DNA of 64,000 nt from Pseudomonadota bacterium (GTDB lineage Bacteria > Pseudomonadota > Gammaproteobacteria > Eutrophobiales > Eutrophobiaceae), in the NCBI GenBank assembly GCA_013112535.1, contig JABFGI010000002.1, forward strand, positions 434,001 to 498,000, written 5' to 3'. Under the pieces are notes generated by a model. It saw only the letters and a list, made by a program, of their open reading frames with translations, searched no databases and was not told the DNA's origin. Of the stretch, positions 1 to 64,000 are shown in pieces. Made by a program: the position numbers and the translations under genes. How positions within the stretch are numbered: position 1 is the stretch's first letter; every line of letters begins with the position of its first letter.

Positions 1-486
1 ACGTAAACTCGCTTCAATACCACCGATGACAATGGGCGTGTCTTTATAGACTTCTTTAATACGTTGACTATAAACAATGACAGAACGATCAGGACGCTTA
101 CCCGCTTCGCCATTTGGCGTGTAGGCATCATTACTACGTAAACGTAAATCCGCAGTATAACGATTAATCAGGGAATCCATATTTCCTGCCGTTACACCAA
201 AATAAAGATTCGGCTCACCTAACTGCATAAAGTCATCGGTATTCTGCCAATCCGGTTGAGAAATAATACCAACACGAAACCCCTGTGATTCAAGCAAACG
301 CCCCATCACCGCCATACCAAAACTCGGATGATCAATATAAGCATCACCCGTTACCAGAATGATGTCACAACTATCCCAACCCAATTCATCCATCTCCGCA
401 CGCGACATCGGCAAATACGGTGCCGTGCCAAAGCATTCAGCCCAGTAAGTTGGATAGGATAAAAGGTCTTTTGCTTGTGTTCTCAT
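1..486 (-). CDS. ygiQ: YgiQ-family radical SAM protein (UPF0313), N-terminal part only
   Basis: Reading the minus strand from an ATG at 486 gives 162 codons without a stop, running off the left edge of the window. The start, [20 protein letters not shown], followed by segments such as [11 protein letters not shown] and IGGIEASLR, is the typical N-terminus of the YgiQ family of large (about 600-700 residue) radical SAM proteins with a cobalamin-binding-like N-terminal region. The biochemical role of the family is unclear. The CxxxCxxC cluster motif would lie further downstream and is not in this window, so only the N-terminal domain is seen directly. The gene is complete at its 5' end and truncated only by the window. 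Confidence 0.85.
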
Positions 487-666
487 GAATCAATAAATAC
501 CTAAATAGATGTACAATGTCACACAATGAACTGCTTGAAAACTATGAACTAGATTATGTAGGAAGTAAAAAGCTTGCTAAATTGTCAGTTCAACATTCAA
601 TTAATGGGAATATCGTAAAATACTGTTGCTGGCACAAAAGTAGACATTTTTCTAAATCTTTTTGAT

Positions 667-2373
667 TTATATAAGCGAATTATCATTTTTAAACATATTC
701 AAAACATCCTGAATATTTTCTTTTATAGTCAATTTGGAATGTGTCCCCAGAAGCCCGAAACGTTTTAGTTTATCGATCAATCTTGACTTAACGTGAATAA
801 GAATGACAGAAACTTGCTTTGCTTCCAGTTCATTAACAAGGGACTCCAGATTAACCATTGCAGTGGTATCCAGTAATGTTACATCTGAAAAATCCAGTAC
901 AACGTATCGAACTTTCGAGTTTACCGAAGAGATCACTTTTAAAGCCTTATGTGCAGCACCAAAGAATAAAGGACCGTTGACATCATAGACGATGACTTGA
1001 TCATTCTTTGATAGCTCATGTATATGCGTTTTATGCTCCAATACAGATGTTTCAGTAAGTTCGATCATACGTTTCATGAATAGTATGGACGCGAGTGCCA
1101 GACCTCCGGCAACAGCGACCTGCATATCAATTAATACAGTAAGTAGGAAACATGCGAGAAATACAACGGCATCGGCGGCAGGGGCCTTGGTGAATATTCG
1201 CCAGGCGTGATGTGCCTCGCTCATATTCCATGCTACCATCAACAACACTGCTGCCATTGATGCCATAGGGATATAACCTAACCACTTGGCCAAGAAAAGT
1301 ATTGTTAATAATATGACCAGACTATGTGTAATAGCAGATACTGGAGTGCTGGCACCTGATCGGATATTTGTGGCAGTACGCGCAATAGCAGCCGTTGCAG
1401 GAACGCCGCCCATAAAGGCGACAAAAATATTACCAATACCTTGACCAATTAACTCACCATCCGGGTCATGCCGAAAACCGGTCATGCCATCTGCAACAAC
1501 AGCGCAGAGTAGCGACTCAAGTGCACCTAACAAGGCGATTGAAAATGCTGCACCTAATAGTGTTTTTAATATATTCCAGGATAAACCGATGGGTTTTCCA
1601 TCACCATCAGCAAGATTCCATGGTAAAACGAAATGAGGTAAAGAGGTCGAGATACCATGTCCCATTACCCCATTAATCTCATAACTGAATCGAGTTGAAA
1701 TAGTTTCAATCGATGGTAATGACTCGATTGAATTAAATATTATCGCAAGTATGGAACCTGTTATTAATGCAACAAAGTAAGAAGGAATTCGAGAATGTAA
1801 TTTTTTCCAGAATAAAAGCACTGCAAAAGTAATTGAACCAATAACTAATTCCTGCCATTGAAAGCCAGGTGCTGCCTGCACAATAGCAAGAACTTTTTCA
1901 GTAAAGTCAATACCTTCATTCTCAGGATGTAAACCTAGTAAATCTTTTAATTGCAAAAAAGCAATAACAGTGCCTATACCGGATGTGAAACCGACAATGA
2001 CGGGATAGGGAATAATTTGTATGATACGACCTAAACGAAGCAGACCAAAACCGATCATAATTATTCCGGCTAACGCGCCACTAATTAAAAGACCACCAAG
2101 TCCAAACTTATAAACAACTGGAAGTAACACAACAACGAATGCGGCAGTAGGTCCCGAAATACTAACTCGGGAACCACCGGTCAATGCAATAATAAAACCG
2201 CCAACCATTGCAGTATATAGGCCATGTTGTGGAGGAACCCCGCTGGCAATTGCAAGTCCCATAGACAAAGGTAAAGCGACAATACCAACCGTAATACCTG
2301 AGAGAATATTATTATTAATCGTTGTGAAAAACGACTTATCTTTTAATGTTTCCCTTAACGCAGAAAAAAACAT
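667..2373 (-). CDS. SulP-family inorganic anion transporter with STAS domain
   Basis: 568 residues, a normal length for bacterial SulP (SLC26-like) carriers. Residues about 1-430 are a run of hydrophobic helices with the SulP signature early on (GIVALPLSMGLAIASGVPPQ). The C-terminus, about 445-560, is a STAS domain with the DVTLLDTTAM segment that corresponds to the phosphorylatable loop of anti-sigma-factor antagonists. Family members import sulfate, bicarbonate or other anions across the inner membrane; the substrate cannot be read from sequence. No carbonic anhydrase or sulfate-assimilation gene is adjacent, so context does not help to decide between sulfate and bicarbonate. It stands alone, with no strong Shine-Dalgarno sequence before the ATG. 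Confidence 0.88.
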   Translation of the reverse strand: MFFSALRETLKDKSFFTTINNNILSGITVGIVALPLSMGLAIASGVPPQHGLYTAMVGGFIIALTGGSRVSISGPTAAFVVVLLPVVYKFGLGGLLISGALAGIIMIGFGLLRLGRIIQIIPYPVIVGFTSGIGTVIAFLQLKDLLGLHPENEGIDFTEKVLAIVQAAPGFQWQELVIGSITFAVLLFWKKLHSRIPSYFVALITGSILAIIFNSIESLPSIETISTRFSYEINGVMGHGISTSLPHFVLPWNLADGDGKPIGLSWNILKTLLGAAFSIALLGALESLLCAVVADGMTGFRHDPDGELIGQGIGNIFVAFMGGVPATAAIARTATNIRSGASTPVSAITHSLVILLTILFLAKWLGYIPMASMAAVLLMVAWNMSEAHHAWRIFTKAPAADAVVFLACFLLTVLIDMQVAVAGGLALASILFMKRMIELTETSVLEHKTHIHELSKNDQVIVYDVNGPLFFGAAHKALKVISSVNSKVRYVVLDFSDVTLLDTTAMVNLESLVNELEAKQVSVILIHVKSRLIDKLKRFGLLGTHSKLTIKENIQDVLNMFKNDNSLI

Positions 2374-2526
2374 TTGTTGTCACAATAATTTTTTATCAAT
2401 TTACTTTTCCTTATTAATCGAAACAAAAATCGTCTCTTTGATTGCTATTGATAATATTGACTCAGCTTTCTTAATAACCGCTTACTCTAAAGCAAACGTT
2501 AATTATAGTTCTTAATATAAAAAACG

Positions 2527-3339
2527 TTAAATTCTTACAAGAATCTTATCTAAAAGTATACTTGGAAGTATTCGTTTTAAAAATGAAAATAGATAAGTTG
2601 GAAACGTCACGCAGTATCGTGCTTTTGGTTTTTCACTTTCCAGTGCGTGAATCACTTTTTCAAGTACCGCTTCCGCCCCCAATGTAAATGGCACTTTGTT
2701 TCCTGCCTGACTTTCCATTTTGTTATAGGCATCTACATGAACACTGTTATCTTTGTCGATTACTTTATTAAAGTTGGCAACAACATTATTTCTGAATTCG
2801 CTTTTAATTGGTCCCGGTTCGATTAAACAAACTTTAATGTTTGTGTCTGCCAGTTCATATCGCATGGCATCGCTTAATGATTCCAGTGCATATTTTGATG
2901 CGCAGTAGGCACCACGGAATTTCATCGTGACAAAACCAAGGACTGAACTGATTTGTATGATTCTTCCTTCATTATTTTCACGCATAGCAGGAATAAGAAG
3001 ATTGGTGAGTTCCTGTGTACCAAATACATTGGTTTCAAATTGATCGCGTAAGGCCTGTATCGGCAGGTCTTCTACTGCGCCGGTTAGTCCATAAGCGGCA
3101 TTATTGACGAGTCCATACAATTTCCCGTTTGATTGTTTTAATACATATTCCGCCGCTGACTGGATGGAATTTGTATTCGCAAGGTCCAACATGACAGTAT
3201 CGAAACCGGCTTGTTTTAATGCCTCAATATCATCATTTTTTCTCGCTGTCGTGATGACAGTATAGTTTTTTTGCTTCAATCCTTCGGCAATACAGCGACC
3301 AATGCCGGATGAACATCCTGTTATTAATATGGTTTTCAT
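2527..3339 (-). CDS. short-chain dehydrogenase/reductase (SDR)
   Basis: 270 residues of classical SDR type. The NAD(P)-binding motif TGCSSGIG is at residues 7-14, the NNAAYG motif at 79-84, active-site serines at 131-132 and the catalytic YCASK pair (Tyr145, Lys149). The family oxidises or reduces a hydroxyl/keto group with NAD(P); the alkaline residues TARK after beta-2 suggest NADP preference, but this is only inference. The C-terminal LFSFLKRILPSILLDKIL segment is hydrophobic and could lie at the membrane. No pathway partner is adjacent, so the substrate is unknown. Confidence 0.85.
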   Translation of the reverse strand: MKTILITGCSSGIGRCIAEGLKQKNYTVITTARKNDDIEALKQAGFDTVMLDLANTNSIQSAAEYVLKQSNGKLYGLVNNAAYGLTGAVEDLPIQALRDQFETNVFGTQELTNLLIPAMRENNEGRIIQISSVLGFVTMKFRGAYCASKYALESLSDAMRYELADTNIKVCLIEPGPIKSEFRNNVVANFNKVIDKDNSVHVDAYNKMESQAGNKVPFTLGAEAVLEKVIHALESEKPKARYCVTFPTYLFSFLKRILPSILLDKILVRI

Positions 3340-3549
3340 ATAATTATTATACTTATCTTGAAACTACATTAAGTTTGTAAATTCTACTCATTTTTTTATT
3401 CATTTGTTCGAGCAAAATTCGTTAAAAATCTGAAACTTGCAACTTTTGATAATGAATTAATAATATTGAATAAACATTTGAAGATAAACTCATTCTATGA
3501 GATTTTACCCATCTAAATAACCCAATAATTATAAATAAACGGTAATGGA

Positions 3550-5805
3550 ATGAAGGCAGTACAAAATACTTTGGTCACGTTGTTTGGGGGAATATTGCTA
3601 TCATCAGGAGCACATGCTGCTGAACTGGGTGGTGACTACAAAACCTTACTTTGCCCACAATCATTAAATATCCCTGATCGTCCCTACGTTGGTGAAGCAC
3701 TAGACACTGGCGATATTCATCTTACGGCTGATGAAGCCGATCTCGTTGATGGTGGTGTTTCAACTTTAACGGGCAATGCCGAAGTCACTAAAGATTCGCA
3801 ACAGGTTACTGCTGATATTATTGAATACAACCAACCCAATGAAACTGCAGATCTTGATGGCAATATTAATTATTGGGATGAAGCATTGTTTCTAAAAAGT
3901 AATGAAGCGTATTTACAATTCGATAACGGTATTGGTGAATTTACTGATGCTGATTATATATTAAAAGATAGTCGTACCAGAGGGACAGCCAGTAAACTTG
4001 TATTGGATGTTGGGACACGCACTGAAATGGAAGATGTGGGATATACAACTTGTGATCCCGATGATGAATTCTGGAAGCTGACTGCCGATAAAATTACGCT
4101 CGATCATGAAGAAAACTGGGGTAAAGCCAGAAACGTAGTATTAAGGATTAAAGACTTTCCTGTTTTTTATTCACCATACATGTCATTCCCGTTAAACAAG
4201 GAACGTAAAAGTGGGTTTCTTGCACCGGGCTATGGCAATACCAACCGACATGGTTTTGAAGTAAGAACACCTTATTACTGGAATATCAGTCCAAATATGG
4301 ATGCGACCCTTACGCCACGATTGTTGACAGATAGTGGTGTTATGGCAATGGGTGAATATAGATACTTATTTTCACGTGCTTCAGGTGAAATAAACTTCGA
4401 GTATCTGCCTAGTGACAGTAATAGACAGGACAAAGATCGAAATGCATTGAGCTTTACACATAGACAACAATTTTTAGATACTGGCAGTGCTTTTTTTACA
4501 TATAACCGTGTTTCAGATAAATTTTATTTCGAAGATTTCGGCAGCCAGTTAAGTACAACCAGTACACGCTTTCTAGAAAGAAGAGCTGAAGCTTTCTATA
4601 GTGGTAATAACTGGAACGTCACGACACGTGTTCAGGACTATCAAACTGTTGACCGTAGTATTGTCGCAACTTCTCGCCCTTATAAACGTTTACCGCAAAT
4701 CCTTTTTAATTATGGTTCGCCACGTACTTATGGCAAATTAAATTATGGTGTTGGCACCGAAGCTGTTTATTTTGAACGTGGCGACGATAATATTTTTACT
4801 AATACCAGTAATGATAATGTAAATGGGTTGCGTGCTCATATCCAACCCTATATCAGCTACCCAATGCGCACTGTAGCAACCTTCCTCGAACCAAAATTAA
4901 GTCTGGATTACACACAGTATAACCTGGAGGATTCAGCGAACTTTACAAGAAACCCTAGTCGTGTCTTACCAGTATTTAGCCTCGACAGTGGTCTTTTTCT
5001 GGAAAGAGAAACACAAATTTCAAATACCAGTTACTTACAAACACTTGAACCCAGATTATTTTATCTTTACACACCTAATGAAGATCAATCCGATCTGCCT
5101 GTTTTTGATACCGGTCAACTGACTAACTCATTTGATTTATTATTTAGAGAAGATCGATTTAGTGGACATGATCGTCGCGGGGATGCCAATCAACTTACGT
5201 TCGCACTTACTTCCCATTTAATTAATCAGGAAACCGGCAGGGATTTGGGTCATGTCAGTGTCGGGCAAATATTTTATTTCCAGGATCGTAAAGTCACTTT
5301 GCCCGGCGGCGCGGTACGTGATGAAGACGGTTCTGCATTTATTGCCGAATTTGATACCAAATTTATTAAAAACTGGAATATTGGCGGTGACATAATTTAT
5401 GATCCCAATATAGGTAACAGCACACAGAAAATCACTGCTCAGGCAACTTACAATCCCGCTCCCGGCAAGATATTGAACTTGGCTTATCGTATCAGACGCG
5501 ATGGAACAGATATAGAACAGAGTGACATATCATTTCGTTGGCCTGTTGCCAAAAATTGGAATGCAGTAGGTCGCTGGAATTATGCTGTTCCTGAAGGACG
5601 TTCATTAGAAACATTTGCAGGACTTGAATATGAAAGCTGTTGCTGGGGAGCCCGCGTTGTTGCACGACGTTTTCTTACCGATATTAACGGTGAATTCGAT
5701 ACTGGAATATTTTTACAACTGGAGTTAAAAGGACTAGCGGGAATAGGCAAAAAAACTGTAGACTTCCTAAAACAGCAAATCCCCGGTTACCAGAGTGAAT
5801 TTTAG
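3550..5805 (+). CDS. lptD: LPS-assembly protein LptD
   Basis: 751 residues, the usual length. LptD is the outer-membrane barrel that, with lipoprotein LptE, inserts lipopolysaccharide into the outer leaflet. A signal peptide ends near residue 23 (SSGAHA|AE). The OstA-like N-terminal domain covers about 50-190 and the barrel about 210-745. The four cysteines used for the interdomain disulfides in the E. coli protein have clear counterparts here: Cys35, Cys168 and the adjacent pair Cys697-Cys698, so disulfide-dependent maturation is probably conserved. The gene opens the lptD-surA-pdxA-rsmA block; its last codons overlap the surA start by 11 bases. In E. coli this block also begins with lptD (imp). 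Confidence 0.97.
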   Translation: MKAVQNTLVTLFGGILLSSGAHAAELGGDYKTLLCPQSLNIPDRPYVGEALDTGDIHLTADEADLVDGGVSTLTGNAEVTKDSQQVTADIIEYNQPNETADLDGNINYWDEALFLKSNEAYLQFDNGIGEFTDADYILKDSRTRGTASKLVLDVGTRTEMEDVGYTTCDPDDEFWKLTADKITLDHEENWGKARNVVLRIKDFPVFYSPYMSFPLNKERKSGFLAPGYGNTNRHGFEVRTPYYWNISPNMDATLTPRLLTDSGVMAMGEYRYLFSRASGEINFEYLPSDSNRQDKDRNALSFTHRQQFLDTGSAFFTYNRVSDKFYFEDFGSQLSTTSTRFLERRAEAFYSGNNWNVTTRVQDYQTVDRSIVATSRPYKRLPQILFNYGSPRTYGKLNYGVGTEAVYFERGDDNIFTNTSNDNVNGLRAHIQPYISYPMRTVATFLEPKLSLDYTQYNLEDSANFTRNPSRVLPVFSLDSGLFLERETQISNTSYLQTLEPRLFYLYTPNEDQSDLPVFDTGQLTNSFDLLFREDRFSGHDRRGDANQLTFALTSHLINQETGRDLGHVSVGQIFYFQDRKVTLPGGAVRDEDGSAFIAEFDTKFIKNWNIGGDIIYDPNIGNSTQKITAQATYNPAPGKILNLAYRIRRDGTDIEQSDISFRWPVAKNWNAVGRWNYAVPEGRSLETFAGLEYESCCWGARVVARRFLTDINGEFDTGIFLQLELKGLAGIGKKTVDFLKQQIPGYQSEF

Positions 5806-7105
5806 AATTTCCAAGAACAAGCCCCAACATTTTGTGTTGGGGCTACTTTTCCTATTTTTATTTCAGCCTCTTGCTCATAGCTATGTGCCATTGGATCGCA
5901 TTATTGCGGTCGTCAATGAAGATGTCATTATGCAGAGTGAGCTTGAAGCCAAAATGCGAGCAGTCAGTGGGCAAATCAGGCAACAAGGTGGAAATGTCCC
6001 GCCTGCATCAATTTTTGAGCGCCAGATTCTGGATACCCTCGTTCAAAATCGAATCCAGCTGCAACTTGCAGAGAGAGCGGGTATTCGAGTTGATGATGAA
6101 ACACTTAATCGGACAATTGGCAATATAGCTGCTGAAAATCAAGTTTCTCTGAGCCAGTTTAGGGAAATACTCGAACAAGATGGCTATAGTTATGAGCAGT
6201 TTCGTGAAGATATTAGAAATGAAATTACGCTGAGCCAGTTACGTAAAAGGCAGGTTGAAAACCGCATTGTCGTTACTGAAAAAGAAATAGATAACTTTTT
6301 GGTCAACCAGGAATTTCAAGGGACGTTTCAAACTGAAATACGCCTCTCACACATATTATTATCCTTACCTGATGCTGCAACGGAAGATGAAATAGCGCAA
6401 GTGAAACAAGTGGCGACTCAAATTCGGGAAGATTTATTAGCCGGTGCCGATTTTGCCGAAGTTGCTGCAACAGTTTCTGATGGTGGTAATGCCAGTAATG
6501 GCGGCGATTTAGGCTGGCGTAAAACTGAAGATATACCCTCTTTATTCGCTGACTATATTCCTGAAATGAAAAACGGCGATATCAGTGAACCCATCCAAAG
6601 TCCAAGTGGCTTTCATATTATTAAAATTTCAGACATGAAAAGTGATACTGAAAATATTGTAGACCAGACACACGCCAGACATATTCTAATCAAACCAGAT
6701 GAACTGGTAACTTCAGAACAGGCAAAAGCAAAATTAGAGCAGTTAAAACTTCGAATTGAAAATGGAGATGACTTTGCTTTATTGGCTAAGGGTAATTCTC
6801 AAGATCCGGTTAGTGCCATTGATGGAGGGAACCTAGGTTGGCGTTCTCCTGGTGAGCTTGTTCCTGAGTTTCAACGAATGATGGATAGCCTGGAACCAAA
6901 TCAGGTTAGTGAGCCATTTAGAACAGCGTTTGGCTGGCATATTCTGGAAGTACTTGAACGACGAAAATTTGATAATACCGAATCTGTAAAACGAGGTAAG
7001 GCCAGGATGGCTATTCGCAACAGAAAATTAAAAGAGGCGATGCAAAACTGGACTCGACGACTTCGTGATGAAGCCTATGTCGAATACCGATTAGATGACA
7101 TCTAG
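5795..7105 (+). CDS. surA: periplasmic peptidyl-prolyl isomerase / OMP chaperone SurA
   Basis: 436 residues, standard for SurA. A signal peptide (FVLGLLFLFLFQPLAHS) precedes the typical mature start VPLDRIIAVVNEDVIM. The chaperone N-domain covers about 30-165, followed by two parvulin domains (about 180-285 and 292-400; each has the ARHILI/SHILL start and GGDLGWR or GGNLGWR core). SurA escorts unfolded outer-membrane proteins, including LptD, through the periplasm, which makes its overlap with lptD meaningful. The start is a GTG at 5795 inside the lptD coding end, so translational coupling is likely. The stop overlaps the pdxA start by 11 bases. Confidence 0.96.
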   Translation: MNFRISKNKPQHFVLGLLFLFLFQPLAHSYVPLDRIIAVVNEDVIMQSELEAKMRAVSGQIRQQGGNVPPASIFERQILDTLVQNRIQLQLAERAGIRVDDETLNRTIGNIAAENQVSLSQFREILEQDGYSYEQFREDIRNEITLSQLRKRQVENRIVVTEKEIDNFLVNQEFQGTFQTEIRLSHILLSLPDAATEDEIAQVKQVATQIREDLLAGADFAEVAATVSDGGNASNGGDLGWRKTEDIPSLFADYIPEMKNGDISEPIQSPSGFHIIKISDMKSDTENIVDQTHARHILIKPDELVTSEQAKAKLEQLKLRIENGDDFALLAKGNSQDPVSAIDGGNLGWRSPGELVPEFQRMMDSLEPNQVSEPFRTAFGWHILEVLERRKFDNTESVKRGKARMAIRNRKLKEAMQNWTRRLRDEAYVEYRLDDI

Positions 7106-8117
7106 GAAAAACAAACCTCGATTACTAGTCACGTCGGGAGAACCAGCAGGAATAGGACCTGACTTAATTATCAAGCTTTCACAAATGAATCACGATTATG
7201 ATTTAACCGTGATAGGCGATCCCGATTTATTCTTGCATCGAGCAAAATTATTATCAGTTCCTACCGAAATCATAACTGTCTCAAATAAACTTGTTGTTCA
7301 AGACAGCCAACCCAATGTATTAAACGTTATACCGGTAAAACTGAAGACTATTAGTTCTCCGGGAAAACTGAATATACAAAATGCTGATTATGTCCTAAAG
7401 ACGCTTGACCTTGCTTGTGATAGTTGTCTCACCAAAAAATATGACGCTGTGATAACCACGCCAATACAAAAATCAGTTATTAATGATGCGGGAATTAAAT
7501 TTAGCGGCCACACTGAATATTTTGCAAAACAATGTAATAATGCTTATCCGGTCATGCTACTTGCCTGCCCTGACCTACGCGTCGCTCTTGTTACAACACA
7601 CTTGCCTTTACACGATGTTCCTAATGCAATAACACCTGAACGAGTAGATAAAACAATTCGCATTGTCATAGAGGCAATGATCAAACAATTTGGAATAGAA
7701 AAACCGCTAATTACTGTGTGTGGACTCAATCCTCATGCCGGAGAAGACGGACATCTCGGTACTGAAGAAATCAATATTATTAATCCTGTTATTGAGAATT
7801 TTATCCGTCGCGGATTTAATATATCTGGTTCATTGCCGGCAGATACCGCTTTTAGAATAGAACAAAGGGAAAAAACTGATGTGTTTGTTTGTATGTATCA
7901 TGATCAAGGTTTACCTGTATTAAAAACCCTTGGTTTTGGCGAAGCCGTCAATATAACGCTCGGCTTACCTATCATTAGAACTTCTGTTGATCACGGGACA
8001 GCTCTTGACCTTGCCGGCACAGGAAAAGCCCAATGTGGCAGTTTATTAGCCGCCATTGAAATGGCTGATAGCATGGCAAGACATAAAATTAATTCTAAAG
8101 CGGCAGCAACAAATTAA
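7095..8117 (+). CDS. pdxA: 4-hydroxythreonine-4-phosphate dehydrogenase PdxA
   Basis: 340 residues. PdxA oxidises 4-phosphohydroxy-L-threonine with NAD in the DXP-dependent pathway to pyridoxal phosphate. The N-terminal TSGEPAGIGPDL motif, the metal-binding histidines in SGHTEYFA and CGLNPHAGEDGHLG, and MYHDQGLPVLK near the C-terminus are all present. The ATG lies inside the surA end. The product of the pathway, PLP, is needed by SerC encoded later in the window, and SerC also acts in this PLP route in E. coli. Confidence 0.96.
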   Translation: MTSRKNKPRLLVTSGEPAGIGPDLIIKLSQMNHDYDLTVIGDPDLFLHRAKLLSVPTEIITVSNKLVVQDSQPNVLNVIPVKLKTISSPGKLNIQNADYVLKTLDLACDSCLTKKYDAVITTPIQKSVINDAGIKFSGHTEYFAKQCNNAYPVMLLACPDLRVALVTTHLPLHDVPNAITPERVDKTIRIVIEAMIKQFGIEKPLITVCGLNPHAGEDGHLGTEEINIINPVIENFIRRGFNISGSLPADTAFRIEQREKTDVFVCMYHDQGLPVLKTLGFGEAVNITLGLPIIRTSVDHGTALDLAGTGKAQCGSLLAAIEMADSMARHKINSKAAATN

Positions 8118-8131
8118 GGTGTCATAATCAA

Positions 8132-8935
8132 TTGTCTAATTCTGTTCATCATCAAGCACGAAAACGCTTCGGGCAAAATTTTTTACATGATCCGGCAATC
8201 ATTCAACGAATCGTTGACAATATTAATCCACAACGACAAGACCGGATAATCGAAATTGGTCCTGGCAAAGGCGCGCTTACAGAACTGATACTTGAACGTG
8301 TAGAGAGCCTGGATGTTGTTGAAATAGACAGGGATCTTGTTGAATCCCTAACAAATAGTATAGGCAAGGATAAAAGTTTAAAAATTCATGAAACAGATGC
8401 TCTAAAACTGGATTTATCAAAGTTTGCTCAATCAGATCTTCGCATCGTTGGTAATCTACCCTACAACATCAGTACACCATTACTCTTTCATTTACTTAAT
8501 TATCGAACTTGCATAAAAGACATGCTATTCATGTTACAAAAAGAAGTGGTTGATCGAATTTGTGCTAATCCAGGTTGTAAACAATACGGTCGTCTGAGTA
8601 TCATGCTGCAAATTTATTGTGATGTTGAATCACTATTCATCATTAAACCAGGTGCATTTAATCCAAGTCCTAAAGTTGACTCTGCGATAGTTAAAATAAC
8701 GCCATTGGCAAAACCACGTTACGAACTTTCTGATCATGAAAGTCTGAAAGTCATAGTCCGAGAAGCTTTCACACAACGTCGTAAGACTATACGAAATTCA
8801 TTGAAAAAATACATAAGCGAATCAGATATTAAAGAATTTGGAATTGCGCCAGAAATACGTGCAGAAAAACTTGAAATATCAGACTTTGTCAGATTAGCAA
8901 ACTGCTACCATCAATTAAAAATCAACAGCTTATAA
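8132..8935 (+). CDS. rsmA: 16S rRNA (A1518/A1519) dimethyltransferase RsmA/KsgA
   Basis: 267 residues. The enzyme dimethylates two adjacent adenines in the 3' hairpin of 16S rRNA. Motifs: RFGQNFLHDP at the N-terminus, EIGPGKGALTE (SAM-binding motif I) and the catalytic NLPYNIST motif IV, and a C-terminal helical domain with FTQRRKTIRNSL. The best start is a TTG at 8132, 14 bases after pdxA, giving MSNSVHHQARKRFGQNFL; an AAGGTGT sequence lies upstream. In E. coli rsmA continues into apaG-apaH; here these two are found about 11 kb away at 20.2 kb and a TRAP transporter follows instead. Confidence 0.96.
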   Translation: MSNSVHHQARKRFGQNFLHDPAIIQRIVDNINPQRQDRIIEIGPGKGALTELILERVESLDVVEIDRDLVESLTNSIGKDKSLKIHETDALKLDLSKFAQSDLRIVGNLPYNISTPLLFHLLNYRTCIKDMLFMLQKEVVDRICANPGCKQYGRLSIMLQIYCDVESLFIIKPGAFNPSPKVDSAIVKITPLAKPRYELSDHESLKVIVREAFTQRRKTIRNSLKKYISESDIKEFGIAPEIRAEKLEISDFVRLANCYHQLKINSL

Positions 8936-9273
8936 AGCTGTGGATAACTCTGTGAATTATTTAAAGTCAAAAAAGCGTCATAAAATTGTAATAAAGAAAA
9001 TATTGTGCGTCGCACAATTATAGAAAACCCTATTACTGTATTTATTTCAATAAGTTACACGATAACTTAAGGCTTTCAGGCAAATTTAATATATTTACAT
9101 TTAAATCGAAAAATCAATATTTTTTTCTGTGCATAATTCATATTTCGACATCATATTTCATCATGAAAATATTAAACCTTTAATCAGGTAAGCACTCACA
9201 AACCTGCTGCGCTTTTTCGCTCCATTGGTTTATACTTTCAAGCTAAAAAAATCTCATTTATTAAAGCCATCAC
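8936..9273 (+). other. 338-bp AT-rich intergenic region with a palindrome and DnaA-box-like motifs
   Basis: No credible ORF. It holds an exact DnaA-box sequence (TGTGGATAA, 8939-8947), a relaxed one in the same orientation (TGTGCATAA, 9128-9136), a perfect 8-bp-arm palindrome ATTGTGCG-t-CGCACAAT at 9002-9018, and a very AT-rich stretch at about 9080-9190. The promoter of the downstream TRAP genes should be here. There is no room for a DctP gene of about 1 kb. Confidence 0.5.
9002..9018. promoter_or_regulatory. candidate operator palindrome upstream of the TRAP genes
   Basis: ATTGTGCG-t-CGCACAAT, eight perfect bases on each side of one central base. Odd-length, GC-centred dyads like this in an AT-rich spacer are typical of dimeric repressors such as GntR-family proteins, which often control TRAP operons. 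The regulator is not encoded nearby, so the assignment is inference. Confidence 0.35.
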
Positions 9274-9795
9274 TTGAAAACAATATTAATAAAACTCAGT
9301 TCAAAAATTGATCAATTTACTGAATTAACTGGGCGGTGTATTTCCTGGCTGGTTATATTTCTAGTGTTACTGGTCGGTTACGACGTATCAATGCGTTATC
9401 TGTTCCAGAGTGGTTCAATTGGTATTCAAGAGCTGGAATGGCATTTATTTTCGATCATTTTCCTCATCGGCGCAGCTTACACATTAAAGCATGATGAGCA
9501 TGTAAGACTTGATATTCTGTATCGCAGTAAGTTTCTTAATGATCGTCATCGTGCCTGGATTGATGCATTTGGTGCACTTTTCATACTTTTGCCGTTTTGT
9601 CTTCTCATCGTTATTAGCGCGTGGCCATTTATCTCTCAAGCGTATATTTATAATGAAGCGTCACCAGACCCTGGAGGTTTACCTGCACGCTGGTTAATCA
9701 AATCAATGATTCCTTTAGGGTTTACATTGTTAATTGTTCAAGGTATTGCTGAAAGTATAAAAAAAATATTTACCGCGATGGATAAAGAATCATGA
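9274..9795 (+). CDS. TRAP transporter small membrane subunit (DctQ family)
   Basis: 173 residues with four hydrophobic segments. The DctQ hallmarks are present: a tryptophan-rich first helix (GRCISWLVIFLVLLVGYDV), MRYLFQ, the IQELEWHLFSIIFLIGAAY motif, and HVRLDIL. The subunit pairs with DctM to form the secondary transporter that accepts substrate from a periplasmic binding protein. The start is a TTG at 9274 with only a weak ribosome-binding site. It overlaps dctM by four bases. The usual third gene, for the DctP binding protein, is absent on both sides. Confidence 0.88.
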   Translation: MKTILIKLSSKIDQFTELTGRCISWLVIFLVLLVGYDVSMRYLFQSGSIGIQELEWHLFSIIFLIGAAYTLKHDEHVRLDILYRSKFLNDRHRAWIDAFGALFILLPFCLLIVISAWPFISQAYIYNEASPDPGGLPARWLIKSMIPLGFTLLIVQGIAESIKKIFTAMDKES

Positions 9796-11105
9796 CAGTT
9801 GCGGTTATATTAATGTTTGTCACCCTGATGTTCCTGTTATTAATGGGCTATCCGGTTGGATTTACACTCGGTGCGGTTGCACTGGTTTTTGGCGGTATTT
9901 TTCTTGAATTAGATGATTTCCAATCACTTCCCTTACGTATATGGGGGATCATGACGAACTTTACCTTACTCGCTGTGCCACTATTTGTATTTATGGGTGT
10001 AGTTTTCGATCGCTCTGGGCTTGCTGAAGACTTATTGGAAACAATGGGAAAACTTTGTGGAAAGCTTAGTGGCGGGCTGGCTTTATCTATAGTTATTGTC
10101 GGTGCTCTATTAGCTGCAACAACCGGTGTCGTTGGCGCAACAGTTTGTACCATGGGCATCATTGCTCTACCGACCATGCTAAAGCACAACTATTCGGCAC
10201 CGCTGGCAACAGGAACTATTGCGGCATCAGGTACTTTGGGGCAAATCATTCCTCCCAGTATTATTTTGATCCTTCTTGGCGACGTTATGGGTGTCCCTGT
10301 TGGTCGTTTATTTATGGGAGCAGTTGTACCCGGTTCGATTCTGGTATTGTTGTTCATGCTTTATATTTTTGCTTATGCCATGTGTAAGCCAGACGTTGCG
10401 CCTGCGCTTAAAACAGACTCTGAAAACCTGAACTTTACACATGCATTAATTACTTTATTACCTCCAATGATATTAATCCTTGCCGTACTTGGTTCTATTT
10501 TTTTTGGTATTGCTTCACCAACAGAATCCGCAGCAGTTGGCGCCATAGGTGCGCTGATACTAGCCGCAATACATAAAAGATTAACACTGGAAAACCTGCA
10601 GGAAGCTATGCGACAAACAACGAAATTAACCAGCATGGTCTTCATTATATTAATCGGTGCTTCAGCATTCGGTTCTGTTTTTATTGGTATGGACGGAGAC
10701 AGACTGGTTCTGGATGTTATGTCTAATTTACCGGGTGGAATATGGGGCTTTCTACTCATTAGCATGCTGCTAATTTTTATTCTGGGGTTCTTTCTCGATT
10801 TTTTACAAATCTGTTTTATTGTTATCCCGATACTTGCGCCTATCGCAAATCAACTTGGTATTGACCTGCTCTGGTTTGCTATATTAATTGCTATCAATTT
10901 ACAAACCTCGTTTTTAACACCACCATTCGGTTTTTCACTGTTTTATCTTAAAGCCGTCGCACCTTCAGAAATAAGGATCCAGGATATTTATTCAGGAATA
11001 ATTCCTTTTGTATCACTTCAGGTAATAACAATGATTATTTTAGTATTCATGCCGCAGTTAGTGACATGGCTACCTGACTTAATGGACAAATTAAACGGAC
11101 TTTAA
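9792..11105 (+). CDS. TRAP transporter large permease subunit (DctM family)
   Basis: 437 residues, about 12 transmembrane segments, normal for DctM. Recognisable pieces are the opening LLMGYPVGFTLG, the ATTGVVGATVCTMGIIALP loop, and the C-terminal NLQTSFLTPPFGFSLFYLK motif, which is very conserved in the family. The protein carries the sodium-dependent transport channel; substrates of the family are usually organic acids. It starts with ATG overlapping dctQ by four bases (translational coupling). Its stop overlaps the stop of the convergent aroE by four bases. Confidence 0.92.
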   Translation: MTVAVILMFVTLMFLLLMGYPVGFTLGAVALVFGGIFLELDDFQSLPLRIWGIMTNFTLLAVPLFVFMGVVFDRSGLAEDLLETMGKLCGKLSGGLALSIVIVGALLAATTGVVGATVCTMGIIALPTMLKHNYSAPLATGTIAASGTLGQIIPPSIILILLGDVMGVPVGRLFMGAVVPGSILVLLFMLYIFAYAMCKPDVAPALKTDSENLNFTHALITLLPPMILILAVLGSIFFGIASPTESAAVGAIGALILAAIHKRLTLENLQEAMRQTTKLTSMVFIILIGASAFGSVFIGMDGDRLVLDVMSNLPGGIWGFLLISMLLIFILGFFLDFLQICFIVIPILAPIANQLGIDLLWFAILIAINLQTSFLTPPFGFSLFYLKAVAPSEIRIQDIYSGIIPFVSLQVITMIILVFMPQLVTWLPDLMDKLNGL

Positions 11106-11968
11106 ACAGGAACGTTTCTGAGTTGTTTTATTACCGGTGCAGTATCCGGCATAACACCATGCCAAATATTAAATGCTTCGGCAGCTTGTTCAACCAGCAT
11201 ACCTAACCCATCCAACACTTTAAATGCGCCCTGTTCAGAAGCCCATTTCATAAAGATTGTTTCTTTATCAGAATACATTAAATCATAACAACACGTGGTG
11301 TTGCCGATTGTAGACTTTGGAATCGTTGGTAATCTGCCATTTAAACTGAGCGATGTCCCATTAATGATGACATCAAATGATCGCTGGCCATATAATTTTT
11401 CTGATAGATCCGCATAAGAACATGCTTGTATGTTTCCATGATTGGAAAAAATTTTAGCCAGTTGCACAGCTCTGGAAACGGTACGATTTGCAATAACTAT
11501 TTGCTTTGGTTTTTGTGCGCAAAGTGGTTCAAGTATGGCTCTAACTGAACCTCCTGCTCCCAATATAAGTATCGATTTGTTATTCAGATCAATCTCATTA
11601 TTTATAATGAGATCATTAATTAAACCTTTTCCATCTGTCGTATCACCGTAAATATTTTTATCTTTATCAAACCAAATCGTATTTACAGAACCGGAAATAT
11701 CTGCGCGATCAGATAATATATCGCAGAGAGAAAATGCATCACCTTTAAAAGGCACTGTAATATTTAATCCTTTACCTTTTTGTTCTACAAATGAATTAAC
11801 ATAGTCTTTAAAACTATCAACAGGAACTTCTATTGCTTGATAATTTAGAGTGATGCCCTTTTGCTCGGCAAATAGAGAATGGATTTGAGGTGATTTACTA
11901 TGATTGATCGGGTTACCAAATACAGCGTAGTTAGAAAGTGAAGAATCCAGATTAATATCGCTAACCAC
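11102..11968 (-). CDS. aroE: shikimate dehydrogenase AroE
   Basis: 288 residues. AroE reduces 3-dehydroshikimate with NADPH in aromatic amino acid synthesis. The shikimate site NPINHSKSPQIH and the catalytic lysine segment GLNITVPFKGDA are present, followed by the dinucleotide-binding LGAGGSVRAIL and the C-terminal DGLGMLVEQAAEAF. The start is a GTG at 11968, eight bases after the stop of the upstream cNMP/rhodanese gene, so the two are probably one transcript. The 3' end is convergent with dctM. Confidence 0.95.
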   Translation of the reverse strand: MVSDINLDSSLSNYAVFGNPINHSKSPQIHSLFAEQKGITLNYQAIEVPVDSFKDYVNSFVEQKGKGLNITVPFKGDAFSLCDILSDRADISGSVNTIWFDKDKNIYGDTTDGKGLINDLIINNEIDLNNKSILILGAGGSVRAILEPLCAQKPKQIVIANRTVSRAVQLAKIFSNHGNIQACSYADLSEKLYGQRSFDVIINGTSLSLNGRLPTIPKSTIGNTTCCYDLMYSDKETIFMKWASEQGAFKVLDGLGMLVEQAAEAFNIWHGVMPDTAPVIKQLRNVPV

Positions 11969-11976
11969 GACAAAAA

Positions 11977-13041
11977 TTAACTACCTGTACGTGCAACCAA
12001 TCCACCTTTAAGACAATAAACCTGCAAGCCACGCTCACTTAACAAAAACGCACAGGCGGAACTACGACGACCAGTATCACAATAAAGAATATATTTTTTG
12101 TCCGGATCAAGCGTTTGTGCTTTTAGTCTCAACATAAACAGAGGAATATTAACACTACCTTCAATGCCTGAGTTTTTGTGTTCGCTTTCTAACCTGACAT
12201 CAATCCAGACAGTATTCCCCTCCTTGATCATTGCATCAGCTTCTTCATTCGTTACCCAGCTCAGCATAGGTTCTTTTAATAACTCATTAAAATCTTCTTT
12301 TGCTAAACGCACGAGTGAACCATCAGTCGTCATTACAATATTGGCATTACGTTTCGCTTCAGATAACAGTGCTTCTTCACCAAAAGCATCACCGTCACCC
12401 AAAGTAGCTAAGGTTAATTCTGAACCGGTTTTAGAAGTACGTGTAACTTTGCACTTACCGTGTTTAATGATGTAGTAATAATCTCCATCATCACCCTGTT
12501 TGATAATGACATCACCGGCTTTAACAGGGATATCCTGCATACGCATAAACATAGCTTGAATGTTTGCAGGTGGTACTTGTAGAAATGCTTTCGACTGTAA
12601 AATACGTGTCATCCAATCGCCATCATCATCACCGTCTTCATCATCAGGACCTTCATCAACCTGAATTTCATCGACTTCAATACCGGATAATTGATCCCAG
12701 GTCAGTAATATATCGAGCAGATCACTATCGACTCTTATTATCTGACTATCAACCTTGGCTGTTGCAGTAAATTTTCTCGGCTGTTGATTTGCCAAAGCAT
12801 GCTTTGCCATATCAGAACCTGCAATGATGGTCTTACTTTCACCGTTATTGGACACAATTTCAGCTTGCCCATCTATAAGGTATACAGATTTTCTATCGTT
12901 ATCACCTTCCTTAAAAATTGCCTGACCCGCAGCGACGTTTTCAACAAACGTTTTTCCTGCCAATTCCTGAAAATTCTCAGAATTCAGCGCACTCGCCGGA
13001 ACAAATGTTTTTAGTATATTTTTATCAACAAGATCAGCCAT
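11977..13041 (-). CDS. two cyclic-nucleotide-binding domains fused to a rhodanese domain
   Basis: 354 residues without signal peptide or membrane helix. A degenerate cNMP-like domain covers about 10-115. An acidic linker (DEGPDDEDGDDDGD, about 129-142) leads to a second, well-formed cNMP domain (about 150-255) with a phosphate-cassette-like FGEEALLSEAKRNA. A rhodanese domain follows (about 262-354) with the active-site loop YCDTGRRS, catalytic Cys321. No DNA-binding helix-turn-helix is present, so it is not a CRP-type transcription factor. A ligand-gated sulfurtransferase or sulfur/redox signalling role is an inference. It is probably cotranscribed with aroE. Confidence 0.85.
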   Translation of the reverse strand: MADLVDKNILKTFVPASALNSENFQELAGKTFVENVAAGQAIFKEGDNDRKSVYLIDGQAEIVSNNGESKTIIAGSDMAKHALANQQPRKFTATAKVDSQIIRVDSDLLDILLTWDQLSGIEVDEIQVDEGPDDEDGDDDGDWMTRILQSKAFLQVPPANIQAMFMRMQDIPVKAGDVIIKQGDDGDYYYIIKHGKCKVTRTSKTGSELTLATLGDGDAFGEEALLSEAKRNANIVMTTDGSLVRLAKEDFNELLKEPMLSWVTNEEADAMIKEGNTVWIDVRLESEHKNSGIEGSVNIPLFMLRLKAQTLDPDKKYILYCDTGRRSSACAFLLSERGLQVYCLKGGLVARTGS

Positions 13042-13256
13042 TTAGAAAAATTCCTTAGGAAGTACCAAACTATTAATTAACAAGACTCCAATTGTAAGCT
13101 CTGAGTATAAATATTTAAATACACAAATCCATTTAGAACAAAAATAAGCTTCTTAACACAAAATTAATGGATATTAAGCGAATATTACTATGAGATTTGT
13201 AACGAATCTAAAACGCATAAGAATATCGGGTAAAAAAACAAAATCTTTAACAATTG

Positions 13257-13282
13257 CCTATTTGTGATCCGTCACAAATAGG
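13257..13282 (-). terminator. terminator-like hairpin after the first amtB
   Basis: Eleven-base-pair perfect stem (CCTATTTGTGA with its complement) closing a four-base loop, 15 bases past the amtB stop on the minus strand. It is followed by a T-rich but not perfect U-tract, so it is probably an intrinsic terminator. Confidence 0.7.
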
Positions 13283-13297
13283 TAATTCAGTCAGCTA

Positions 13298-14572
13298 TTA
13301 TAGACTGTAACCACTTTCATTGTGGAGAACGAGATCCAGTCCTTCTGTTTCTTCGTCATTATCAACTCTTAAACCAATTATAATGTCTAACACCTTAAGT
13401 AAAATAAAAGTCACTACGCCACACCAGGCGATAGTAGCAACAACACCGATTGCCTGGATACCTAATTGTGAACCAATTGAATATGCTTCGTCGGTAGCCA
13501 GTCCACCGAACGATTTTGAATAAAACACTGCCGTTAACAGTGTTCCCAAAATTCCACCAACACCGTGAACAGGGAAAACATCAAGTGAGTCATCAATTTT
13601 CAAAACTCGTTTGATGTATTGAGTAGCAAAAAAACAAACCACTCCAGCCATAAGTCCAATGGCTAGCCCACCTAAAGGTCCGACGTAACCTGATGCAGGC
13701 GTAATTGTACCTAAACCAGCGACCATACCTGTGACAATACCAAGGACACTTGGCTTTCTAAACTTAATCCACTCGCATACCATCCATGCCAATGATCCTG
13801 CCGCTGCAGAAATATGTGTTGCAGCGATTGCCATTCCGGCACTGCTGTTAGACCCCAATGCACTACCGCCATTGAAACCAAACCAGCCCACCCAAAGCAT
13901 ACCGGCACCCGCTACAACCATTGTCATATTATGTGGCACCATTGGTTGCTCAGGGAAACCTCTACGGTTTCCAATGATAACTGCAGCGATAATAGCCGCC
14001 ACACCAGCATTAATATGCACGACCGCACCACCAGCAAAATCCATAAATCCCTTATCTGCAAGCCAACCGCCACCCCAGACCCAGTGACAAACAGGCGCAT
14101 AGACCAGAATTAACCAAATAGCACTAAACCAAAGTACAGCGGAAAACTTCATTCTTTCAGCAAAACCACCCACAATCAGTGCGGGAGTAATAATAGCAAA
14201 CGTCATTTGGAACATGAAAAAAACAACTTCCGGAATAGTCCCATTCATCGCATCAACAGTGACAGCAGAAGCCATAATATTGCCTAAACCAATAAATTGA
14301 TTTAGCGAACCACCATCACCAAAAGCCAAACCATAGACACCAATCAACCATAAAATAGAAACCAGACAGGCAATAGCAAAACATTGCATGAGGACGGATA
14401 AGACATTTTTAGCTCTGACCAGCCCCGAATAAAACAGAGCCAAACCAGGTAATGTCATAAAAAGAACAAGTGCAGTAGACGTTAATATCCAGGCAGTATC
14501 ACCTGTATTTAATTCATCGGCGAAAACTACACCAGGTAACATTGCCAGTATAAATAATATAAAGCGATTCAT
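13298..14572 (-). CDS. amtB: ammonium transporter AmtB (copy 1, with signal peptide)
   Basis: About 424 residues when started at the ATG at 14572, which has AGGGGAAG just upstream; an in-frame ATG ten codons earlier has no such site. A cleavable signal peptide (MNRFILFILAMLPGVVFA) precedes 11 transmembrane segments, as in E. coli AmtB. The twin pore histidines are in FAGGAVVHINAG and FPVHGVGG. The protein conducts ammonium across the inner membrane and is blocked by PII. It lies 83 bases behind a glnK gene in the same orientation, the classical glnK-amtB order. Confidence 0.95.
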   Translation of the reverse strand: MNRFILFILAMLPGVVFADELNTGDTAWILTSTALVLFMTLPGLALFYSGLVRAKNVLSVLMQCFAIACLVSILWLIGVYGLAFGDGGSLNQFIGLGNIMASAVTVDAMNGTIPEVVFFMFQMTFAIITPALIVGGFAERMKFSAVLWFSAIWLILVYAPVCHWVWGGGWLADKGFMDFAGGAVVHINAGVAAIIAAVIIGNRRGFPEQPMVPHNMTMVVAGAGMLWVGWFGFNGGSALGSNSSAGMAIAATHISAAAGSLAWMVCEWIKFRKPSVLGIVTGMVAGLGTITPASGYVGPLGGLAIGLMAGVVCFFATQYIKRVLKIDDSLDVFPVHGVGGILGTLLTAVFYSKSFGGLATDEAYSIGSQLGIQAIGVVATIAWCGVVTFILLKVLDIIIGLRVDNDEETEGLDLVLHNESGYSL

Positions 14573-14655
14573 TGATCTTCCCCTATTTACAAAGATCTTC
14601 ATATTTATTAGAAATTTTTTATTTTAAAAAAGCTATTTGGATGTATTTATTACTA

Positions 14656-15081
<426 letters not shown>

Positions 15082-15398
15082 TTAAATCGAATTTAACCTA
15101 TTAGGAAATTGTTTTCATTGTTTACGTGCACCAAATACTGATTTTTTTAAAAATAATGAAAACGAAGCGTATTCCAAAACAATATTTACAATGCTGGCAT
15201 AATTTAAATCAAAGATTAATGAAAGGGGGGGAAAGTAATCATAGTCGCCATAAATAATAACTCCGGTAACTGTTCCAGATTCGACTCTGGCTTTTGATTA
15301 TTTATTCAGCCACTAGTTAATCTGATAGATGCCGTTCTCGAACTCCTGTCTTTTCATATTTTAATTCTATTTAAGTTATTTGCTAACTGCTAAACACC

Positions 15399-15444
15399 GC
15401 TCCTGCGCATCCATGCGCTAACGGCGTACGTACATCCTGTACGC
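15399..15444. repeat. double-hairpin, REP-like palindromic element
   Basis: After the lead CGCTCCT come two adjacent hairpins: GCGCAT-cc-ATGCGC (15405-15418), then one with inner stem GTACA-tcc-TGTAC. A related arrangement, starting with the same GCTCCTG, occurs at 56880-56925. This suggests a dispersed repeat family; two copies in this window is thin support. Confidence 0.4.
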
Positions 15445-15469
15445 AAAAAAACGGGCACCTGAGTGCCCG
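15445..15469 (-). terminator. intrinsic terminator after the second amtB
   Basis: On the minus strand CGGGCAC-tcag-GTGCCCG is followed directly by seven T residues, 29 bases past the amtB stop. This is a textbook rho-independent terminator and ends the porin-glnK-amtB transcript. Confidence 0.9.
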
Positions 15470-15497
15470 CCTAATTTATAACAGAGAGAGATAAAAC

Positions 15498-16754
15498 TTA
15501 GTTAGATTTAGTGAACTCTGGATAAGCTTCCAAACCACATTCACCAATATCGACACCTTCCATTTCTTCTTCTTCGCTAACCCTGACGCCCATAATGGCT
15601 TTTATTATTGTCCAGGTAATTAAAGAAGCAACAAACACCCAAACAAAAATGGTTAACGCGCCTATAAGTTGTCCTGAAAAACTGGAACCACCATCATCAG
15701 TTAATGGATTAGAAAGAGGAACCAGTAATAGTCCCAATAAACCAACCACACCATGCACTGATATCGCGCCTACAGGATCATCTATTTTCAATTTATCCAT
15801 AAATACGATTGAGAAAACAACCAGAACCCCACCAATACCACCAAAGATCGTCGCTTGTAGTGCTGTCGGAGTTGATGGTTCAGCGGTAATTGCGACAAGG
15901 CCAGCTAATGCACCGTTTAATGCCATGGTTAAATCAGCTTTACCAAACCAGAGACGGGCAACAATTAATGCGGCAACACAACCACCAGCAGCAGCCATAT
16001 TTGTATTCATAAAGACAACCGCTACTAGATTTGCACTTTCTATACTGGCAGTAGCTAATACTGAACCACCGTTAAAACCAAACCACCCCAACCAAAGTAT
16101 AAACGTACCTAAGGTTGCCAGCGGTAAGTTACAGCCTGGAATAGCGTTTACACGTCCATCTTTCCCGTATTTGCCAGCACGTGGCCCTAAAACGATGACA
16201 CCGGCTAATGCAGCGGCCGCACCCGCCATATGCACAATACCGGAACCAGCAAAATCAGAAAAACCTAAATCGCCTAATGTGTACATACCAAACACTGGCA
16301 TGCCACCCCATGTCCAACTACCTTCCATTGGATAAATAAAACCTGTCATAACGACTGCAAAAGCCAAAAACGCCCATAACTTCATACGTTCTGCAACGGC
16401 ACCTGAAACAATCGACATGGCTGTAGCAACAAATACGACCTGAAAGAAAAAGTCAGCCGAAGGTGCATAGGTTGCGGCTTCTTCTGCTCCAGCAACGCCA
16501 TCAGCAACGATTCCATCCAGGAACATTACAAAATCACCACCGCCATACATAATGGAGTAACCACATACCATGTACATGATACAAGCCACTGCATATAGCG
16601 TAATATTTTTAGTTAATATTTCAGCAGTATTTTTAGCTCTTACCAAACCGGCTTCGAGCATGGAAAAACCTGCTGCCATCCACATTACGAATGCACCCAT
16701 CACCAAAAAATAAAAGGTGTCCAGTGCATATGCTAATTCTGTTGTTGCTTCCAC
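15498..16754 (-). CDS. amtB: ammonium transporter AmtB (copy 2, no signal peptide)
   Basis: 418 residues starting with a GTG at 16754 behind GGGAGGA. Unlike copy 1 it has no cleavable leader; the N-terminus is MEATTELAYALDTFYFLVMG. Eleven membrane segments and the twin histidines (FAGSGIVHMAG and ISVHGVVG) are present. The C-terminal tail RVSEEEEMEGVDIGECG, shared in part with copy 1, is the PII-responsive tail. Sequence differences from copy 1 are large, so this is not a recent duplication. It lies 53 bases behind its own glnK and ends at a strong terminator. Confidence 0.95.
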   Translation of the reverse strand: MEATTELAYALDTFYFLVMGAFVMWMAAGFSMLEAGLVRAKNTAEILTKNITLYAVACIMYMVCGYSIMYGGGDFVMFLDGIVADGVAGAEEAATYAPSADFFFQVVFVATAMSIVSGAVAERMKLWAFLAFAVVMTGFIYPMEGSWTWGGMPVFGMYTLGDLGFSDFAGSGIVHMAGAAAALAGVIVLGPRAGKYGKDGRVNAIPGCNLPLATLGTFILWLGWFGFNGGSVLATASIESANLVAVVFMNTNMAAAGGCVAALIVARLWFGKADLTMALNGALAGLVAITAEPSTPTALQATIFGGIGGVLVVFSIVFMDKLKIDDPVGAISVHGVVGLLGLLLVPLSNPLTDDGGSSFSGQLIGALTIFVWVFVASLITWTIIKAIMGVRVSEEEEMEGVDIGECGLEAYPEFTKSN

Positions 16755-16807
16755 TTTAAATCCTCCCGCAGATTAAAATTAGTGAAGTATCAATTACCGA
16801 TGAAGAC

Positions 16808-17164
<357 letters not shown>

Positions 17165-17168
17165 TTAT

Positions 17169-17213
17169 TTTGGCCTGCCGATTTACAAAAACTAGAAAAA
17201 TCAACAGGCCAAA
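17169..17213 (-). other. long stem-loop between porin and glnK
   Basis: TTTGGCCTG and CAGGCCAAA are perfect arms; continuing inwards past a T-G pair gives about 16 base pairs around a 13-base loop. It is not followed by a T-run on the minus strand, so it is more likely an mRNA stability or processing element than a terminator. It ends about 12 bases before the glnK ribosome-binding site. Confidence 0.6.
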
Positions 17214-17237
17214 TACTTCAGTAAATATATTTAACTA

Positions 17238-17981
17238 CTAGAAGCTGCTTGATACTGTGAAAACAATTGCTTCTTCAAATCCAGCGCCCCAGAAGGTATC
17301 AGCATCATCAATGCTGTCATAATAAGTAGCATCTAAGGTAAAGATTGCTACGTCCTTACTAAGTCCAACTGAATAATGCGAATAATCAGTGACACCGGCA
17401 CGATCAAATTCTTGAAAACCAATCTGACCAGCTAAGCTAATGCCATATGGAAGAGATAAACCTAAATCCACAGCAGTGTAGTAAGAGTCACCTGACTCAC
17501 CAAAATAATCCGGACTCCAAGCAAAGAAAACACCGACTGATGGTTCAAACTGAACGTCACTAAATGTATAACCTAGTGAGCCATAGGCTTCGACAAAATC
17601 AGCATCGCCACCATATGCAGCTTCTTCCGCATCTTTTGTTCCAGCATAATGGTAATAAAGACCACCAACATCCCAACTTATTCCATTGGAAAATTCACCA
17701 GCAACACCACCATAGTAATCAATTTCAATATTACTTGATGGTAAGCCTATGTCTTGGAAATCAACATTTGAAGCCCAAACACCTGCATAAAAACCTGATG
17801 TATGACCATAATCAAAACCACCCGAGATAGCAGTTTGCTCATCAGTTTGTGAACCACCTCTATACATATAATCTGTTGATAAAGCGACATTTGCACTGAA
17901 CTCATGTTGTGAATCCTCAGCAAACGAAACACTCGAAAATAGCATGCTTGAACATGCCAATAGATATAATACTTTTTTCAT
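17238..17981 (-). CDS. TorF-family putative outer-membrane porin
   Basis: 247 residues. A signal peptide (KKVLYLLACSSMLFSSVSFA|ED) is followed by alternating beta-strand sequence rich in Tyr, Gly, Asp and Ser, starting LSTDYMYRGGSQTDEQTAISGGFDYG, and ending in the aromatic C-terminal residue VFTVSSSF typical of outer-membrane barrels. This matches the conserved family annotated as TorF-like putative porin. It is the first gene of a porin-glnK-amtB transcript behind an NtrC/sigma-54-like promoter, so it probably helps nitrogen compounds enter the periplasm under nitrogen limitation (inference). AGAGGA precedes the ATG. Confidence 0.85.
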   Translation of the reverse strand: MKKVLYLLACSSMLFSSVSFAEDSQHEFSANVALSTDYMYRGGSQTDEQTAISGGFDYGHTSGFYAGVWASNVDFQDIGLPSSNIEIDYYGGVAGEFSNGISWDVGGLYYHYAGTKDAEEAAYGGDADFVEAYGSLGYTFSDVQFEPSVGVFFAWSPDYFGESGDSYYTAVDLGLSLPYGISLAGQIGFQEFDRAGVTDYSHYSVGLSKDVAIFTLDATYYDSIDDADTFWGAGFEEAIVFTVSSSF

Positions 17982-18042
17982 TCTGCTATCCTCTCTGGAA
18001 ATAGATTTTGAATTAATTTGATAAATAACGATTAGACAGTCA

Positions 18043-18057
18043 GCATATTCTATACCA
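18043..18057 (-). promoter_or_regulatory. sigma-54 promoter (-24/-12)
   Basis: On the minus strand TGGTATAGAATATGC gives GG and GC separated by exactly ten bases, the spacing required by RpoN, with T before the GG and after the GC. It differs from the TGGCAC-N5-TTGC consensus at a few positions. Transcription would start about 50 bases before the porin ATG. Confidence 0.6.
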
Positions 18058-18144
18058 ACTAGTATTTTTTTCTTTTATTTCAATTAGATACTGCTATTTT
18101 TTAGTGCGAACTATTAATTATTTGTGCTTTCAAAATACCAACCT

Positions 18145-18161
18145 TGCACTATTTTTGTGCA
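18145..18161. promoter_or_regulatory. NtrC-type enhancer site
   Basis: TGCAC-TATTTTT-GTGCA is a perfect dyad with the GCAC-N7-GTGC form of NtrC (GlnG) sites. Its position, about 100 bases upstream of the sigma-54-like element, is usual for an NtrC enhancer of a glnK-amtB operon. Confidence 0.7.
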
Positions 18162-18292
18162 CTATATTTCACGATGTTCTATATTGGTTCGTATATTTCA
18201 AAATTGTTAAAACAACTTGATACAGAATGACAGACGGGTCAGTAAAACATATGATCTGGCTATAAAAATCCGTTAACGATAAAAATAGAGAA

Positions 18293-18547
18293 ATGGTTAA
18301 AGAAAAAATTGAAGCAATACTTTCAGATGTGTCAAAAGCACTACCGGAAGACCTGCAATTATTTAAAAAAGATATCGAAAAGAACTTACGTGCAACACTG
18401 AATGCGACGTTTACAAAAATGGAACTGGTTACACGTGAAGAATTTGATATTCAAACGGCATCATTACAGCGAACCCGTACACAACTTGATGCTTTACAAG
18501 AAAAATTATCAGCTTTAGAAAGTCAATTGGACGAAACTAAAAACTAA
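18293..18547 (+). CDS. ubiK: ubiquinone biosynthesis accessory factor UbiK
   Basis: 84 residues, the length of the YqiC/BMFP family. The N-terminal part (SDVSKALPEDLQLFKKDIEKNLRATLNATFTKMELVTREEFD) is amphipathic and the C-terminus is a coiled coil (LQRTRTQLDALQEKLSALESQL). In E. coli and Salmonella UbiK forms trimers and, with UbiJ, assists the soluble Ubi complex under aerobic conditions. It precedes comM by 56 bases in the same direction, a common arrangement. Confidence 0.9.
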   Translation: MVKEKIEAILSDVSKALPEDLQLFKKDIEKNLRATLNATFTKMELVTREEFDIQTASLQRTRTQLDALQEKLSALESQLDETKN

Positions 18548-18603
18548 AGCAATACAAATAAATTCTGATTTAATCAGTTTTATATTAATCAAGGACGATA
18601 AAT

Positions 18604-20136
18604 ATGAGCGTAGCAATAATTTATTCACGGGCGCAGGATGGCATCAATGCCCCTTTAGTGACAGTTGAAGTTCATCTTTCACGCGGTCTTCCCGGCTTTA
18701 CTATAGTAGGCCTTCCCGAAACAACGGTTAAGGAAAGTAAAGAACGTGTTCGCAGCGCAATACTAAATAATCAGTTTGAATTTCCACTCAGTAGAATCAC
18801 GATCAATCTCGCTCCCGCTGATTTACCTAAGGAAGGTGGCCGTTTTGATTTACCCATTGCACTTGGGATTTTAATTGCTTCAGGCCAGATTCCTGAAAAA
18901 GGCATAGAAGGTCATGAAGTGATCGGTGAATTGTCTTTAACAGGGGAGTTGCGATCTGTTACTGGTGTACTTCCCGTATCCATGGCAATGAAACAATCTC
19001 AACGAAGTTTAATCTTACCTATGACAAACGCAGATGAAGCGGCGTTAGTTGAAGAATCAATTTGTAAACCAGCAATTCATTTGCTGGAAGTATGTGCTCA
19101 CATTACAGGTACAGAACCACTCAAAGTACACCAAAGAAATCAATCATCATCGTCAATTCAATATAAAACTGATTTAAATGATATTTATGGTCATGAACAT
19201 GCCAAACGTGCATTGGAAATTGCCGCAACTGGTGGACATAATTTACTCATGGTAGGTCCACCGGGCTCAGGCAAAACCATGCTGGCTGAGCGCATGCCAA
19301 CCATTATGCCTCCCATGACAGAGGAACAAGCCCTGGAAAGCGCAGCAATCGCTTCGATAAGTCGACATGGTTTTTCTTTAGAATTCTGGAAACAACGTAT
19401 TATAAGGTCACCACATCATTCAGCATCGTCTGTTGCATTAGTCGGTGGTGGCAGTCATCCCAAACCGGGTGAAATATCACTGGCTCATAACGGCATATTA
19501 TTTCTGGATGAACTACCAGAGTTTGATCGCAAAGTATTAGAAGTATTACGAGAACCTTTAGAATCTGGACGTATTGTCATCTCCCGAGCTGCCAAACAAG
19601 TTGAATATCCGGCAAATTTTCAGCTCATTGCTGCGATGAATCCCTGTCCTTGTGGCTATCTGGGTGATAAAAGCGGTCGTTGTCGTTGTACCGAAGAACA
19701 AATTAACCGTTACCAACAAAAGATTTCAGGACCACTTATGGATCGTATCGATATGGTCATTGAAGTAAACAGCATTCCAAATGCGATTATTAATCAAAGC
19801 AAAGACGAAAATGCTGAAAGCAGTACCACTATAAGAGAACGAGTAATGACTGCTTTTAATAAGCAGTTAAATCGTAGTGGTTTTGTTAATTCAGAATTGA
19901 AAACAAAAGATATTGAAAAATACTGTAAATTAAGCGATACCGACAAACTTTTATTACAAACAGCAACAACAAAACTTGGTTTATCCGGACGAGCTATTCA
20001 TCGAGTAATGAAAGTGGCAAGAACCATTGCTGACTTATCCAACAGCAAAACAATATTGACACAACATCTTAGCGAAGCCATCAGCTACCGACAGAAAGTC
20101 AATAAACACCAAAATATAATTTCATCGGATATTTAA
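18604..20136 (+). CDS. comM: YifB/ComM-family AAA+ helicase (Mg-chelatase-like)
   Basis: 510 residues. The N-terminal Lon-like domain (about 1-165, with GLPGFTIVGLP) is followed by an AAA+ module with Walker A GPPGSGKT at 218-225 and Walker B ILFLDELPEF near 300, then a zinc-binding NPCPCGYLGD...CRC segment and a C-terminal helical domain. ComM is a hexameric helicase that promotes branch migration when transforming DNA is integrated into the chromosome. The gene is widespread, so it does not prove natural competence here. Confidence 0.92.
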   Translation: MSVAIIYSRAQDGINAPLVTVEVHLSRGLPGFTIVGLPETTVKESKERVRSAILNNQFEFPLSRITINLAPADLPKEGGRFDLPIALGILIASGQIPEKGIEGHEVIGELSLTGELRSVTGVLPVSMAMKQSQRSLILPMTNADEAALVEESICKPAIHLLEVCAHITGTEPLKVHQRNQSSSSIQYKTDLNDIYGHEHAKRALEIAATGGHNLLMVGPPGSGKTMLAERMPTIMPPMTEEQALESAAIASISRHGFSLEFWKQRIIRSPHHSASSVALVGGGSHPKPGEISLAHNGILFLDELPEFDRKVLEVLREPLESGRIVISRAAKQVEYPANFQLIAAMNPCPCGYLGDKSGRCRCTEEQINRYQQKISGPLMDRIDMVIEVNSIPNAIINQSKDENAESSTTIRERVMTAFNKQLNRSGFVNSELKTKDIEKYCKLSDTDKLLLQTATTKLGLSGRAIHRVMKVARTIADLSNSKTILTQHLSEAISYRQKVNKHQNIISSDI

Positions 20137-20170
20137 AGCTGACTTGCACACAATGCACGATTAAGGTGAA

Positions 20171-20560
20171 ATGCGCCTTATGACTCAAAAACAATACGAC
20201 ATCAGCATCACCAGCGAAACTAATTATATTCCTGAACAATCATCGCCCGAAGGAATGCGCTACGTCTTTGCCTATACCATTACCATTACAAATAGCGGTC
20301 TTATGCCTGCTACTTTACTGCGTCGACATTGGGTTATTACTGATGCGAATGGCAAGGTTCAGGAAGTAAGAGGCGATGGTGTGATCGGTGAACAACCACA
20401 TATTTCGCCAGGTGAGTCTCATCAATATTCAAGTGCATCAGTTTTAGAAACACCAGTGGGTTGCATGCAAGGTAAATATGAAATGATCGCTGATGATGGT
20501 ATTGAATTTGATGCACCGATACCTGTATTTAATCTTTCCATACCCAACGCATTGCATTAA
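20171..20560 (+). CDS. apaG: ApaG (Co2+/Mg2+ efflux-associated FN3-like protein)
   Basis: 129 residues from the ATG at 20171; a second in-frame ATG at 20180 is also possible because AAGGTGA lies very close to the first and at better distance from the second. The ApaG core is clear: YDISITSETNYIPEQS, FAYTITITNSG, LLRRHWVITDANGKVQEVRGDGVIGEQP and GCMQGKYEM. It is a single beta-sandwich protein of uncertain function. It is directly followed, two bases later, by apaH as in many gammaproteobacteria. Confidence 0.93.
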   Translation: MRLMTQKQYDISITSETNYIPEQSSPEGMRYVFAYTITITNSGLMPATLLRRHWVITDANGKVQEVRGDGVIGEQPHISPGESHQYSSASVLETPVGCMQGKYEMIADDGIEFDAPIPVFNLSIPNALH

Positions 20561-20562
20561 TC

Positions 20563-21396
20563 ATGAGCACCTATGCCATAGGTGACCTGCAAGGTTGTTA
20601 CTCAGAATTACAAGACTTACTCGATAAAATTAATTTCGATGAAACAAATGATCGACTCTGGTTTGCTGGCGATCTTGTCAATCGAGGTCCGGAATCTTTA
20701 AAATGCCTACGTTTTGTAAAATCACTGGGTGAAAATGCAAAAACAGTTCTCGGCAATCATGATCTGCATATACTGGCTATCGCAAACAATGTAAGAAAGC
20801 CACATCGCAAGGATACTGTAGATGAAATACTAAACGCAGATGATTCAAAAAAATTGCTCAAATGGTTAAGAAAACAACCACTGCTGGTAAACGAGCCAAA
20901 TTTAAAATACACAATGATACATGCCGGCTTACCACCACAATGGACTTTAGAACAAGCCAAAGACCTTGCACAAGAAACAGAGTCATTACTACAAAGCAAA
21001 CAATTCGATGACTTTATACAAAACATGTACGGCGATCAGCCCGACACATGGTCAGAAAAATTAAAAGATAATGATCGACATCGTTATATCATTAATGCGT
21101 TAACAAGAACCCGTTATTGTGATCAAAATGGAAAACTAAATATAAAAGAAACCTGCGCACCGGGAAAACAATCAGAATCATTAATCCCCTGGTACGCGCT
21201 ACCTGATCGCAAAACAAAAAAAGACAAACTCATCTTCGGCCACTGGTCAACAGTGCTACTAGGAAACGAAAAAAACTTCAAACAATACAATGTTTATCCA
21301 CTAGACACAGGATGCCTATGGGGCGGTGAGTTAACTGCAATGCGACTAGAAGATGAAAAGCTGTTTAGTGTTCCATCAAAACAGCCAAAAATCTAA
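20563..21396 (+). CDS. apaH: symmetrical bis(5'-nucleosyl)-tetraphosphatase ApaH
   Basis: 277 residues. ApaH splits Ap4A to two ADP and in E. coli also removes Np4 caps from RNA. The metallophosphatase motifs GDLQGC (7-12), GDLVNRG (36-42) and GNHD (64-67) are intact, as are IFGHWS and the LDTGCLWGGELTAMRL end. It forms a pair with apaG. Its stop lies seven bases from the convergent end of the large TPR gene. Confidence 0.96.
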   Translation: MSTYAIGDLQGCYSELQDLLDKINFDETNDRLWFAGDLVNRGPESLKCLRFVKSLGENAKTVLGNHDLHILAIANNVRKPHRKDTVDEILNADDSKKLLKWLRKQPLLVNEPNLKYTMIHAGLPPQWTLEQAKDLAQETESLLQSKQFDDFIQNMYGDQPDTWSEKLKDNDRHRYIINALTRTRYCDQNGKLNIKETCAPGKQSESLIPWYALPDRKTKKDKLIFGHWSTVLLGNEKNFKQYNVYPLDTGCLWGGELTAMRLEDEKLFSVPSKQPKI

Positions 21397-21403
21397 ATTA
21401 ATA

Positions 21404-24400
21404 TTATGAGGCAATGTCCAATCTAGCATTGTTCAAGAAAGATGCATTTCTCGGCTCAACTGGATTAACTTTTTTCTTAAATAGATTGTCCTTGCTGTGT
21501 TTCTTCACCGCTGTATCTATGTGATCTTTTGGAATACTTTTTAAGCGTTCAGAATTACGATCTAAATAATATGTCATCGCTATTGCTTTATTTCGCTCAA
21601 TAACATTATTAGAATACTTTGCTTCCATAGCATAAGCCCAAGAAAACCATGGTTGAATCTGTTGCACTTTCTTTACCCAATCTAGTAAGATTTTTTTGTA
21701 TTCATCATTATTAGTTTCTTCGTATAACATTTCACATATTTCAGCATATTGATACTCTGTCATTAATGGTCGAAATTCTGTATAGGTGGGATGATTATAT
21801 AGTGCCTTTTTAAGATACTGGACAGAATTATTCGTTTCATTATTTAATCCAGACAATATTGCTTTAGCTAAATACAAATCAAAAAGTTTATCGGGACGAA
21901 AAAAGGAATCAATTAAATTCTCAATTTCAGAAATATTTCCAGATTTAACTGACGAAAAGGCATAATATGGCAACATATATCCGAATTTGACTGTTCTCAT
22001 ATCATAAAGCTGAGAAGCTTCATGAAACAAGTTAGAAGCACTCTCATAGTTATCAACAAGTAATTCTGAATATGCATCAGAAAAATAGACTAAATCAGAT
22101 TTAATTTCGGTTTTTACAGATCGATCAACATCAGCTATTAATGATGATAAGTCTTTTGTTGGAACTCTATCTGTTACTCCCGCTCGCAACAAATAATTGG
22201 CAGACAAGCTCACTCCATATTCAGAAATACTCTGCTTATATTGATTTGCCCATAATGCAATCTCAGATTCGCTAAGGCCGCTTTGATGATGTCCCACAAG
22301 TGCTGATTCCCAAATATGCGGTTCATTTTTTCTATTAACTAGCAAATCAAACGCATCCCATGCTTCTTCTGAATTACCAATAGCATGGAGCATACCGAGA
22401 TAATCTCTATAAGCAGGATAAGAATTATAGCGTTTTGCTCTCCTAAGAGATTCAATCATCGCAATTTCAATATTTTTATCCAAAAGATTGATACGTATAT
22501 TGCTTGCTAATCCAGATTCAGATCCAGTATTTAAATTTGAAGAAATTTCGTATAATGCTCTCGCATTTTCAAAATGACCAGACCAGAAAAATAAACTTCC
22601 TGCAGCATGAGAATAATTGTCTAAAGCAACTCTATTTCCTTTATAGTTTTCTTTAAATCCGGGATAACTCATAAACACTTGAAAGGATTCTTCAATCTCT
22701 CCGTTTGCAAAGAGCATATTTCCTAGAAAAGTGTAAGTATCCAAATAAGTAGGGCTATATTTAATTCCTTCTCGATAATATTTTTCAGCTTCTTTAAATT
22801 TTCCCTTAGCATAACTTTTATTAGCAAGAAAAAGTGACTTTTGGGGATGACCGTTAAACCTTCCTTCCAAAAATTCTAACGATGAATCAGCAGGTGTATT
22901 TTTATAAGGTAAAAGTAAGAGCAAGGGTCCAATATGTGATACTGAGTTTCTTGCAGCAGCTTCGTCATTAGATTTCATTATTTGATAGTTCTGACCATCT
23001 TGTTCTAATGTTGTGTAGTATGGTTTATGAGGATACTCACCCGCATAAAGGTTATCATTACGTCCAAAATCATTCCGCCTCATATTGAACATGGTCTGAA
23101 ATGCTTTTTCTGAAACAAGACTTTGTCCCTGTGCCCAATACATTGCATTATAATTATCTAAATACGCAGATTTTAATGTGCTTTCTTTATCTACACCCTT
23201 TATTTTTTTTGCATAATGTTTTAATGCTAGAGCACGTTCTAATGAAAATGCAGGATATCCATTATAAGCACTCTCAATTTTATCTAAAAAACTAATAGCA
23301 GATTTTGGTCTACCTTGGACTTTATTTAAAAAATTTGCATGCCTCATAAGATTATCGTTAGCCATCGATTCAATAAGATTAATATAATCCTGTTTATTAA
23401 ATAACGATTCTTGATATAGACAACACCATGTTAATGGTTCAGCTTCATAAAGCTTTTTTATATGATTCACAATTGATAAGTCTGTAATACTTTTGAGCTC
23501 ACTCATTTCACCTAAAGCACTGCTTCCACCCATAATTCCTTTTGCAGTAAAATTTGAAAGAGGAACGGCTTGATCAAGCAAGACTTTTAAATAAATATTC
23601 TTAAAATTAGACCAACTGTCCCAATCGGTAAATGCGCGTTCCACCAAATATGGCCAAATTTGCCCGGGCAATTTAACCGTCTTTGCTTTTTCGATAGAAT
23701 TATTTTTATCGACAACTCCGTATCTGGCAGCAATATTGTTTATATCAATATTGGTTAATAATTGTGCAATACCCGAGTCCATTTGTTCTGATAATGATTC
23801 AGCATCAGGCAGGTTTCCATTTAAAATATGAAACAATGCTTTTTCTTCTATTGTCTCAGGTTCGCCAATAACCTCTAATGCTGCTATACGCAGCCCCATC
23901 AACATATATGCTCTTGCTTTTAGTGCTTTATACTTTTCTGTATTAGGCGAAATTTCAGAAAGAGCAATAAATGATTTCTCAGCAAACCTTTCTTTTGTTC
24001 TTTCCTCTTTAGCAGGGGTCAAGTAAGCAAATAATTGTAGAATATACGCATCATTAACTGGGTTTGATGTAGATAAAAATAAATCGACAGGATCTTCTGG
24101 TAACCCAGCAATTTCGATTGATTGCTCAAAATTTTTACTAGTTAAAGAAGAACTATCAATTTTTAAAAACTGTAAAATATCCAGTAATAATGAATCGTAG
24201 ACATCAATTGGAGGTTTTTCATCTGTAAAGCTGATGCCATTAAATGATTTAACTTCTGGATCAGATATAGAATCTAAACCAATATTAAGAGACATAATTG
24301 TTAAATCCATTTTATATTGTCGATCATGCCCAACGTAGCCATAAACAACTTTTTTAACACCTAGTTTTTCTGCAAATTGTATTACTTCCTTCATACTAAA

Positions 24401-24982
24401 TTGTCTTTTTCCTTCTCCTAATGCACGATAGACCAGATAAGGATCAGGAACTTTTAAATTACTATCTCTCGTAATTTCGTACACTAGTTTGGAAGTCATT
24501 AAAGAACGAGTCGCTCGATCAAAAGCATATTTATCTACCTGAAAAGGAACAATAACAAGGTCATAATCACCATTTAAGAGTAAAGATTGATAAAGCTCTT
24601 TTTCTTTAATACGCCATTCGGATATTGGACGGGGATATTTTTTTGCTATTCCTCTAGCAACAGAAATATCGGTATATTTTGGATATTCGGTATATTTTGT
24701 ATCTGATTCTGATATTTGTAAGTTTTTAATTTTATCTTTATATTTATCCTTAAAATAAAGGTGGAATTCATCTGAATACTCTTCGCCCTTTACATATTTA
24801 ATTGAATTATCTTTTTGATTTTCAATATTACTTATTTCTCTTTGACTTCTATAAGTTCTATATGCCTCATTATAGAGCTCACGATATTCTCTAACTGGAT
24901 CTATTTTTTTAAAATTACTGTCATAAATCCACCAGGCAACCAGTAAAAATAAAATAGACATTAAAATGGTCGTCCGTTTCAT
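21404..24982 (-). CDS. unrecognised 1192-residue membrane-anchored protein with TolB-N-like and TPR regions
   Basis: I do not recognise this gene by name. One N-terminal membrane helix (TTILMSILFLLVAWWIY, about 4-20) anchors a long periplasmic or cytoplasmic body. Residues about 140-235 (LVIVPFQVDKYAFDRATRSL...EKLGVKKVVYGYVGHD) resemble the TolB N-terminal-like fold found in FlgO and in adenylate-cyclase-associated proteins. Most of the rest is helical repeat; the clearest TPR is KGKFKEAEKYYREGIKYSPTYLDTYTFLGN in the middle, followed by GEIEESFQVF and GHFENARALYEI. The ATG has a perfect AAGGAGT seven bases upstream. Base composition looks more AT-rich than the neighbours. Transcribed alone, convergent with apaH; folA lies 75 bases upstream in the same direction. 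Confidence 0.75.
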   Translation of the reverse strand: MKRTTILMSILFLLVAWWIYDSNFKKIDPVREYRELYNEAYRTYRSQREISNIENQKDNSIKYVKGEEYSDEFHLYFKDKYKDKIKNLQISESDTKYTEYPKYTDISVARGIAKKYPRPISEWRIKEKELYQSLLLNGDYDLVIVPFQVDKYAFDRATRSLMTSKLVYEITRDSNLKVPDPYLVYRALGEGKRQFSMKEVIQFAEKLGVKKVVYGYVGHDRQYKMDLTIMSLNIGLDSISDPEVKSFNGISFTDEKPPIDVYDSLLLDILQFLKIDSSSLTSKNFEQSIEIAGLPEDPVDLFLSTSNPVNDAYILQLFAYLTPAKEERTKERFAEKSFIALSEISPNTEKYKALKARAYMLMGLRIAALEVIGEPETIEEKALFHILNGNLPDAESLSEQMDSGIAQLLTNIDINNIAARYGVVDKNNSIEKAKTVKLPGQIWPYLVERAFTDWDSWSNFKNIYLKVLLDQAVPLSNFTAKGIMGGSSALGEMSELKSITDLSIVNHIKKLYEAEPLTWCCLYQESLFNKQDYINLIESMANDNLMRHANFLNKVQGRPKSAISFLDKIESAYNGYPAFSLERALALKHYAKKIKGVDKESTLKSAYLDNYNAMYWAQGQSLVSEKAFQTMFNMRRNDFGRNDNLYAGEYPHKPYYTTLEQDGQNYQIMKSNDEAAARNSVSHIGPLLLLLPYKNTPADSSLEFLEGRFNGHPQKSLFLANKSYAKGKFKEAEKYYREGIKYSPTYLDTYTFLGNMLFANGEIEESFQVFMSYPGFKENYKGNRVALDNYSHAAGSLFFWSGHFENARALYEISSNLNTGSESGLASNIRINLLDKNIEIAMIESLRRAKRYNSYPAYRDYLGMLHAIGNSEEAWDAFDLLVNRKNEPHIWESALVGHHQSGLSESEIALWANQYKQSISEYGVSLSANYLLRAGVTDRVPTKDLSSLIADVDRSVKTEIKSDLVYFSDAYSELLVDNYESASNLFHEASQLYDMRTVKFGYMLPYYAFSSVKSGNISEIENLIDSFFRPDKLFDLYLAKAILSGLNNETNNSVQYLKKALYNHPTYTEFRPLMTEYQYAEICEMLYEETNNDEYKKILLDWVKKVQQIQPWFSWAYAMEAKYSNNVIERNKAIAMTYYLDRNSERLKSIPKDHIDTAVKKHSKDNLFKKKVNPVEPRNASFLNNARLDIAS

Positions 24983-25057
24983 ATTAATACTCCTTAACTT
25001 ATTTTAAATAAAATCAATCAAAGTTTTCATCTAAATAAATAAAAATACTTTATTACA

Positions 25058-25543
25058 CTATATTCGTTCTAATAAAACAAAACTATAATCAAACTCATTT
25101 TTCTCATCGGCTTTATAATCTTCCCGGAAAACCTCATTCCATTCACTTCGATCAAACTCAGGAAAAAACGTATCGCCGTCTATTTCTGCATGTACTTCAG
25201 TCAAATATAGATATGATGCTTGAGCTAATGACAATTTATAAATTTCAGCACCGCCGGTAATCATTACTTCTTCAGCCTCTTTACAGTGCTCCATAATTTC
25301 TTCCATGCTATTCAAGACAGTACAGCCTTCTGCTTGATAGTTTTTATCACGCGTTAAGATAATGTTTTCCCTGCCGGGTAATGGCCGACCAATAGACTCG
25401 TGTGTTTTACGACCCATGACGATAGGTTTACCCATAGTAATCTTTTTGAAATGCTTTAAATCAGATGAGATATGCCACGGTAAGGTGTCGCCTTTGCCAA
25501 TAACATGATTTCTATCCATGGCGACTATGATTGATAACTGCAT
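25058..25543 (-). CDS. folA: dihydrofolate reductase
   Basis: 161 residues. FolA reduces dihydrofolate with NADPH. The typical segments are SIIVAMDRNHVIGKGDTLPWHISSDL, the catalytic-region FKKITMGKPIVMGRKTHESIGRPLPGR, and VMITGGAEIYKLSL. It acts directly after ThyA, encoded about 0.6 kb upstream in the same direction, by recycling the dihydrofolate made during dTMP synthesis. The MlaC-like gene sits between them, 17 bases before folA. Confidence 0.96.
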   Translation of the reverse strand: MQLSIIVAMDRNHVIGKGDTLPWHISSDLKHFKKITMGKPIVMGRKTHESIGRPLPGRENIILTRDKNYQAEGCTVLNSMEEIMEHCKEAEEVMITGGAEIYKLSLAQASYLYLTEVHAEIDGDTFFPEFDRSEWNEVFREDYKADEKNEFDYSFVLLERI

Positions 25544-25560
25544 AATATAATAGAAAGATG

Positions 25561-26160
25561 TTACGCGTCGTAACTGTCTACTTCCTGTTGCATAAGATCA
25601 AGTAATCCATCTACACCATAATTCTTAATCGTCGCGTTGTATTCATTACGATAACTTTGCACCAGACTTAAACTTTCTACAACAAAGTCATATGCAAACC
25701 AGACATCGACAAAACGTTTCATTCGATAGGAAATTGGAATATGAATATCGCTATTATTTTTTACAATAATAGTATCAACCGATGCATATCCTTCTCTATC
25801 TGAAGTAACAGTAATGTACTCAACATGTTCACCTGAATACTGGTTCATCCTGATCCAGTAAGTATTAATTAATACATGCTGAAACAGGGTTATAAATTTC
25901 ACCTGTTGTTCTTCAGTCGCGGCTTTCCAGTTTGTCGCGAGCACACGTCGGGACATATCTTTAAAATTGATTCGCTCTTTAATTAAATTGGAAATAAGTT
26001 CTTTTCTTTTTTCTTCATTAAGACTGGCGTCTTGTAAAACAAAAAGCACCTGATCGACAGTATCTTTTACAATCTTACCTGGAGCCACATCATTTGCCTG
26101 TGTGACAGATGAAAGCACACATAGTAATAAAGCAGGTATTAAGACAAATCTATATTTCAT
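25561..26160 (-). CDS. MlaC/Ttg2D-family periplasmic phospholipid-binding protein
   Basis: About 199 residues from the ATG at 26160, which has AAAGGA eight bases upstream; an in-frame start seven codons earlier would overlap thyA. A signal peptide (YRFVLIPALLLCVLSSVTQA) precedes the MlaC fold: INFKDMSRRVLATNWKAATEEQQVKFITLFQHVLINTYW matches the family's FxxMAxxxLGxxWRxATxxQxxxFxxxF pattern. MlaC shuttles phospholipids between outer and inner membrane for the MlaFEDB transporter. None of the other mla genes are nearby. It may instead serve another MCE-type system elsewhere in the genome. Confidence 0.82.
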   Translation of the reverse strand: MKYRFVLIPALLLCVLSSVTQANDVAPGKIVKDTVDQVLFVLQDASLNEEKRKELISNLIKERINFKDMSRRVLATNWKAATEEQQVKFITLFQHVLINTYWIRMNQYSGEHVEYITVTSDREGYASVDTIIVKNNSDIHIPISYRMKRFVDVWFAYDFVVESLSLVQSYRNEYNATIKNYGVDGLLDLMQQEVDSYDA

Positions 26161-26170
26161 AGGGGTTCCT

Positions 26171-26962
26171 TTAAATTGCAATTGGCGCAGTAATTTTTGG
26201 ATGGTATTGATAATTTGTTAACTCAAAGTCTTCATATTTAAAATTGAATATATCACCAACGTCAGAATTAAGTTTCATCCTTGGTAGTGGATAGGGTGAT
26301 CGAGATAATTGAGTCTCAACCTGTTCAAGATGATTCAGATAAATATGTGCATCGCCAAAGGTATGAACAAAATCACCTGTCTCTAACTCACATACTTGCG
26401 CAATCATCATGGTCAATAAAGCATATGATGCAATATTAAACGGAACCCCCAGAAAAATATCGGCACTACGTTGATAAAGCTGACAGGATAATTTGCCTTC
26501 AGCAACATAAAATTGAAAAAAAGCATGGCAAGGCGCTAATGCCATTTGTTCAATCTCACCAACGTTCCATGCACTGACAATCAAACGACGAGAATCCGGA
26601 TTTTGTTTTATTTGTTGAATAACATCTGATATCTGATCGATTGTGCTTTCTGATGTATGCCATGAGCGCCATTGCGCACCATAAACCGGACCTAAATCAC
26701 CATTTTTATCCGCCCATTCATCCCAAATCGTCACGCCATGATCATTCAGGTATTTAATATTGGTATTACCTTGGAGAAACCATAGTAGTTCATAAATGAT
26801 TGACTTCAAGTGACACTGTTTTGTGGTGACTAAAGGAAAACCTTCACTCAAATCAAAACGCATCTGATACCCAAACACACTAATTGTACCTGTGCCAGTG
26901 CGATCTTCTTTTTTAACACCGTTTTCTTTTACGTGTTGTAGTAAATCTAAATACTGTTTCAT
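26171..26962 (-). CDS. thyA: thymidylate synthase ThyA
   Basis: 263 residues, close to the 264 of E. coli. ThyA methylates dUMP to dTMP using methylene-tetrahydrofolate. The nucleophile is Cys145 in [10 protein letters not shown]; the dUMP phosphate arginine segment [11 protein letters not shown] and the folate-site C-terminus [14 protein letters not shown] are intact. It lies five bases after lgt, the same lgt-thyA order as in E. coli, with folA further down. Confidence 0.97.
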
Positions 26963-26967
26963 TAAAA

Positions 26968-27753
26968 TTATGTTTTCTTATAAGCCATAGTCATTAAGAA
27001 TAAACCGAATATTATCATAGGTAGCGTTAACAACTGCCCCATTGTGAACCAGTCAAAAGCAAGATATCCAATATGCTGGTCGGGAATGCGAACAAATTCG
27101 ACTATAAAGCGGAAAACACCATAACCAATAAGGAACAACCCGGAAATTGTTTTCAATGGCCTTGGCGTTCTGGAAAAACACCAAAGAATAATAAATAAAA
27201 TCAGGCCTTCAAGCAGTGCTTCATAAAGTTGTGAAGGATGCCTGGCAATACCGCCTGCAGCCGGATCAGGGAAAATCATGGCCCAGGGTAAATCACTTGG
27301 CCCACCCCAGAGCTCGCCATTTATAAAATTTCCTATCCTGCCACAGCCAAGGCCGATCGGAACAACAGGAGCTATAAAATCGGTCAATTTAAAAAATGGC
27401 ACTTCTATTTTACGTGCAAAAAACCAGACAGCAGCCATCACTCCTAACAAACCGCCATGAAATGACATGCCGCCCTGTTGAATATAAAAAACCTCAATCG
27501 GGTGCTGAATATAATATGAAAAATTGTAGAACAAAACTGATCCTAATCGACCGCCAACAATAATGCCGAACATGGCGTAAAAAATCAGATCTGAAATTTG
27601 TTCGTTATTAAAGCCCCAATAAGACTGTTGCCCCCGATACTTTAGAAGCAACCACGCCAGCAAAATACCTACAACATAAGTAATGCCATACCAATGAATT
27701 TTTACAAATCCAAAATCGACTGCAACAGGGTTAATATCCGGATAACTTATCAT
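26968..27753 (-). CDS. lgt: prolipoprotein diacylglyceryl transferase Lgt
   Basis: 261 residues with seven predicted membrane segments. Lgt transfers diacylglycerol from phosphatidylglycerol to the lipobox cysteine of prolipoproteins. The signature [15 protein letters not shown], the FHGGLLG loop and the [15 protein letters not shown] region are all present. It is the first gene of the lgt-thyA-mlaC-like-folA run; a 130-bp spacer separates it from the divergent HDOD gene. Confidence 0.97.
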
Positions 27754-27863
27754 GATAAGTAAACACTAACTTTTAAAGTAAAAATCAACTCAAGAAATCT
27801 TTTTTCTTGCCGTTAAAAGAGATTGTTACTATACCTATATAATTAATAATGGCTAATAATGAA

Positions 27864-27887
27864 ATGACAGGACGGCACTCCCTATGA
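27864..27887 (+). CDS. 7-codon leader ORF created by a 20-bp tandem duplication
   Basis: The 20 bases 27864-27883 are repeated, with three differences, at 27884-27903. The first copy encodes MTGRHSL followed by TGA; the second encodes MTGRHSV and continues into the HDOD gene. The leader's TGA overlaps the HDOD ATG as ATGA, so reinitiation or translational coupling is possible. Whether the leader is translated is not shown. Confidence 0.4.
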   Translation: MTGRHSL

Positions 27888-28759
27888 CAGGACGACATTC
27901 CGTATCAAGCGTGAGAATCGAGATTCAAAAAATAGATTATTTGCCACCGATGCCCACTATTGCGCAGGAAATTCTGATCGCCTCTAATGATAACACTAGC
28001 GATATGGATGATATTGCAAAAATAATAAAAAAAGACCCTGGCTTGACTGCAAAAATTATTGGTATGGCTAATTCTGCTTTTTTTGGTTTTGGCAGAAACG
28101 TGTCTACCCTGGAACAAGCTATCATCAATGTTCTTGGTCTGGATTTAGTCAAAGGCTTTGCACTAAGCCTGGCAATGAGCAGTGTTTTTGATCCTGACAA
28201 ATGTGCGAATTTTGATCTAAAACGATACTGGGCAAGTGCATTTATTACGGCCGAACTGGCAAGCGGCTTTACTAACCATATTGATTCAAAACAAGTTCTC
28301 GATCCTAACCAGCTCTATTTATATGGTCTGTTACATAATATTGGAATATTGGTTTTGACCAATCGTTTTCCCAATATAATGTCCGAATTATTTATGACTG
28401 CTAGAGAAGATAAGGAAAAACGTTTAATAGAATACGAAAAAGAAACAATTGATTTTAACCATCATGATGCCGGAGCATGGTTAGGACACAAGTGGAAATT
28501 ACCTTATGAAATGATCGATGTTATTGAACGCCATCATGATCTTGATTATCAGGATAGAAACTCAAATTTTGTTATCTTGATAGGATACTGCTCTCGAATA
28601 TCTCGTCAGTGGTTGCTTGATACGCACTACGATCCAATGGAAGACATTGAAGTCATTAATAAACTTAATTTCAAGGCTGATTCATTAAAAAAATATCTGG
28701 ATAAATCACATGAAAAACTAGATGGAATACAGAATCTGGTCGATGAAATAGCGGGATAA
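27884..28759 (+). CDS. HDOD-domain signalling protein
   Basis: 291 residues. The HDOD domain (about 15-215: LPPMPTIAQEILIASND, IIKKDPGLTAKIIGMANSAFFG, GLDLVKGFALSLAM) is a catalytically degenerate relative of HD phosphohydrolases found in regulators of motility, biofilm formation and cyclic-di-GMP signalling. HDHDAGAWLGHKWKLPYEMIDVI-like sequence near residue 190-210 keeps histidines, but no complete HD-GYP motif is seen. It is followed four bases later by a diguanylate cyclase gene, so the two probably act together. No ribosome-binding site is visible right before the ATG. Confidence 0.88.
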   Translation: MTGRHSVSSVRIEIQKIDYLPPMPTIAQEILIASNDNTSDMDDIAKIIKKDPGLTAKIIGMANSAFFGFGRNVSTLEQAIINVLGLDLVKGFALSLAMSSVFDPDKCANFDLKRYWASAFITAELASGFTNHIDSKQVLDPNQLYLYGLLHNIGILVLTNRFPNIMSELFMTAREDKEKRLIEYEKETIDFNHHDAGAWLGHKWKLPYEMIDVIERHHDLDYQDRNSNFVILIGYCSRISRQWLLDTHYDPMEDIEVINKLNFKADSLKKYLDKSHEKLDGIQNLVDEIAG

Positions 28760-28763
28760 GCTC

Positions 28764-29963
28764 ATGGAACATATAATTAAAGGAATAATTGGAAAACTCG
28801 AAACGCCGGATGCATTAAACACCCGTTTCACCCAATTATTAAATTCCCTATCAGGCATAAGAACGATAGCAAATCTTGGCCATCAACAAATTGATAAAGA
28901 AAACTTAATTGACGCAATGATGCAAACCATCATTGAAAATCTGGGAGTTGAAGTAGTTTCTTTATATTTACTTGAAAAAAATTCTCTCAAATGCGTAGCA
29001 AATTTAAACTGGGAAGAATTTATTGCAAACGAATCATCAATAAAAGATGGAAAAACATCCTATTTATTAAGCGAAGGCATCATCGGAAAAACAGCAACAA
29101 ACCGCCAGTTAGTGCATATCAGAAATTGTAATATTTCTAATGAAAATTTTGTGGAATATGAAATGAATGGCCGTAAAATTGGATCTTTAATATGCACACC
29201 TATTATGGCAAATAATTCAGTTATCGGAGTTATTGAATTATCACACCCTGATCCAAATAACTTCGAGTCATGGCAAGAACATTCAATTGTAATCTATGCC
29301 GATTTGATAGGAATACTGTTAAACAATCTTAAACTTGTAAAAAATATGCAAAATATTGTCGATGCGCGAACAAAAGAACTTAATCAAGCTTTGATTGAAT
29401 CAGAAAAATTAAGGGTTCGCTATGAAGAAATGTCAGTTATTGACCCATTAACCAAATTATATAATCGACGTTATTTTTTTACAGAAGTTACCTCAAGTCT
29501 GGCAAGAGCGAAGCGTTACATTCAATCATTCAGTCTTCTGCTTATGGATTTGGATCATTTTAAAACAGTTAATGATACCCATGGGCATGAATGCGGAGAC
29601 AAAGTACTTATTGATGTAGGCAGAGTTCTAGGCCAATTTACACGTGAGGGAGATACACTAGCTCGAATTGGTGGTGAAGAGTTTGTTCTTGCTTTACCTG
29701 AAACAAATAAAGATGGTGCACTCAAACTTGCCGATCGAATCAGAACAACGATTGAAAACAGTAATTGGGAATGTAATGGAAATATAATTGATGTTCCAAT
29801 AAGAATCAGTATAGGAATTGCTTCACTGGCTGATTGTAATGATGACGAAATTCATGACGATGACATTCAAATCAGTGATATTCTGAGAAAGGCAGACTTG
29901 GCTCTTTATCACGTCAAACAGCATGGAAGAAACAATATTATAACGTTCTCGGATATTCCGTAA
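28764..29963 (+). CDS. GAF-domain diguanylate cyclase (GGDEF)
   Basis: 399 residues, no membrane helix. A GAF sensor domain covers about 45-195 (GVEVVSLYLLEKNSLKCVA, SEGIIGKTATNRQLVHI, SLICTPIMANNSVIGVIEL), followed by a short coiled coil and the GGDEF domain (about 235-399). The active site is GGEEF at 303-307 with an RxxD inhibitory site (REGD, 294-297) five residues before it, so the enzyme should make c-di-GMP and be product-inhibited. The GAF ligand is unknown. Cotranscribed with the HDOD gene. Confidence 0.92.
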   Translation: MEHIIKGIIGKLETPDALNTRFTQLLNSLSGIRTIANLGHQQIDKENLIDAMMQTIIENLGVEVVSLYLLEKNSLKCVANLNWEEFIANESSIKDGKTSYLLSEGIIGKTATNRQLVHIRNCNISNENFVEYEMNGRKIGSLICTPIMANNSVIGVIELSHPDPNNFESWQEHSIVIYADLIGILLNNLKLVKNMQNIVDARTKELNQALIESEKLRVRYEEMSVIDPLTKLYNRRYFFTEVTSSLARAKRYIQSFSLLLMDLDHFKTVNDTHGHECGDKVLIDVGRVLGQFTREGDTLARIGGEEFVLALPETNKDGALKLADRIRTTIENSNWECNGNIIDVPIRISIGIASLADCNDDEIHDDDIQISDILRKADLALYHVKQHGRNNIITFSDIP

Positions 29964-30290
29964 AAAACACACACTGTAAGTCCACTCTGCCCCTTTTTAG
30001 CTCATTAAATAAGGGAAATTTAGTTTAATTCTTGAAGTTCGGCTTGATTTCGTCCTCAAAAACTAGAATGATGTGATACATACTGAATAAGTTATGTTGC
30101 TATTAAATATAACTTTTTTATGTGGCTATTTAAATAATTATAAAAATAACAAATAGTTATAGATGTATTTACTCCTAATAATTTAAAAAATTTCCGAGTA
30201 TAAGTATATGAGTTCGGTCTTTAATCTACTCATATCTCACAAAACTACTTTAAACAACAATATACAGGCAAAAAATGAGGGTAATTAGTA
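29964..30290 (+). promoter_or_regulatory. 327-bp leader/promoter region of pckG
   Basis: No ORF. AT-rich, with a perfect 8-bp-arm hairpin (ATATGAGT and its complement, 14-base loop) at 30206-30235 and GAGGG nine bases before the pckG ATG. The length and the hairpin allow for a regulated mRNA leader; no known riboswitch was recognised. Confidence 0.4.
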
Positions 30291-32096
30291 ATGGCAACAC
30301 AAAATAAAAAACTACAGGCATGGGTCGATGAAATGGCCGCACTATGTCAACCAGACAACATTGTTTGGTGTGACGGATCAGAAAAAGAATGGGAAGACAT
30401 GTGGGACATCATGGTCAAAGGTGGTACCGCTAAAAAACTTGACGAAAAGAAACGTCCTAATAGCTACTACATCCGTTCAGTACCTGCTGACGTAGCACGC
30501 GTTGAAGACCGTACCTACATTTGTTCTGCAAAAGAAGAAGATGCAGGCCCAACCAATAACTGGGCTGATCCTGCTGAAATGCGTGAAACCTTAAATGGTT
30601 TATTCACCGGTTGTATGAAAGGTCGTACCATGTACGTTATTCCTTTCAGTATGGGTCCTATCGGTTCAGACATCGCACAAATTGGTGTTGAATTATCTGA
30701 TTCGCCTTATGTTGTAACGAATATGCACATCATGGCTCGCGTAGGCGATGCGGTATTAGATGTATTAGGTGAAGATGGTGAATTCGTTCCTTGTGTCCAT
30801 ACTGTTGGCGCACCATTAGCCGAAGGAGAAGTCAGTGATCCTTGGCCTTGTAACCCTGATAATCGTTACATTGTTCACTATCCGGAAACTCGTGAAATCT
30901 GGTCACATGGTTCAGGTTACGGTGGTAATGCATTGTTAGGTAAAAAATGTTTTGCATTACGTATTGCATCTACCATGGGTCGTGATGAAGGTTGGATGGC
31001 TGAACACATGCTTATCCTTAAACTCACCAACCCCGAAGGTGAAGTGAAATATGTTGCTGGTGCTTTCCCAAGTGCTTGCGGTAAAACCAATCTGGCAATG
31101 TTAACCCCTACTATTCCTGGTTGGAAAGTAGAAACGATTGGCGATGATATTGCGTGGATGAAGTTTGGCGAAGACGGTCAACTATACGCTATCAATCCTG
31201 AAGCCGGTTTCTTTGGTGTAGCGCCAGGTACTGGTATGCATACGAATGAAAATGCAATGCATTCATTAGCATCAAACTCTATTTTTACCAACGTTGCCGA
31301 AACTGATGATGGTGATGTTTGGTGGGAAGAAATGACCAAAGAAGCACCTGCACATTTAACCGATTGGAAAGGTAATGACTGGACACCTGATTTAGATACG
31401 CCTTCAGCACACCCAAATGCACGTTTCACAGCACCTGCATCACAATGCCCTTGTATTGCTGAAGAGTGGGAAGATCCTAAAGGTGTACCGATTAGTGCTA
31501 TCTTATTCGGTGGTCGCCGTGCATCAGTTGTTCCTTTAGCTACAGAAGCACTTGATTGGAACCATGGTACATTCTTAGGCACCATCATCGCTTCTGAAAT
31601 GACAGCAGCGGCTTTTGGCGCAATTGGTCAACTACGTCGTGACCCAATGGCGATGTTGCCATTCTGTGGTTACAACATGGCTGATTACTGGGGTCACTGG
31701 TTGAAGATGGGTAAAAAAGCCGGCGCGAAGATGCCTAAAGTTTACTATGTTAACTGGTTTCGTAAGAACGAAGCGGGCAAATTCATGTGGCCTGGTTTTG
31801 GCGAAAACAGCCGAGTACTTAAATGGGTATTCGAACGTTGTGCCGGTACTGCTGATGCTATTGAAACTGCAATCGGTAATATGCCGACCTTAGATGGTAT
31901 CGACTTCAGTGGTTTGGATATGGCTGATGAAGATATTGCCAACCTGATGCGAGTTGATACGGAAGGTTGGTTATCAGAACTGGATGGTATTGAAGAATAC
32001 TATGCGACTTTTGGTGATCACTTACCTGCAGAATTAACCAAACAGGTTCAAGATCTAAGAAAGAGACTAGAGACATCGCAAGAAGCTGTTGCATAA
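30291..32096 (+). CDS. pckG: phosphoenolpyruvate carboxykinase (GTP)
   Basis: 601 residues, the length of GTP-dependent PEPCK (the ATP enzyme of most gammaproteobacteria is about 530-540 and unrelated in motif order). It converts oxaloacetate and GTP to PEP. The GTP-type P-loop with its reactive cysteine, FPSACGKT, is at 259-266; FGGRR, the nucleotide-site [16 protein letters not shown] and [23 protein letters not shown] are all present. Codon use looks more GC-balanced than the neighbours, as in strongly expressed genes. It ends in a strong terminator. Malate synthase G at 39.5 kb supplies malate that could feed this reaction. Confidence 0.96.
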
Positions 32097-32118
32097 GTCT
32101 TAACGTTAAGTTCAATTA

Positions 32119-32145
32119 AAGCCCGCGTTATTGCGGGCTTTTTTA
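32119..32145 (+). terminator. intrinsic terminator of pckG
   Basis: AAGCCCGC-gttatt-GCGGGCTT followed by a T-run, 22 bases after the pckG stop. A classical rho-independent terminator. Confidence 0.93.
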
Positions 32146-32159
32146 TATCTATGGATTAA

Positions 32160-32276
32160 GTGTCAGGGTTCTTGTTGCTTAGGTCAAAAGTAGCTGCTTT
32201 AGGTTTAGGTAGTGGTGCACCTGATGAAGATCATGAATACGCATTAGCGGGTGCTGCTACAATTGTAAAAGATTAA
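32160..32276 (+). pseudogene. possible C-terminal remnant of a GlcG/HbpS-family protein
   Basis: A 38-codon frame (GTG to TAA) reads ...SKVAALGLGSGAPDEDHEYALAGAATIVKD. The piece ALGLGSGAPDEDHEYALAGA resembles the C-terminal end of GlcG/HbpS heme-binding-type proteins (pattern GAIGVSGG...D...A.AG). The rest of the gene is missing and no ribosome-binding site is present, so this looks like a decayed fragment. The assignment rests on about 20 residues. Confidence 0.4.
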
Positions 32277-32359
32277 TTTTCAGATTCTATTGGTGTTTCA
32301 TCTTCACCGCCTGACAGAATACAAACATGCTCTGCCAGCATGTGGTAAAGATGAAGCAT
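32273..32359 (-). CDS. possible 28-residue small ORF overlapping the serB stop
   Basis: On the minus strand an ATG shares its A with the serB stop codon (TGATG) and opens a 28-codon frame, MLHLYHMLAEHVCILSGGED and a short acidic tail, then TAA. The overlap would allow translation by termination-reinitiation. Nothing similar is known to me; it may be a gene remnant or chance. Confidence 0.2.
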   Translation of the reverse strand: MLHLYHMLAEHVCILSGGEDETPIESEN

Positions 32360-33300
32360 CAGCAACTCTTTATTCCCATCATATATAAAACCGATTCCAG
32401 ATCAGTAATATTAATCTGATACGGAGTCGCGTTTCTAAGTATGGGTTTACCGTAATAACTAATGCCTATGCCTGCAGCGTTAATCATCGGCATATCATTA
32501 GCACCATCACCAATAGCACAAACTTGTTCAGGTTCTATATTTAAATTTCTACACTCTTCATTTAAAACAGCTAGTTTCATTGCACTATCAACAACAGGTT
32601 TATCAACTTTTCCGGTAATCAGGCCATTTTCAATCGTCATCTTATTACAAACATAACGATCAAAACCCAGCTTATTAGCTATCACTTTTACAATTGATTC
32701 AAAACCGCCGCTAACTAATACTGTACGTAGACCATGTGCCTTTGCTGACTTAATTAAAGTTTCAGCACCGCAATTACATTGTGTAGTAGTAGCAACTTGA
32801 TCTAACAAACCTGACTCCATTCCTGCGAGTAAACCCACACGTTCATCAAGTGCAGTCTCGAAGTCAATTTCACCACGCATCGCCTTTGTAGTAATCTCAC
32901 TAACCTGTGCCCCGATGCCAGCAAGATTTGCCAGTTCATCCAGTGTTTCAGTCTGAACAATGGTACTATCCATATCACAAACCAATAGTTTTATATCCTG
33001 TCTATCAGCAGGAATAACGGTAACATCAAAACCGGATTTAATACCATGTTCTGATAATTGTTCAAACAAACTATTCGCCTTTTGCGTTGAGGTATTCACA
33101 ACAACATTAATCACATTATTTAACTCATTATGCTTAAATGATTTAATAATGATATTTTCATGTTCCAGACAGTTTTTGATAGAGACAATATCGTTTTCAC
33201 TGAATTGCATAGCCAGAACAGTCACGACAAATTCAATTACCCTGTCGTGACTTTCCGGCAGTATCCAGTTTGGCACAGATCTATACTGTTCCTGATTCAT
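32359..33300 (-). CDS. serB: phosphoserine phosphatase SerB
   Basis: 313 residues. SerB hydrolyses O-phosphoserine to serine, the last step of serine synthesis. The N-terminal half (about 20-100) is an ACT-like regulatory region; the HAD domain begins with DMDST at 109-113 (nucleophile Asp109) and carries VLVSGGFESIV and GDGANDMPMINAAGIGIS. The start overlaps the serA stop by four bases. The three serine genes are contiguous and overlapping, so they are surely one operon. Confidence 0.95.
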   Translation of the reverse strand: MNQEQYRSVPNWILPESHDRVIEFVVTVLAMQFSENDIVSIKNCLEHENIIIKSFKHNELNNVINVVVNTSTQKANSLFEQLSEHGIKSGFDVTVIPADRQDIKLLVCDMDSTIVQTETLDELANLAGIGAQVSEITTKAMRGEIDFETALDERVGLLAGMESGLLDQVATTTQCNCGAETLIKSAKAHGLRTVLVSGGFESIVKVIANKLGFDRYVCNKMTIENGLITGKVDKPVVDSAMKLAVLNEECRNLNIEPEQVCAIGDGANDMPMINAAGIGISYYGKPILRNATPYQINITDLESVLYMMGIKSC

Positions 33301-34892
33301 ATCGATAAAGATTCAAAACTTAAGTAATGTGCTTCACGAATATTTTCGATAGCGCGTAATGCATCAAGATCGTTTTGACTGACAGGTGCATCAATCTCAA
33401 GTAAAGAAATCGCGTCTCCACGATGTTCGCGTCTACCAAGATGCATGTTGGCGATATTTATTCCTTTCTCTAATGAAAAATGACCAATAGCCCCTATTAC
33501 GCCCGGTTGATCCTGATTGGTAATGTAGAGCATGTGTGGGCCAAATTCGGATTCGAGTTTAATACCCTTAATATCCACCAGTCTTGGTTGTCCATTGATC
33601 AACGTACCGCAAACTGTTCTGTCTTTTTCTTCGGTCGTTATCGTCACAGTAATACGATTGTGATACACCTCTTCCAAATCTTCCCTGGCCTCGGTGATAT
33701 GAATACCACGATCACGAGCCACTTCTCTGGCGTTAACGCTATTAATATCGCTGAAATGAGGCTTCAATACCGATTGCAAAACCTGTGTCGTCAGTGGTTC
33801 CAACTTTAGTTCGCTAGCGTCTCCAGCGTATGTCACGGTTAAACTTTTTATAGCACTCTTTGTTAACTGACCGGCAAAAGAACCTAAATTATTCGCCAGT
33901 TGCAAGTAAGGTTTAATATGTCGTATTTCTTCTGCTGTCAGATTAGGTGCATTCAATGCATTATTGATTGTCCCTTCTAACAGGTAGTCCGCGATTTGAT
34001 CAGCAATTTGTACGGCCACTTTTTCCTGTGCTTCAGTAGTTGATGCGCCGAGATGAGGAGTACAAATAACATTCTCCATACCAAACAAAGGATTTTCTTT
34101 GGCGGGCTCCTGCAAATATACATCCAGTGCTGCACCTCTAATATGTCCATTTTCCAATGCCACTTTTAAAGCCAGTTCATCAACCAGACCACCACGCGCG
34201 CAATTTATTAATAAAACGCCTTTTTTCATTTTATTAATTGCCGTTGCACTAATGATGTTTTCCGTTTCCGGTGTCTTCGGTACATGCAGGGAAATAATAT
34301 CCGATGTCGTCATCAGTTCTTCCAGTTCTACCTTTTTTATTCCCAAAGTATTGGCACGCTCTTCTGATAGATAAGGATCATAAGCCTGAACTTTTAAACC
34401 AAAGCCAATTGCCTTTTGCGCAACGATCGAACCGATATTACCCGAACCGATAATACCCAATGTTTTACCGGTCAATTCAACACCCATATATTTTGACTTT
34501 GCCCAGGCACCTTCATGTGTCGTTTGATTCGCTTGTGGGATATGGCGAGCAAGTGAAAACATCATCGCTAATGCATGCTCTGCCGTTGTAATAGCATTGC
34601 CCATTGGTGTATTCATCACCACGATACCTTTTGCTGTACACGCTGGTACATCAACATTGTCGACACCAATACCGGCACGACCAACCACTTTTAAATTTGT
34701 TGCCGCATTGACGACGGCTTCAGTTACTTTGGTTGCCGAACGTATTGCCAATCCATGAAATTCAGGAATGATTTCCAATAGTTCCTGTTCGCTCATTTTA
34801 CCGGTTTGTACAACTTCGATGCCCCGTTGTTCGAATACATTAACAGCTTCACTCGACATAGGATCTGATATTAAAACCCGATACTTGCTCAT
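33297..34892 (-). CDS. serA: D-3-phosphoglycerate dehydrogenase SerA (long form)
   Basis: 531 residues, the long type 1 form with an extra intervening domain before the C-terminal ACT domain (E. coli SerA has about 410). NAD site GIIGSGNIGSIVAQKA, active-site RGGLVDE and HLGASTTEAQEK are present; the ACT end is LYITNQDQPGVIGAIG onward. The enzyme oxidises 3-phosphoglycerate, the first step to serine; feedback by serine is expected in this family but not shown. It overlaps serC and serB by four bases each. Confidence 0.96.
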   Translation of the reverse strand: MSKYRVLISDPMSSEAVNVFEQRGIEVVQTGKMSEQELLEIIPEFHGLAIRSATKVTEAVVNAATNLKVVGRAGIGVDNVDVPACTAKGIVVMNTPMGNAITTAEHALAMMFSLARHIPQANQTTHEGAWAKSKYMGVELTGKTLGIIGSGNIGSIVAQKAIGFGLKVQAYDPYLSEERANTLGIKKVELEELMTTSDIISLHVPKTPETENIISATAINKMKKGVLLINCARGGLVDELALKVALENGHIRGAALDVYLQEPAKENPLFGMENVICTPHLGASTTEAQEKVAVQIADQIADYLLEGTINNALNAPNLTAEEIRHIKPYLQLANNLGSFAGQLTKSAIKSLTVTYAGDASELKLEPLTTQVLQSVLKPHFSDINSVNAREVARDRGIHITEAREDLEEVYHNRITVTITTEEKDRTVCGTLINGQPRLVDIKGIKLESEFGPHMLYITNQDQPGVIGAIGHFSLEKGINIANMHLGRREHRGDAISLLEIDAPVSQNDLDALRAIENIREAHYLSFESLSI

Positions 34893-36088
34893 TTAAGATT
34901 CTCCTTAACAAATTCATTTTCCAGCCAATGCTGGTAAGCCCAATCAAACCAGGGTAATAACTTTTCCAAATCTGATTTTTCGATTGTAGCGCCGCCCCAG
35001 AGACGAAAGCCCGGTGGTGCACTCCGATAAGCAGCGATGTCATAGGCAACACCTTCTTCTTCAAGCCATTGACACATAGTTTTAATTGCCGCGTTTTGTT
35101 CATCCGTACTTAATGAAGTAAATTTTTCATCGACAATTTTTAAGCACATGGATGTTGTAGAATAGGTAGCGGGATCATTAGGCAACCAGTCAATCCAGTT
35201 TGATTTTTTAACCCATTCATTAACTACATTGAAGTTATCATCACAACGTTTGATGAGGCTGGATAAACCACCGATAGATTCAGCCCAGCTCAAAGCTGAA
35301 AGACTATCTTCGACTGCCAACATACTTGGCGTATTGATTGTTGCTCCGTTGAAGATGGCACGATCAACTTTTCCTTTTTTAATCAGGCGAAATATTTTAG
35401 GTAAGGGTCTTGGTGGTTGATATTCTTCCAGTCGCTGAACAGCACGAGGACTCAAAGCCAGCATACCAAAGCCACCTTCACTACCGAGTACTTTTTGCCA
35501 GGACCAGGTCACGACATCCAGTTTTTCATAATCCAGTTCCATGGCAAATGCAGCAGAAGTCGCATCACAAAACACAACGCCTTCGCGTTCTGATGCTACC
35601 CAGTCCATATTCGGAACACGGACACCACTGGTCGTACCATTAAATACAAAAACAATATCGCGATCTGTTTTCGTAACGGTTAAATCAGGTAAGTCGCCAT
35701 AATCTGCTTTGAATATGTTTAAATCTTCAATCTGTAATTGATTCTGAATATCATCAGCCCAATCATTGGAAAAACTTTCCCAGACAAAGACATCGACACC
35801 ACGTTGTCCCAGCATGGACCATAAGGCAAGTTCAAATGCGCCGGTATCTGAAGCAGGAACAATTCCGAGAAGCCAGTCATCAGGTAAGCCTAATGTGCTA
35901 GCCGAACGATTAATGACGTCTTCTAGTCGGTATTTAGGTTTGGAAGCACGATGACTTCGGCCTAAATTGTTTACAGGAAAGCCGGAAAGATTCCAGCCAG
36001 GATGTTTTTTGCACGGTCCAGATGAAAAACGAGGATCGTCAGGCCGCACGACAGGCTTTTCACAAAGCCTAGTAGCAGTTGTGTTCAT
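34889..36088 (-). CDS. serC: phosphoserine aminotransferase SerC
   Basis: 399 residues. SerC transaminates 3-phosphohydroxypyruvate to phosphoserine using glutamate. The N-terminus RPDDPRFSSGPCKKHPGW and the PLP lysine in TWSWQKVLGSEGG (Lys199) match the SerC subfamily common in alphaproteobacteria and some archaea rather than the E. coli type of about 360 residues. It is the first of the serC-serA-serB run and starts 113 bases after the stop of the M14-like gene. Confidence 0.92.
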   Translation of the reverse strand: MNTTATRLCEKPVVRPDDPRFSSGPCKKHPGWNLSGFPVNNLGRSHRASKPKYRLEDVINRSASTLGLPDDWLLGIVPASDTGAFELALWSMLGQRGVDVFVWESFSNDWADDIQNQLQIEDLNIFKADYGDLPDLTVTKTDRDIVFVFNGTTSGVRVPNMDWVASEREGVVFCDATSAAFAMELDYEKLDVVTWSWQKVLGSEGGFGMLALSPRAVQRLEEYQPPRPLPKIFRLIKKGKVDRAIFNGATINTPSMLAVEDSLSALSWAESIGGLSSLIKRCDDNFNVVNEWVKKSNWIDWLPNDPATYSTTSMCLKIVDEKFTSLSTDEQNAAIKTMCQWLEEEGVAYDIAAYRSAPPGFRLWGGATIEKSDLEKLLPWFDWAYQHWLENEFVKENLK

Positions 36089-36201
36089 AATCTAATCTCT
36101 AATTAGCGACGGTTTGCTCCGTCAGGCACGAGAAAGGATATATCAATTTCGAAAAAACACAAAAAAATATTTCCTTGCGTTTAAAGAAAGCTAACGTTTT
36201 T

Positions 36202-37179
36202 TTAACTAATACCAAAAGCCATAATTGGCATTCCAGGAAAAACAACAGATGAATCAGAATGTCCCAGAACAATACCATCATTTATTGCACGAACAGTTTC
36301 TTGATGTTTACCAAAGGCGTTTACGACTTTGGCGAAAGGTTGTCCCTGATTAATCTCATCACCAGCTTTAGCAAGAAATCTTATGATGCCACTCTTGGAA
36401 CTATAGGGTTGGTCAGAATATTTAAATAATTTTCCCTTATACTTTTTTGAAACTGGGTATACAAAACGCTCTTTCAGGGGAGAAATCATTTTCAGGCTGG
36501 ATAAAATATTCCAGATCGCATTTAAACCTAGACTAACATTTTCTTCATTGATGACATAAGGTTCACCTAACTCCAATGTTAAGGCAGGAATATTATTTTC
36601 CAGTAAATTATGCGACAAAGAATCGTTCAATGTTTCATTTTCAAGTAATGAAACAAAACCTGTTTCTTTAGAAAATTTACGCGCAGTATCATAAATTTTC
36701 TTATCCATATTAGATGATCGTTTATCCAGAATAGTATAGGGAATCGATTGTTTCCAATCACTATGAAGGTCTAATACCAGATCAGGAGAAGTACTAATAA
36801 TTGTGCTGAAAATACGGTTGGCAATTCTCTCTCCAAGAGTACCGGATGGCTTTCCAGGAAATGAACGATTCAGATCCTCTCGGCTCATTGTGATCTTGCG
36901 AGAAGTCGTTTCCAGTCCTATTGGATTCATCAAAGGAAAAGCGTAAACAGAACCGCATAGCAAGTTGCTACGGATTTGTTTGAAAACTTCATGAATAATT
37001 GCCATGCCGACAACTTCATCACCATGTACACAAGCCGTCAACCATACGACAGGTCCTGTTTTTTCACTGGTTACAGACATCAATGGCAATCGTCGTATTG
37101 ATAAGTCAGAACCAGTCAAAATTTTCTTGAAAGAATATCGACTTTTTATCAATGGCGTAACACTGCTGTTAGTGTTCAC
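36202..37179 (-). CDS. succinylglutamate desuccinylase/aspartoacylase-family (M14-like) zinc deacylase
   Basis: 325 residues. The zinc ligands of the AstE/AspA group are clear: HGDE (His52, Glu55) and DLHSD (His139), with the substrate-binding SREDLNRSFPGKP (99-111) and a catalytic-type glutamate near 203-206 (TLELGE). After the catalytic domain the C-terminus (about 245-325) is a small beta-barrel similar to biotinyl/lipoyl-like domains (SGIIRFLAKAGDEINQGQPFAKV...). Family members remove an acyl group from an amino acid or small peptide. It starts 26 bases after the methyltransferase/ATP-grasp gene, so the two likely act on the same compound. This is not the arginine-catabolic astE: no ast genes are near. 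Confidence 0.85.
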   Translation of the reverse strand: MNTNSSVTPLIKSRYSFKKILTGSDLSIRRLPLMSVTSEKTGPVVWLTACVHGDEVVGMAIIHEVFKQIRSNLLCGSVYAFPLMNPIGLETTSRKITMSREDLNRSFPGKPSGTLGERIANRIFSTIISTSPDLVLDLHSDWKQSIPYTILDKRSSNMDKKIYDTARKFSKETGFVSLLENETLNDSLSHNLLENNIPALTLELGEPYVINEENVSLGLNAIWNILSSLKMISPLKERFVYPVSKKYKGKLFKYSDQPYSSKSGIIRFLAKAGDEINQGQPFAKVVNAFGKHQETVRAINDGIVLGHSDSSVVFPGMPIMAFGIS

Positions 37180-37205
37180 TTTTTATTGTTACTTATCTTT
37201 TATTA

Positions 37206-39182
37206 TCATGCACAGACAGCATAATCTTCTTGCATTTTATCCTTGCGTATTTTTCTACGTTCAACCGCAGCTTGTATAATCTTATCTAACAGTTCTGCAT
37301 AAGAGATATCTTTTAACTTTGCCATCTTGGCCAGGTGGCCATCCCAGCACCAACCCGGATTTGGGTTCACTTCCAGTAGTCTTGGTGTACCTTTATCATC
37401 GAGTCGCCAATCGAAACGTGCATAATCGCGACATTCAACCCGCTCAAACAATTTAAGACAGCTGGCCTGCAAAAATTGTTCTGTTGCATCATCGAGTTTT
37501 GCCGGTATAGATGTAATCTTCCAATAAGGCGAGTCAGGGTCCCATTTCGCTTCATAGCCACAAATTCTTGGGAAGCCTTCCGGCAAAACCGTGTAGTCTT
37601 CTTCTATAATGGGCAAGAACTCAACATTACCACTGGTATTAATATTACCGATAATTCCGACACTGATATCTTTACCAGTAAGAAATTGCTCAACCAATAT
37701 TGGACTTTCATAACCAAATTGTTGTCTGCTTTCGAGTATAGCTCTTTCCAATTCCATTACATTATAACAGACACAATTTCTAGTAATGCCAAAACTGGAA
37801 TCACCAAAGTTAGGTTTAATAATGACTGGAAATGGAATAGTAATATCAATAAATGTCGTGTCTTCCGGTTTTACGATATAGGCATTGGCAACAGGAATGT
37901 CCATTTCACCTGCCAATCCACGAATTAAAGATTTATCATAGCAATATGCCAGACATTGCGGGTTCCCGCCGGTGTATGAAATATCCATTGTCTCCAGCAT
38001 TGCAGGAACATGTAACTCATGATTCGCATTATTATTAAAGCCTTCATCACACAGATTAAATACCAGATCATAATCGCGTTTCCAGCGACCAAGATTCTTT
38101 AAAAAACTGTCGTGCTGATTAAAATATGTAAACGTGTAACCTTCAAGACTACCTAATGCCTGCTTGAGCTTATTTATCGTATAGTGATCATCTTCATCAA
38201 AAACAGCACCTGGTTTTACATTGTCATATTTATCCGGATCACCTAATAGCACGGCTATTTTAAGTTGCTCATTTGACTCAACAATATTGCCTGATTGAAT
38301 TTTTGGTTTATCAACAAGACTCATAACAATATTGCGTTTAGCCATCATACCCAGATCCTGTTTGCGACCTGAGTCTGGTATCATTGAATGCTTCTGTTCA
38401 ATGTTTTTGAAGCCATTCTGGCCAAGAAGGGAATATAGTTCATCGAGACTATACAATCGCTCGGCATAAAATTGATCAGCAATAACACCTTGTTTGACAT
38501 GTGTAATAACTTCACGAGAAATAAGACGTTCATCGTCAGATGAAAGCGAACGTTCGCGACATACAAAATAATTTTTGTCGATCCATTCCCAACTTCTTGG
38601 GGAAAATGTAGCACGCATATGATCGCCATCGGTAATATCAATTAACAATTTACCACTCGGTTTCAAAATACGACGAATCTCTTCAAGTACACTAATGTCA
38701 TCTTGTCTGGTTTCAAAGTAACCAAAACTGTTACCCAAAATCGTCACTACATCAAAGTAATCAGAAGGGAACGGTAACTTTCTTGCATCGCCTTCTTTAA
38801 AACTAACATGCAAACCTTCTTTTTTAGCTACAGTCCTGGCACGGTTGACAAGATAATGAGAACGATCCAAACCATGAACGTTCCAGTATCCCTGACGAGC
38901 CATTTCCAGCACATGCCTGCCTTGCCCACAACAAAGATCCAGAATAAAAGATTCTTTATCAACATCTAATAATCCTGAAAAGATCTCTACTTCGTGTTTG
39001 GTAATGTTTTCATCATTAACAACATCACCATCAGTACGCAGATAATTAGCATTAAAAATATGACGCCACCAGTCAGCTTTAACATAGCTTTCCAGATTTT
39101 CAATTGGCCCAAGGACATCTATAAGACGTTGATTATTAGTCTTACATTTACTTGTGTTTTCTCTCGTTTTTTTCATAGACAT
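37206..39182 (-). CDS. fusion of a SAM methyltransferase and a D-Ala-D-Ala-ligase-like ATP-grasp enzyme
   Basis: 658 residues in two parts. Residues about 60-290 are a class I methyltransferase: motif I LDLCCGQGRH (81-90), acidic end of beta-2 VHGLDRS, and FDVVTILGNSFGYF. Residues about 305-640 are an ATP-grasp ligase of the D-Ala-D-Ala type: IAVLLGDPDKYDN start, DLVFNLCDEG, PAMLETMDISYTGG, PVIIKPNFGDSSFGI, ILVEQFLTGKDISVGIIG and the metal-binding EVNPNPG (604-610). A soluble enzyme that methylates and then ligates an amino acid or peptide is the natural reading; the substrate is unknown. It heads a minus-strand run with the M14-like deacylase and serCAB. Confidence 0.85.
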   Translation of the reverse strand: MSMKKTRENTSKCKTNNQRLIDVLGPIENLESYVKADWWRHIFNANYLRTDGDVVNDENITKHEVEIFSGLLDVDKESFILDLCCGQGRHVLEMARQGYWNVHGLDRSHYLVNRARTVAKKEGLHVSFKEGDARKLPFPSDYFDVVTILGNSFGYFETRQDDISVLEEIRRILKPSGKLLIDITDGDHMRATFSPRSWEWIDKNYFVCRERSLSSDDERLISREVITHVKQGVIADQFYAERLYSLDELYSLLGQNGFKNIEQKHSMIPDSGRKQDLGMMAKRNIVMSLVDKPKIQSGNIVESNEQLKIAVLLGDPDKYDNVKPGAVFDEDDHYTINKLKQALGSLEGYTFTYFNQHDSFLKNLGRWKRDYDLVFNLCDEGFNNNANHELHVPAMLETMDISYTGGNPQCLAYCYDKSLIRGLAGEMDIPVANAYIVKPEDTTFIDITIPFPVIIKPNFGDSSFGITRNCVCYNVMELERAILESRQQFGYESPILVEQFLTGKDISVGIIGNINTSGNVEFLPIIEEDYTVLPEGFPRICGYEAKWDPDSPYWKITSIPAKLDDATEQFLQASCLKLFERVECRDYARFDWRLDDKGTPRLLEVNPNPGWCWDGHLAKMAKLKDISYAELLDKIIQAAVERRKIRKDKMQEDYAVCA

Positions 39183-39536
39183 TTAAACCCTTATGCTAAA
39201 TAACAAAAGTGTCTAACGTCCGTTCTGACAGGATGCCAAAGAATAATGGATTGGACAATCCACGTTGAGCTCGTAGTTAGTGTTTCGCAAGAACCATCAT
39301 GTTCTCAGCACCAGCCTTTAGCTGGTTTGAACGCGGATTTTAGTCCAAAATTTACTGTTGTCTATTATTTTTTTATAACACTTTAATGTTTAAAATATTA
39401 AACGGTTAGTATTTACTATTATTTTCTGCAAATGCCCAATTTCTTAAAGTATTGCTTATAAATTGTAGATGAAGTAATCTGCTGCATTGCAACATACCCC
39501 AATTTTTAACTAATTTTGAAAGGTCTCAGTGAAACC
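39183..39536. other. 354-bp divergent intergenic region with three adjacent hairpins
   Basis: Between the fusion gene (minus) and malate synthase (plus). Three perfect short hairpins lie within 80 bases: GGATTG-ga-CAATCC (39248-39261), AGAAC-catcat-GTTCT (39290-39305) and ACCAGC-cttta-GCTGGT (39310-39326). The right part (39360-39500) is very AT-rich and should hold the malate synthase promoter. No ORF and no riboswitch class that I recognise. Confidence 0.5.
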
Positions 39537-41723
39537 ATGGCAATTGAAACTGATAACTACATCTCTGTAGGTAATCTACAAATAAATAAAAGTCTTCATG
39601 ATCTGGTAAAAAAAGAAATTGCACCCAGGACAGACGTCACGAACAAAAGTTTCTGGACATCTTTGGAGAAAATTTTACAAGACTATATGCCGCGTAATCT
39701 GGCCTTGTTAAAAAAACGTGATTCGTTACAGAAAAAGATCGACAACTGGCATATTAAAAATCGGAATAAAAAACACAACCCGAAAGCCTATAAAAAATTC
39801 CTGAAAGAGATTGGCTATCTGGTTGACAATGTCGAAGAGTTTTCGATCAACACTGAAAACGTTGATGATGAGATTGCAATGATTCCCGGACCGCAACTTG
39901 TTGTGCCACTTGATAATGCTCGCTATGTCCTGAATGCCGTTAACGCACGTTGGGGAAGTTTATACGATGCTTCTTATTCAACTGACACCATCTCACAAGC
40001 CAATGGTTGTAAAAAAATCAAGCGATATAATCCAATTCGTGGTGATAGAGTTATTCTTCGTGGTCGTAACTTGTTAGACAGACACTTTCCACTCGAAAGA
40101 GACACACATAAACATATCACACAGTATTTTATAAAAAATAATCAGCTTGCCGTTCGTTTTGGTGACGATAGCGAAACAACTTTGCTTAAACCGCAACAAT
40201 TTATTGGATACACAGGTAAAGCAGAAAATCCGGATTCTATATTGCTGTGTCACCACAATTTACATCTGGAAATAAAACTTGGTGCGGGTTATTTCATCGG
40301 TCGTCGCGACCATGCCAAAATTTATGATATTCAACTGGAATCGGCTGTTACCACGATTATGGATTGCGAAGATTCTGTTGCCTCAGTAGATATTGAGGAT
40401 AAATTAAAAGTTTATAACAATTGGCTTGGCTTAATGAAAGGCACATTGGTAGAAACAGTTGAAAAAGAAGATGGCACTATCCAGCGGGCTATGGAAGAAG
40501 ACAAAACTTATATTGGTGTTGATGGTAAACCCTTTATTCAACATAGCAGAAGCTTGATGCTGGTAAGAAATGTTGGCCACCATCTTTATACTGATATGGT
40601 TTTATATGATGGCAAACCGGTACCCGAAACCATGATTGATTTAATGGTAACCTCACTATGTGCCATACACGATTTAAAAGGCAATACCAAACGAAGCAAT
40701 AGTAGAAAAGGATCGGTTTATATTGTTAAACCGAAGATGCACGGCTCTGAAGAAGTGGCATTTGCAAATGAGTTGTTTGGACGTACTGAAGAAGCACTCA
40801 AACTTCCAGCTAACACTTTGAAGATGGGCATCATGGATGAAGAACGACGAACTTCGGTTAATTTAAAAGCGTGTATTTATGCTGCTAAAGAACGAGTTGT
40901 GTTTATTAATACCGGTTTTCTGGATCGAACTGGTGATGATATTCATACCAATATGGAAGCAGGTCCAATCATTCCTAAAGCTGAAATTAAACAGGCTAAA
41001 TGGCTACAGGCTTATGAAGATTCCAATGTACAAGTCGGTCTTGATTGTGGCCTTATGAACAAGGCACAAATTGGTAAAGGTATGTGGGCTATGCCGGAAG
41101 AAATGACTAATATGATGAAGACAAAGATCCAGCATCTTAAGGCAGGCGCAAGTACCTCATGGGTACCCTCGCCTGTTGCTGCGACTTTGCATGCGATTCA
41201 TTATCACCGACTAAATATAAAAAGCAGGCAAGTCGCTTTGATGGAAGCAGCCAGGATACCGGTTGACGATATTCTTGATATTCCGGTTATAGATAAAAAG
41301 CGTAAGCTCAGTCCTCTTGAGATACGGCATGAACTTGAAAACAATGCACAGGGTATTCTGGGTTATGTTTCGCGCTGGGTTGGACAAGGTGTTGGGTGTT
41401 CTAAAGTGCCGGATATAAATGATGTCGCACTAATGGAAGATTGCGCAACATTAAGAATTTCCAGTCAACATATCGCTAACTGGTTACATCATGGCATCGT
41501 CACTAAAGCAGAAGTTCGCGAAGCGATGAAACGTATGGCGGTAATCGTTGATCGTCAAAACAGGGATGACAAACATTATCAACCAATGTCAAAAGATTTT
41601 AGTGCCAGCGTTCCGTTTCTGGCAGCGATTGATCTTGTTTTGAAAGGCAGAAACCAGGCTAATGGTTATACTGAATTCATTTTATACAAACGCAGACTGG
41701 AACAAAAAATTCTCGATGTATAA
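39537..41723 (+). CDS. glcB: malate synthase G
   Basis: About 728 residues from the ATG at 39537 (MAIETDNYISVGNLQINKSL), which fits the family N-terminus; a TTG seven codons upstream is less likely. Length and sequence are of the monomeric G form, not the 530-residue A form. The enzyme condenses glyoxylate with acetyl-CoA to malate. Catalytic regions TTIMDCEDSVAS, GSVYIVKPKMHGSEEV, GIMDEERRTSVNLKACI, FINTGFLDRTGDDIHTNMEAG and GASTSWVPSPVAATLHA are intact. No isocitrate lyase is adjacent, so glyoxylate may come from the glyoxylate shunt encoded elsewhere or from glycolate oxidation. Confidence 0.96.
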   Translation: MAIETDNYISVGNLQINKSLHDLVKKEIAPRTDVTNKSFWTSLEKILQDYMPRNLALLKKRDSLQKKIDNWHIKNRNKKHNPKAYKKFLKEIGYLVDNVEEFSINTENVDDEIAMIPGPQLVVPLDNARYVLNAVNARWGSLYDASYSTDTISQANGCKKIKRYNPIRGDRVILRGRNLLDRHFPLERDTHKHITQYFIKNNQLAVRFGDDSETTLLKPQQFIGYTGKAENPDSILLCHHNLHLEIKLGAGYFIGRRDHAKIYDIQLESAVTTIMDCEDSVASVDIEDKLKVYNNWLGLMKGTLVETVEKEDGTIQRAMEEDKTYIGVDGKPFIQHSRSLMLVRNVGHHLYTDMVLYDGKPVPETMIDLMVTSLCAIHDLKGNTKRSNSRKGSVYIVKPKMHGSEEVAFANELFGRTEEALKLPANTLKMGIMDEERRTSVNLKACIYAAKERVVFINTGFLDRTGDDIHTNMEAGPIIPKAEIKQAKWLQAYEDSNVQVGLDCGLMNKAQIGKGMWAMPEEMTNMMKTKIQHLKAGASTSWVPSPVAATLHAIHYHRLNIKSRQVALMEAARIPVDDILDIPVIDKKRKLSPLEIRHELENNAQGILGYVSRWVGQGVGCSKVPDINDVALMEDCATLRISSQHIANWLHHGIVTKAEVREAMKRMAVIVDRQNRDDKHYQPMSKDFSASVPFLAAIDLVLKGRNQANGYTEFILYKRRLEQKILDV

Positions 41724-41729
41724 AAACAG

Positions 41730-41759
41730 GAGTATTCTTTTTAATTAAAAAGAATACTC
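41730..41759. terminator. 30-bp perfect palindrome acting as bidirectional terminator
   Basis: The 30 bases are fully self-complementary (arms begin GAGTATTC) and include the T-rich/A-rich centre. They lie seven bases after the malate synthase stop and contain the last five codons and stop of the convergent kinase. With A/T-rich flanks on both sides they can end transcription from both directions. Confidence 0.75.
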
Positions 41760-42680
41760 AAAGTTTTCCTTAAATCGTTGTTTGAATTCATCCAGTGTAA
41801 AAGAATGATTTTGCGTGCCGTGATGTGCAATCTTGATCGATCCGATTAAGGAAGCAATTCTTCCCGTTGTTTCCCAATCCAGTTCATTAACCAACCCATA
41901 TAACAATCCAGCCCGATAAGCATCACCACATCCGGTTGGATCATTTATCGCTTCTGGTTTAACGCTTGGAATATCATGGCGTTTCTCTTTTGTATAAATA
42001 TGGGAACCTTCTCCTCCACGCGTCACGATTAGTGCATCGACCTGCTCTGCTATTTCATGAGGAGATAACCCTGTTCTTTCCTGCATCATTTCCCATTCGT
42101 AATCATTCACTGTTACCCAGGTCGCCTGTTCGATAAATTTCTTTAAATCATGACCATCAAACATAGGCATACCCTGGCCCGGATCAAAGATAAAGGGGAT
42201 ATTTGCTTCTACGAATTCCTGGGCATGTTGCAACATGCCATCACGGCCATCAGGAGAAAGAATGCCTAGTTTAATACCCTTGGCATCACTCACATTATTA
42301 TTTTGTGAAAAATTCATCGCCCCAGGGTGGAAAGCGGTAATTTGATTGTCATCCAGATCAGTGGTGATAAAAGCCTGTCCGGTAAAAGCATTATCAACAA
42401 TTGTAATATGTGTCCGATTCATGCCTTTCTTGTCCATCCAGTAAGCATAAGAATCAAAATCTTTACCTACAGTTGCCATTGGTACTGCAAGCGACTCATC
42501 CAATAAATGCAGATTGTAAGCAATATTTCCTGCACAGCCTCCAAATTCACGGCGCATATCCGGAACGAGAAAAGACACATTTAACATATGTACTTTCTCG
42601 GGAAGAATATGATTTTTAAACTGATCTGGAAAAACCATAATATGGTCATAAGCCATGGAACCGCATATCAATACACTCAT
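41745..42680 (-). CDS. PfkB-family carbohydrate/nucleoside kinase
   Basis: 311 residues of the ribokinase fold. N-terminal MSVLICGSMAYDHIMVFPDQF and GGCAGNIAYNLHLL are typical of a PfkB subgroup often annotated as adenosine kinase or carbohydrate kinase. The C-terminal signature DPTGCGDAYRAG (from 247) holds the catalytic Asp253; the anion-hole motif is GCGD rather than the more usual GAGD. It phosphorylates a hydroxyl group of a sugar or nucleoside with ATP; the substrate cannot be set. It is convergent with malate synthase and shares its terminator. Confidence 0.87.
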   Translation of the reverse strand: MSVLICGSMAYDHIMVFPDQFKNHILPEKVHMLNVSFLVPDMRREFGGCAGNIAYNLHLLDESLAVPMATVGKDFDSYAYWMDKKGMNRTHITIVDNAFTGQAFITTDLDDNQITAFHPGAMNFSQNNNVSDAKGIKLGILSPDGRDGMLQHAQEFVEANIPFIFDPGQGMPMFDGHDLKKFIEQATWVTVNDYEWEMMQERTGLSPHEIAEQVDALIVTRGGEGSHIYTKEKRHDIPSVKPEAINDPTGCGDAYRAGLLYGLVNELDWETTGRIASLIGSIKIAHHGTQNHSFTLDEFKQRFKENFEYSF

Positions 42681-42799
42681 GAAAAACCCTTTTATTTAAT
42701 AAAATTTAATTATGTAATATATCATTCATCTGATTATCACTGCTAATTTGTTTTTGAGCAGATATAATTGTCAAAAACTTAATATAGTTCAATAACATC

Positions 42800-43444
42800 A
42801 TGACATTAAGCCAGACGCTGCTTCATCAACAAACTGTTTTTGCGATAATGCTTTATTGCATTAGTGTCATAGTTGCAATAATGATTTTTGCATTTATACA
42901 GCAAAAAATTAACAATCCATTTTCCCGATATTGTTGGGACAAAATGGCTCTACCCTTCATCAAAACATTACTCATTATCGGCTTTATATTACTTGTTTAT
43001 CCAATTAATTATGGTATTGATTCAGCCCCATCCATCACTGAACTTTTAAATACAGATAGTACACGGTCAAATTTTCTACTTAATATCATTTTTTTAGTTA
43101 CGTTCTTTTATCCTTTAATTCCCGTCATAGGAAAGTGGGAAGAACTTATTGTTCCACTACAAGGTTTCTTTGCTTCCATGATTATTTTTATCTGGTTATG
43201 TAGTGGGACAGGAGTTGAAAACTATAGTCTTTTTCCAGACTTTAAAACGATTACTATAATTTTATTGATTTCGTTTATAACACATTGGCTTGCCAAATAT
43301 GTTGCTGCTCATATAGGAGAATATCTTGACAGACTATATAACAGGGAAGGCTTCGACATATTAATTTTTAAAGCTGTTGTACTGGTTATGCAAAGCCCGG
43401 TTATATTCATATATGGCTTATATCTTGGCAAACAAATTAATTAA
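42800..43444 (+). CDS. unrecognised integral membrane protein
   Basis: 214 residues with about six hydrophobic helices (for example TVFAIMLYCISVIVAIMIFAF, FIKTLLIIGFILLVYPI, FLLNIIFLVTFFYPLIPVIG, LQGFFASMIIFIWLC, TITIILLISFITHWLA, AVVLVMQSPVIFIYGLYLG). No signature of a known transporter or enzyme was found. It lies 24 bases before dinB in the same direction, so both could share a transcript. The ATG has no strong ribosome-binding site. Confidence 0.65.
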   Translation: MTLSQTLLHQQTVFAIMLYCISVIVAIMIFAFIQQKINNPFSRYCWDKMALPFIKTLLIIGFILLVYPINYGIDSAPSITELLNTDSTRSNFLLNIIFLVTFFYPLIPVIGKWEELIVPLQGFFASMIIFIWLCSGTGVENYSLFPDFKTITIILLISFITHWLAKYVAAHIGEYLDRLYNREGFDILIFKAVVLVMQSPVIFIYGLYLGKQIN

Positions 43445-43468
43445 ATACCGTTAGCTTTTCCTGATTAA

Positions 43469-44551
43469 ATGTCAGTACAAAGAAAAATTATTCATGTTGA
43501 TATGGATGCATTTTTTGCATCAGTAGAGCAACGTGACCAGCCAGAATATCGCGGCAAACCTTTAATTGTTGGCGGCAAAGCAAATAGTCGTGGCGTTGTT
43601 GCCGCATGCAGTTATGAAGCGCGTCAATTTGGTATTCATTCCGCTATGCCAAGCTCGCAGGCTTATCGCTTATGCCCGCAGGCAATCGTTGTTTCACCCC
43701 GCTTTGAAGCTTATCGTGAAGTCTCAAATCAAATACGAACAATATTCTGGAAGTATGCTTCTGAAGTCGAACCATTGTCATTGGATGAAGCTTATCTGGA
43801 TGTCACTTACACCGCTGAATATGATGGTTCAGCTACCTTAATTGCGAAAGCCATCAAAAAAGACATATTAAATGAAACACAACTCATTGCTTCTGCCGGC
43901 GTCTCCTATAATAAATTCCTGGCCAAGATTGCATCCGATATGGATAAACCTGATGGACTGTATGTCATCAAGCCGGAACAAGGTGAAGACTTTGTTGCCG
44001 CCTTATCTATCGGTAAATTTCACGGTATAGGTCCAGCCACTGAAACCAAAATGAAAAAACTTGGAATAAAAACAGGCCATGATCTTCGACAATGGACACT
44101 GCAACAGTTAACTGAAAAATTTGGTAAGACCGGAAATTATTATTTCAATATTGCTCGAGCCATTGATCATCGACCTGTACGCAGTAAACGAACCAGAAAG
44201 TCTTTAGGCAAAGAAACGACTTTTGCGAACGATATTAAATCGAAAAGCGAGTTGCTGGATATATTAGAAAAACTGGCCGAACAAGTTATAGATAATATTA
44301 ATAAACAGAACCTCAAAGCCCGAACACTGACATTAAAAGTAAAATACTCCGATTTTAAACAAGTCACTCGTGCTCAAACATCTGATAAAGTACTGGATTT
44401 AGCGTTAATAAATACATTACTGCCGATGTTACTGGATAAAACAGAAGCAGGGAAAACACCTGTAAGACTGCTAGGGGTATCATTGAGTGGTTTTGAAAAC
44501 GCAACTCCTGATACGACAAAGAAACAACTTAATCTGAATTTAAATGAATAG
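43469..44551 (+). CDS. dinB: DNA polymerase IV (DinB)
   Basis: 360 residues, typical of Y-family Pol IV. Catalytic carboxylates are in HVDMDAFFASVEQ (Asp10, Asp12 region) and PLSLDEAYLDVT; GVSYNKFLAKIASDMDKPDG and the little-finger region follow. The enzyme bypasses damaged template bases. The C-terminus lacks an obvious QLxLF clamp-binding motif but ends KKQLNLNLNE, which is a plausible variant (QLNLN). It is convergent with uvrA, six bases between stops. No CTGT-N8-ACAG SOS box is visible upstream. Confidence 0.95.
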   Translation: MSVQRKIIHVDMDAFFASVEQRDQPEYRGKPLIVGGKANSRGVVAACSYEARQFGIHSAMPSSQAYRLCPQAIVVSPRFEAYREVSNQIRTIFWKYASEVEPLSLDEAYLDVTYTAEYDGSATLIAKAIKKDILNETQLIASAGVSYNKFLAKIASDMDKPDGLYVIKPEQGEDFVAALSIGKFHGIGPATETKMKKLGIKTGHDLRQWTLQQLTEKFGKTGNYYFNIARAIDHRPVRSKRTRKSLGKETTFANDIKSKSELLDILEKLAEQVIDNINKQNLKARTLTLKVKYSDFKQVTRAQTSDKVLDLALINTLLPMLLDKTEAGKTPVRLLGVSLSGFENATPDTTKKQLNLNLNE

Positions 44552-44557
44552 TCTTAA

Positions 44558-47413
44558 CTAAGAAACCTTACCAAGTTTTATATTTTTATTACTGAGTATT
44601 TCTTTAAGAAATTTCCCGGTATGTGACTCAGCGATTTCAGCAACCTGCTCTGGTGTACCTGTTGCTATAATTTCACCACCGCCATCACCGCCTTCAGGAC
44701 CGAGATCAACAATCCAGTCTGCTGTTTTTATGACATCAAGATTATGCTCGATAACAATAATTGTATTACCGTGTTCTCTCAAGCGATGCAATATTTCGAG
44801 TAATTGCTGTATGTCATGGAAGTGAAGTCCCGTTGTCGGTTCATCAAGAATATAAAGAGTCTTACCGGTATCTCTTTTTGATAGTTCTTTGGAAAGCTTA
44901 ACACGTTGTGCTTCACCACCTGATAGAGTCGTTGCGTTCTGCCCTAATCTTATATATGACAAACCCACATCCATCAGTGTTTGTAACTTGCGTTTAAGCA
45001 CAGGTACTGCATCAAAAAATTCATAGGCATCTTCGACACTCATATCCAATACTTGGTGAATATTTTTACCCTTATAGCGTATATCCAGTGTTTCACGATT
45101 ATAGCGTTTACCTTTACAGGTATCGCAAGGTACATAAATATCAGGTAGGAAATGCATTTCAACTTTAATTAATCCATCTCCCTGACAAGCTTCACAACGC
45201 CCCCCTTTTACATTAAAACTAAAACGACCTGGCTTATACGCACGCGAACGAGCTTCAGCTGTTGCTGAAAATAATTCACGTATCGGTGTAAATAGACCAG
45301 TGTAAGTTGCAGGGTTTGATCGTGGTGTGCGCCCTATTGGACTTTGATCAATATCAACGACTTTATCAAAGTGTTCCAGTCCTTCGATTGATTCATAAGG
45401 TGCAGGACTGGTATTGGCTCGATTTAAATCTCGTGCCACAATTTGATACAACGTGTCATTGATTAATGTTGATTTACCAGAACCGGAAACACCTGTAATA
45501 CAGGTCATTAAACTGACTGGAATCGTTAAATCAACATTTTTTAAATTATTACCACTGGCTTTTTTTAATTCCATCACTTGTATCGGATTAAACGGTGTCC
45601 GGTTTTTTGGAACCTCTATTTTTTTCTTTCCGGATAAATATTGTCCTGTTAACGATTTTTTATCTTTGGCAATTTTGGCAGGAGTTCCCTGAGAAACTAT
45701 CTCACCACCATGCACACCCGCACCCGGACCAATATCGATCACATGTTGCGCAGCATTTATCGCTTCTTCGTCATGTTCAACAACAATAACCGTGTTTCCC
45801 AGATCGCGAAGATGAAATAATGTTTTTAATAAACGCTGGTTATCTCTTTGATGCAAGCCAATCGAAGGTTCATCTAGTATATACATGACGCCCACCAGGC
45901 CGGCACCGATTTGACTGGCTAAACGAATACGTTGTGCTTCACCACCTGATAGTGTCTCGGCACTACGTTCCAATGTCAGGTAATCCAGTCCAACATTGAC
46001 CAGAAAGGACAAACGATCATTCACTTCTTTTAGAATCTTGACAGCAATCTTGCCGCGTGCACCAGTCAATTTCATAGATTCAAATAGTGCCTTGGCCTTG
46101 ATAATTGGCATAGCAGTTACTTCAGGTAAGGTAATATTATTAATTAACACATGGCATGCCGATTCATTTAAGCGCGAGCCACTACATCCAGGACAGGGTT
46201 TACGGTTTTGATATTTTGCCAACTCTTCACGCACCATGACTGAATCTGTTTCATGATAACGTCTTTGCAAGTTTGGTATAATGCCTTCGAATGGATGTTT
46301 ACGAACAACTGTTTTTTCACGTTCACGAAGATATTTAAATTTAATTTGCTCTTCACCACTGCCATACATCAATACTTCTTTTATTTCATCCGATAATTCT
46401 TCAAAAGGAGTATCCAGATCAAATTTATAATGCACCGCAATTGATTTAATCATCTGAAAGTAATACGCATTTCGTCTGTCCCAGCCTTTTATCGCGCCAC
46501 CGGGCAAACTTAAATCAGGACTTTGTACTACACGTCCTGGATCAAAATACTGAATACTTCCCAAACCATCACATTTTGAACAAGCACCAGCCGGATTATT
46601 AAAAGAGAATAAACGTGGTTCCAGTTCGCTTAGACTATAACCGCATTGATTACAGGCATAACGAGATGAAAATAATTGTTCTTCAATTTTACTATCCGCA
46701 TCCATCGGAATAACCAGAGCAACACCATCGGATAAGCGCAATGCCGTTTCAAATGATTCGGTTAAACGCAGTTGAATGTCTTCTCTTACTTTAAAACGAT
46801 CAACAACAACCTCAATTGTATGTTTCTTATGTAACTCAAGCTCAGGCACTTGATCCAGTTCAACAATTTGACCATCAATACGTGCCCTGATAAAACCTTC
46901 AGTACGTAATCGATCCAGTACCTGAACATGTTCCCCTTTTCTATCCTGAATAATCGGTGCTAATAACATCAAGCGCTCATCTTGCGGACGAGCTAACACC
47001 AAATCCACCATTTGCGTTATCGTTTGGGCTTCAAGCAAGGATTTATGCGTTGGACAATGAGGTTGGCCTACCCGCGCAAATAATAAGCGCAGATAATCAT
47101 ATACTTCTGTAATCGTACCAACGGTTGAACGCGGATTATGAGACGTGGTCTTTTGTTCAATAGAAATCGCGGGGGATAAGCCTTCAATATGATCGACATC
47201 CGGCTTTTCCATCATCGACAGGAATTGTCTGGCATAGGCAGACAGGGACTCAACATAGCGTCTTTGTCCTTCAGCATAAATTGTATCAAAAGCCAGAGAA
47301 GACTTACCTGAACCGGAAATACCGGTAACAACGATTAATTTGTCCCGGGGGATATCGACATCAATATTTTTTAGATTGTGTGTTCGGGCACCACGTATTA
47401 CTATCGTATCCAT
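44558..47413 (-). CDS. uvrA: excinuclease ABC subunit A
   Basis: 951 residues, standard for UvrA1. Two ABC ATPase modules have Walker [14 protein letters not shown] (from about 31) and [13 protein letters not shown] (about 640), both with LSGGEAQR signatures and [11 protein letters not shown] / [11 protein letters not shown]. Zinc-finger cysteines CNQCGYS...CSKCDGLG and CEACQGDG...[10 protein letters not shown] are intact. UvrA recognises bulky DNA lesions and loads UvrB in nucleotide excision repair. It is divergent from the MFS gene (75-bp spacer) and near ssb, the usual gammaproteobacterial uvrA/MFS/ssb neighbourhood. Confidence 0.98.
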
Positions 47414-47488
47414 TAAATAATAACCATTCTATAAGCAACCTGTTAATATAAATGCTTTTTTGATCTCGATCCAAATTAAGTTTCATAA

Positions 47489-48697
47489 ATGAATTCATCG
47501 TCCATGTCAGCAGCTGAATTAAAAGCTGCAACAACACTATCATTGGTTTTCTTTTTAAGAATGATGCCGCTATTTATGGTGCTGCCAGTATTGGCACTTG
47601 CTGCAGAATCTTACAATGAAGCCACACCGCAATTGCTCGGACTGGCATTAGGCATCTATGGCCTGACACAAGCCAGCCTGCAAGTCCCTTTTGGTATGTG
47701 GTCTGACCGATGGGGTCGAAAGCCAATCATTACGCTGGGATTAATCATATTTATACTCGGTAGCCTGTTAGCAGCGACTTCTGATTCAATATATGGCCTT
47801 ATTGCTGGAAGAGCATTGCAAGGTGCTGGCGCAGTCGCAGCTTCAATCATGGCACTTGCCGCAGATTTAACAACACCACAACACCGAACCAAGGCAATGG
47901 CTTTAATTGGCATGAGTATTGGTGGGGCTTTCTCCCTCGCCTTTATTTGTGGACCTTTGTTATTTCCCCATATTGGCATTAATGGCCTGTTTTACATAGG
48001 TGCGGGTATGGCAGCGCTGGCTATTATCCTATTATGGTTTGTTGTGCCAAAACCTGAAATACAACAAACCCGGTCAAACATGACTATGGCCAGTTTCAAA
48101 TCGGTGTTATTTGATAACCATCTGATTAAACTTAATTTCAGTATTTTTTCATCACATTTGATATTGATGGCTAATTTTGTCGTGACGCCACTGGCTATAC
48201 ACGATTTATTAAATACGACTATCTCTTCAGATTGGCAGGTTTATTTGATTGTCATCTTTGCGTCTTTACTGATTATGGTGCCATTTATTATATTGAGCTC
48301 CCGTTTAAACAAAGAAAGATTGTTTTTTACGCTAAGTATTTTTCTCATTGCTATTTCTCAGGCAGGCCTGGCTTTCTCAACACATGACTTGAGCTCAATC
48401 GTCATTTTGTTGATTGTATTTTTTGGTGCATTTAATTATATGGAAGCATTCTTACCATCGGAAGTGTCTAAAACATCAAAAACAGAGATAAAAGGAACCG
48501 CTTTGGGTGTTTATTCAAGCTCTCAATTTATCGGTATTTTTATTGGTGGTTTAGCCGGTGGTTTTTTTCATCAACAATATGGTGATGCCAGCGTTTATTT
48601 GTTTTGTTTAATCATATCTCTGATTTGGTTTGCCATTACTCTTTTCTTTTCAAATGCGAATCCGATCGAAAATAAACTTGAAGAAGATGCTGTCTAA
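47489..48697 (+). CDS. MFS transporter (drug/efflux type)
   Basis: 402 residues with 12 predicted helices. The MFS motif between helices 2 and 3 is GMWSDRWGRKPII, and GRALQGAGAVAASIMALAADLTTP covers helix 4, as in the DHA1 drug/H+ antiporter group. The position between uvrA and ssb is conserved in many gammaproteobacteria; members here are often annotated as YajR-like or sugar/drug efflux. The lacking C-terminal YAM domain argues against true YajR. Substrate unknown. Confidence 0.88.
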   Translation: MNSSSMSAAELKAATTLSLVFFLRMMPLFMVLPVLALAAESYNEATPQLLGLALGIYGLTQASLQVPFGMWSDRWGRKPIITLGLIIFILGSLLAATSDSIYGLIAGRALQGAGAVAASIMALAADLTTPQHRTKAMALIGMSIGGAFSLAFICGPLLFPHIGINGLFYIGAGMAALAIILLWFVVPKPEIQQTRSNMTMASFKSVLFDNHLIKLNFSIFSSHLILMANFVVTPLAIHDLLNTTISSDWQVYLIVIFASLLIMVPFIILSSRLNKERLFFTLSIFLIAISQAGLAFSTHDLSSIVILLIVFFGAFNYMEAFLPSEVSKTSKTEIKGTALGVYSSSQFIGIFIGGLAGGFFHQQYGDASVYLFCLIISLIWFAITLFFSNANPIENKLEEDAV

Positions 48698-48767
48698 AGC
48701 GAGAATGATTTATCACGATTGTAAGCGAAGCTTAATTTCAATAATTTCACAGGTTATACATATTATT

Positions 48768-48790
48768 CCTAAATCTTTTAAAGACTTAGG
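48768..48790 (+). other. small hairpin in the ssb leader
   Basis: CCTAA-a-TCTT-tta-AAGA-c-TTAGG, two stems with one opposed A-C mismatch, about 50 bases before the ssb start and 70 after the MFS stop. With no T-run behind it, it may only mark the mRNA leader or end of the MFS transcript. Confidence 0.4.
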
Positions 48791-48842
48791 AAGATAAGTT
48801 AATAAAGAACCTGATCAAGTATATTTTTAGGAGAGTGTAATA

Positions 48843-49304
48843 ATGGCAAGGGGAGTAAATAAAGCAATTCTAATCGGCAACCTTGGTAACGATCCTGACA
48901 TGCGTTACACCGCAAGCGGCGCCGCAGTTGCTAATATTAGTATTGCTACAGCGGAATCCTGGCGTGACAAGGAAAGTGGCGAACAACAAGAACGTACCGA
49001 ATGGCATCGTGTTGTCGCATTTGGAAGACTTGCTGAAATTATGGGTGAATATCTGCGTAAAGGCTCTCAAGTGTATATTGAAGGACGTATACAGACTCGT
49101 AAATGGCAAGACAAAGAAGGGCAGGATCGATACACCACAGAAATTGTCGCTAATGAATTGCAAATGTTAGGTGGCAAAGGTGGTAGCTCGGCTAATTATG
49201 ATTCCGCTCCACAATCTCAACAAAGTGCACCGGCGCCTCAAGCTGCATCCTCATCAGCAGCAGCAGCTCCAGCGGATGATTTTGATGACGATATCCCGTT
49301 TTAG
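48843..49304 (+). CDS. ssb: single-stranded DNA-binding protein
   Basis: 153 residues. The OB fold fills about 1-112 ([56 protein letters not shown]), followed by a Gln/Ala/Ser/Pro-rich flexible linker and the acidic tip DDDIPF that docks partner proteins. It coats single-stranded DNA as a tetramer. AGGAGAG precedes the ATG. Together with uvrA and dinB it forms a DNA-repair neighbourhood, although no shared LexA box is seen. Confidence 0.97.
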
Positions 49305-49352
49305 GAATGAAAATTGTATTAATTATTTCACTGATACAGGACATTCCAGATT

Positions 49353-50807
49353 ATGTCGATTAACACTGAAATAAATTTACTAAAAAACCGACGCACCAAG
49401 ATCATTGCAACACTAGGACCGGCTAGTAGCGAACCTGAGCTGATTCGACAATTAATTAAAGCTGGCGTTAATGTCTTTCGACAAAATATGTCACATGGCG
49501 ATCATCGTTATCACAAGGAAACCTATGCCCGCATACGCCAAATTTCTGAAGAACTGGATCAGCCCGTTGGTATTCTCGCCGATCTCTGTGGTCCAAAAAT
49601 TCGTACTGGTAAATTTAAAAAAGGCGGTATTGAATTAAAAAATAATGAAACTGTTATCGTTACAACTCGTGATATTGAAGGTAAACCGGGTTTAATTCCT
49701 TCTCAATACGCTGCATTGGCAGATGATGTCGAACTGGGCGATCGTATTTTACTTGCTGATGGTACGCTTGAACTTGAAGTCGATAAAATTGATGGCACCG
49801 AAATCACCTGTACTGTTATTTATGGCGGCAAACTGGGCAACCATAAAGGGATTAATTTACCCGGTGTAAAAGTCTCTGCGCCATCTTTAACGGATAAAGA
49901 TATAGCTGATGCAAAATTGGCTATAGAACTCGGTGTTGATTTTCTTGCACTCTCTTTTGTAAGAACAGCAGAAGACATTAACGATTTAAGAAGTTTAATG
50001 AATTCTCAAAATAGTAATGCACGCATTATTGCCAAGATTGAAAAACCGGAAGCATTGGATGCTGCTAGCTCTATACTCGATGCTGCAGATGGAATCATGG
50101 TTGCTCGTGGTGACCTGGGTGTTGAACTAAATCCTGAACAAGTCCCGGTTGCACAACATCAATTAATTGATCTGGCTCGTACAAAATTTAAACCGGTTAT
50201 CGTTGCTACTCAGATGCTTGAGTCCATGATCGAAAATGCACGCCCTACTCGTGCTGAAGTTACTGATGTAGCTTATGCTGTCAATCTTGGAACGGATGCC
50301 ATTATGTTATCCGGAGAAACTGCTGTCGGTGCATTTCCTGTTGATGCGGTTAGAATGATGGACAGAATAGCACGGCAAACGGAATCCTATCTTTGGTCAA
50401 ATAATAAATATGGAGCAAAGATATCTGACAGTACATCAAAAACAGCAATACCTATCTGGGATGCAATGGCAAATTCGATGGCACAACTGGCACAGGATCT
50501 TAAAGTTCATGCCGTTGTTGTTATTTCTCAAAGCGGTATGTCTGCAGCAACTATGAGTTCGGCCAGACCGGCAGCCCCAGTCGTCGCAATAACGAACCAG
50601 CCTGATGTATGTCGAAAAATGGCAATGTTATGGAGTGTCATTCCTGTTCTTTCAGAAAATGCAGGAAAGACAAACCCGAATGAATTAGCGCGTCAGGTTA
50701 TTACTGATGAAGGTATTGCCCATAACGGAGAAAAGGTATTATTAATTCGTGGCTTCCATAGTGAAGACGTCCTTAACATACCTTCTGTAACAGTACTGAC
50801 TATTTAA
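49353..50807 (+). CDS. pyk: pyruvate kinase
   Basis: 484 residues, close to E. coli PykA. The N-terminal RRTKIIATLGPASS, GPKIRTGKF, and the active-site segment IIAKIEKPEALD...GIMVARGDLGVEL are present, followed by the TQMLESMIENARPTRAEVTDVA signature and the C-terminal allosteric domain. It converts PEP and ADP to pyruvate and ATP, opposite in direction to PckG in this window. It follows ssb by 48 bases and is convergent with the sulfite reductase genes. Confidence 0.96.
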   Translation: MSINTEINLLKNRRTKIIATLGPASSEPELIRQLIKAGVNVFRQNMSHGDHRYHKETYARIRQISEELDQPVGILADLCGPKIRTGKFKKGGIELKNNETVIVTTRDIEGKPGLIPSQYAALADDVELGDRILLADGTLELEVDKIDGTEITCTVIYGGKLGNHKGINLPGVKVSAPSLTDKDIADAKLAIELGVDFLALSFVRTAEDINDLRSLMNSQNSNARIIAKIEKPEALDAASSILDAADGIMVARGDLGVELNPEQVPVAQHQLIDLARTKFKPVIVATQMLESMIENARPTRAEVTDVAYAVNLGTDAIMLSGETAVGAFPVDAVRMMDRIARQTESYLWSNNKYGAKISDSTSKTAIPIWDAMANSMAQLAQDLKVHAVVVISQSGMSAATMSSARPAAPVVAITNQPDVCRKMAMLWSVIPVLSENAGKTNPNELARQVITDEGIAHNGEKVLLIRGFHSEDVLNIPSVTVLTI

Positions 50808-50810
50808 TAA

Positions 50811-51299
50811 TCATCGTTGTCTATAAATAGGAAGTGCGTCATCCGCTGCAGCTTGATAACGAACAGAAAAATCGTTCAAACTATTTAAGGCATCTTCTAT
50901 ATCTTTATCTTCACGTACAGCGTAACTGTCAATACCACAACGATGCATATAGAATAATTGATCTCGCAATACATCACCTATAGCGCGTAAGTCACCTGTA
51001 TAGTTATAACGATTCTTCAAAAGGCTCGCATGAGAATAAGATCGACCATCTTTAAAGGCTGGAAAATCCAGCGCAATAATTGAAAAATATTCCAGATCAT
51101 CCACTAACGCTTCTGTTTCAATATCACCATCGATCCATACAGCATGTTCTGATTTTTTATTTAATAATTCGTCACGATTAGCCTGCCAATATGCAAGAGG
51201 AACAATAAGTTTGCCCTCAGGAACTGGCGCATCATTTTCTATTTCACGGATTAGTTGCCAATCATCATTGATGACTTCTTTATTCTTAATTACTTGCAT
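50811..51299 (-). CDS. DUF934 protein linked to sulfite reductase
   Basis: About 162 residues from the ATG at 51299, which has AAGGAAAG five bases upstream and lies 14 bases inside the end of the sulfite reductase gene. The sequence (WQLIREIENDAPVPEGKLIVPLAYWQ, VWIDGDIETEALVDDLEYFSIIALDFPAFKDGRSYSHASLLKNRY, RAIGDVLRDQLFYMHRCGIDSYAV) matches the DUF934 family, which is almost always next to cysI-type reductases and cysH. Its exact role is unknown; a structural or assembly role for the reductase is supposed. No cysH follows here; the next gene is the convergent pyk. Confidence 0.88.
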   Translation of the reverse strand: MQVIKNKEVINDDWQLIREIENDAPVPEGKLIVPLAYWQANRDELLNKKSEHAVWIDGDIETEALVDDLEYFSIIALDFPAFKDGRSYSHASLLKNRYNYTGDLRAIGDVLRDQLFYMHRCGIDSYAVREDKDIEDALNSLNDFSVRYQAAADDALPIYRQR

Positions 51300-52941
51300 A
51301 AACACTTTCCTTAAAAGGCTTGATACCAATACGACGATAAGTTTCCAGAAACGGTTCATCTTCCTGACGCTGTTCAACATAAACATCAAGAATCTTACCT
51401 ATGACATTGGCAACTTCTTCTTTTGCAAAACCAGGACCTAAGCGATCGCCTAAACTCGCATCGTTTTCTGCGGAACCACCCAGTGTTAATTGGTAGAACT
51501 CTTCACCTTTTTTATCAACACCAAGAATTCCAATATGACCAACATGGTGATGTCCACACGCATTCATACAACCCGACATTTTTATTTTAATATCACCAAT
51601 ATCATGCAGATAATCGATATCATTAAACTTATTATTAATCTGTTTTGCTATCGGGATTGAGCCGGCATTTGCCAGGGCACAAAAATCCAGTCCTGGACAA
51701 CAAATCATATCGGTTAGTAATCCAATATTCGGCGTTGCCAGATTTTGAGCATCCAGTTTTTCCCAAAGCGCAAACAGATCAGCTTGTTTAACATTGGGTA
51801 ACACAACATTTTGATCATGAGTAGCAACAAGTTCACCATAACTATATTCATCAGCGAGATCTGCAATGTGATCCATTTGTTTATCCGTCACATCACCGGG
51901 AGGTATATCAGGTGCTTTTAGTGAAACGACAACCGCTTTATAGCCTGCCACTTTATGCGGGAATAAATTTCTTATTGCCCAATTTGAAAAGTCCTTGTTA
52001 GATTCTTTCGCAGATTCAAAACTGGTATCGTCTGCAGCAGATTGATCGTAATCAGGCGCAGTAAAAAAAGCTTTAACACGATCAATTTCTTTTTGATCGA
52101 GTTTCATTACACCATCTTTAATATGCAACCACTCTTCTTCAACTTGTCTGGCAAACTCTTCTTTACCGAGTTCGTTCACCAGTATTTTAATACGCGCCTT
52201 AAACATATTATCTCTGCGTCCGTAGCGATTATAAACTCGCAACACCGCTTCCAGATAAGAAAGCAAATCCTGTTTTTCCAGAAACGGTCTGATACAAGGA
52301 CCTATAAACGGCGTGCGACCCAAGCCACCACCGACGATAACTTTAAAACCAATTTCACCGTTGTCGTTTTTAACCAGATATAAACCAATATCATGAACCT
52401 GTACCGCAACGCGATCATGTTCAGCACCAGACACGGCAATTTTAAATTTTCTAGGTAAGTACGAAAATTCAGGATGAAAAGTCGACCATTGGCGAATAAT
52501 TTCACAATACGGTCTTGGATCTTCAAGCTCGTCTTCTGCAATACCGGCAAACTGATCTGACGTAGTGTTACGAATATCATTACCACTGGTTTGAATAGCA
52601 TGCATCTCAACTGTGGCAAGATCTGCCAGAATATCCGGAACCGATTCTAGTGCTGGCCAATTATATTGAAGGTTTTGACGCGTACTGAAATGTGCATAGC
52701 TCTTATCATATTTTCTGGAAATATGAGCCAGCATTCTTAATTGTTTACTGGATAATAATCCATAAGGGATCGCGACTCGTAGCATAGGCGCATGACGCTG
52801 CACATAAAGACCATTCATTAAACGTAATGGTCTAAATTCTTCTTCGGTTAATTTTCCAGCAAGGAAGCGTTCCGTCTGGTCGCGAAATTGCGCGACTCGC
52901 TCGTTAACAATTGTCTGGTCGTAATTATCGTACTTGTACAT
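51286..52941 (-). CDS. cysI: nitrite/sulfite reductase, siroheme/4Fe-4S subunit
   Basis: 551 residues of the single-polypeptide siroheme reductase family. The [4Fe-4S]-siroheme cysteines are in CPGLDFC (415-421) and CMNAC (458-462). N-terminal RLMNGLYVQRHAPMLRVAIPYGLL and FSTRQNLQYNW are the parachute and ferredoxin-like half domains. The overlapping DUF934 gene strongly suggests sulfite reduction for cysteine synthesis rather than nitrite reduction. No separate flavoprotein (cysJ) is adjacent, so the electron donor, possibly ferredoxin, is inferred. Confidence 0.9.
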   Translation of the reverse strand: MYKYDNYDQTIVNERVAQFRDQTERFLAGKLTEEEFRPLRLMNGLYVQRHAPMLRVAIPYGLLSSKQLRMLAHISRKYDKSYAHFSTRQNLQYNWPALESVPDILADLATVEMHAIQTSGNDIRNTTSDQFAGIAEDELEDPRPYCEIIRQWSTFHPEFSYLPRKFKIAVSGAEHDRVAVQVHDIGLYLVKNDNGEIGFKVIVGGGLGRTPFIGPCIRPFLEKQDLLSYLEAVLRVYNRYGRRDNMFKARIKILVNELGKEEFARQVEEEWLHIKDGVMKLDQKEIDRVKAFFTAPDYDQSAADDTSFESAKESNKDFSNWAIRNLFPHKVAGYKAVVVSLKAPDIPPGDVTDKQMDHIADLADEYSYGELVATHDQNVVLPNVKQADLFALWEKLDAQNLATPNIGLLTDMICCPGLDFCALANAGSIPIAKQINNKFNDIDYLHDIGDIKIKMSGCMNACGHHHVGHIGILGVDKKGEEFYQLTLGGSAENDASLGDRLGPGFAKEEVANVIGKILDVYVEQRQEDEPFLETYRRIGIKPFKESVYASN

Positions 52942-53178
52942 TTTTTATTTTTAACTCTGGTATTTAACGGCTGCGAAAGATAACAGCTCATTCCGATGTG
53001 GGAAAGGAATGAATTTTACTATATTTATTCGACTTTGTTATTAAAAAAGCGTTTTATAGCAATATTAGCTTTATAGAATGTTCGATTTACAACAAATAGC
53101 TGAAAAGCATGATAAGAAAACACACAGATAAACCAATTCAGGAAAATTCCTGAATAAGAAAGATTCTGGCTCGTAGGA

Positions 53179-53388
53179 TTAAACCAGATGATATTTTGCT
53201 AGTAAACTTCTACCCTTTCGTGTCAGATAACCTTCTTGATCAACAAAACCCTTACTTGTCGCTAACTTGTAAAGACTTTCTGGCTGGTGCTTTGGTAAAT
53301 AAACCAGGCCATCCCCATAGCGATACTCAAGTGCCTTTGCGATATCTGACTCGATATCCTGCTCTAAATTTGATGCCGAAGCATTCAA
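53179..53388 (-). CDS. small winged-helix-like protein of 69 residues
   Basis: A 69-residue frame with a TTG start at 53388 and AAGGAAG six bases upstream, which makes it a real gene candidate. The end SLYKLATSKGFVDQEGYLTRKGRSLLAKY has the rhythm of the wing and last helix of a winged-helix domain (glycine, Y-L-T-x-K-G). I do not recognise the family. It lies between the sulfite reductase and zapE genes; a long AT-only inverted repeat lies 33 bases upstream of the start. Confidence 0.55.
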   Translation of the reverse strand: MNASASNLEQDIESDIAKALEYRYGDGLVYLPKHQPESLYKLATSKGFVDQEGYLTRKGRSLLAKYHLV

Positions 53389-53420
53389 TACGTACTTCCT
53401 TCTTTTTGTTAGTGAATAAG

Positions 53421-53453
53421 TAATATTTAAAATTATTTTTCTTTTAAATATTA
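53421..53453. promoter_or_regulatory. 12-bp-arm inverted repeat upstream of the small winged-helix-like gene
   Basis: TAATATTTAAAA and its exact complement separated by nine bases. It could be an operator for a dimeric regulator or a weak AT-only hairpin in the zapE 3' region. Confidence 0.4.
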
Positions 53454-53574
53454 GCTATTTATATAGATTATATATTGTGATATGTCAAATAAATACGCTA
53501 AGTTATGGAGAAAATGTGAGCTACGTCATTAAGTTTATAAAAAAAATAAAGAAAAACAGCGGTTTAAAGCAAGT

Positions 53575-54675
53575 TTATGGAATATGTTCCTTAGCTAGAT
53601 AGTCGTGCGTCCGCATCTCTTCGAGTCGACTAATTGTTCGCTTGAAAGCTTCGGCTAAACGTGTTCCTTTATAAAGTCCTTCTGGAACTGATTCAGCTGT
53701 AATAATCAATTTTACATGTCGATCATAAAATTCATCCACTAGGGTGATGAAACGTTTGACCATATCATTTTCGTGGTCATCCATGATTGGAATATTGGCA
53801 AGTAGAACGGTCTGATATTGTCGGGCTATTTCAATATAATCAGCCGCACCCCGTGGCCCGTCGCACAGTGCTTTGAAATCAAACCAAACGACACCGTCAC
53901 CACATCGCACTGTTTGTATAGTGCGACCTTCTATATCCAGTATTTCTTCCTTGCTACCTTCATCAGGACAGACATGTACGAAATCATCTTCCAGCATGGT
54001 ATTGGCACGTTTATCTAGCGGAGAATGATATATTTCCGCATGATCAAGAAACTGCAACCGATAATCAACACCGGAATCAACATTTACCACTTCAGTATAT
54101 TGTTTGAGTAATGCAATTGCCGGTAGAAACCGCTCCCTTTGTAAACCACCTTGATATAACTGGTCAGGGTGCTGGTTAGATGTCGTGACAAGAATAACAC
54201 CACGTTCAAATAAGGCTTCGAATAAGCCACCTAACAACATAGCATCGGTAATATCGGATACATGAAACTCGTCGAAACAAAGAATACGTGTTTCATCGGC
54301 TAATCGTTGCGCAATAATCTTCAACGGACTTTCTATATTACCAAGCGTTTTTAATTCTTTATGAATGTTTTGCATAAACCGGTGGAAATGAATTCTTATT
54401 TTATTTTCAAAAGGCAGGCAATCATAAAAACTGTCTACCAGATAAGTTTTACCACGACCGACACCGCCCCAAAAATACAAACCTTTTATTTCCTGTTTCT
54501 CTGTTTTGTTAAATATTGATTTAATTCGATTAACGAAACCATTTTGTTTTTGAGGCGGCTCAATCAATTTTTCAAATAATCTTTGCATATGCATCACGGC
54601 TATTTTTTGAGCCGGATCGGCGGTGAACTCTTCCTGTTGAAGGTCACTCGTATATTTATCTAAGGGCGTCTGCAT
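53575..54675 (-). CDS. zapE: cell division ATPase ZapE (AFG1 family)
   Basis: 366 residues. The AFG1-like AAA+ domain has Walker A GGVGRGKT (70-77), Walker B ILCFDEFHVSDITDAM and sensor segment VTTSNQHPDQLY. C-terminal FDFKALCDGPRGAADYIEIARQYQTVLLANIPIM and FDRHVKLIITAE-type sequence follow the family. In E. coli ZapE associates with the Z-ring and is needed under low-oxygen or heat stress. It is divergent from the zinc protease gene, 67 bp apart. Confidence 0.93.
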   Translation of the reverse strand: MQTPLDKYTSDLQQEEFTADPAQKIAVMHMQRLFEKLIEPPQKQNGFVNRIKSIFNKTEKQEIKGLYFWGGVGRGKTYLVDSFYDCLPFENKIRIHFHRFMQNIHKELKTLGNIESPLKIIAQRLADETRILCFDEFHVSDITDAMLLGGLFEALFERGVILVTTSNQHPDQLYQGGLQRERFLPAIALLKQYTEVVNVDSGVDYRLQFLDHAEIYHSPLDKRANTMLEDDFVHVCPDEGSKEEILDIEGRTIQTVRCGDGVVWFDFKALCDGPRGAADYIEIARQYQTVLLANIPIMDDHENDMVKRFITLVDEFYDRHVKLIITAESVPEGLYKGTRLAEAFKRTISRLEEMRTHDYLAKEHIP

Positions 54676-54742
54676 ATTCCGGGAACTTGGGTATAATGAT
54701 TTGAATTTGTAATTTTTATTCCAATAATATCATGAGCTAAAC

Positions 54743-55429
54743 ATGCTGCCAGCATTAGTCATAGTAACACTATTAATTATTGTTTTTTTCCCGCAATTCT
54801 GGGTAAAGCGAGTCATAAAAAAATATGACCGGAATATTGAAGAATTACCGGGTACAGGTGGAGAATTGGCAAAACATCTGATTAATCGTTTTGAATTAAA
54901 AGACATTACCGTTGAACAAACAGAAAATGGCAACGATCACTACGATCCACAATCAAAAACAATTCGTCTTTCTGAAAGTAATCATGATGGAAAATCTTTG
55001 ACTGCCATTACTATTGCTGCCCATGAGTTTGGCCATGCTCTACAACATCACACAAATTACAAACCGTTACTGTTAAGAACGAAGTTGGCAACGACAGCCG
55101 CCGCTGCTGAAAAGATTGCTTCGTTTATTTTAATCAGTCTGCCATTTGCTATGGTATTGGTAAAATTACCGTCTGTCGGCGCTGTTATGTTATTAGCCGG
55201 CTTAACCATTATGTGTTTGCCTGTTATTTTGCATCTGTTTACATTGCCGGTCGAGTTTGATGCCAGTTTCAATCGTGCTCTTCCCATATTAAGTGAGGGA
55301 AAATATATCCCTGAACAGGCCATGCCGATTGCCAGAAAAATTCTTACCGCTGCAGCACTAACCTATGTCTCGGCTTCACTGGCAAGTTTACTTAATTTTT
55401 ATCGTTGGCTGAGTATTCTTCGCCGTTAG
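54743..55429 (+). CDS. zinc metallopeptidase, YugP family
   Basis: 228 residues, the usual length. An N-terminal helix (LPALVIVTLLIIVFFPQFWV) anchors it; the zinc site HEFGH is at 94-98; two or three more membrane helices follow, and VEFDASFNRALPIL is the family's conserved segment with the third ligand. Substrates are unknown. Family members are often near stress or membrane-quality genes. It is convergent with rmuC, with 15 bases between stops. Confidence 0.9.
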   Translation: MLPALVIVTLLIIVFFPQFWVKRVIKKYDRNIEELPGTGGELAKHLINRFELKDITVEQTENGNDHYDPQSKTIRLSESNHDGKSLTAITIAAHEFGHALQHHTNYKPLLLRTKLATTAAAAEKIASFILISLPFAMVLVKLPSVGAVMLLAGLTIMCLPVILHLFTLPVEFDASFNRALPILSEGKYIPEQAMPIARKILTAAALTYVSASLASLLNFYRWLSILRR

Positions 55430-55444
55430 CGAAACAATATTATT

Positions 55445-56809
55445 TCAACTTTCAGGTAGTGATTTATTAACAATATCTGTTGATAGTTTCTTGTTCGTTT
55501 TCAGGTCGCCCAATTTACGAATTGCTTCCGCACGGGAAATTAAATTTCCTTTTCCATCGACTAAACGATTATGCGCTGTGTCATAGGCTGATTGCGCTTT
55601 TCCTATTTTGTCACCAACATCTTCCAGCGCTTCAACAAAACCGGCAAACTTGTCATACATGTCACCAGCACGTTTTGCGATTTCCTGTGCATTTTGATTT
55701 TGATATTCGTAACGCCACATATTTTGAATGACTTGTAAATTCATTGTTAAGGTAGAAGGACTGACTAAAAAGATACCCTTTGTGAATGCATCCTGAAATA
55801 ATGAATCATCATTCTCAAATGCCAGCATTAATGCAGGTTCTATTGCTACAAACATTAACACCATATCCAGTGAGTTAACGCCGACTAATTCATCGTAACT
55901 CTTGCCTTTCAAGCCATTTACATGTGTTCTAACTGACGTTAAGTGTTCGTTGAGTGCCTGCTGTTTTTCCCGTTCATCTTCTGCAGCATAATATCTTTCA
56001 TAAGCATTCAGGGATATTTTTGAATCAATTACAACATCTCGATTATTTGGTAAATGAACAACGACATCCGGATAAAATAATTTTCCTGATTCATCTCGAT
56101 AGCTTCCCTGTACTTCATATTCACGTCCATTTTTTAAACCGGAATCTTCCAATACTCTTTCAAGTATAACTTCACCCCAATCACCACGTTTTTTACTGTC
56201 ACCTTTTAGTGCTTTAGTCAGGTTTATCGCATCCTTACTCATTTGTTCATTTAATGATTTCAGGTTGGTTATTTCATGATACAAAGACAAACGATCTTTT
56301 GTTTCCTTATCGTAAACATCTTCAATTTTTTTTCGGAAATCTCCGAGTTGTTCCCTTAATGGATTGAGCACTTCACCAATATTACTTTTATTTTGTTCGG
56401 TAAACTTTTTACTTTTTTCTTCCAGAATTTTATTTGACAGGTTTTCAAATGCATCCATCATTTTTTTCTCAGCCTGCTCTAATAAAACCATTTTCTCCTG
56501 AGAAACTTTTCTTTCTTCATCAAGTCGAGTGCTTAACTCGGCAATCGTGACTTTATTATCTTCAATACTATTTTGCAGTTCCTGATTCTGTTTTTTACGT
56601 TCTCTTAACGCATCATTCAATTCATCAAGACGATAATCCTTATTTTCGGCACGTTCGTTTTCCACAGCCAACTGACGCTCAAGCTCGGTTATTTCATTTG
56701 TTAATTGCCTGTTTTTGCTTCGGTTAATCAGCCATAGAATGACAACGCCTGACAGAGCGGTAATGAGTATCGCCAATATGGTTTGTTCATTTAAAGTAAT
56801 ATCTATCAC
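55445..56809 (-). CDS. rmuC: RmuC-family DNA recombination protein
   Basis: 454 residues. One N-terminal membrane helix (ILAILITALSGVVILWLI, about 10-27), a long coiled coil (about 35-130), then the RmuC nuclease-like domain (about 150-400; KRGDWGEVILERVLEDSGLKNGREY, VVIDSKISLNAYERY, FLVSPSTLTMNLQVIQNMWRYEYQ). RmuC limits inversions at short repeats and resembles PD-(D/E)xK nucleases. Transcribed leftwards; it is divergent from the HAD gene across 259 bases. Confidence 0.93.
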   Translation of the reverse strand: MIDITLNEQTILAILITALSGVVILWLINRSKNRQLTNEITELERQLAVENERAENKDYRLDELNDALRERKKQNQELQNSIEDNKVTIAELSTRLDEERKVSQEKMVLLEQAEKKMMDAFENLSNKILEEKSKKFTEQNKSNIGEVLNPLREQLGDFRKKIEDVYDKETKDRLSLYHEITNLKSLNEQMSKDAINLTKALKGDSKKRGDWGEVILERVLEDSGLKNGREYEVQGSYRDESGKLFYPDVVVHLPNNRDVVIDSKISLNAYERYYAAEDEREKQQALNEHLTSVRTHVNGLKGKSYDELVGVNSLDMVLMFVAIEPALMLAFENDDSLFQDAFTKGIFLVSPSTLTMNLQVIQNMWRYEYQNQNAQEIAKRAGDMYDKFAGFVEALEDVGDKIGKAQSAYDTAHNRLVDGKGNLISRAEAIRKLGDLKTNKKLSTDIVNKSLPES

Positions 56810-56879
56810 GCTATATAAAACCTTTTGTGTCCATGCTGGTTAATCGGATTGTTGATTGAAGATTACACCATCGATTATT

Positions 56880-56925
56880 GCTCCTGTATACCGGTATACA
56901 GTACATCCATGTGCATAATCGTACC
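56880..56925. repeat. palindrome cluster with an 18-bp perfect palindrome
   Basis: CTGTATACCGGTATACAG (56884-56901) is a perfect 18-bp palindrome, followed by ACAT-cc-ATGT. The lead GCTCCTG and the CATCC core are shared with the element at 15399-15444. It lies between rmuC and the HAD gene and may be a dispersed repeat or an operator; its CTGT/ACAG ends are spaced ten bases, two more than a gammaproteobacterial LexA box. Confidence 0.45.
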
Positions 56926-57068
56926 TAATGAAAAATACAATATAAATGACTATCTCATCCAATCGAATATATTCAGTCAAATAAAAAATATTGCGTTGCA
57001 TCATTCTATTAATTGATTATAATCAATAGAGTATAACTAATGAAAAGTGAGTTCACTTTTATTCGCTG

Positions 57069-57869
57069 ATGAAACTAAAAGGCATCATTTTTGACGTAGA
57101 CGGCACCATAGCGGATACCGAGGAAATTCATCGTCAGGCATTCAATAAAACTTTCAAGGAAAATGATGATATCGATTGGCACTGGCCAGAAGAAAAATAC
57201 CGGGAAATACTTCTAATATCCGGAGGAAAAGAGCGTTTTAGAAAACACCTGAATGAAGATGAAACGCTAAAAAATAAAGTCGATGATCATGAAAGTTTTG
57301 TCCATGACTTACACAAGCGAAAATCCAAACATTATCGTGACCTGTTAAAAAGTGATGGTATTGAGTTTCGTCCCGGTGTAATCCGTTTAATTAATGAAGC
57401 TCGTGAAAAAGGAATACAAATCGGTGTTGCAACAAGTTCATCAATGGCCAATCTGAGGAGTCTATTTAAGAAAGTATTAGATATTGAACCAAACGAATTA
57501 TTTAATTCAATTGTTACCAGCGATACCGTACAAGATAAAAAACCTTCACCAGCTGCTTACCAATGTGTACTCGCTGGCCTCGGATTAGATGCTAAAGACT
57601 GTGTTGCAATTGAAGACACACAAAATGGAAACATGGCGGCACTTGCTGCGGGTTTAAAAACGATCATTACCACACACGCATACACAGTCGATAATGACTT
57701 TGCCGGCGCTTCCATTGTTGCAGATAACCTCGGTGAACCTGATAAACCTTTATCACTATCCCAGGGGAACAGTTTTGGTAAAAATTACATCGATGTAGAA
57801 TTACTAAATAACATAATATCTAATACTACAACCAATGATAGAGTTTCTAATATCATTTCGATTAAATAA
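57069..57869 (+). CDS. HAD-superfamily phosphatase of the CbbY type
   Basis: 266 residues. The HAD nucleophile motif DVDGT is at 9-13 (Asp9, acid/base Asp11) with the CbbY/beta-phosphoglucomutase-like helical cap (EEIHRQAFNKTFKEN), threonine/serine motif VATSSSMAN, lysine KKPSPAAY and the acidic motif AIEDTQNGNMAA. CbbY proteins remove the RuBisCO inhibitor xylulose-1,5-bisphosphate; this hints at a Calvin-cycle organism but no cbb gene is in the window, and other sugar-phosphate substrates are possible. An oxyR gene follows 16 bases later. Confidence 0.85.
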   Translation: MKLKGIIFDVDGTIADTEEIHRQAFNKTFKENDDIDWHWPEEKYREILLISGGKERFRKHLNEDETLKNKVDDHESFVHDLHKRKSKHYRDLLKSDGIEFRPGVIRLINEAREKGIQIGVATSSSMANLRSLFKKVLDIEPNELFNSIVTSDTVQDKKPSPAAYQCVLAGLGLDAKDCVAIEDTQNGNMAALAAGLKTIITTHAYTVDNDFAGASIVADNLGEPDKPLSLSQGNSFGKNYIDVELLNNIISNTTTNDRVSNIISIK

Positions 57870-57885
57870 TCATTAATACCTAATC

Positions 57886-58797
57886 ATGACTCTTTCTGAA
57901 TTTCGCTATATTGTTGCAGTTGCAAAAGAACTACATTTTGGTCGTGCTGCTGAAAGATGTTTCGTCAGTCAACCTACGCTAAGTGTTGCTGTGAAAAAAA
58001 TTGAAGAAGAATTAGGCGTTGCTTTATTCGAACGGCATCAACATGAAATTTCTGTTACACCGATAGGTGAAGCTATTATCAAACAAGCTGAGTTAATCTT
58101 AAATGAAACAAACAATTTAAAAGAAATTGCCAAACAAAATAAAGATGAATTAAAAGGCGAATTGAAACTTGGTGTTATTTACACCATAGGTCCCTATTTA
58201 CTTCCAAGACTCATTCCCGTTGTTAGTAAGCAAGCACCGGAACTGACTTTAATAATAGAAGAAGATTTTACGCATAATTTATCAGTAAAATTAAAATCCG
58301 GTGAAATTGATATTGCGATTCTTTCAAACCCTTTTGAAGAATCAGGCATCTCGACTGAAATTCTTTATAAAGAAGCCTTTCAGGTTGCCTTACCAAAAGA
58401 ACACCCGTTAACAAAAAAGAAAAAACTAAAAGCAGACGACCTGCTAAATGACACAATGCTACTACTGAAGGCAGGTAATTGCTTTCGCGACCAGATTGTT
58501 GAACTTTGTCCAAGCTGCATCAATCCATTAGGAGAAGATAAAAATATACAAAAAACGCTGGAAAGTAGTTCAATAGAAACCATTCGACAAATGGTTGCGG
58601 CCGGAGTCGGTATTACCATACTCCCCAGCTTGTCTATCGAGGCTCAACCTGGATTAAACAGCCTGCTTGAATACCGCCCGTTTAGTAATCCTGTTCCTTA
58701 TCGTGAAGTGATTATCGCCTATCGAAAATCCTTTCCCAGAAAAAAGGCGATTGAACTTGTTAAAGAATCAATCGCCAGTTGTAAACTTGGATTCTAA
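57886..58797 (+). CDS. oxyR: LysR-type hydrogen-peroxide regulator OxyR
   Basis: 303 residues. N-terminal LysR helix-turn-helix (FGRAAERCFVSQPTLSVAVKKIEEELG) and an effector domain with the redox cysteines in GNCFRDQIVELC: by direct count these are Cys199 and Cys208, the same numbers as in E. coli OxyR. A third cysteine follows at 211. Oxidation to a disulfide by peroxide should switch on antioxidant genes. No catalase or peroxiredoxin gene is next to it; it shares a direction with the HAD gene and is convergent with the protease gene. Confidence 0.95.
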   Translation: MTLSEFRYIVAVAKELHFGRAAERCFVSQPTLSVAVKKIEEELGVALFERHQHEISVTPIGEAIIKQAELILNETNNLKEIAKQNKDELKGELKLGVIYTIGPYLLPRLIPVVSKQAPELTLIIEEDFTHNLSVKLKSGEIDIAILSNPFEESGISTEILYKEAFQVALPKEHPLTKKKKLKADDLLNDTMLLLKAGNCFRDQIVELCPSCINPLGEDKNIQKTLESSSIETIRQMVAAGVGITILPSLSIEAQPGLNSLLEYRPFSNPVPYREVIIAYRKSFPRKKAIELVKESIASCKLGF

Positions 58798-60180
58798 TTA
58801 TTTTTTAAGAACAAGAAATGCCGCTGCATTTCCACGTATAATTCTAAATAGAAGTGAATCATTCTTTTTATCTACTGCAGATAAAAACTCTTTTAAACTT
58901 TTAACCGGATGTTTATTCACTGAAGTAATAATATCCATTGCTCTAAGACCGCTACGCCAGGCAAAACTGCCTCGTTGCACATCCAGTACCGCAATACCTT
59001 CAACTTTTCCAAAGTAAGGATTACCTTTTTCAATATCGCCTACGGTCACACCTTGCAGTAATTCATTCATCGCTCTTGGTGATGAACTTATTTGGGTATT
59101 TTCATCTACCGTGATAATAAAATCAGATTCTTTACCATCGCGTAATATTCTGAATTTTATCTTTTCACCAACAGGCAAAAGACCAACGCGATTTCTCAAA
59201 TCAGCTGCATTTTTAACAGGTTTGCCATCAGTAGAAATAACAATATCTCCTGCTAGTAAACCGGCTTTATCTGCAGGAGAGCCGCTCAATACTTCGTTTA
59301 TAATGGCACCATTTTGCCCTTTAAGACCGAAAGCCTCTGCCAGAGATGGGCTGAGATTCTGCATGCTTACGCCAAGAAAACCTCGCTTAACTTCACCTGT
59401 CTCAACAAGCTGTTCCATAATCTGCAAAGCAAGATTAATCGGGATCGCTAAACCAATACCAACATTACCTCCACCATTCGGAGCAATTATTGCTGTATTA
59501 ATACCCGCTAATTGACCACGAAGATTAACCAGGGCGCCACCTGAATTTCCCGGATTAATCGATGCATCGGTTTGAATAAAGTCCTCATATCCTTCAATGC
59601 CTAACCCACTTCGACCCAAGGCACTAACGATACCCGATGTTACTGTTTGACCAAGTCCAAAAGGGTTACCAATCGCAACGACAAAATCACCGACTTTCAA
59701 ACTATCCGAATCAGTTGTCTTTACTTCAGTTAAATTATCTGCCGGAATCTTGATTACAGCGACATCGGTTTCTGGATCAGTACCAACAACTTCTGCTTCC
59801 AAATGACGACCATCACGTAAGGTCACGAGTATCTGGTTAGCATTGGCAATAACATGATTATTTGTTAAAACCAGACCACGTTTTGCATCGACAATAACAC
59901 CTGACCCCAAACTACTTGTTTTACGTTCCAATGGTTGATTAGGTACATTAAAAAACCGGCGAAAAAACGGATCGGCAAACAGCGGATTTTGTTGAATTTT
60001 TATACTGCCTTCGGTCGCTATATTGACCACACCGGGTGTGACGTTTTCCAGCATTGGGGCCAGACTGGGTAATTCTTTTCCATCGAGTTGAATGGGTAGC
60101 GCGGCATTAACTAGCGGTACAAAAAAAGAAAAAGAAATTAGAAAGCAACGGGTAAATAGTCTGGCTATTATTTTTTTCAT
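58798..60180 (-). CDS. degQ: periplasmic serine protease, Do/DegQ type
   Basis: 460 residues. A signal peptide (FLISFSFFVPLVNA) leads into a trypsin-like domain with catalytic triad His109 (NNHVIA), Asp139 (ETDVAV) and Ser213 (NPGNSGGA), then two PDZ domains (about 265-345 and 375-455). It degrades misfolded periplasmic proteins. Between DegP, DegQ and MucD the sequence alone does not fully decide; the short loop LA (QNPLFADPFFRRFF) points to DegQ or MucD. It lies downstream of hsp20 in the same direction, separated by a hairpin terminator, and stops one base after the oxyR end. Confidence 0.9.
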   Translation of the reverse strand: MKKIIARLFTRCFLISFSFFVPLVNAALPIQLDGKELPSLAPMLENVTPGVVNIATEGSIKIQQNPLFADPFFRRFFNVPNQPLERKTSSLGSGVIVDAKRGLVLTNNHVIANANQILVTLRDGRHLEAEVVGTDPETDVAVIKIPADNLTEVKTTDSDSLKVGDFVVAIGNPFGLGQTVTSGIVSALGRSGLGIEGYEDFIQTDASINPGNSGGALVNLRGQLAGINTAIIAPNGGGNVGIGLAIPINLALQIMEQLVETGEVKRGFLGVSMQNLSPSLAEAFGLKGQNGAIINEVLSGSPADKAGLLAGDIVISTDGKPVKNAADLRNRVGLLPVGEKIKFRILRDGKESDFIITVDENTQISSSPRAMNELLQGVTVGDIEKGNPYFGKVEGIAVLDVQRGSFAWRSGLRAMDIITSVNKHPVKSLKEFLSAVDKKNDSLLFRIIRGNAAAFLVLKK

Positions 60181-60254
60181 GGAAATTCCGTGAGTTTTTA
60201 TATTTGTTAATTAGTAAAGCATTGTTGTTAAAAAGTTCAAATGGCAAATAAAAT

Positions 60255-60286
60255 AACACACAAGCAGAATTCTCTGCCTGTGTGTT
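60255..60286. terminator. terminator hairpin between hsp20 and the protease gene
   Basis: AACACACA-a-GCAGA / TCTGC-c-TGTGTGTT, two stems with one mismatch, flanked by T-rich sequence on the minus-strand side. It lies 19 bases after the hsp20 stop and most likely ends that transcript. Confidence 0.8.
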
Positions 60287-60304
60287 TTAACTACTTTTAT
60301 CTTT

Positions 60305-60757
60305 TCAGCTTTTTACTTCAATCTTACGAGGCTGAACTTTTTCATGCTTGGGCAAAATGACTTCTAACACTCCGTCTTTACCTTTTGCTTCAATACGTTC
60401 AGCATCTGCTGTATCCGGTAAGCTAAAGCGACGATAAAAAGTACCACTGACACGTTCAACACGTTTATAACCTTCTTTTTCATCGCGAACTTCTGATTCA
60501 CGTTCACCCTTAATCGTCAGTATGCCATTATCCATCGTGATTTCGATGTCTTTAGGATCGACGCCAGGCAAATCTGCTGTGATCAAAAAACGATCTGCTT
60601 CTTCTTTAATATCAACTGCCGGACGCCAATGACTGGTGACAACGTTTGAAAAATCATTATCATTACTTGATAACGACTTATCGGAATAACCCAGTTGATT
60701 CAGCTGTTGATTAAACCTGTCTAACAAACCCCATGGTTCATAATTTGTTAAAGCCAT
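60305..60757 (-). CDS. small heat-shock protein, Hsp20/alpha-crystallin family
   Basis: 150 residues from the ATG at 60757, chosen because GGAGGT lies seven bases upstream; an in-frame start five codons earlier has none. The alpha-crystallin domain covers about 50-140 (HWRPAVDIKEEADRFLITADLPGVDPKDIEI, GTFYRRFSLPDTADAERIEA, DGVLEVILPKHEK) followed by the short PRKIEVKS tail. It holds unfolding proteins in an ATP-independent way. A consensus sigma-32 promoter stands upstream. Confidence 0.95.
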   Translation of the reverse strand: MALTNYEPWGLLDRFNQQLNQLGYSDKSLSSNDNDFSNVVTSHWRPAVDIKEEADRFLITADLPGVDPKDIEITMDNGILTIKGERESEVRDEKEGYKRVERVSGTFYRRFSLPDTADAERIEAKGKDGVLEVILPKHEKVQPRKIEVKS

Positions 60758-60798
60758 TTTATCTACCTCCAAAATGAATTTTATTTAACTTAATAAAA

Positions 60799-60826
60799 AG
60801 ATGGGGGTAGTCGAAACATTTTCAAG
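60799..60826 (-). promoter_or_regulatory. sigma-32 (RpoH) heat-shock promoter of hsp20
   Basis: On the minus strand CTTGAAA, 13 bases, then CCCCATCT: an exact match to the RpoH -35 and -10 consensus with good spacing. It lies about 40 bases before the hsp20 start. Confidence 0.85.
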
Positions 60827-60870
60827 AGAAATTTAAAATTTTTTTGACCTGAATGGGAAAGATAAAAAAA

Positions 60871-61518
60871 TTATATTTTATAAGCTGTTTTCGTCATGAC
60901 CTTCGAAGTCAAGTTCATCAAACGCTTTATGCTTTTTGGTAAAATTTCTGCTCCAGCATGCTCAGCCGTCACTGCATGATGTAACTCATCCTCACGCATC
61001 TGCTCTAAAATAGCACGACTTCGATCATCCTGTTGTGGCAATTGTTTCAGGTGTGAATCTATGTGTCTTACTACCTGATGCTCAGTTTCCGCTAGAAATC
61101 CCAGATTCCATTTATCACCAAAACAGCCTGCTAAGACACCTATACCAAATGATCCTGCATACCAGACAGGTTCCAGATAACTGGTATGGTCACCCAATTC
61201 TTTTATCCGTGATTCACACCAGTCAAGATGATCTATCTCCTCATCAGCAGATTGCTGCATAGTTTTCTTGAGCTCCTCATCTCTGGCAGTTAAAGCCTGG
61301 GCTTTATAAAGAGCTTGCGCGGCAATTTCTCCAGCATGATTAACTCGCATCAAAGCAGATATGTGCTGCTTCTCATTTTCACTCAGCTCAGACTCAGGAT
61401 AGTTATTTGCTGGATTTGGTCTTTTTACCCGCGCCACTGGTGATTCGGACAGGTTTCCGAGAATAGAATCCAGGATCATAATCCCATGGTCTAATGCAGT
61501 ATATCGTCTTGATTTCAT
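60871..61518 (-). CDS. coq7: 2-polyprenyl-3-methyl-6-methoxybenzoquinone hydroxylase Coq7
   Basis: 215 residues. This is the diiron hydroxylase of late ubiquinone synthesis used by many proteobacteria in place of UbiF. Iron ligands are in NHAGEIAAQALY, SADEEIDHLDWCE, ETEHQVVRHIDSHL and REDELHHAVTAEHAGAE. It stands between hsp20 and the divergent rplM, an arrangement found in many Pseudomonas- and Thiotrichales-like genomes (from memory). UbiK at 18.3 kb serves the same pathway. Confidence 0.93.
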   Translation of the reverse strand: MKSRRYTALDHGIMILDSILGNLSESPVARVKRPNPANNYPESELSENEKQHISALMRVNHAGEIAAQALYKAQALTARDEELKKTMQQSADEEIDHLDWCESRIKELGDHTSYLEPVWYAGSFGIGVLAGCFGDKWNLGFLAETEHQVVRHIDSHLKQLPQQDDRSRAILEQMREDELHHAVTAEHAGAEILPKSIKRLMNLTSKVMTKTAYKI

Positions 61519-61633
61519 TATCTTTTTAGTTGTTTATACAGAATAACACTATATTAAAGTATATCGATGAAAAATCTCCATTGAATATGACTCAAATTTT
61601 AAACAATATCAGTAAGAATATCGCCCTGATAAT

Positions 61634-61662
61634 GTTGACAGCCAAGGGGGCAATCCGTACTA
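61634..61662 (+). promoter_or_regulatory. sigma-70 promoter of rplM-rpsI
   Basis: TTGACA, a 17-base spacer, then TACTAT, followed by a C-run (CCCCC) discriminator. A GC-rich discriminator is typical of promoters under stringent control, as expected for ribosomal proteins. The leader would be about 40 bases long. Confidence 0.7.
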
Positions 61663-61707
61663 TTCCCCCTCTTTTTTAGCCGGGTAACCGGATTTTCAGG
61701 AATTTGT

Positions 61708-62136
61708 ATGAAAACCTTTACTGCAACACCTTCTACAATAAAGCGCGATTGGTATATTATCGATGCCACAGGCAAGACGCTAGGGCGTTTAGCAACTGAA
61801 GTTGCACGTCGTCTGCGCGGCAAACATAAAGCTGAGTATACGCCTCACATGGACACGGGTGATTACATCGTTGTTATTAATGCTAAGGACATCCATGTCA
61901 GTGGTAATAAACGAACTGACAAAATGTACCACCACCATACCGGTTATCCAGGTGGTCTTAAATCAATTAACTTCGAAAAGTTACTTGCTAAGAAACCAGA
62001 ACAAATTATCGAAAAAGCTGTGAAAGGCATGCTTCCCAAAGGCCCTCTGGGTCGTGATATGTATCGTAAGCTTAAAGTCTACGCCGATGCTCAGCATCAA
62101 CATGCAGCACAACAACCTCAAGTACTGGAGATTTAG
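61708..62136 (+). CDS. rplM: 50S ribosomal protein L13
   Basis: 142 residues, same as E. coli. [55 protein letters not shown] and [18 protein letters not shown] are invariant pieces of L13. Start ATG with AGGA upstream; a small CCGG-gtaa-CCGG hairpin precedes it. Followed three bases later by rpsI, the conserved rplM-rpsI operon. Confidence 0.98.
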
Positions 62137-62139
62137 AGC

Positions 62140-62532
62140 ATGGCGAACGAAACGTATTACAGCACCGGAAGACGTAAAAGCTCAGCAGCACGCGTATTTT
62201 TAAAACGCGGCAACGGCGAAATTATCATCAATAACAAAACACTGGATCAATACTTTGGTCGTGAAACAGGTCGTATGATCGTCCGCCAACCATTAGAAAC
62301 ATTAGAAATGCTCGACCAGTTTGATTTCAATATCACTGTTAAAGGCGGTGGCATTTCAGGTCAAGCCGGTGCAATACGCCATGGTATTACTCGTGCATTG
62401 ATGGAATACGATGAAACGTTGCGTAAAACATTACGCGGAGCCGGTTTTGTTACTCGTGATGCGCGTGAAGTAGAGCGTAAGAAAGTCGGTCTGCATAAAG
62501 CACGTAAGCGTCCACAATACTCAAAACGTTAA
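62140..62532 (+). CDS. rpsI: 30S ribosomal protein S9
   Basis: 130 residues, with the typical [14 protein letters not shown] start, [19 protein letters not shown] centre and the basic tail ending KRPQYSKR that reaches the P-site tRNA. It is the second gene of the rplM-rpsI operon, which ends at the hairpin 24 bases downstream. Confidence 0.98.
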
Positions 62533-62883
62533 GTTCAAAAGAACGTTTCAAAAGAGAGGGTTTTTTTACCCTCTTTTTTTTCGCCTGCATAAATGTACGA
62601 CTCCACGGACGCAACGGATACGATGATAGGACGTAATCGGTAGATTCGAAGCGGTAGAAACCAAAAAGCAGGTAATCCAGGGAAAATTTTTCAAAAAGTT
62701 TGAAAAAAAACATGATGCCATGAGAAAATATTAAGTGCTTAATGGTTCGTTATAAATTCTCTTCAAACAAAGAGAAGCCAGTAAAATATTTTATTTCCGA
62801 AGATAAAAAAAAGAAAACAATCTAATATATTGAAGGTTAGTCATGAAAACATTTCTCTTCGTAGAAGAGAAAAATCACAAATT
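62533..62883. other. 351-bp region between rpsI and tRNA-Gln
   Basis: Begins with the rpsI terminator (62556-62580). The rest is AT-rich without a credible gene. A nine-base-pair hairpin (TTTCTCTTC-gta-GAAGAGAAA, at about 62853-62873) sits just before the tRNA and may be part of its precursor processing or only chance. A promoter for the tRNA should be between 62700 and 62860. Confidence 0.5.
62556..62580 (+). terminator. intrinsic terminator of rplM-rpsI
   Basis: GAGGGT-tttttt-ACCCTC followed by a run of seven T residues, 24 bases after the rpsI stop. Confidence 0.88.
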
Positions 62884-62957
62884 TGGGGGTTCGTCTAATG
62901 GTAGGACTGCGGACTCTGACTCCGTCAGTAGAGGTTCGAATCCTCTACCCCCAGCCA
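62884..62957 (+). tRNA. tRNA-Gln, anticodon CUG
   Basis: A full cloverleaf can be drawn by hand: acceptor TGGGGGT/ACCCCCA, D-arm around GTCTAATGGTAGGAC, anticodon stem GCGGA/TCCGT with loop CTCTGAC (anticodon CTG, reads CAG), T-arm AGAGG-TTCGAAT-CCTCT, discriminator G and an encoded CCA. The 3' end adjoins a probable accessory segment. Confidence 0.95.
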
Positions 62958-63076
62958 ATTTTAAATTTTGAAAACTGAAATTCTGAAATCCTGAACGAGT
63001 GTTTGTATACCGCTAAGTCAAAGTTCGAACCTGTCCCAAGGAGCCAACTTATTATCTTATACTTAATGATGAACTA

Positions 63077-63814
63077 ATGGACCAGTTACTTAATTTAGCA
63101 GACGATAGATTGATCAACGGATGCCTTTATTGTGGAGGTAAAGCAGAAACACGAGATCATGTTCCATCCCGAATTTTTCTTGAAGCTCCTTTTCCCGATA
63201 ATTTGCCTGTAGTCGGCGCTTGTAAAAAATGTAATCAAGCCTTTTCTTTAGATGAGCAGTATCTTGTTTGTCTTTTAGAGTGTGTATTAGCTGGCACAAC
63301 TGATCCTAAAATAATTAAAAATCCAAAAATAGCTAGAACCTTAGAACGATCTCCAGCGTTAAAAAATAGAATAGAAACAGCAAAATTTATTAACAAAGAT
63401 AAAATATTTTTTAATATAGAAGAAGATCGAGTTAAAAATGTCATGCTCAAACTAGCAAAAGGGCATGCAGCGTTTGAATTAAGTCTGCCCTGTACTAATA
63501 AACCAGATTTTTATTGGTGTAATGCGTTAGAAAATCTAGATAAAGACATACGTGAAATATTTAATTCAGCACACATCCAACAGTTAATTGGGGAAATAGG
63601 CTCTAGAAATATGCAAAGAATGTTTGCTACTGAAATTTTATTACAATCAGATTCGGGTGACCAAAAAAGACAGCAACTGTTAGTTAATGACTGGATAGAA
63701 GTTCAGGAGGGTTACTATCGATATTTAGCAATTAGTGATGTTGGAGGAATAGTTATACGGATTGTTATATTCGAATATTTAGCTTGTGAAGTTGGATGGA
63801 AAGTAGAATGTTAA
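63077..63814 (+). CDS. HNH-endonuclease-like protein with two CxxC pairs
   Basis: 245 residues. The N-terminus carries CLYC (Cys16, Cys19), RDHVPSR (26-32) and CKKCN (Cys49, Cys52, Asn53), the arrangement of zinc-stabilised HNH nucleases (CxxC...DH...CxxCN). The rest is helical without a recognised domain; a FINKDKIFFNIEEDRVKNVMLKLAKGHAAFEL segment is the most distinctive. Such free-standing HNH proteins are typical of defence islands or mobile DNA, and the gene lies directly behind a tRNA. Nuclease activity is not proven because the downstream metal-binding histidine/asparagine is not clear. Confidence 0.7.
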   Translation: MDQLLNLADDRLINGCLYCGGKAETRDHVPSRIFLEAPFPDNLPVVGACKKCNQAFSLDEQYLVCLLECVLAGTTDPKIIKNPKIARTLERSPALKNRIETAKFINKDKIFFNIEEDRVKNVMLKLAKGHAAFELSLPCTNKPDFYWCNALENLDKDIREIFNSAHIQQLIGEIGSRNMQRMFATEILLQSDSGDQKRQQLLVNDWIEVQEGYYRYLAISDVGGIVIRIVIFEYLACEVGWKVEC

Positions 63815-63834
63815 CAATGGAGCTATAATACATT

Positions 63835-64000
63835 TCATTTTGAATTGATGTATTCGTTTATTCTATTCTGAACCCATGTAGGGAAAGGTATGTTCATATC
63901 TTGAAACTTTATACATTGACATAACCATGGATTTCCATTTTCTGTCAAAATATTAATAGATTTTACGCCTTCCATGATGGGTGAAAACTTAACATCATTT
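63835..64000 (-). CDS. unknown partial ORF, C-terminal end only
   Basis: The minus strand is open from the right edge of the window to a TGA at 63835 (about 54 codons, ending IPFPTWVQNRINEYINSK). An internal ATG exists but there is no ribosome-binding site, so the start is probably beyond the window. Nothing was recognised. It is convergent with the HNH-like gene, 20 bases between stops. Confidence 0.45.
   Translation of the reverse strand, partial: NDVKFSPIMEGVKSINILTENGNPWLCQCIKFQDMNIPFPTWVQNRINEYINSK

Follow-up and report, generated by a model that had tools for sequence, protein, structure and literature searches.

A methyltransferase–ATP-grasp fusion family and a partner zinc amidohydrolase: a possible pathway to a methylated dipeptide-like amide

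Two neighbouring genes and their products

The window, a 64,000-nucleotide stretch of a gammaproteobacterial contig, carries two neighbouring minus-strand genes inserted between glcB and serC (Table 1). The first encodes a methyltransferase–ATP-grasp fusion, here called FUS, and the second an amidohydrolase, here called DEAC. The sequence-only reading had described a 658-residue protein that joins a methyltransferase to a D-Ala-D-Ala-ligase-type ATP-grasp domain, with a deacylase gene 26 bases later. The open reading frame, Pfam matches and fold model agree on the fusion, and both frames lie on the minus strand at that distance, a gap consistent with a single predicted transcript. The FUS frame is not a chance one, because about 50 relatives share 46–71% identity with it across the whole length.

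Table 1 Features of the FUS–DEAC locus
Feature	Coordinates	Strand	Basis
Ancestral glcB-serC spacer, serC side, with serC leader hairpin; one insertion edge	36091..36172	-	78-88% identity to congener spacers
DEAC, 325-aa AstE/AspA-type zinc amidohydrolase, GTG start	36202..37179	-	Pfam PF24827; invariant residues; nearest folds
FUS–DEAC gap, 26 bp	37180..37205	-	Coordinates
FUS, 658-aa methyltransferase–ATP-grasp fusion	37206..39182	-	ORF and translation; Pfam/NCBIfam domains; 51-row family alignment
D-Ala-D-Ala-ligase-fold ATP-grasp domain of FUS, residues 305-650	37233..38270	-	Fold match; residue mapping
Class I SAM methyltransferase domain of FUS, ~residues 24-290	38313..39113	-	Pfam Methyltransf_25, 11, 31; SAM motif
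Probable ancestral spacer remnant, glcB side; other insertion edge	39475..39495	+	Short match

The N-terminal half of FUS matches Methyltransf_25 (res. 80–177, E 2.9e-22), one of several Pfam methyltransferase families above cut-off, and displays the hallmarks of a class I SAM methyltransferase: a Rossmann fold, a glycine-rich SAM motif and an acidic residue after strand 2. In the family alignment, the SAM motif consists of DLCCGQGRH and GLDRS, with Asp82, Cys85, Gly86, Gly88 and Asp106 invariant. The C-terminal half matches Dala_Dala_lig_C in Pfam (res. 447–637, E 1.1e-25). The structure predicted for FUS (pLDDT 86) contains a complete Ddl-type ATP-grasp fold, best matched by 1ehi_A (Z 27.2, 310 aligned residues, rmsd 3.2).

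DEAC matches the Pfam family AstE_AspA_cat (E 1.1e-26) and has the features of the AstE/AspA superfamily, namely an HxxE...H zinc site, an N-R motif and a catalytic glutamate. The zinc ligands His52, Glu55 and His139, noted as intact from sequence, do not vary among 27 aligned relatives; the same holds for Asn104 and Glu203 and very nearly for Arg105. The predicted structure (pLDDT 91.5) has DoeB/EutE as near relatives in fold and the cyanophycin dipeptide hydrolase CphZ as a more distant one. DoeB is an N-acetyl-diaminobutyrate deacetylase, and both DoeB and CphZ split N-acyl amino acids or isodipeptides. DEAC has the fold, zinc ligands, N-R carboxylate motif and catalytic glutamate in common with these enzymes but is only ~20% identical to them and is set apart by its own conserved H-N/S-D-W motif. 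It scores 72.6 bits against a cut-off of 402.7 with the DoeB equivalog of ectoine catabolism and falls outside that family.

The ligase half compared with D-Ala-D-Ala ligases

The genome encodes a true Ddl (L002) elsewhere, in a murB-ddl-ftsQ cluster between murB-like and ftsQ-like genes, and we mapped FUS residues onto this protein. The residues that we take to bind ATP and Mg in E. coli Ddl (Lys97, Lys144, Lys215, Arg255, Asp257, Glu270 and Asn272, E. coli numbering) are kept in 52/52 FUS sequences. Among those that presumably bind D-Ala, Glu15 and His63 lack an equivalent in the FUS alignment, and Tyr216, Ser281 and Leu282 are swapped for Trp547, Gly615 and His616, respectively. The replacing residues are mostly invariant themselves; Trp547 is fixed across the family, as are Asp614 and Gly615 in a GWCWDG loop. 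The best curated D-Ala-D-Ala ligase model in NCBIfam gives FUS 118 bits against a cut-off of 243, and FUS lies far under every curated Ddl cut-off.

FUS thus shares the full fold and the ATP/Mg residues with Ddl and Van ligases but differs in the residues for both D-Ala molecules and in curated scores. The residue mapping and these scores rule out a D-Ala-D-Ala or vancomycin-type ligase, and the mapping shows a predicted substrate pocket unlike that of Ddl. Ddl-type ATP-grasp enzymes catalyze ATP-dependent carboxylate–amine ligation, and by analogy the ligase half of FUS should be a ligase of this kind acting on a different, fixed substrate. MysD, from the pathway to mycosporine-like amino acids, is likewise a Ddl-type ATP-grasp ligase that attaches an amino acid; no MysA/B/C-like genes were noticed in scans of FUS neighbours. 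Existing family models see in FUS no more than a methyltransferase of generic type or a weak D-Ala-D-Ala ligase, and its likely misnaming as Ddl bears on genome-based inference of cell-wall synthesis.

Spread, pairing and insertion site

A pattern-seeded scan of genome contigs recovered 52 further FUS loci (52–79% identity in the best segment) and one unrelated methyltransferase match (L058). The hosts, mostly uncultured sediment and water microbes, span many phyla: Gammaproteobacteria, Desulfobacterota, Planctomycetota, Verrucomicrobiota, Spirochaetota, Nitrospirota, Bacteroidota, Chloroflexota, one cyanobacterium and Lokiarchaeota. With 117 invariant positions over both domains in the 51-row alignment, FUS is a real, uncharacterised family, and our literature search found no description of a methyltransferase–ATP-grasp fusion. 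The two domains are nearly always fused. Rare stand-alone versions comprise two ATP-grasp homologues that lack the methyltransferase domain (L121:6849-7856 and L120:1389-2378), a useful natural comparison, and one methyltransferase (L129). Distribution is patchy at every level: FUS occurs in 1/12 genomes of the genus, 4/37 searched genomes of the family, 9/369 of the class Gammaproteobacteria (two of the nine ATP-grasp only) and 7/218 Desulfobacterota (one methyltransferase only). The FUS tree departs from the phyla, splitting Planctomycetota, Pseudomonadota, Thermodesulfobacteriota, Nitrospirota and Fidelibacterota each into separate groups, a pattern that would fit transfer and is no proof of it.

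At a subfamily threshold of E ≤ 1e-45, DEAC is present in 4/369 class genomes, and each of these four belongs to the seven that carry full FUS (Fisher P 4.6e-8); this sample includes the window's own genome, and with that genome removed all three remaining carriers fall among six full-FUS genomes of 368. In two of the four, FUS and DEAC lie on different contigs. DEAC is also present in 5/7 FUS-bearing Planctomycetota versus 0/235 others, a comparison of seven genomes not drawn at random with 235 of untested FUS status. Of 50 FUS genomes from the contig scan, 23 carry DEAC at E < 1e-60, beside FUS in six and unlinked in 17. The two genes are adjacent in the window and in the clade of L027, L030, L046, L049 and L054, nearly adjacent in L024 with one gene between, and convergent in L115, so that linkage is seen in at least four lineages that stand apart on the FUS tree. 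The mirror-tree correlation between FUS and DEAC (Mantel r 0.37) is uncorrected for species relatedness and was not used as proof. The intervening gene in L024 is peptidase-like (Pfam M42, E 7e-5, under cut-off) and has no solved relative.

The pairing of FUS and DEAC is not accidental. Two unrelated pathways whose genes are chance neighbours here would accord with the 17 of 23 two-gene genomes in which FUS and DEAC are unlinked, and with the lack of DEAC among 218 Desulfobacterota, six of which carry full FUS; strong co-occurrence, together with linkage in four or more separate lineages, makes this scarcely credible. The sequence-only reading had proposed a shared ligase/deacylase pathway, which would be unlikely if the domains were found only as separate genes and the deacylase without the ligase. 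The fusion proves widespread, stand-alone domains are rare, and we never saw DEAC in a genome known to lack FUS among 369 Gammaproteobacteria, 236 Planctomycetota and 218 Desulfobacterota. Co-occurrence even of unlinked genes, and their proximity in several lineages, support the proposal. Because DEAC occurs in these samples only alongside FUS, while many FUS genomes do without DEAC, DEAC depends on FUS and not vice versa, as expected for a turnover enzyme.

Comparison with congeners defines the insertion. Nine have a readable locus; none carries FUS–DEAC, and eight keep glcB and serC as divergent neighbours ~165–290 bp apart, while the ninth has other genes there. In the window, 57–83 bp of the ancestral spacer are left beside serC, and the glcB-side remnant matches several congeners at 75–100% identity over 11–40 bp, with weak E-values but at the same place each time. 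The module, inserted here into the glcB-serC spacer, is proposed to be mobile. A search of PLSDB for plasmid carriage gave no match, and FUS–DEAC show no compositional sign of transfer, their GC content being that of the window. The ninth congener (L078:6429-14717) holds gcvT, gcvH, gcvP and a gene for a 1249-aa redox protein at the glcB position between serC and pfkB, so the glcB–serC spot seems prone to exchange.

This insertion also accounts for the serine genes. As the earlier reading stated, serC, serA and serB follow on the same strand, with the serC start 113 bp away; its suggestion that serine or phosphoserine supply is linked to the pair does not survive. The serCAB adjacency is a product of the insertion site, because the cassette entered the glcB-serC spacer. 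The serine link is rejected by the empty sites of the congeners, serC keeps its own conserved leader, and no other FUS locus has window-like serC, serA or serB beside it. The leader itself (36089-36130, minus strand) is a nearly perfectly conserved element of ~35 nt with a hairpin (GACGGAGCAAACCGTC), immediately preceding serC both in the window and in eight congeners. It has no Rfam match and looks like a candidate RNA or protein-binding control site of serCAB. Upstream of FUS, an Rfam search for riboswitches in the window stretch and 30 FUS loci returned only tRNAs at gathering threshold; two low-threshold window matches are chance-like, and promoter and terminator matches are no more numerous than in shuffled sequence.

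Gene context and the proposed pathway

Neighbouring genes at FUS loci were called as the longest non-overlapping ORFs, a procedure that in a few places, L121 among them, let a wrong-strand ORF take the place of a real gene; for the loci on which the argument rests, the coordinates were verified. The commonest among 149 flanking proteins are AstE (8), CorA (6), CitMHS (4), MFS (4) and RimK (3). CorA occurs in 5/49 FUS loci versus 0.19 expected from genome-wide counts (P ~1.6e-6, indicative only, as the pattern prompted the test). MscS, located near FUS in L025 and L027, is weakly enriched (P 0.025). A KefC-type antiporter follows FUS in L014 and L020, and MgtE follows DEAC in L046. A cluster of CorA, MscS, RimK and a more distant AstE recurs in many of these genomes (L025, L121 and other contigs), including at sites remote from FUS. 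FUS adjoins members of this cluster in L006, L007, L022, L025, L026 and L048, and the stand-alone ATP-grasp homologue of L121 does likewise. Glutamate-modification genes, with RimK-type ligases among the cited enzymes, are commoner in brackish than in marine aquatic bacterial genomes (PMC10219603). Neighbours vary widely, and many loci are devoid of cation or osmotic genes.

We propose that FUS is a methylating amino-acid ligase and DEAC the hydrolase of its product, an overall model to which we give an even chance. The N-terminal domain of FUS would methylate the substrate or product with SAM as donor, most probably on an amine, and the C-terminal Ddl-fold domain would use ATP in coupling a carboxylate to an amino acid through the amino group of the latter, yielding a small methylated dipeptide-like amide. 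DEAC would hydrolyse the amide, or something closely derived from it, and so recycle the compound once it is no longer needed; such a job would make DEAC optional in the pathway. We infer the substrates, the methylation site, the direction of DEAC action and the physiological role. More than half of FUS genomes have no DEAC of this type, which speaks against the model. The most likely role, favored by gene context and advanced tentatively as the least certain step, is that of a solute kept inside the cell to maintain osmotic or cation balance, although record titles place some FUS organisms in groundwater or aquifers, where the need for an osmolyte is less obvious. That a single inter-domain pathway, from Gammaproteobacteria to Lokiarchaeota, uses FUS to make and DEAC to recycle a methylated dipeptide-like compatible solute or cation-balancing metabolite is possible but doubtful. 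As a defined pair of enzymes whose product class is open to test, FUS and DEAC would bring microbial metabolism a further amide-forming pathway and, perhaps, a new compatible solute.

A precedent for such a design exists in Ngg, which N-acetylates one glutamine and joins a second, leading to the osmolyte NAGGN (PMC8070244). On the proposed model, both systems have one protein that modifies an amino-acid amine and forms a peptide bond; a hydrolase accompanies it in each, and a MarR-type regulator lies beside the Pseudomonas genes as beside one FUS gene (L053). Ngg, however, is a GNAT-family protein that works with AsnO and a peptidase, whereas FUS has a Ddl-type ATP-grasp, no AsnO-like gene seen beside it and an AstE/AspA-type hydrolase. 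FUS contains a methyltransferase in place of the GNAT acetyltransferase domain and so falls outside the NAGGN system; the resemblance is of design only.

The main alternative to an intracellular solute is a secreted specialised metabolite, for instance a metal ligand that contains citrate or a polyamine and leaves the cell through an MFS pump, with DEAC trimming a precursor or protecting the producer. A tightly packed, overlapping operon in L030 (6668-14085) encodes citrate synthase, FUS, DEAC, a bifunctional glutathionylspermidine amidase/synthase and an MFS transporter, and is a candidate biosynthetic cluster. Citrate synthase also lies 10 bp after FUS in L023, an EmrB-type MFS gene overlaps FUS in L015, MFS genes occur in L027 and L035, and CitMHS adjoins FUS in Lokiarchaeota. 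At L030 and L015 the context points away from a solute and towards a product that is exported or linked to polyamines. Each partner type is nevertheless confined to few loci, many FUS genes lie by themselves or beside cation transporters, and the citrate synthases match the housekeeping equivalog, which leaves this reading rather unlikely.

The methyltransferase could also esterify the carboxylate as a temporary protecting group before ligation, the hydrolase then removing the methyl. Cryptic carboxyl methylation of this kind has a precedent in peptide assembly, where CysG methylates and the hydrolase CysE removes the group on the way to cystargolide (PMC11427300). DEAC, though, is a zinc amidohydrolase of the AspA/DoeB fold and no obvious esterase, and most FUS genomes are devoid of it, so we regard a protecting-group role as quite improbable. 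Very improbable, in turn, is a RimK-like FUS that acts on the end of a protein or peptide and makes no small metabolite: RimK and/or AstE lie near FUS in L006, L022, L025, L026 and L048 and near the ATP-grasp-only homologue in L121, but the ATP-grasp half of FUS is of the Ddl small-molecule type and no consistent protein partner is found beside it. Glutamate-modification genes, with RimK-type ligases among the cited enzymes, are commoner in brackish than in marine aquatic bacterial genomes (PMC10219603).

Genes for SET-domain proteins adjoin DEAC in two Spirochaetia (L110:6855-8581, with a Pfam SET match in L110, and L111:6991-8699), and small proteins judged SET-like by eye lie beside the stand-alone FUS-type methyltransferase (L129:622-2325).
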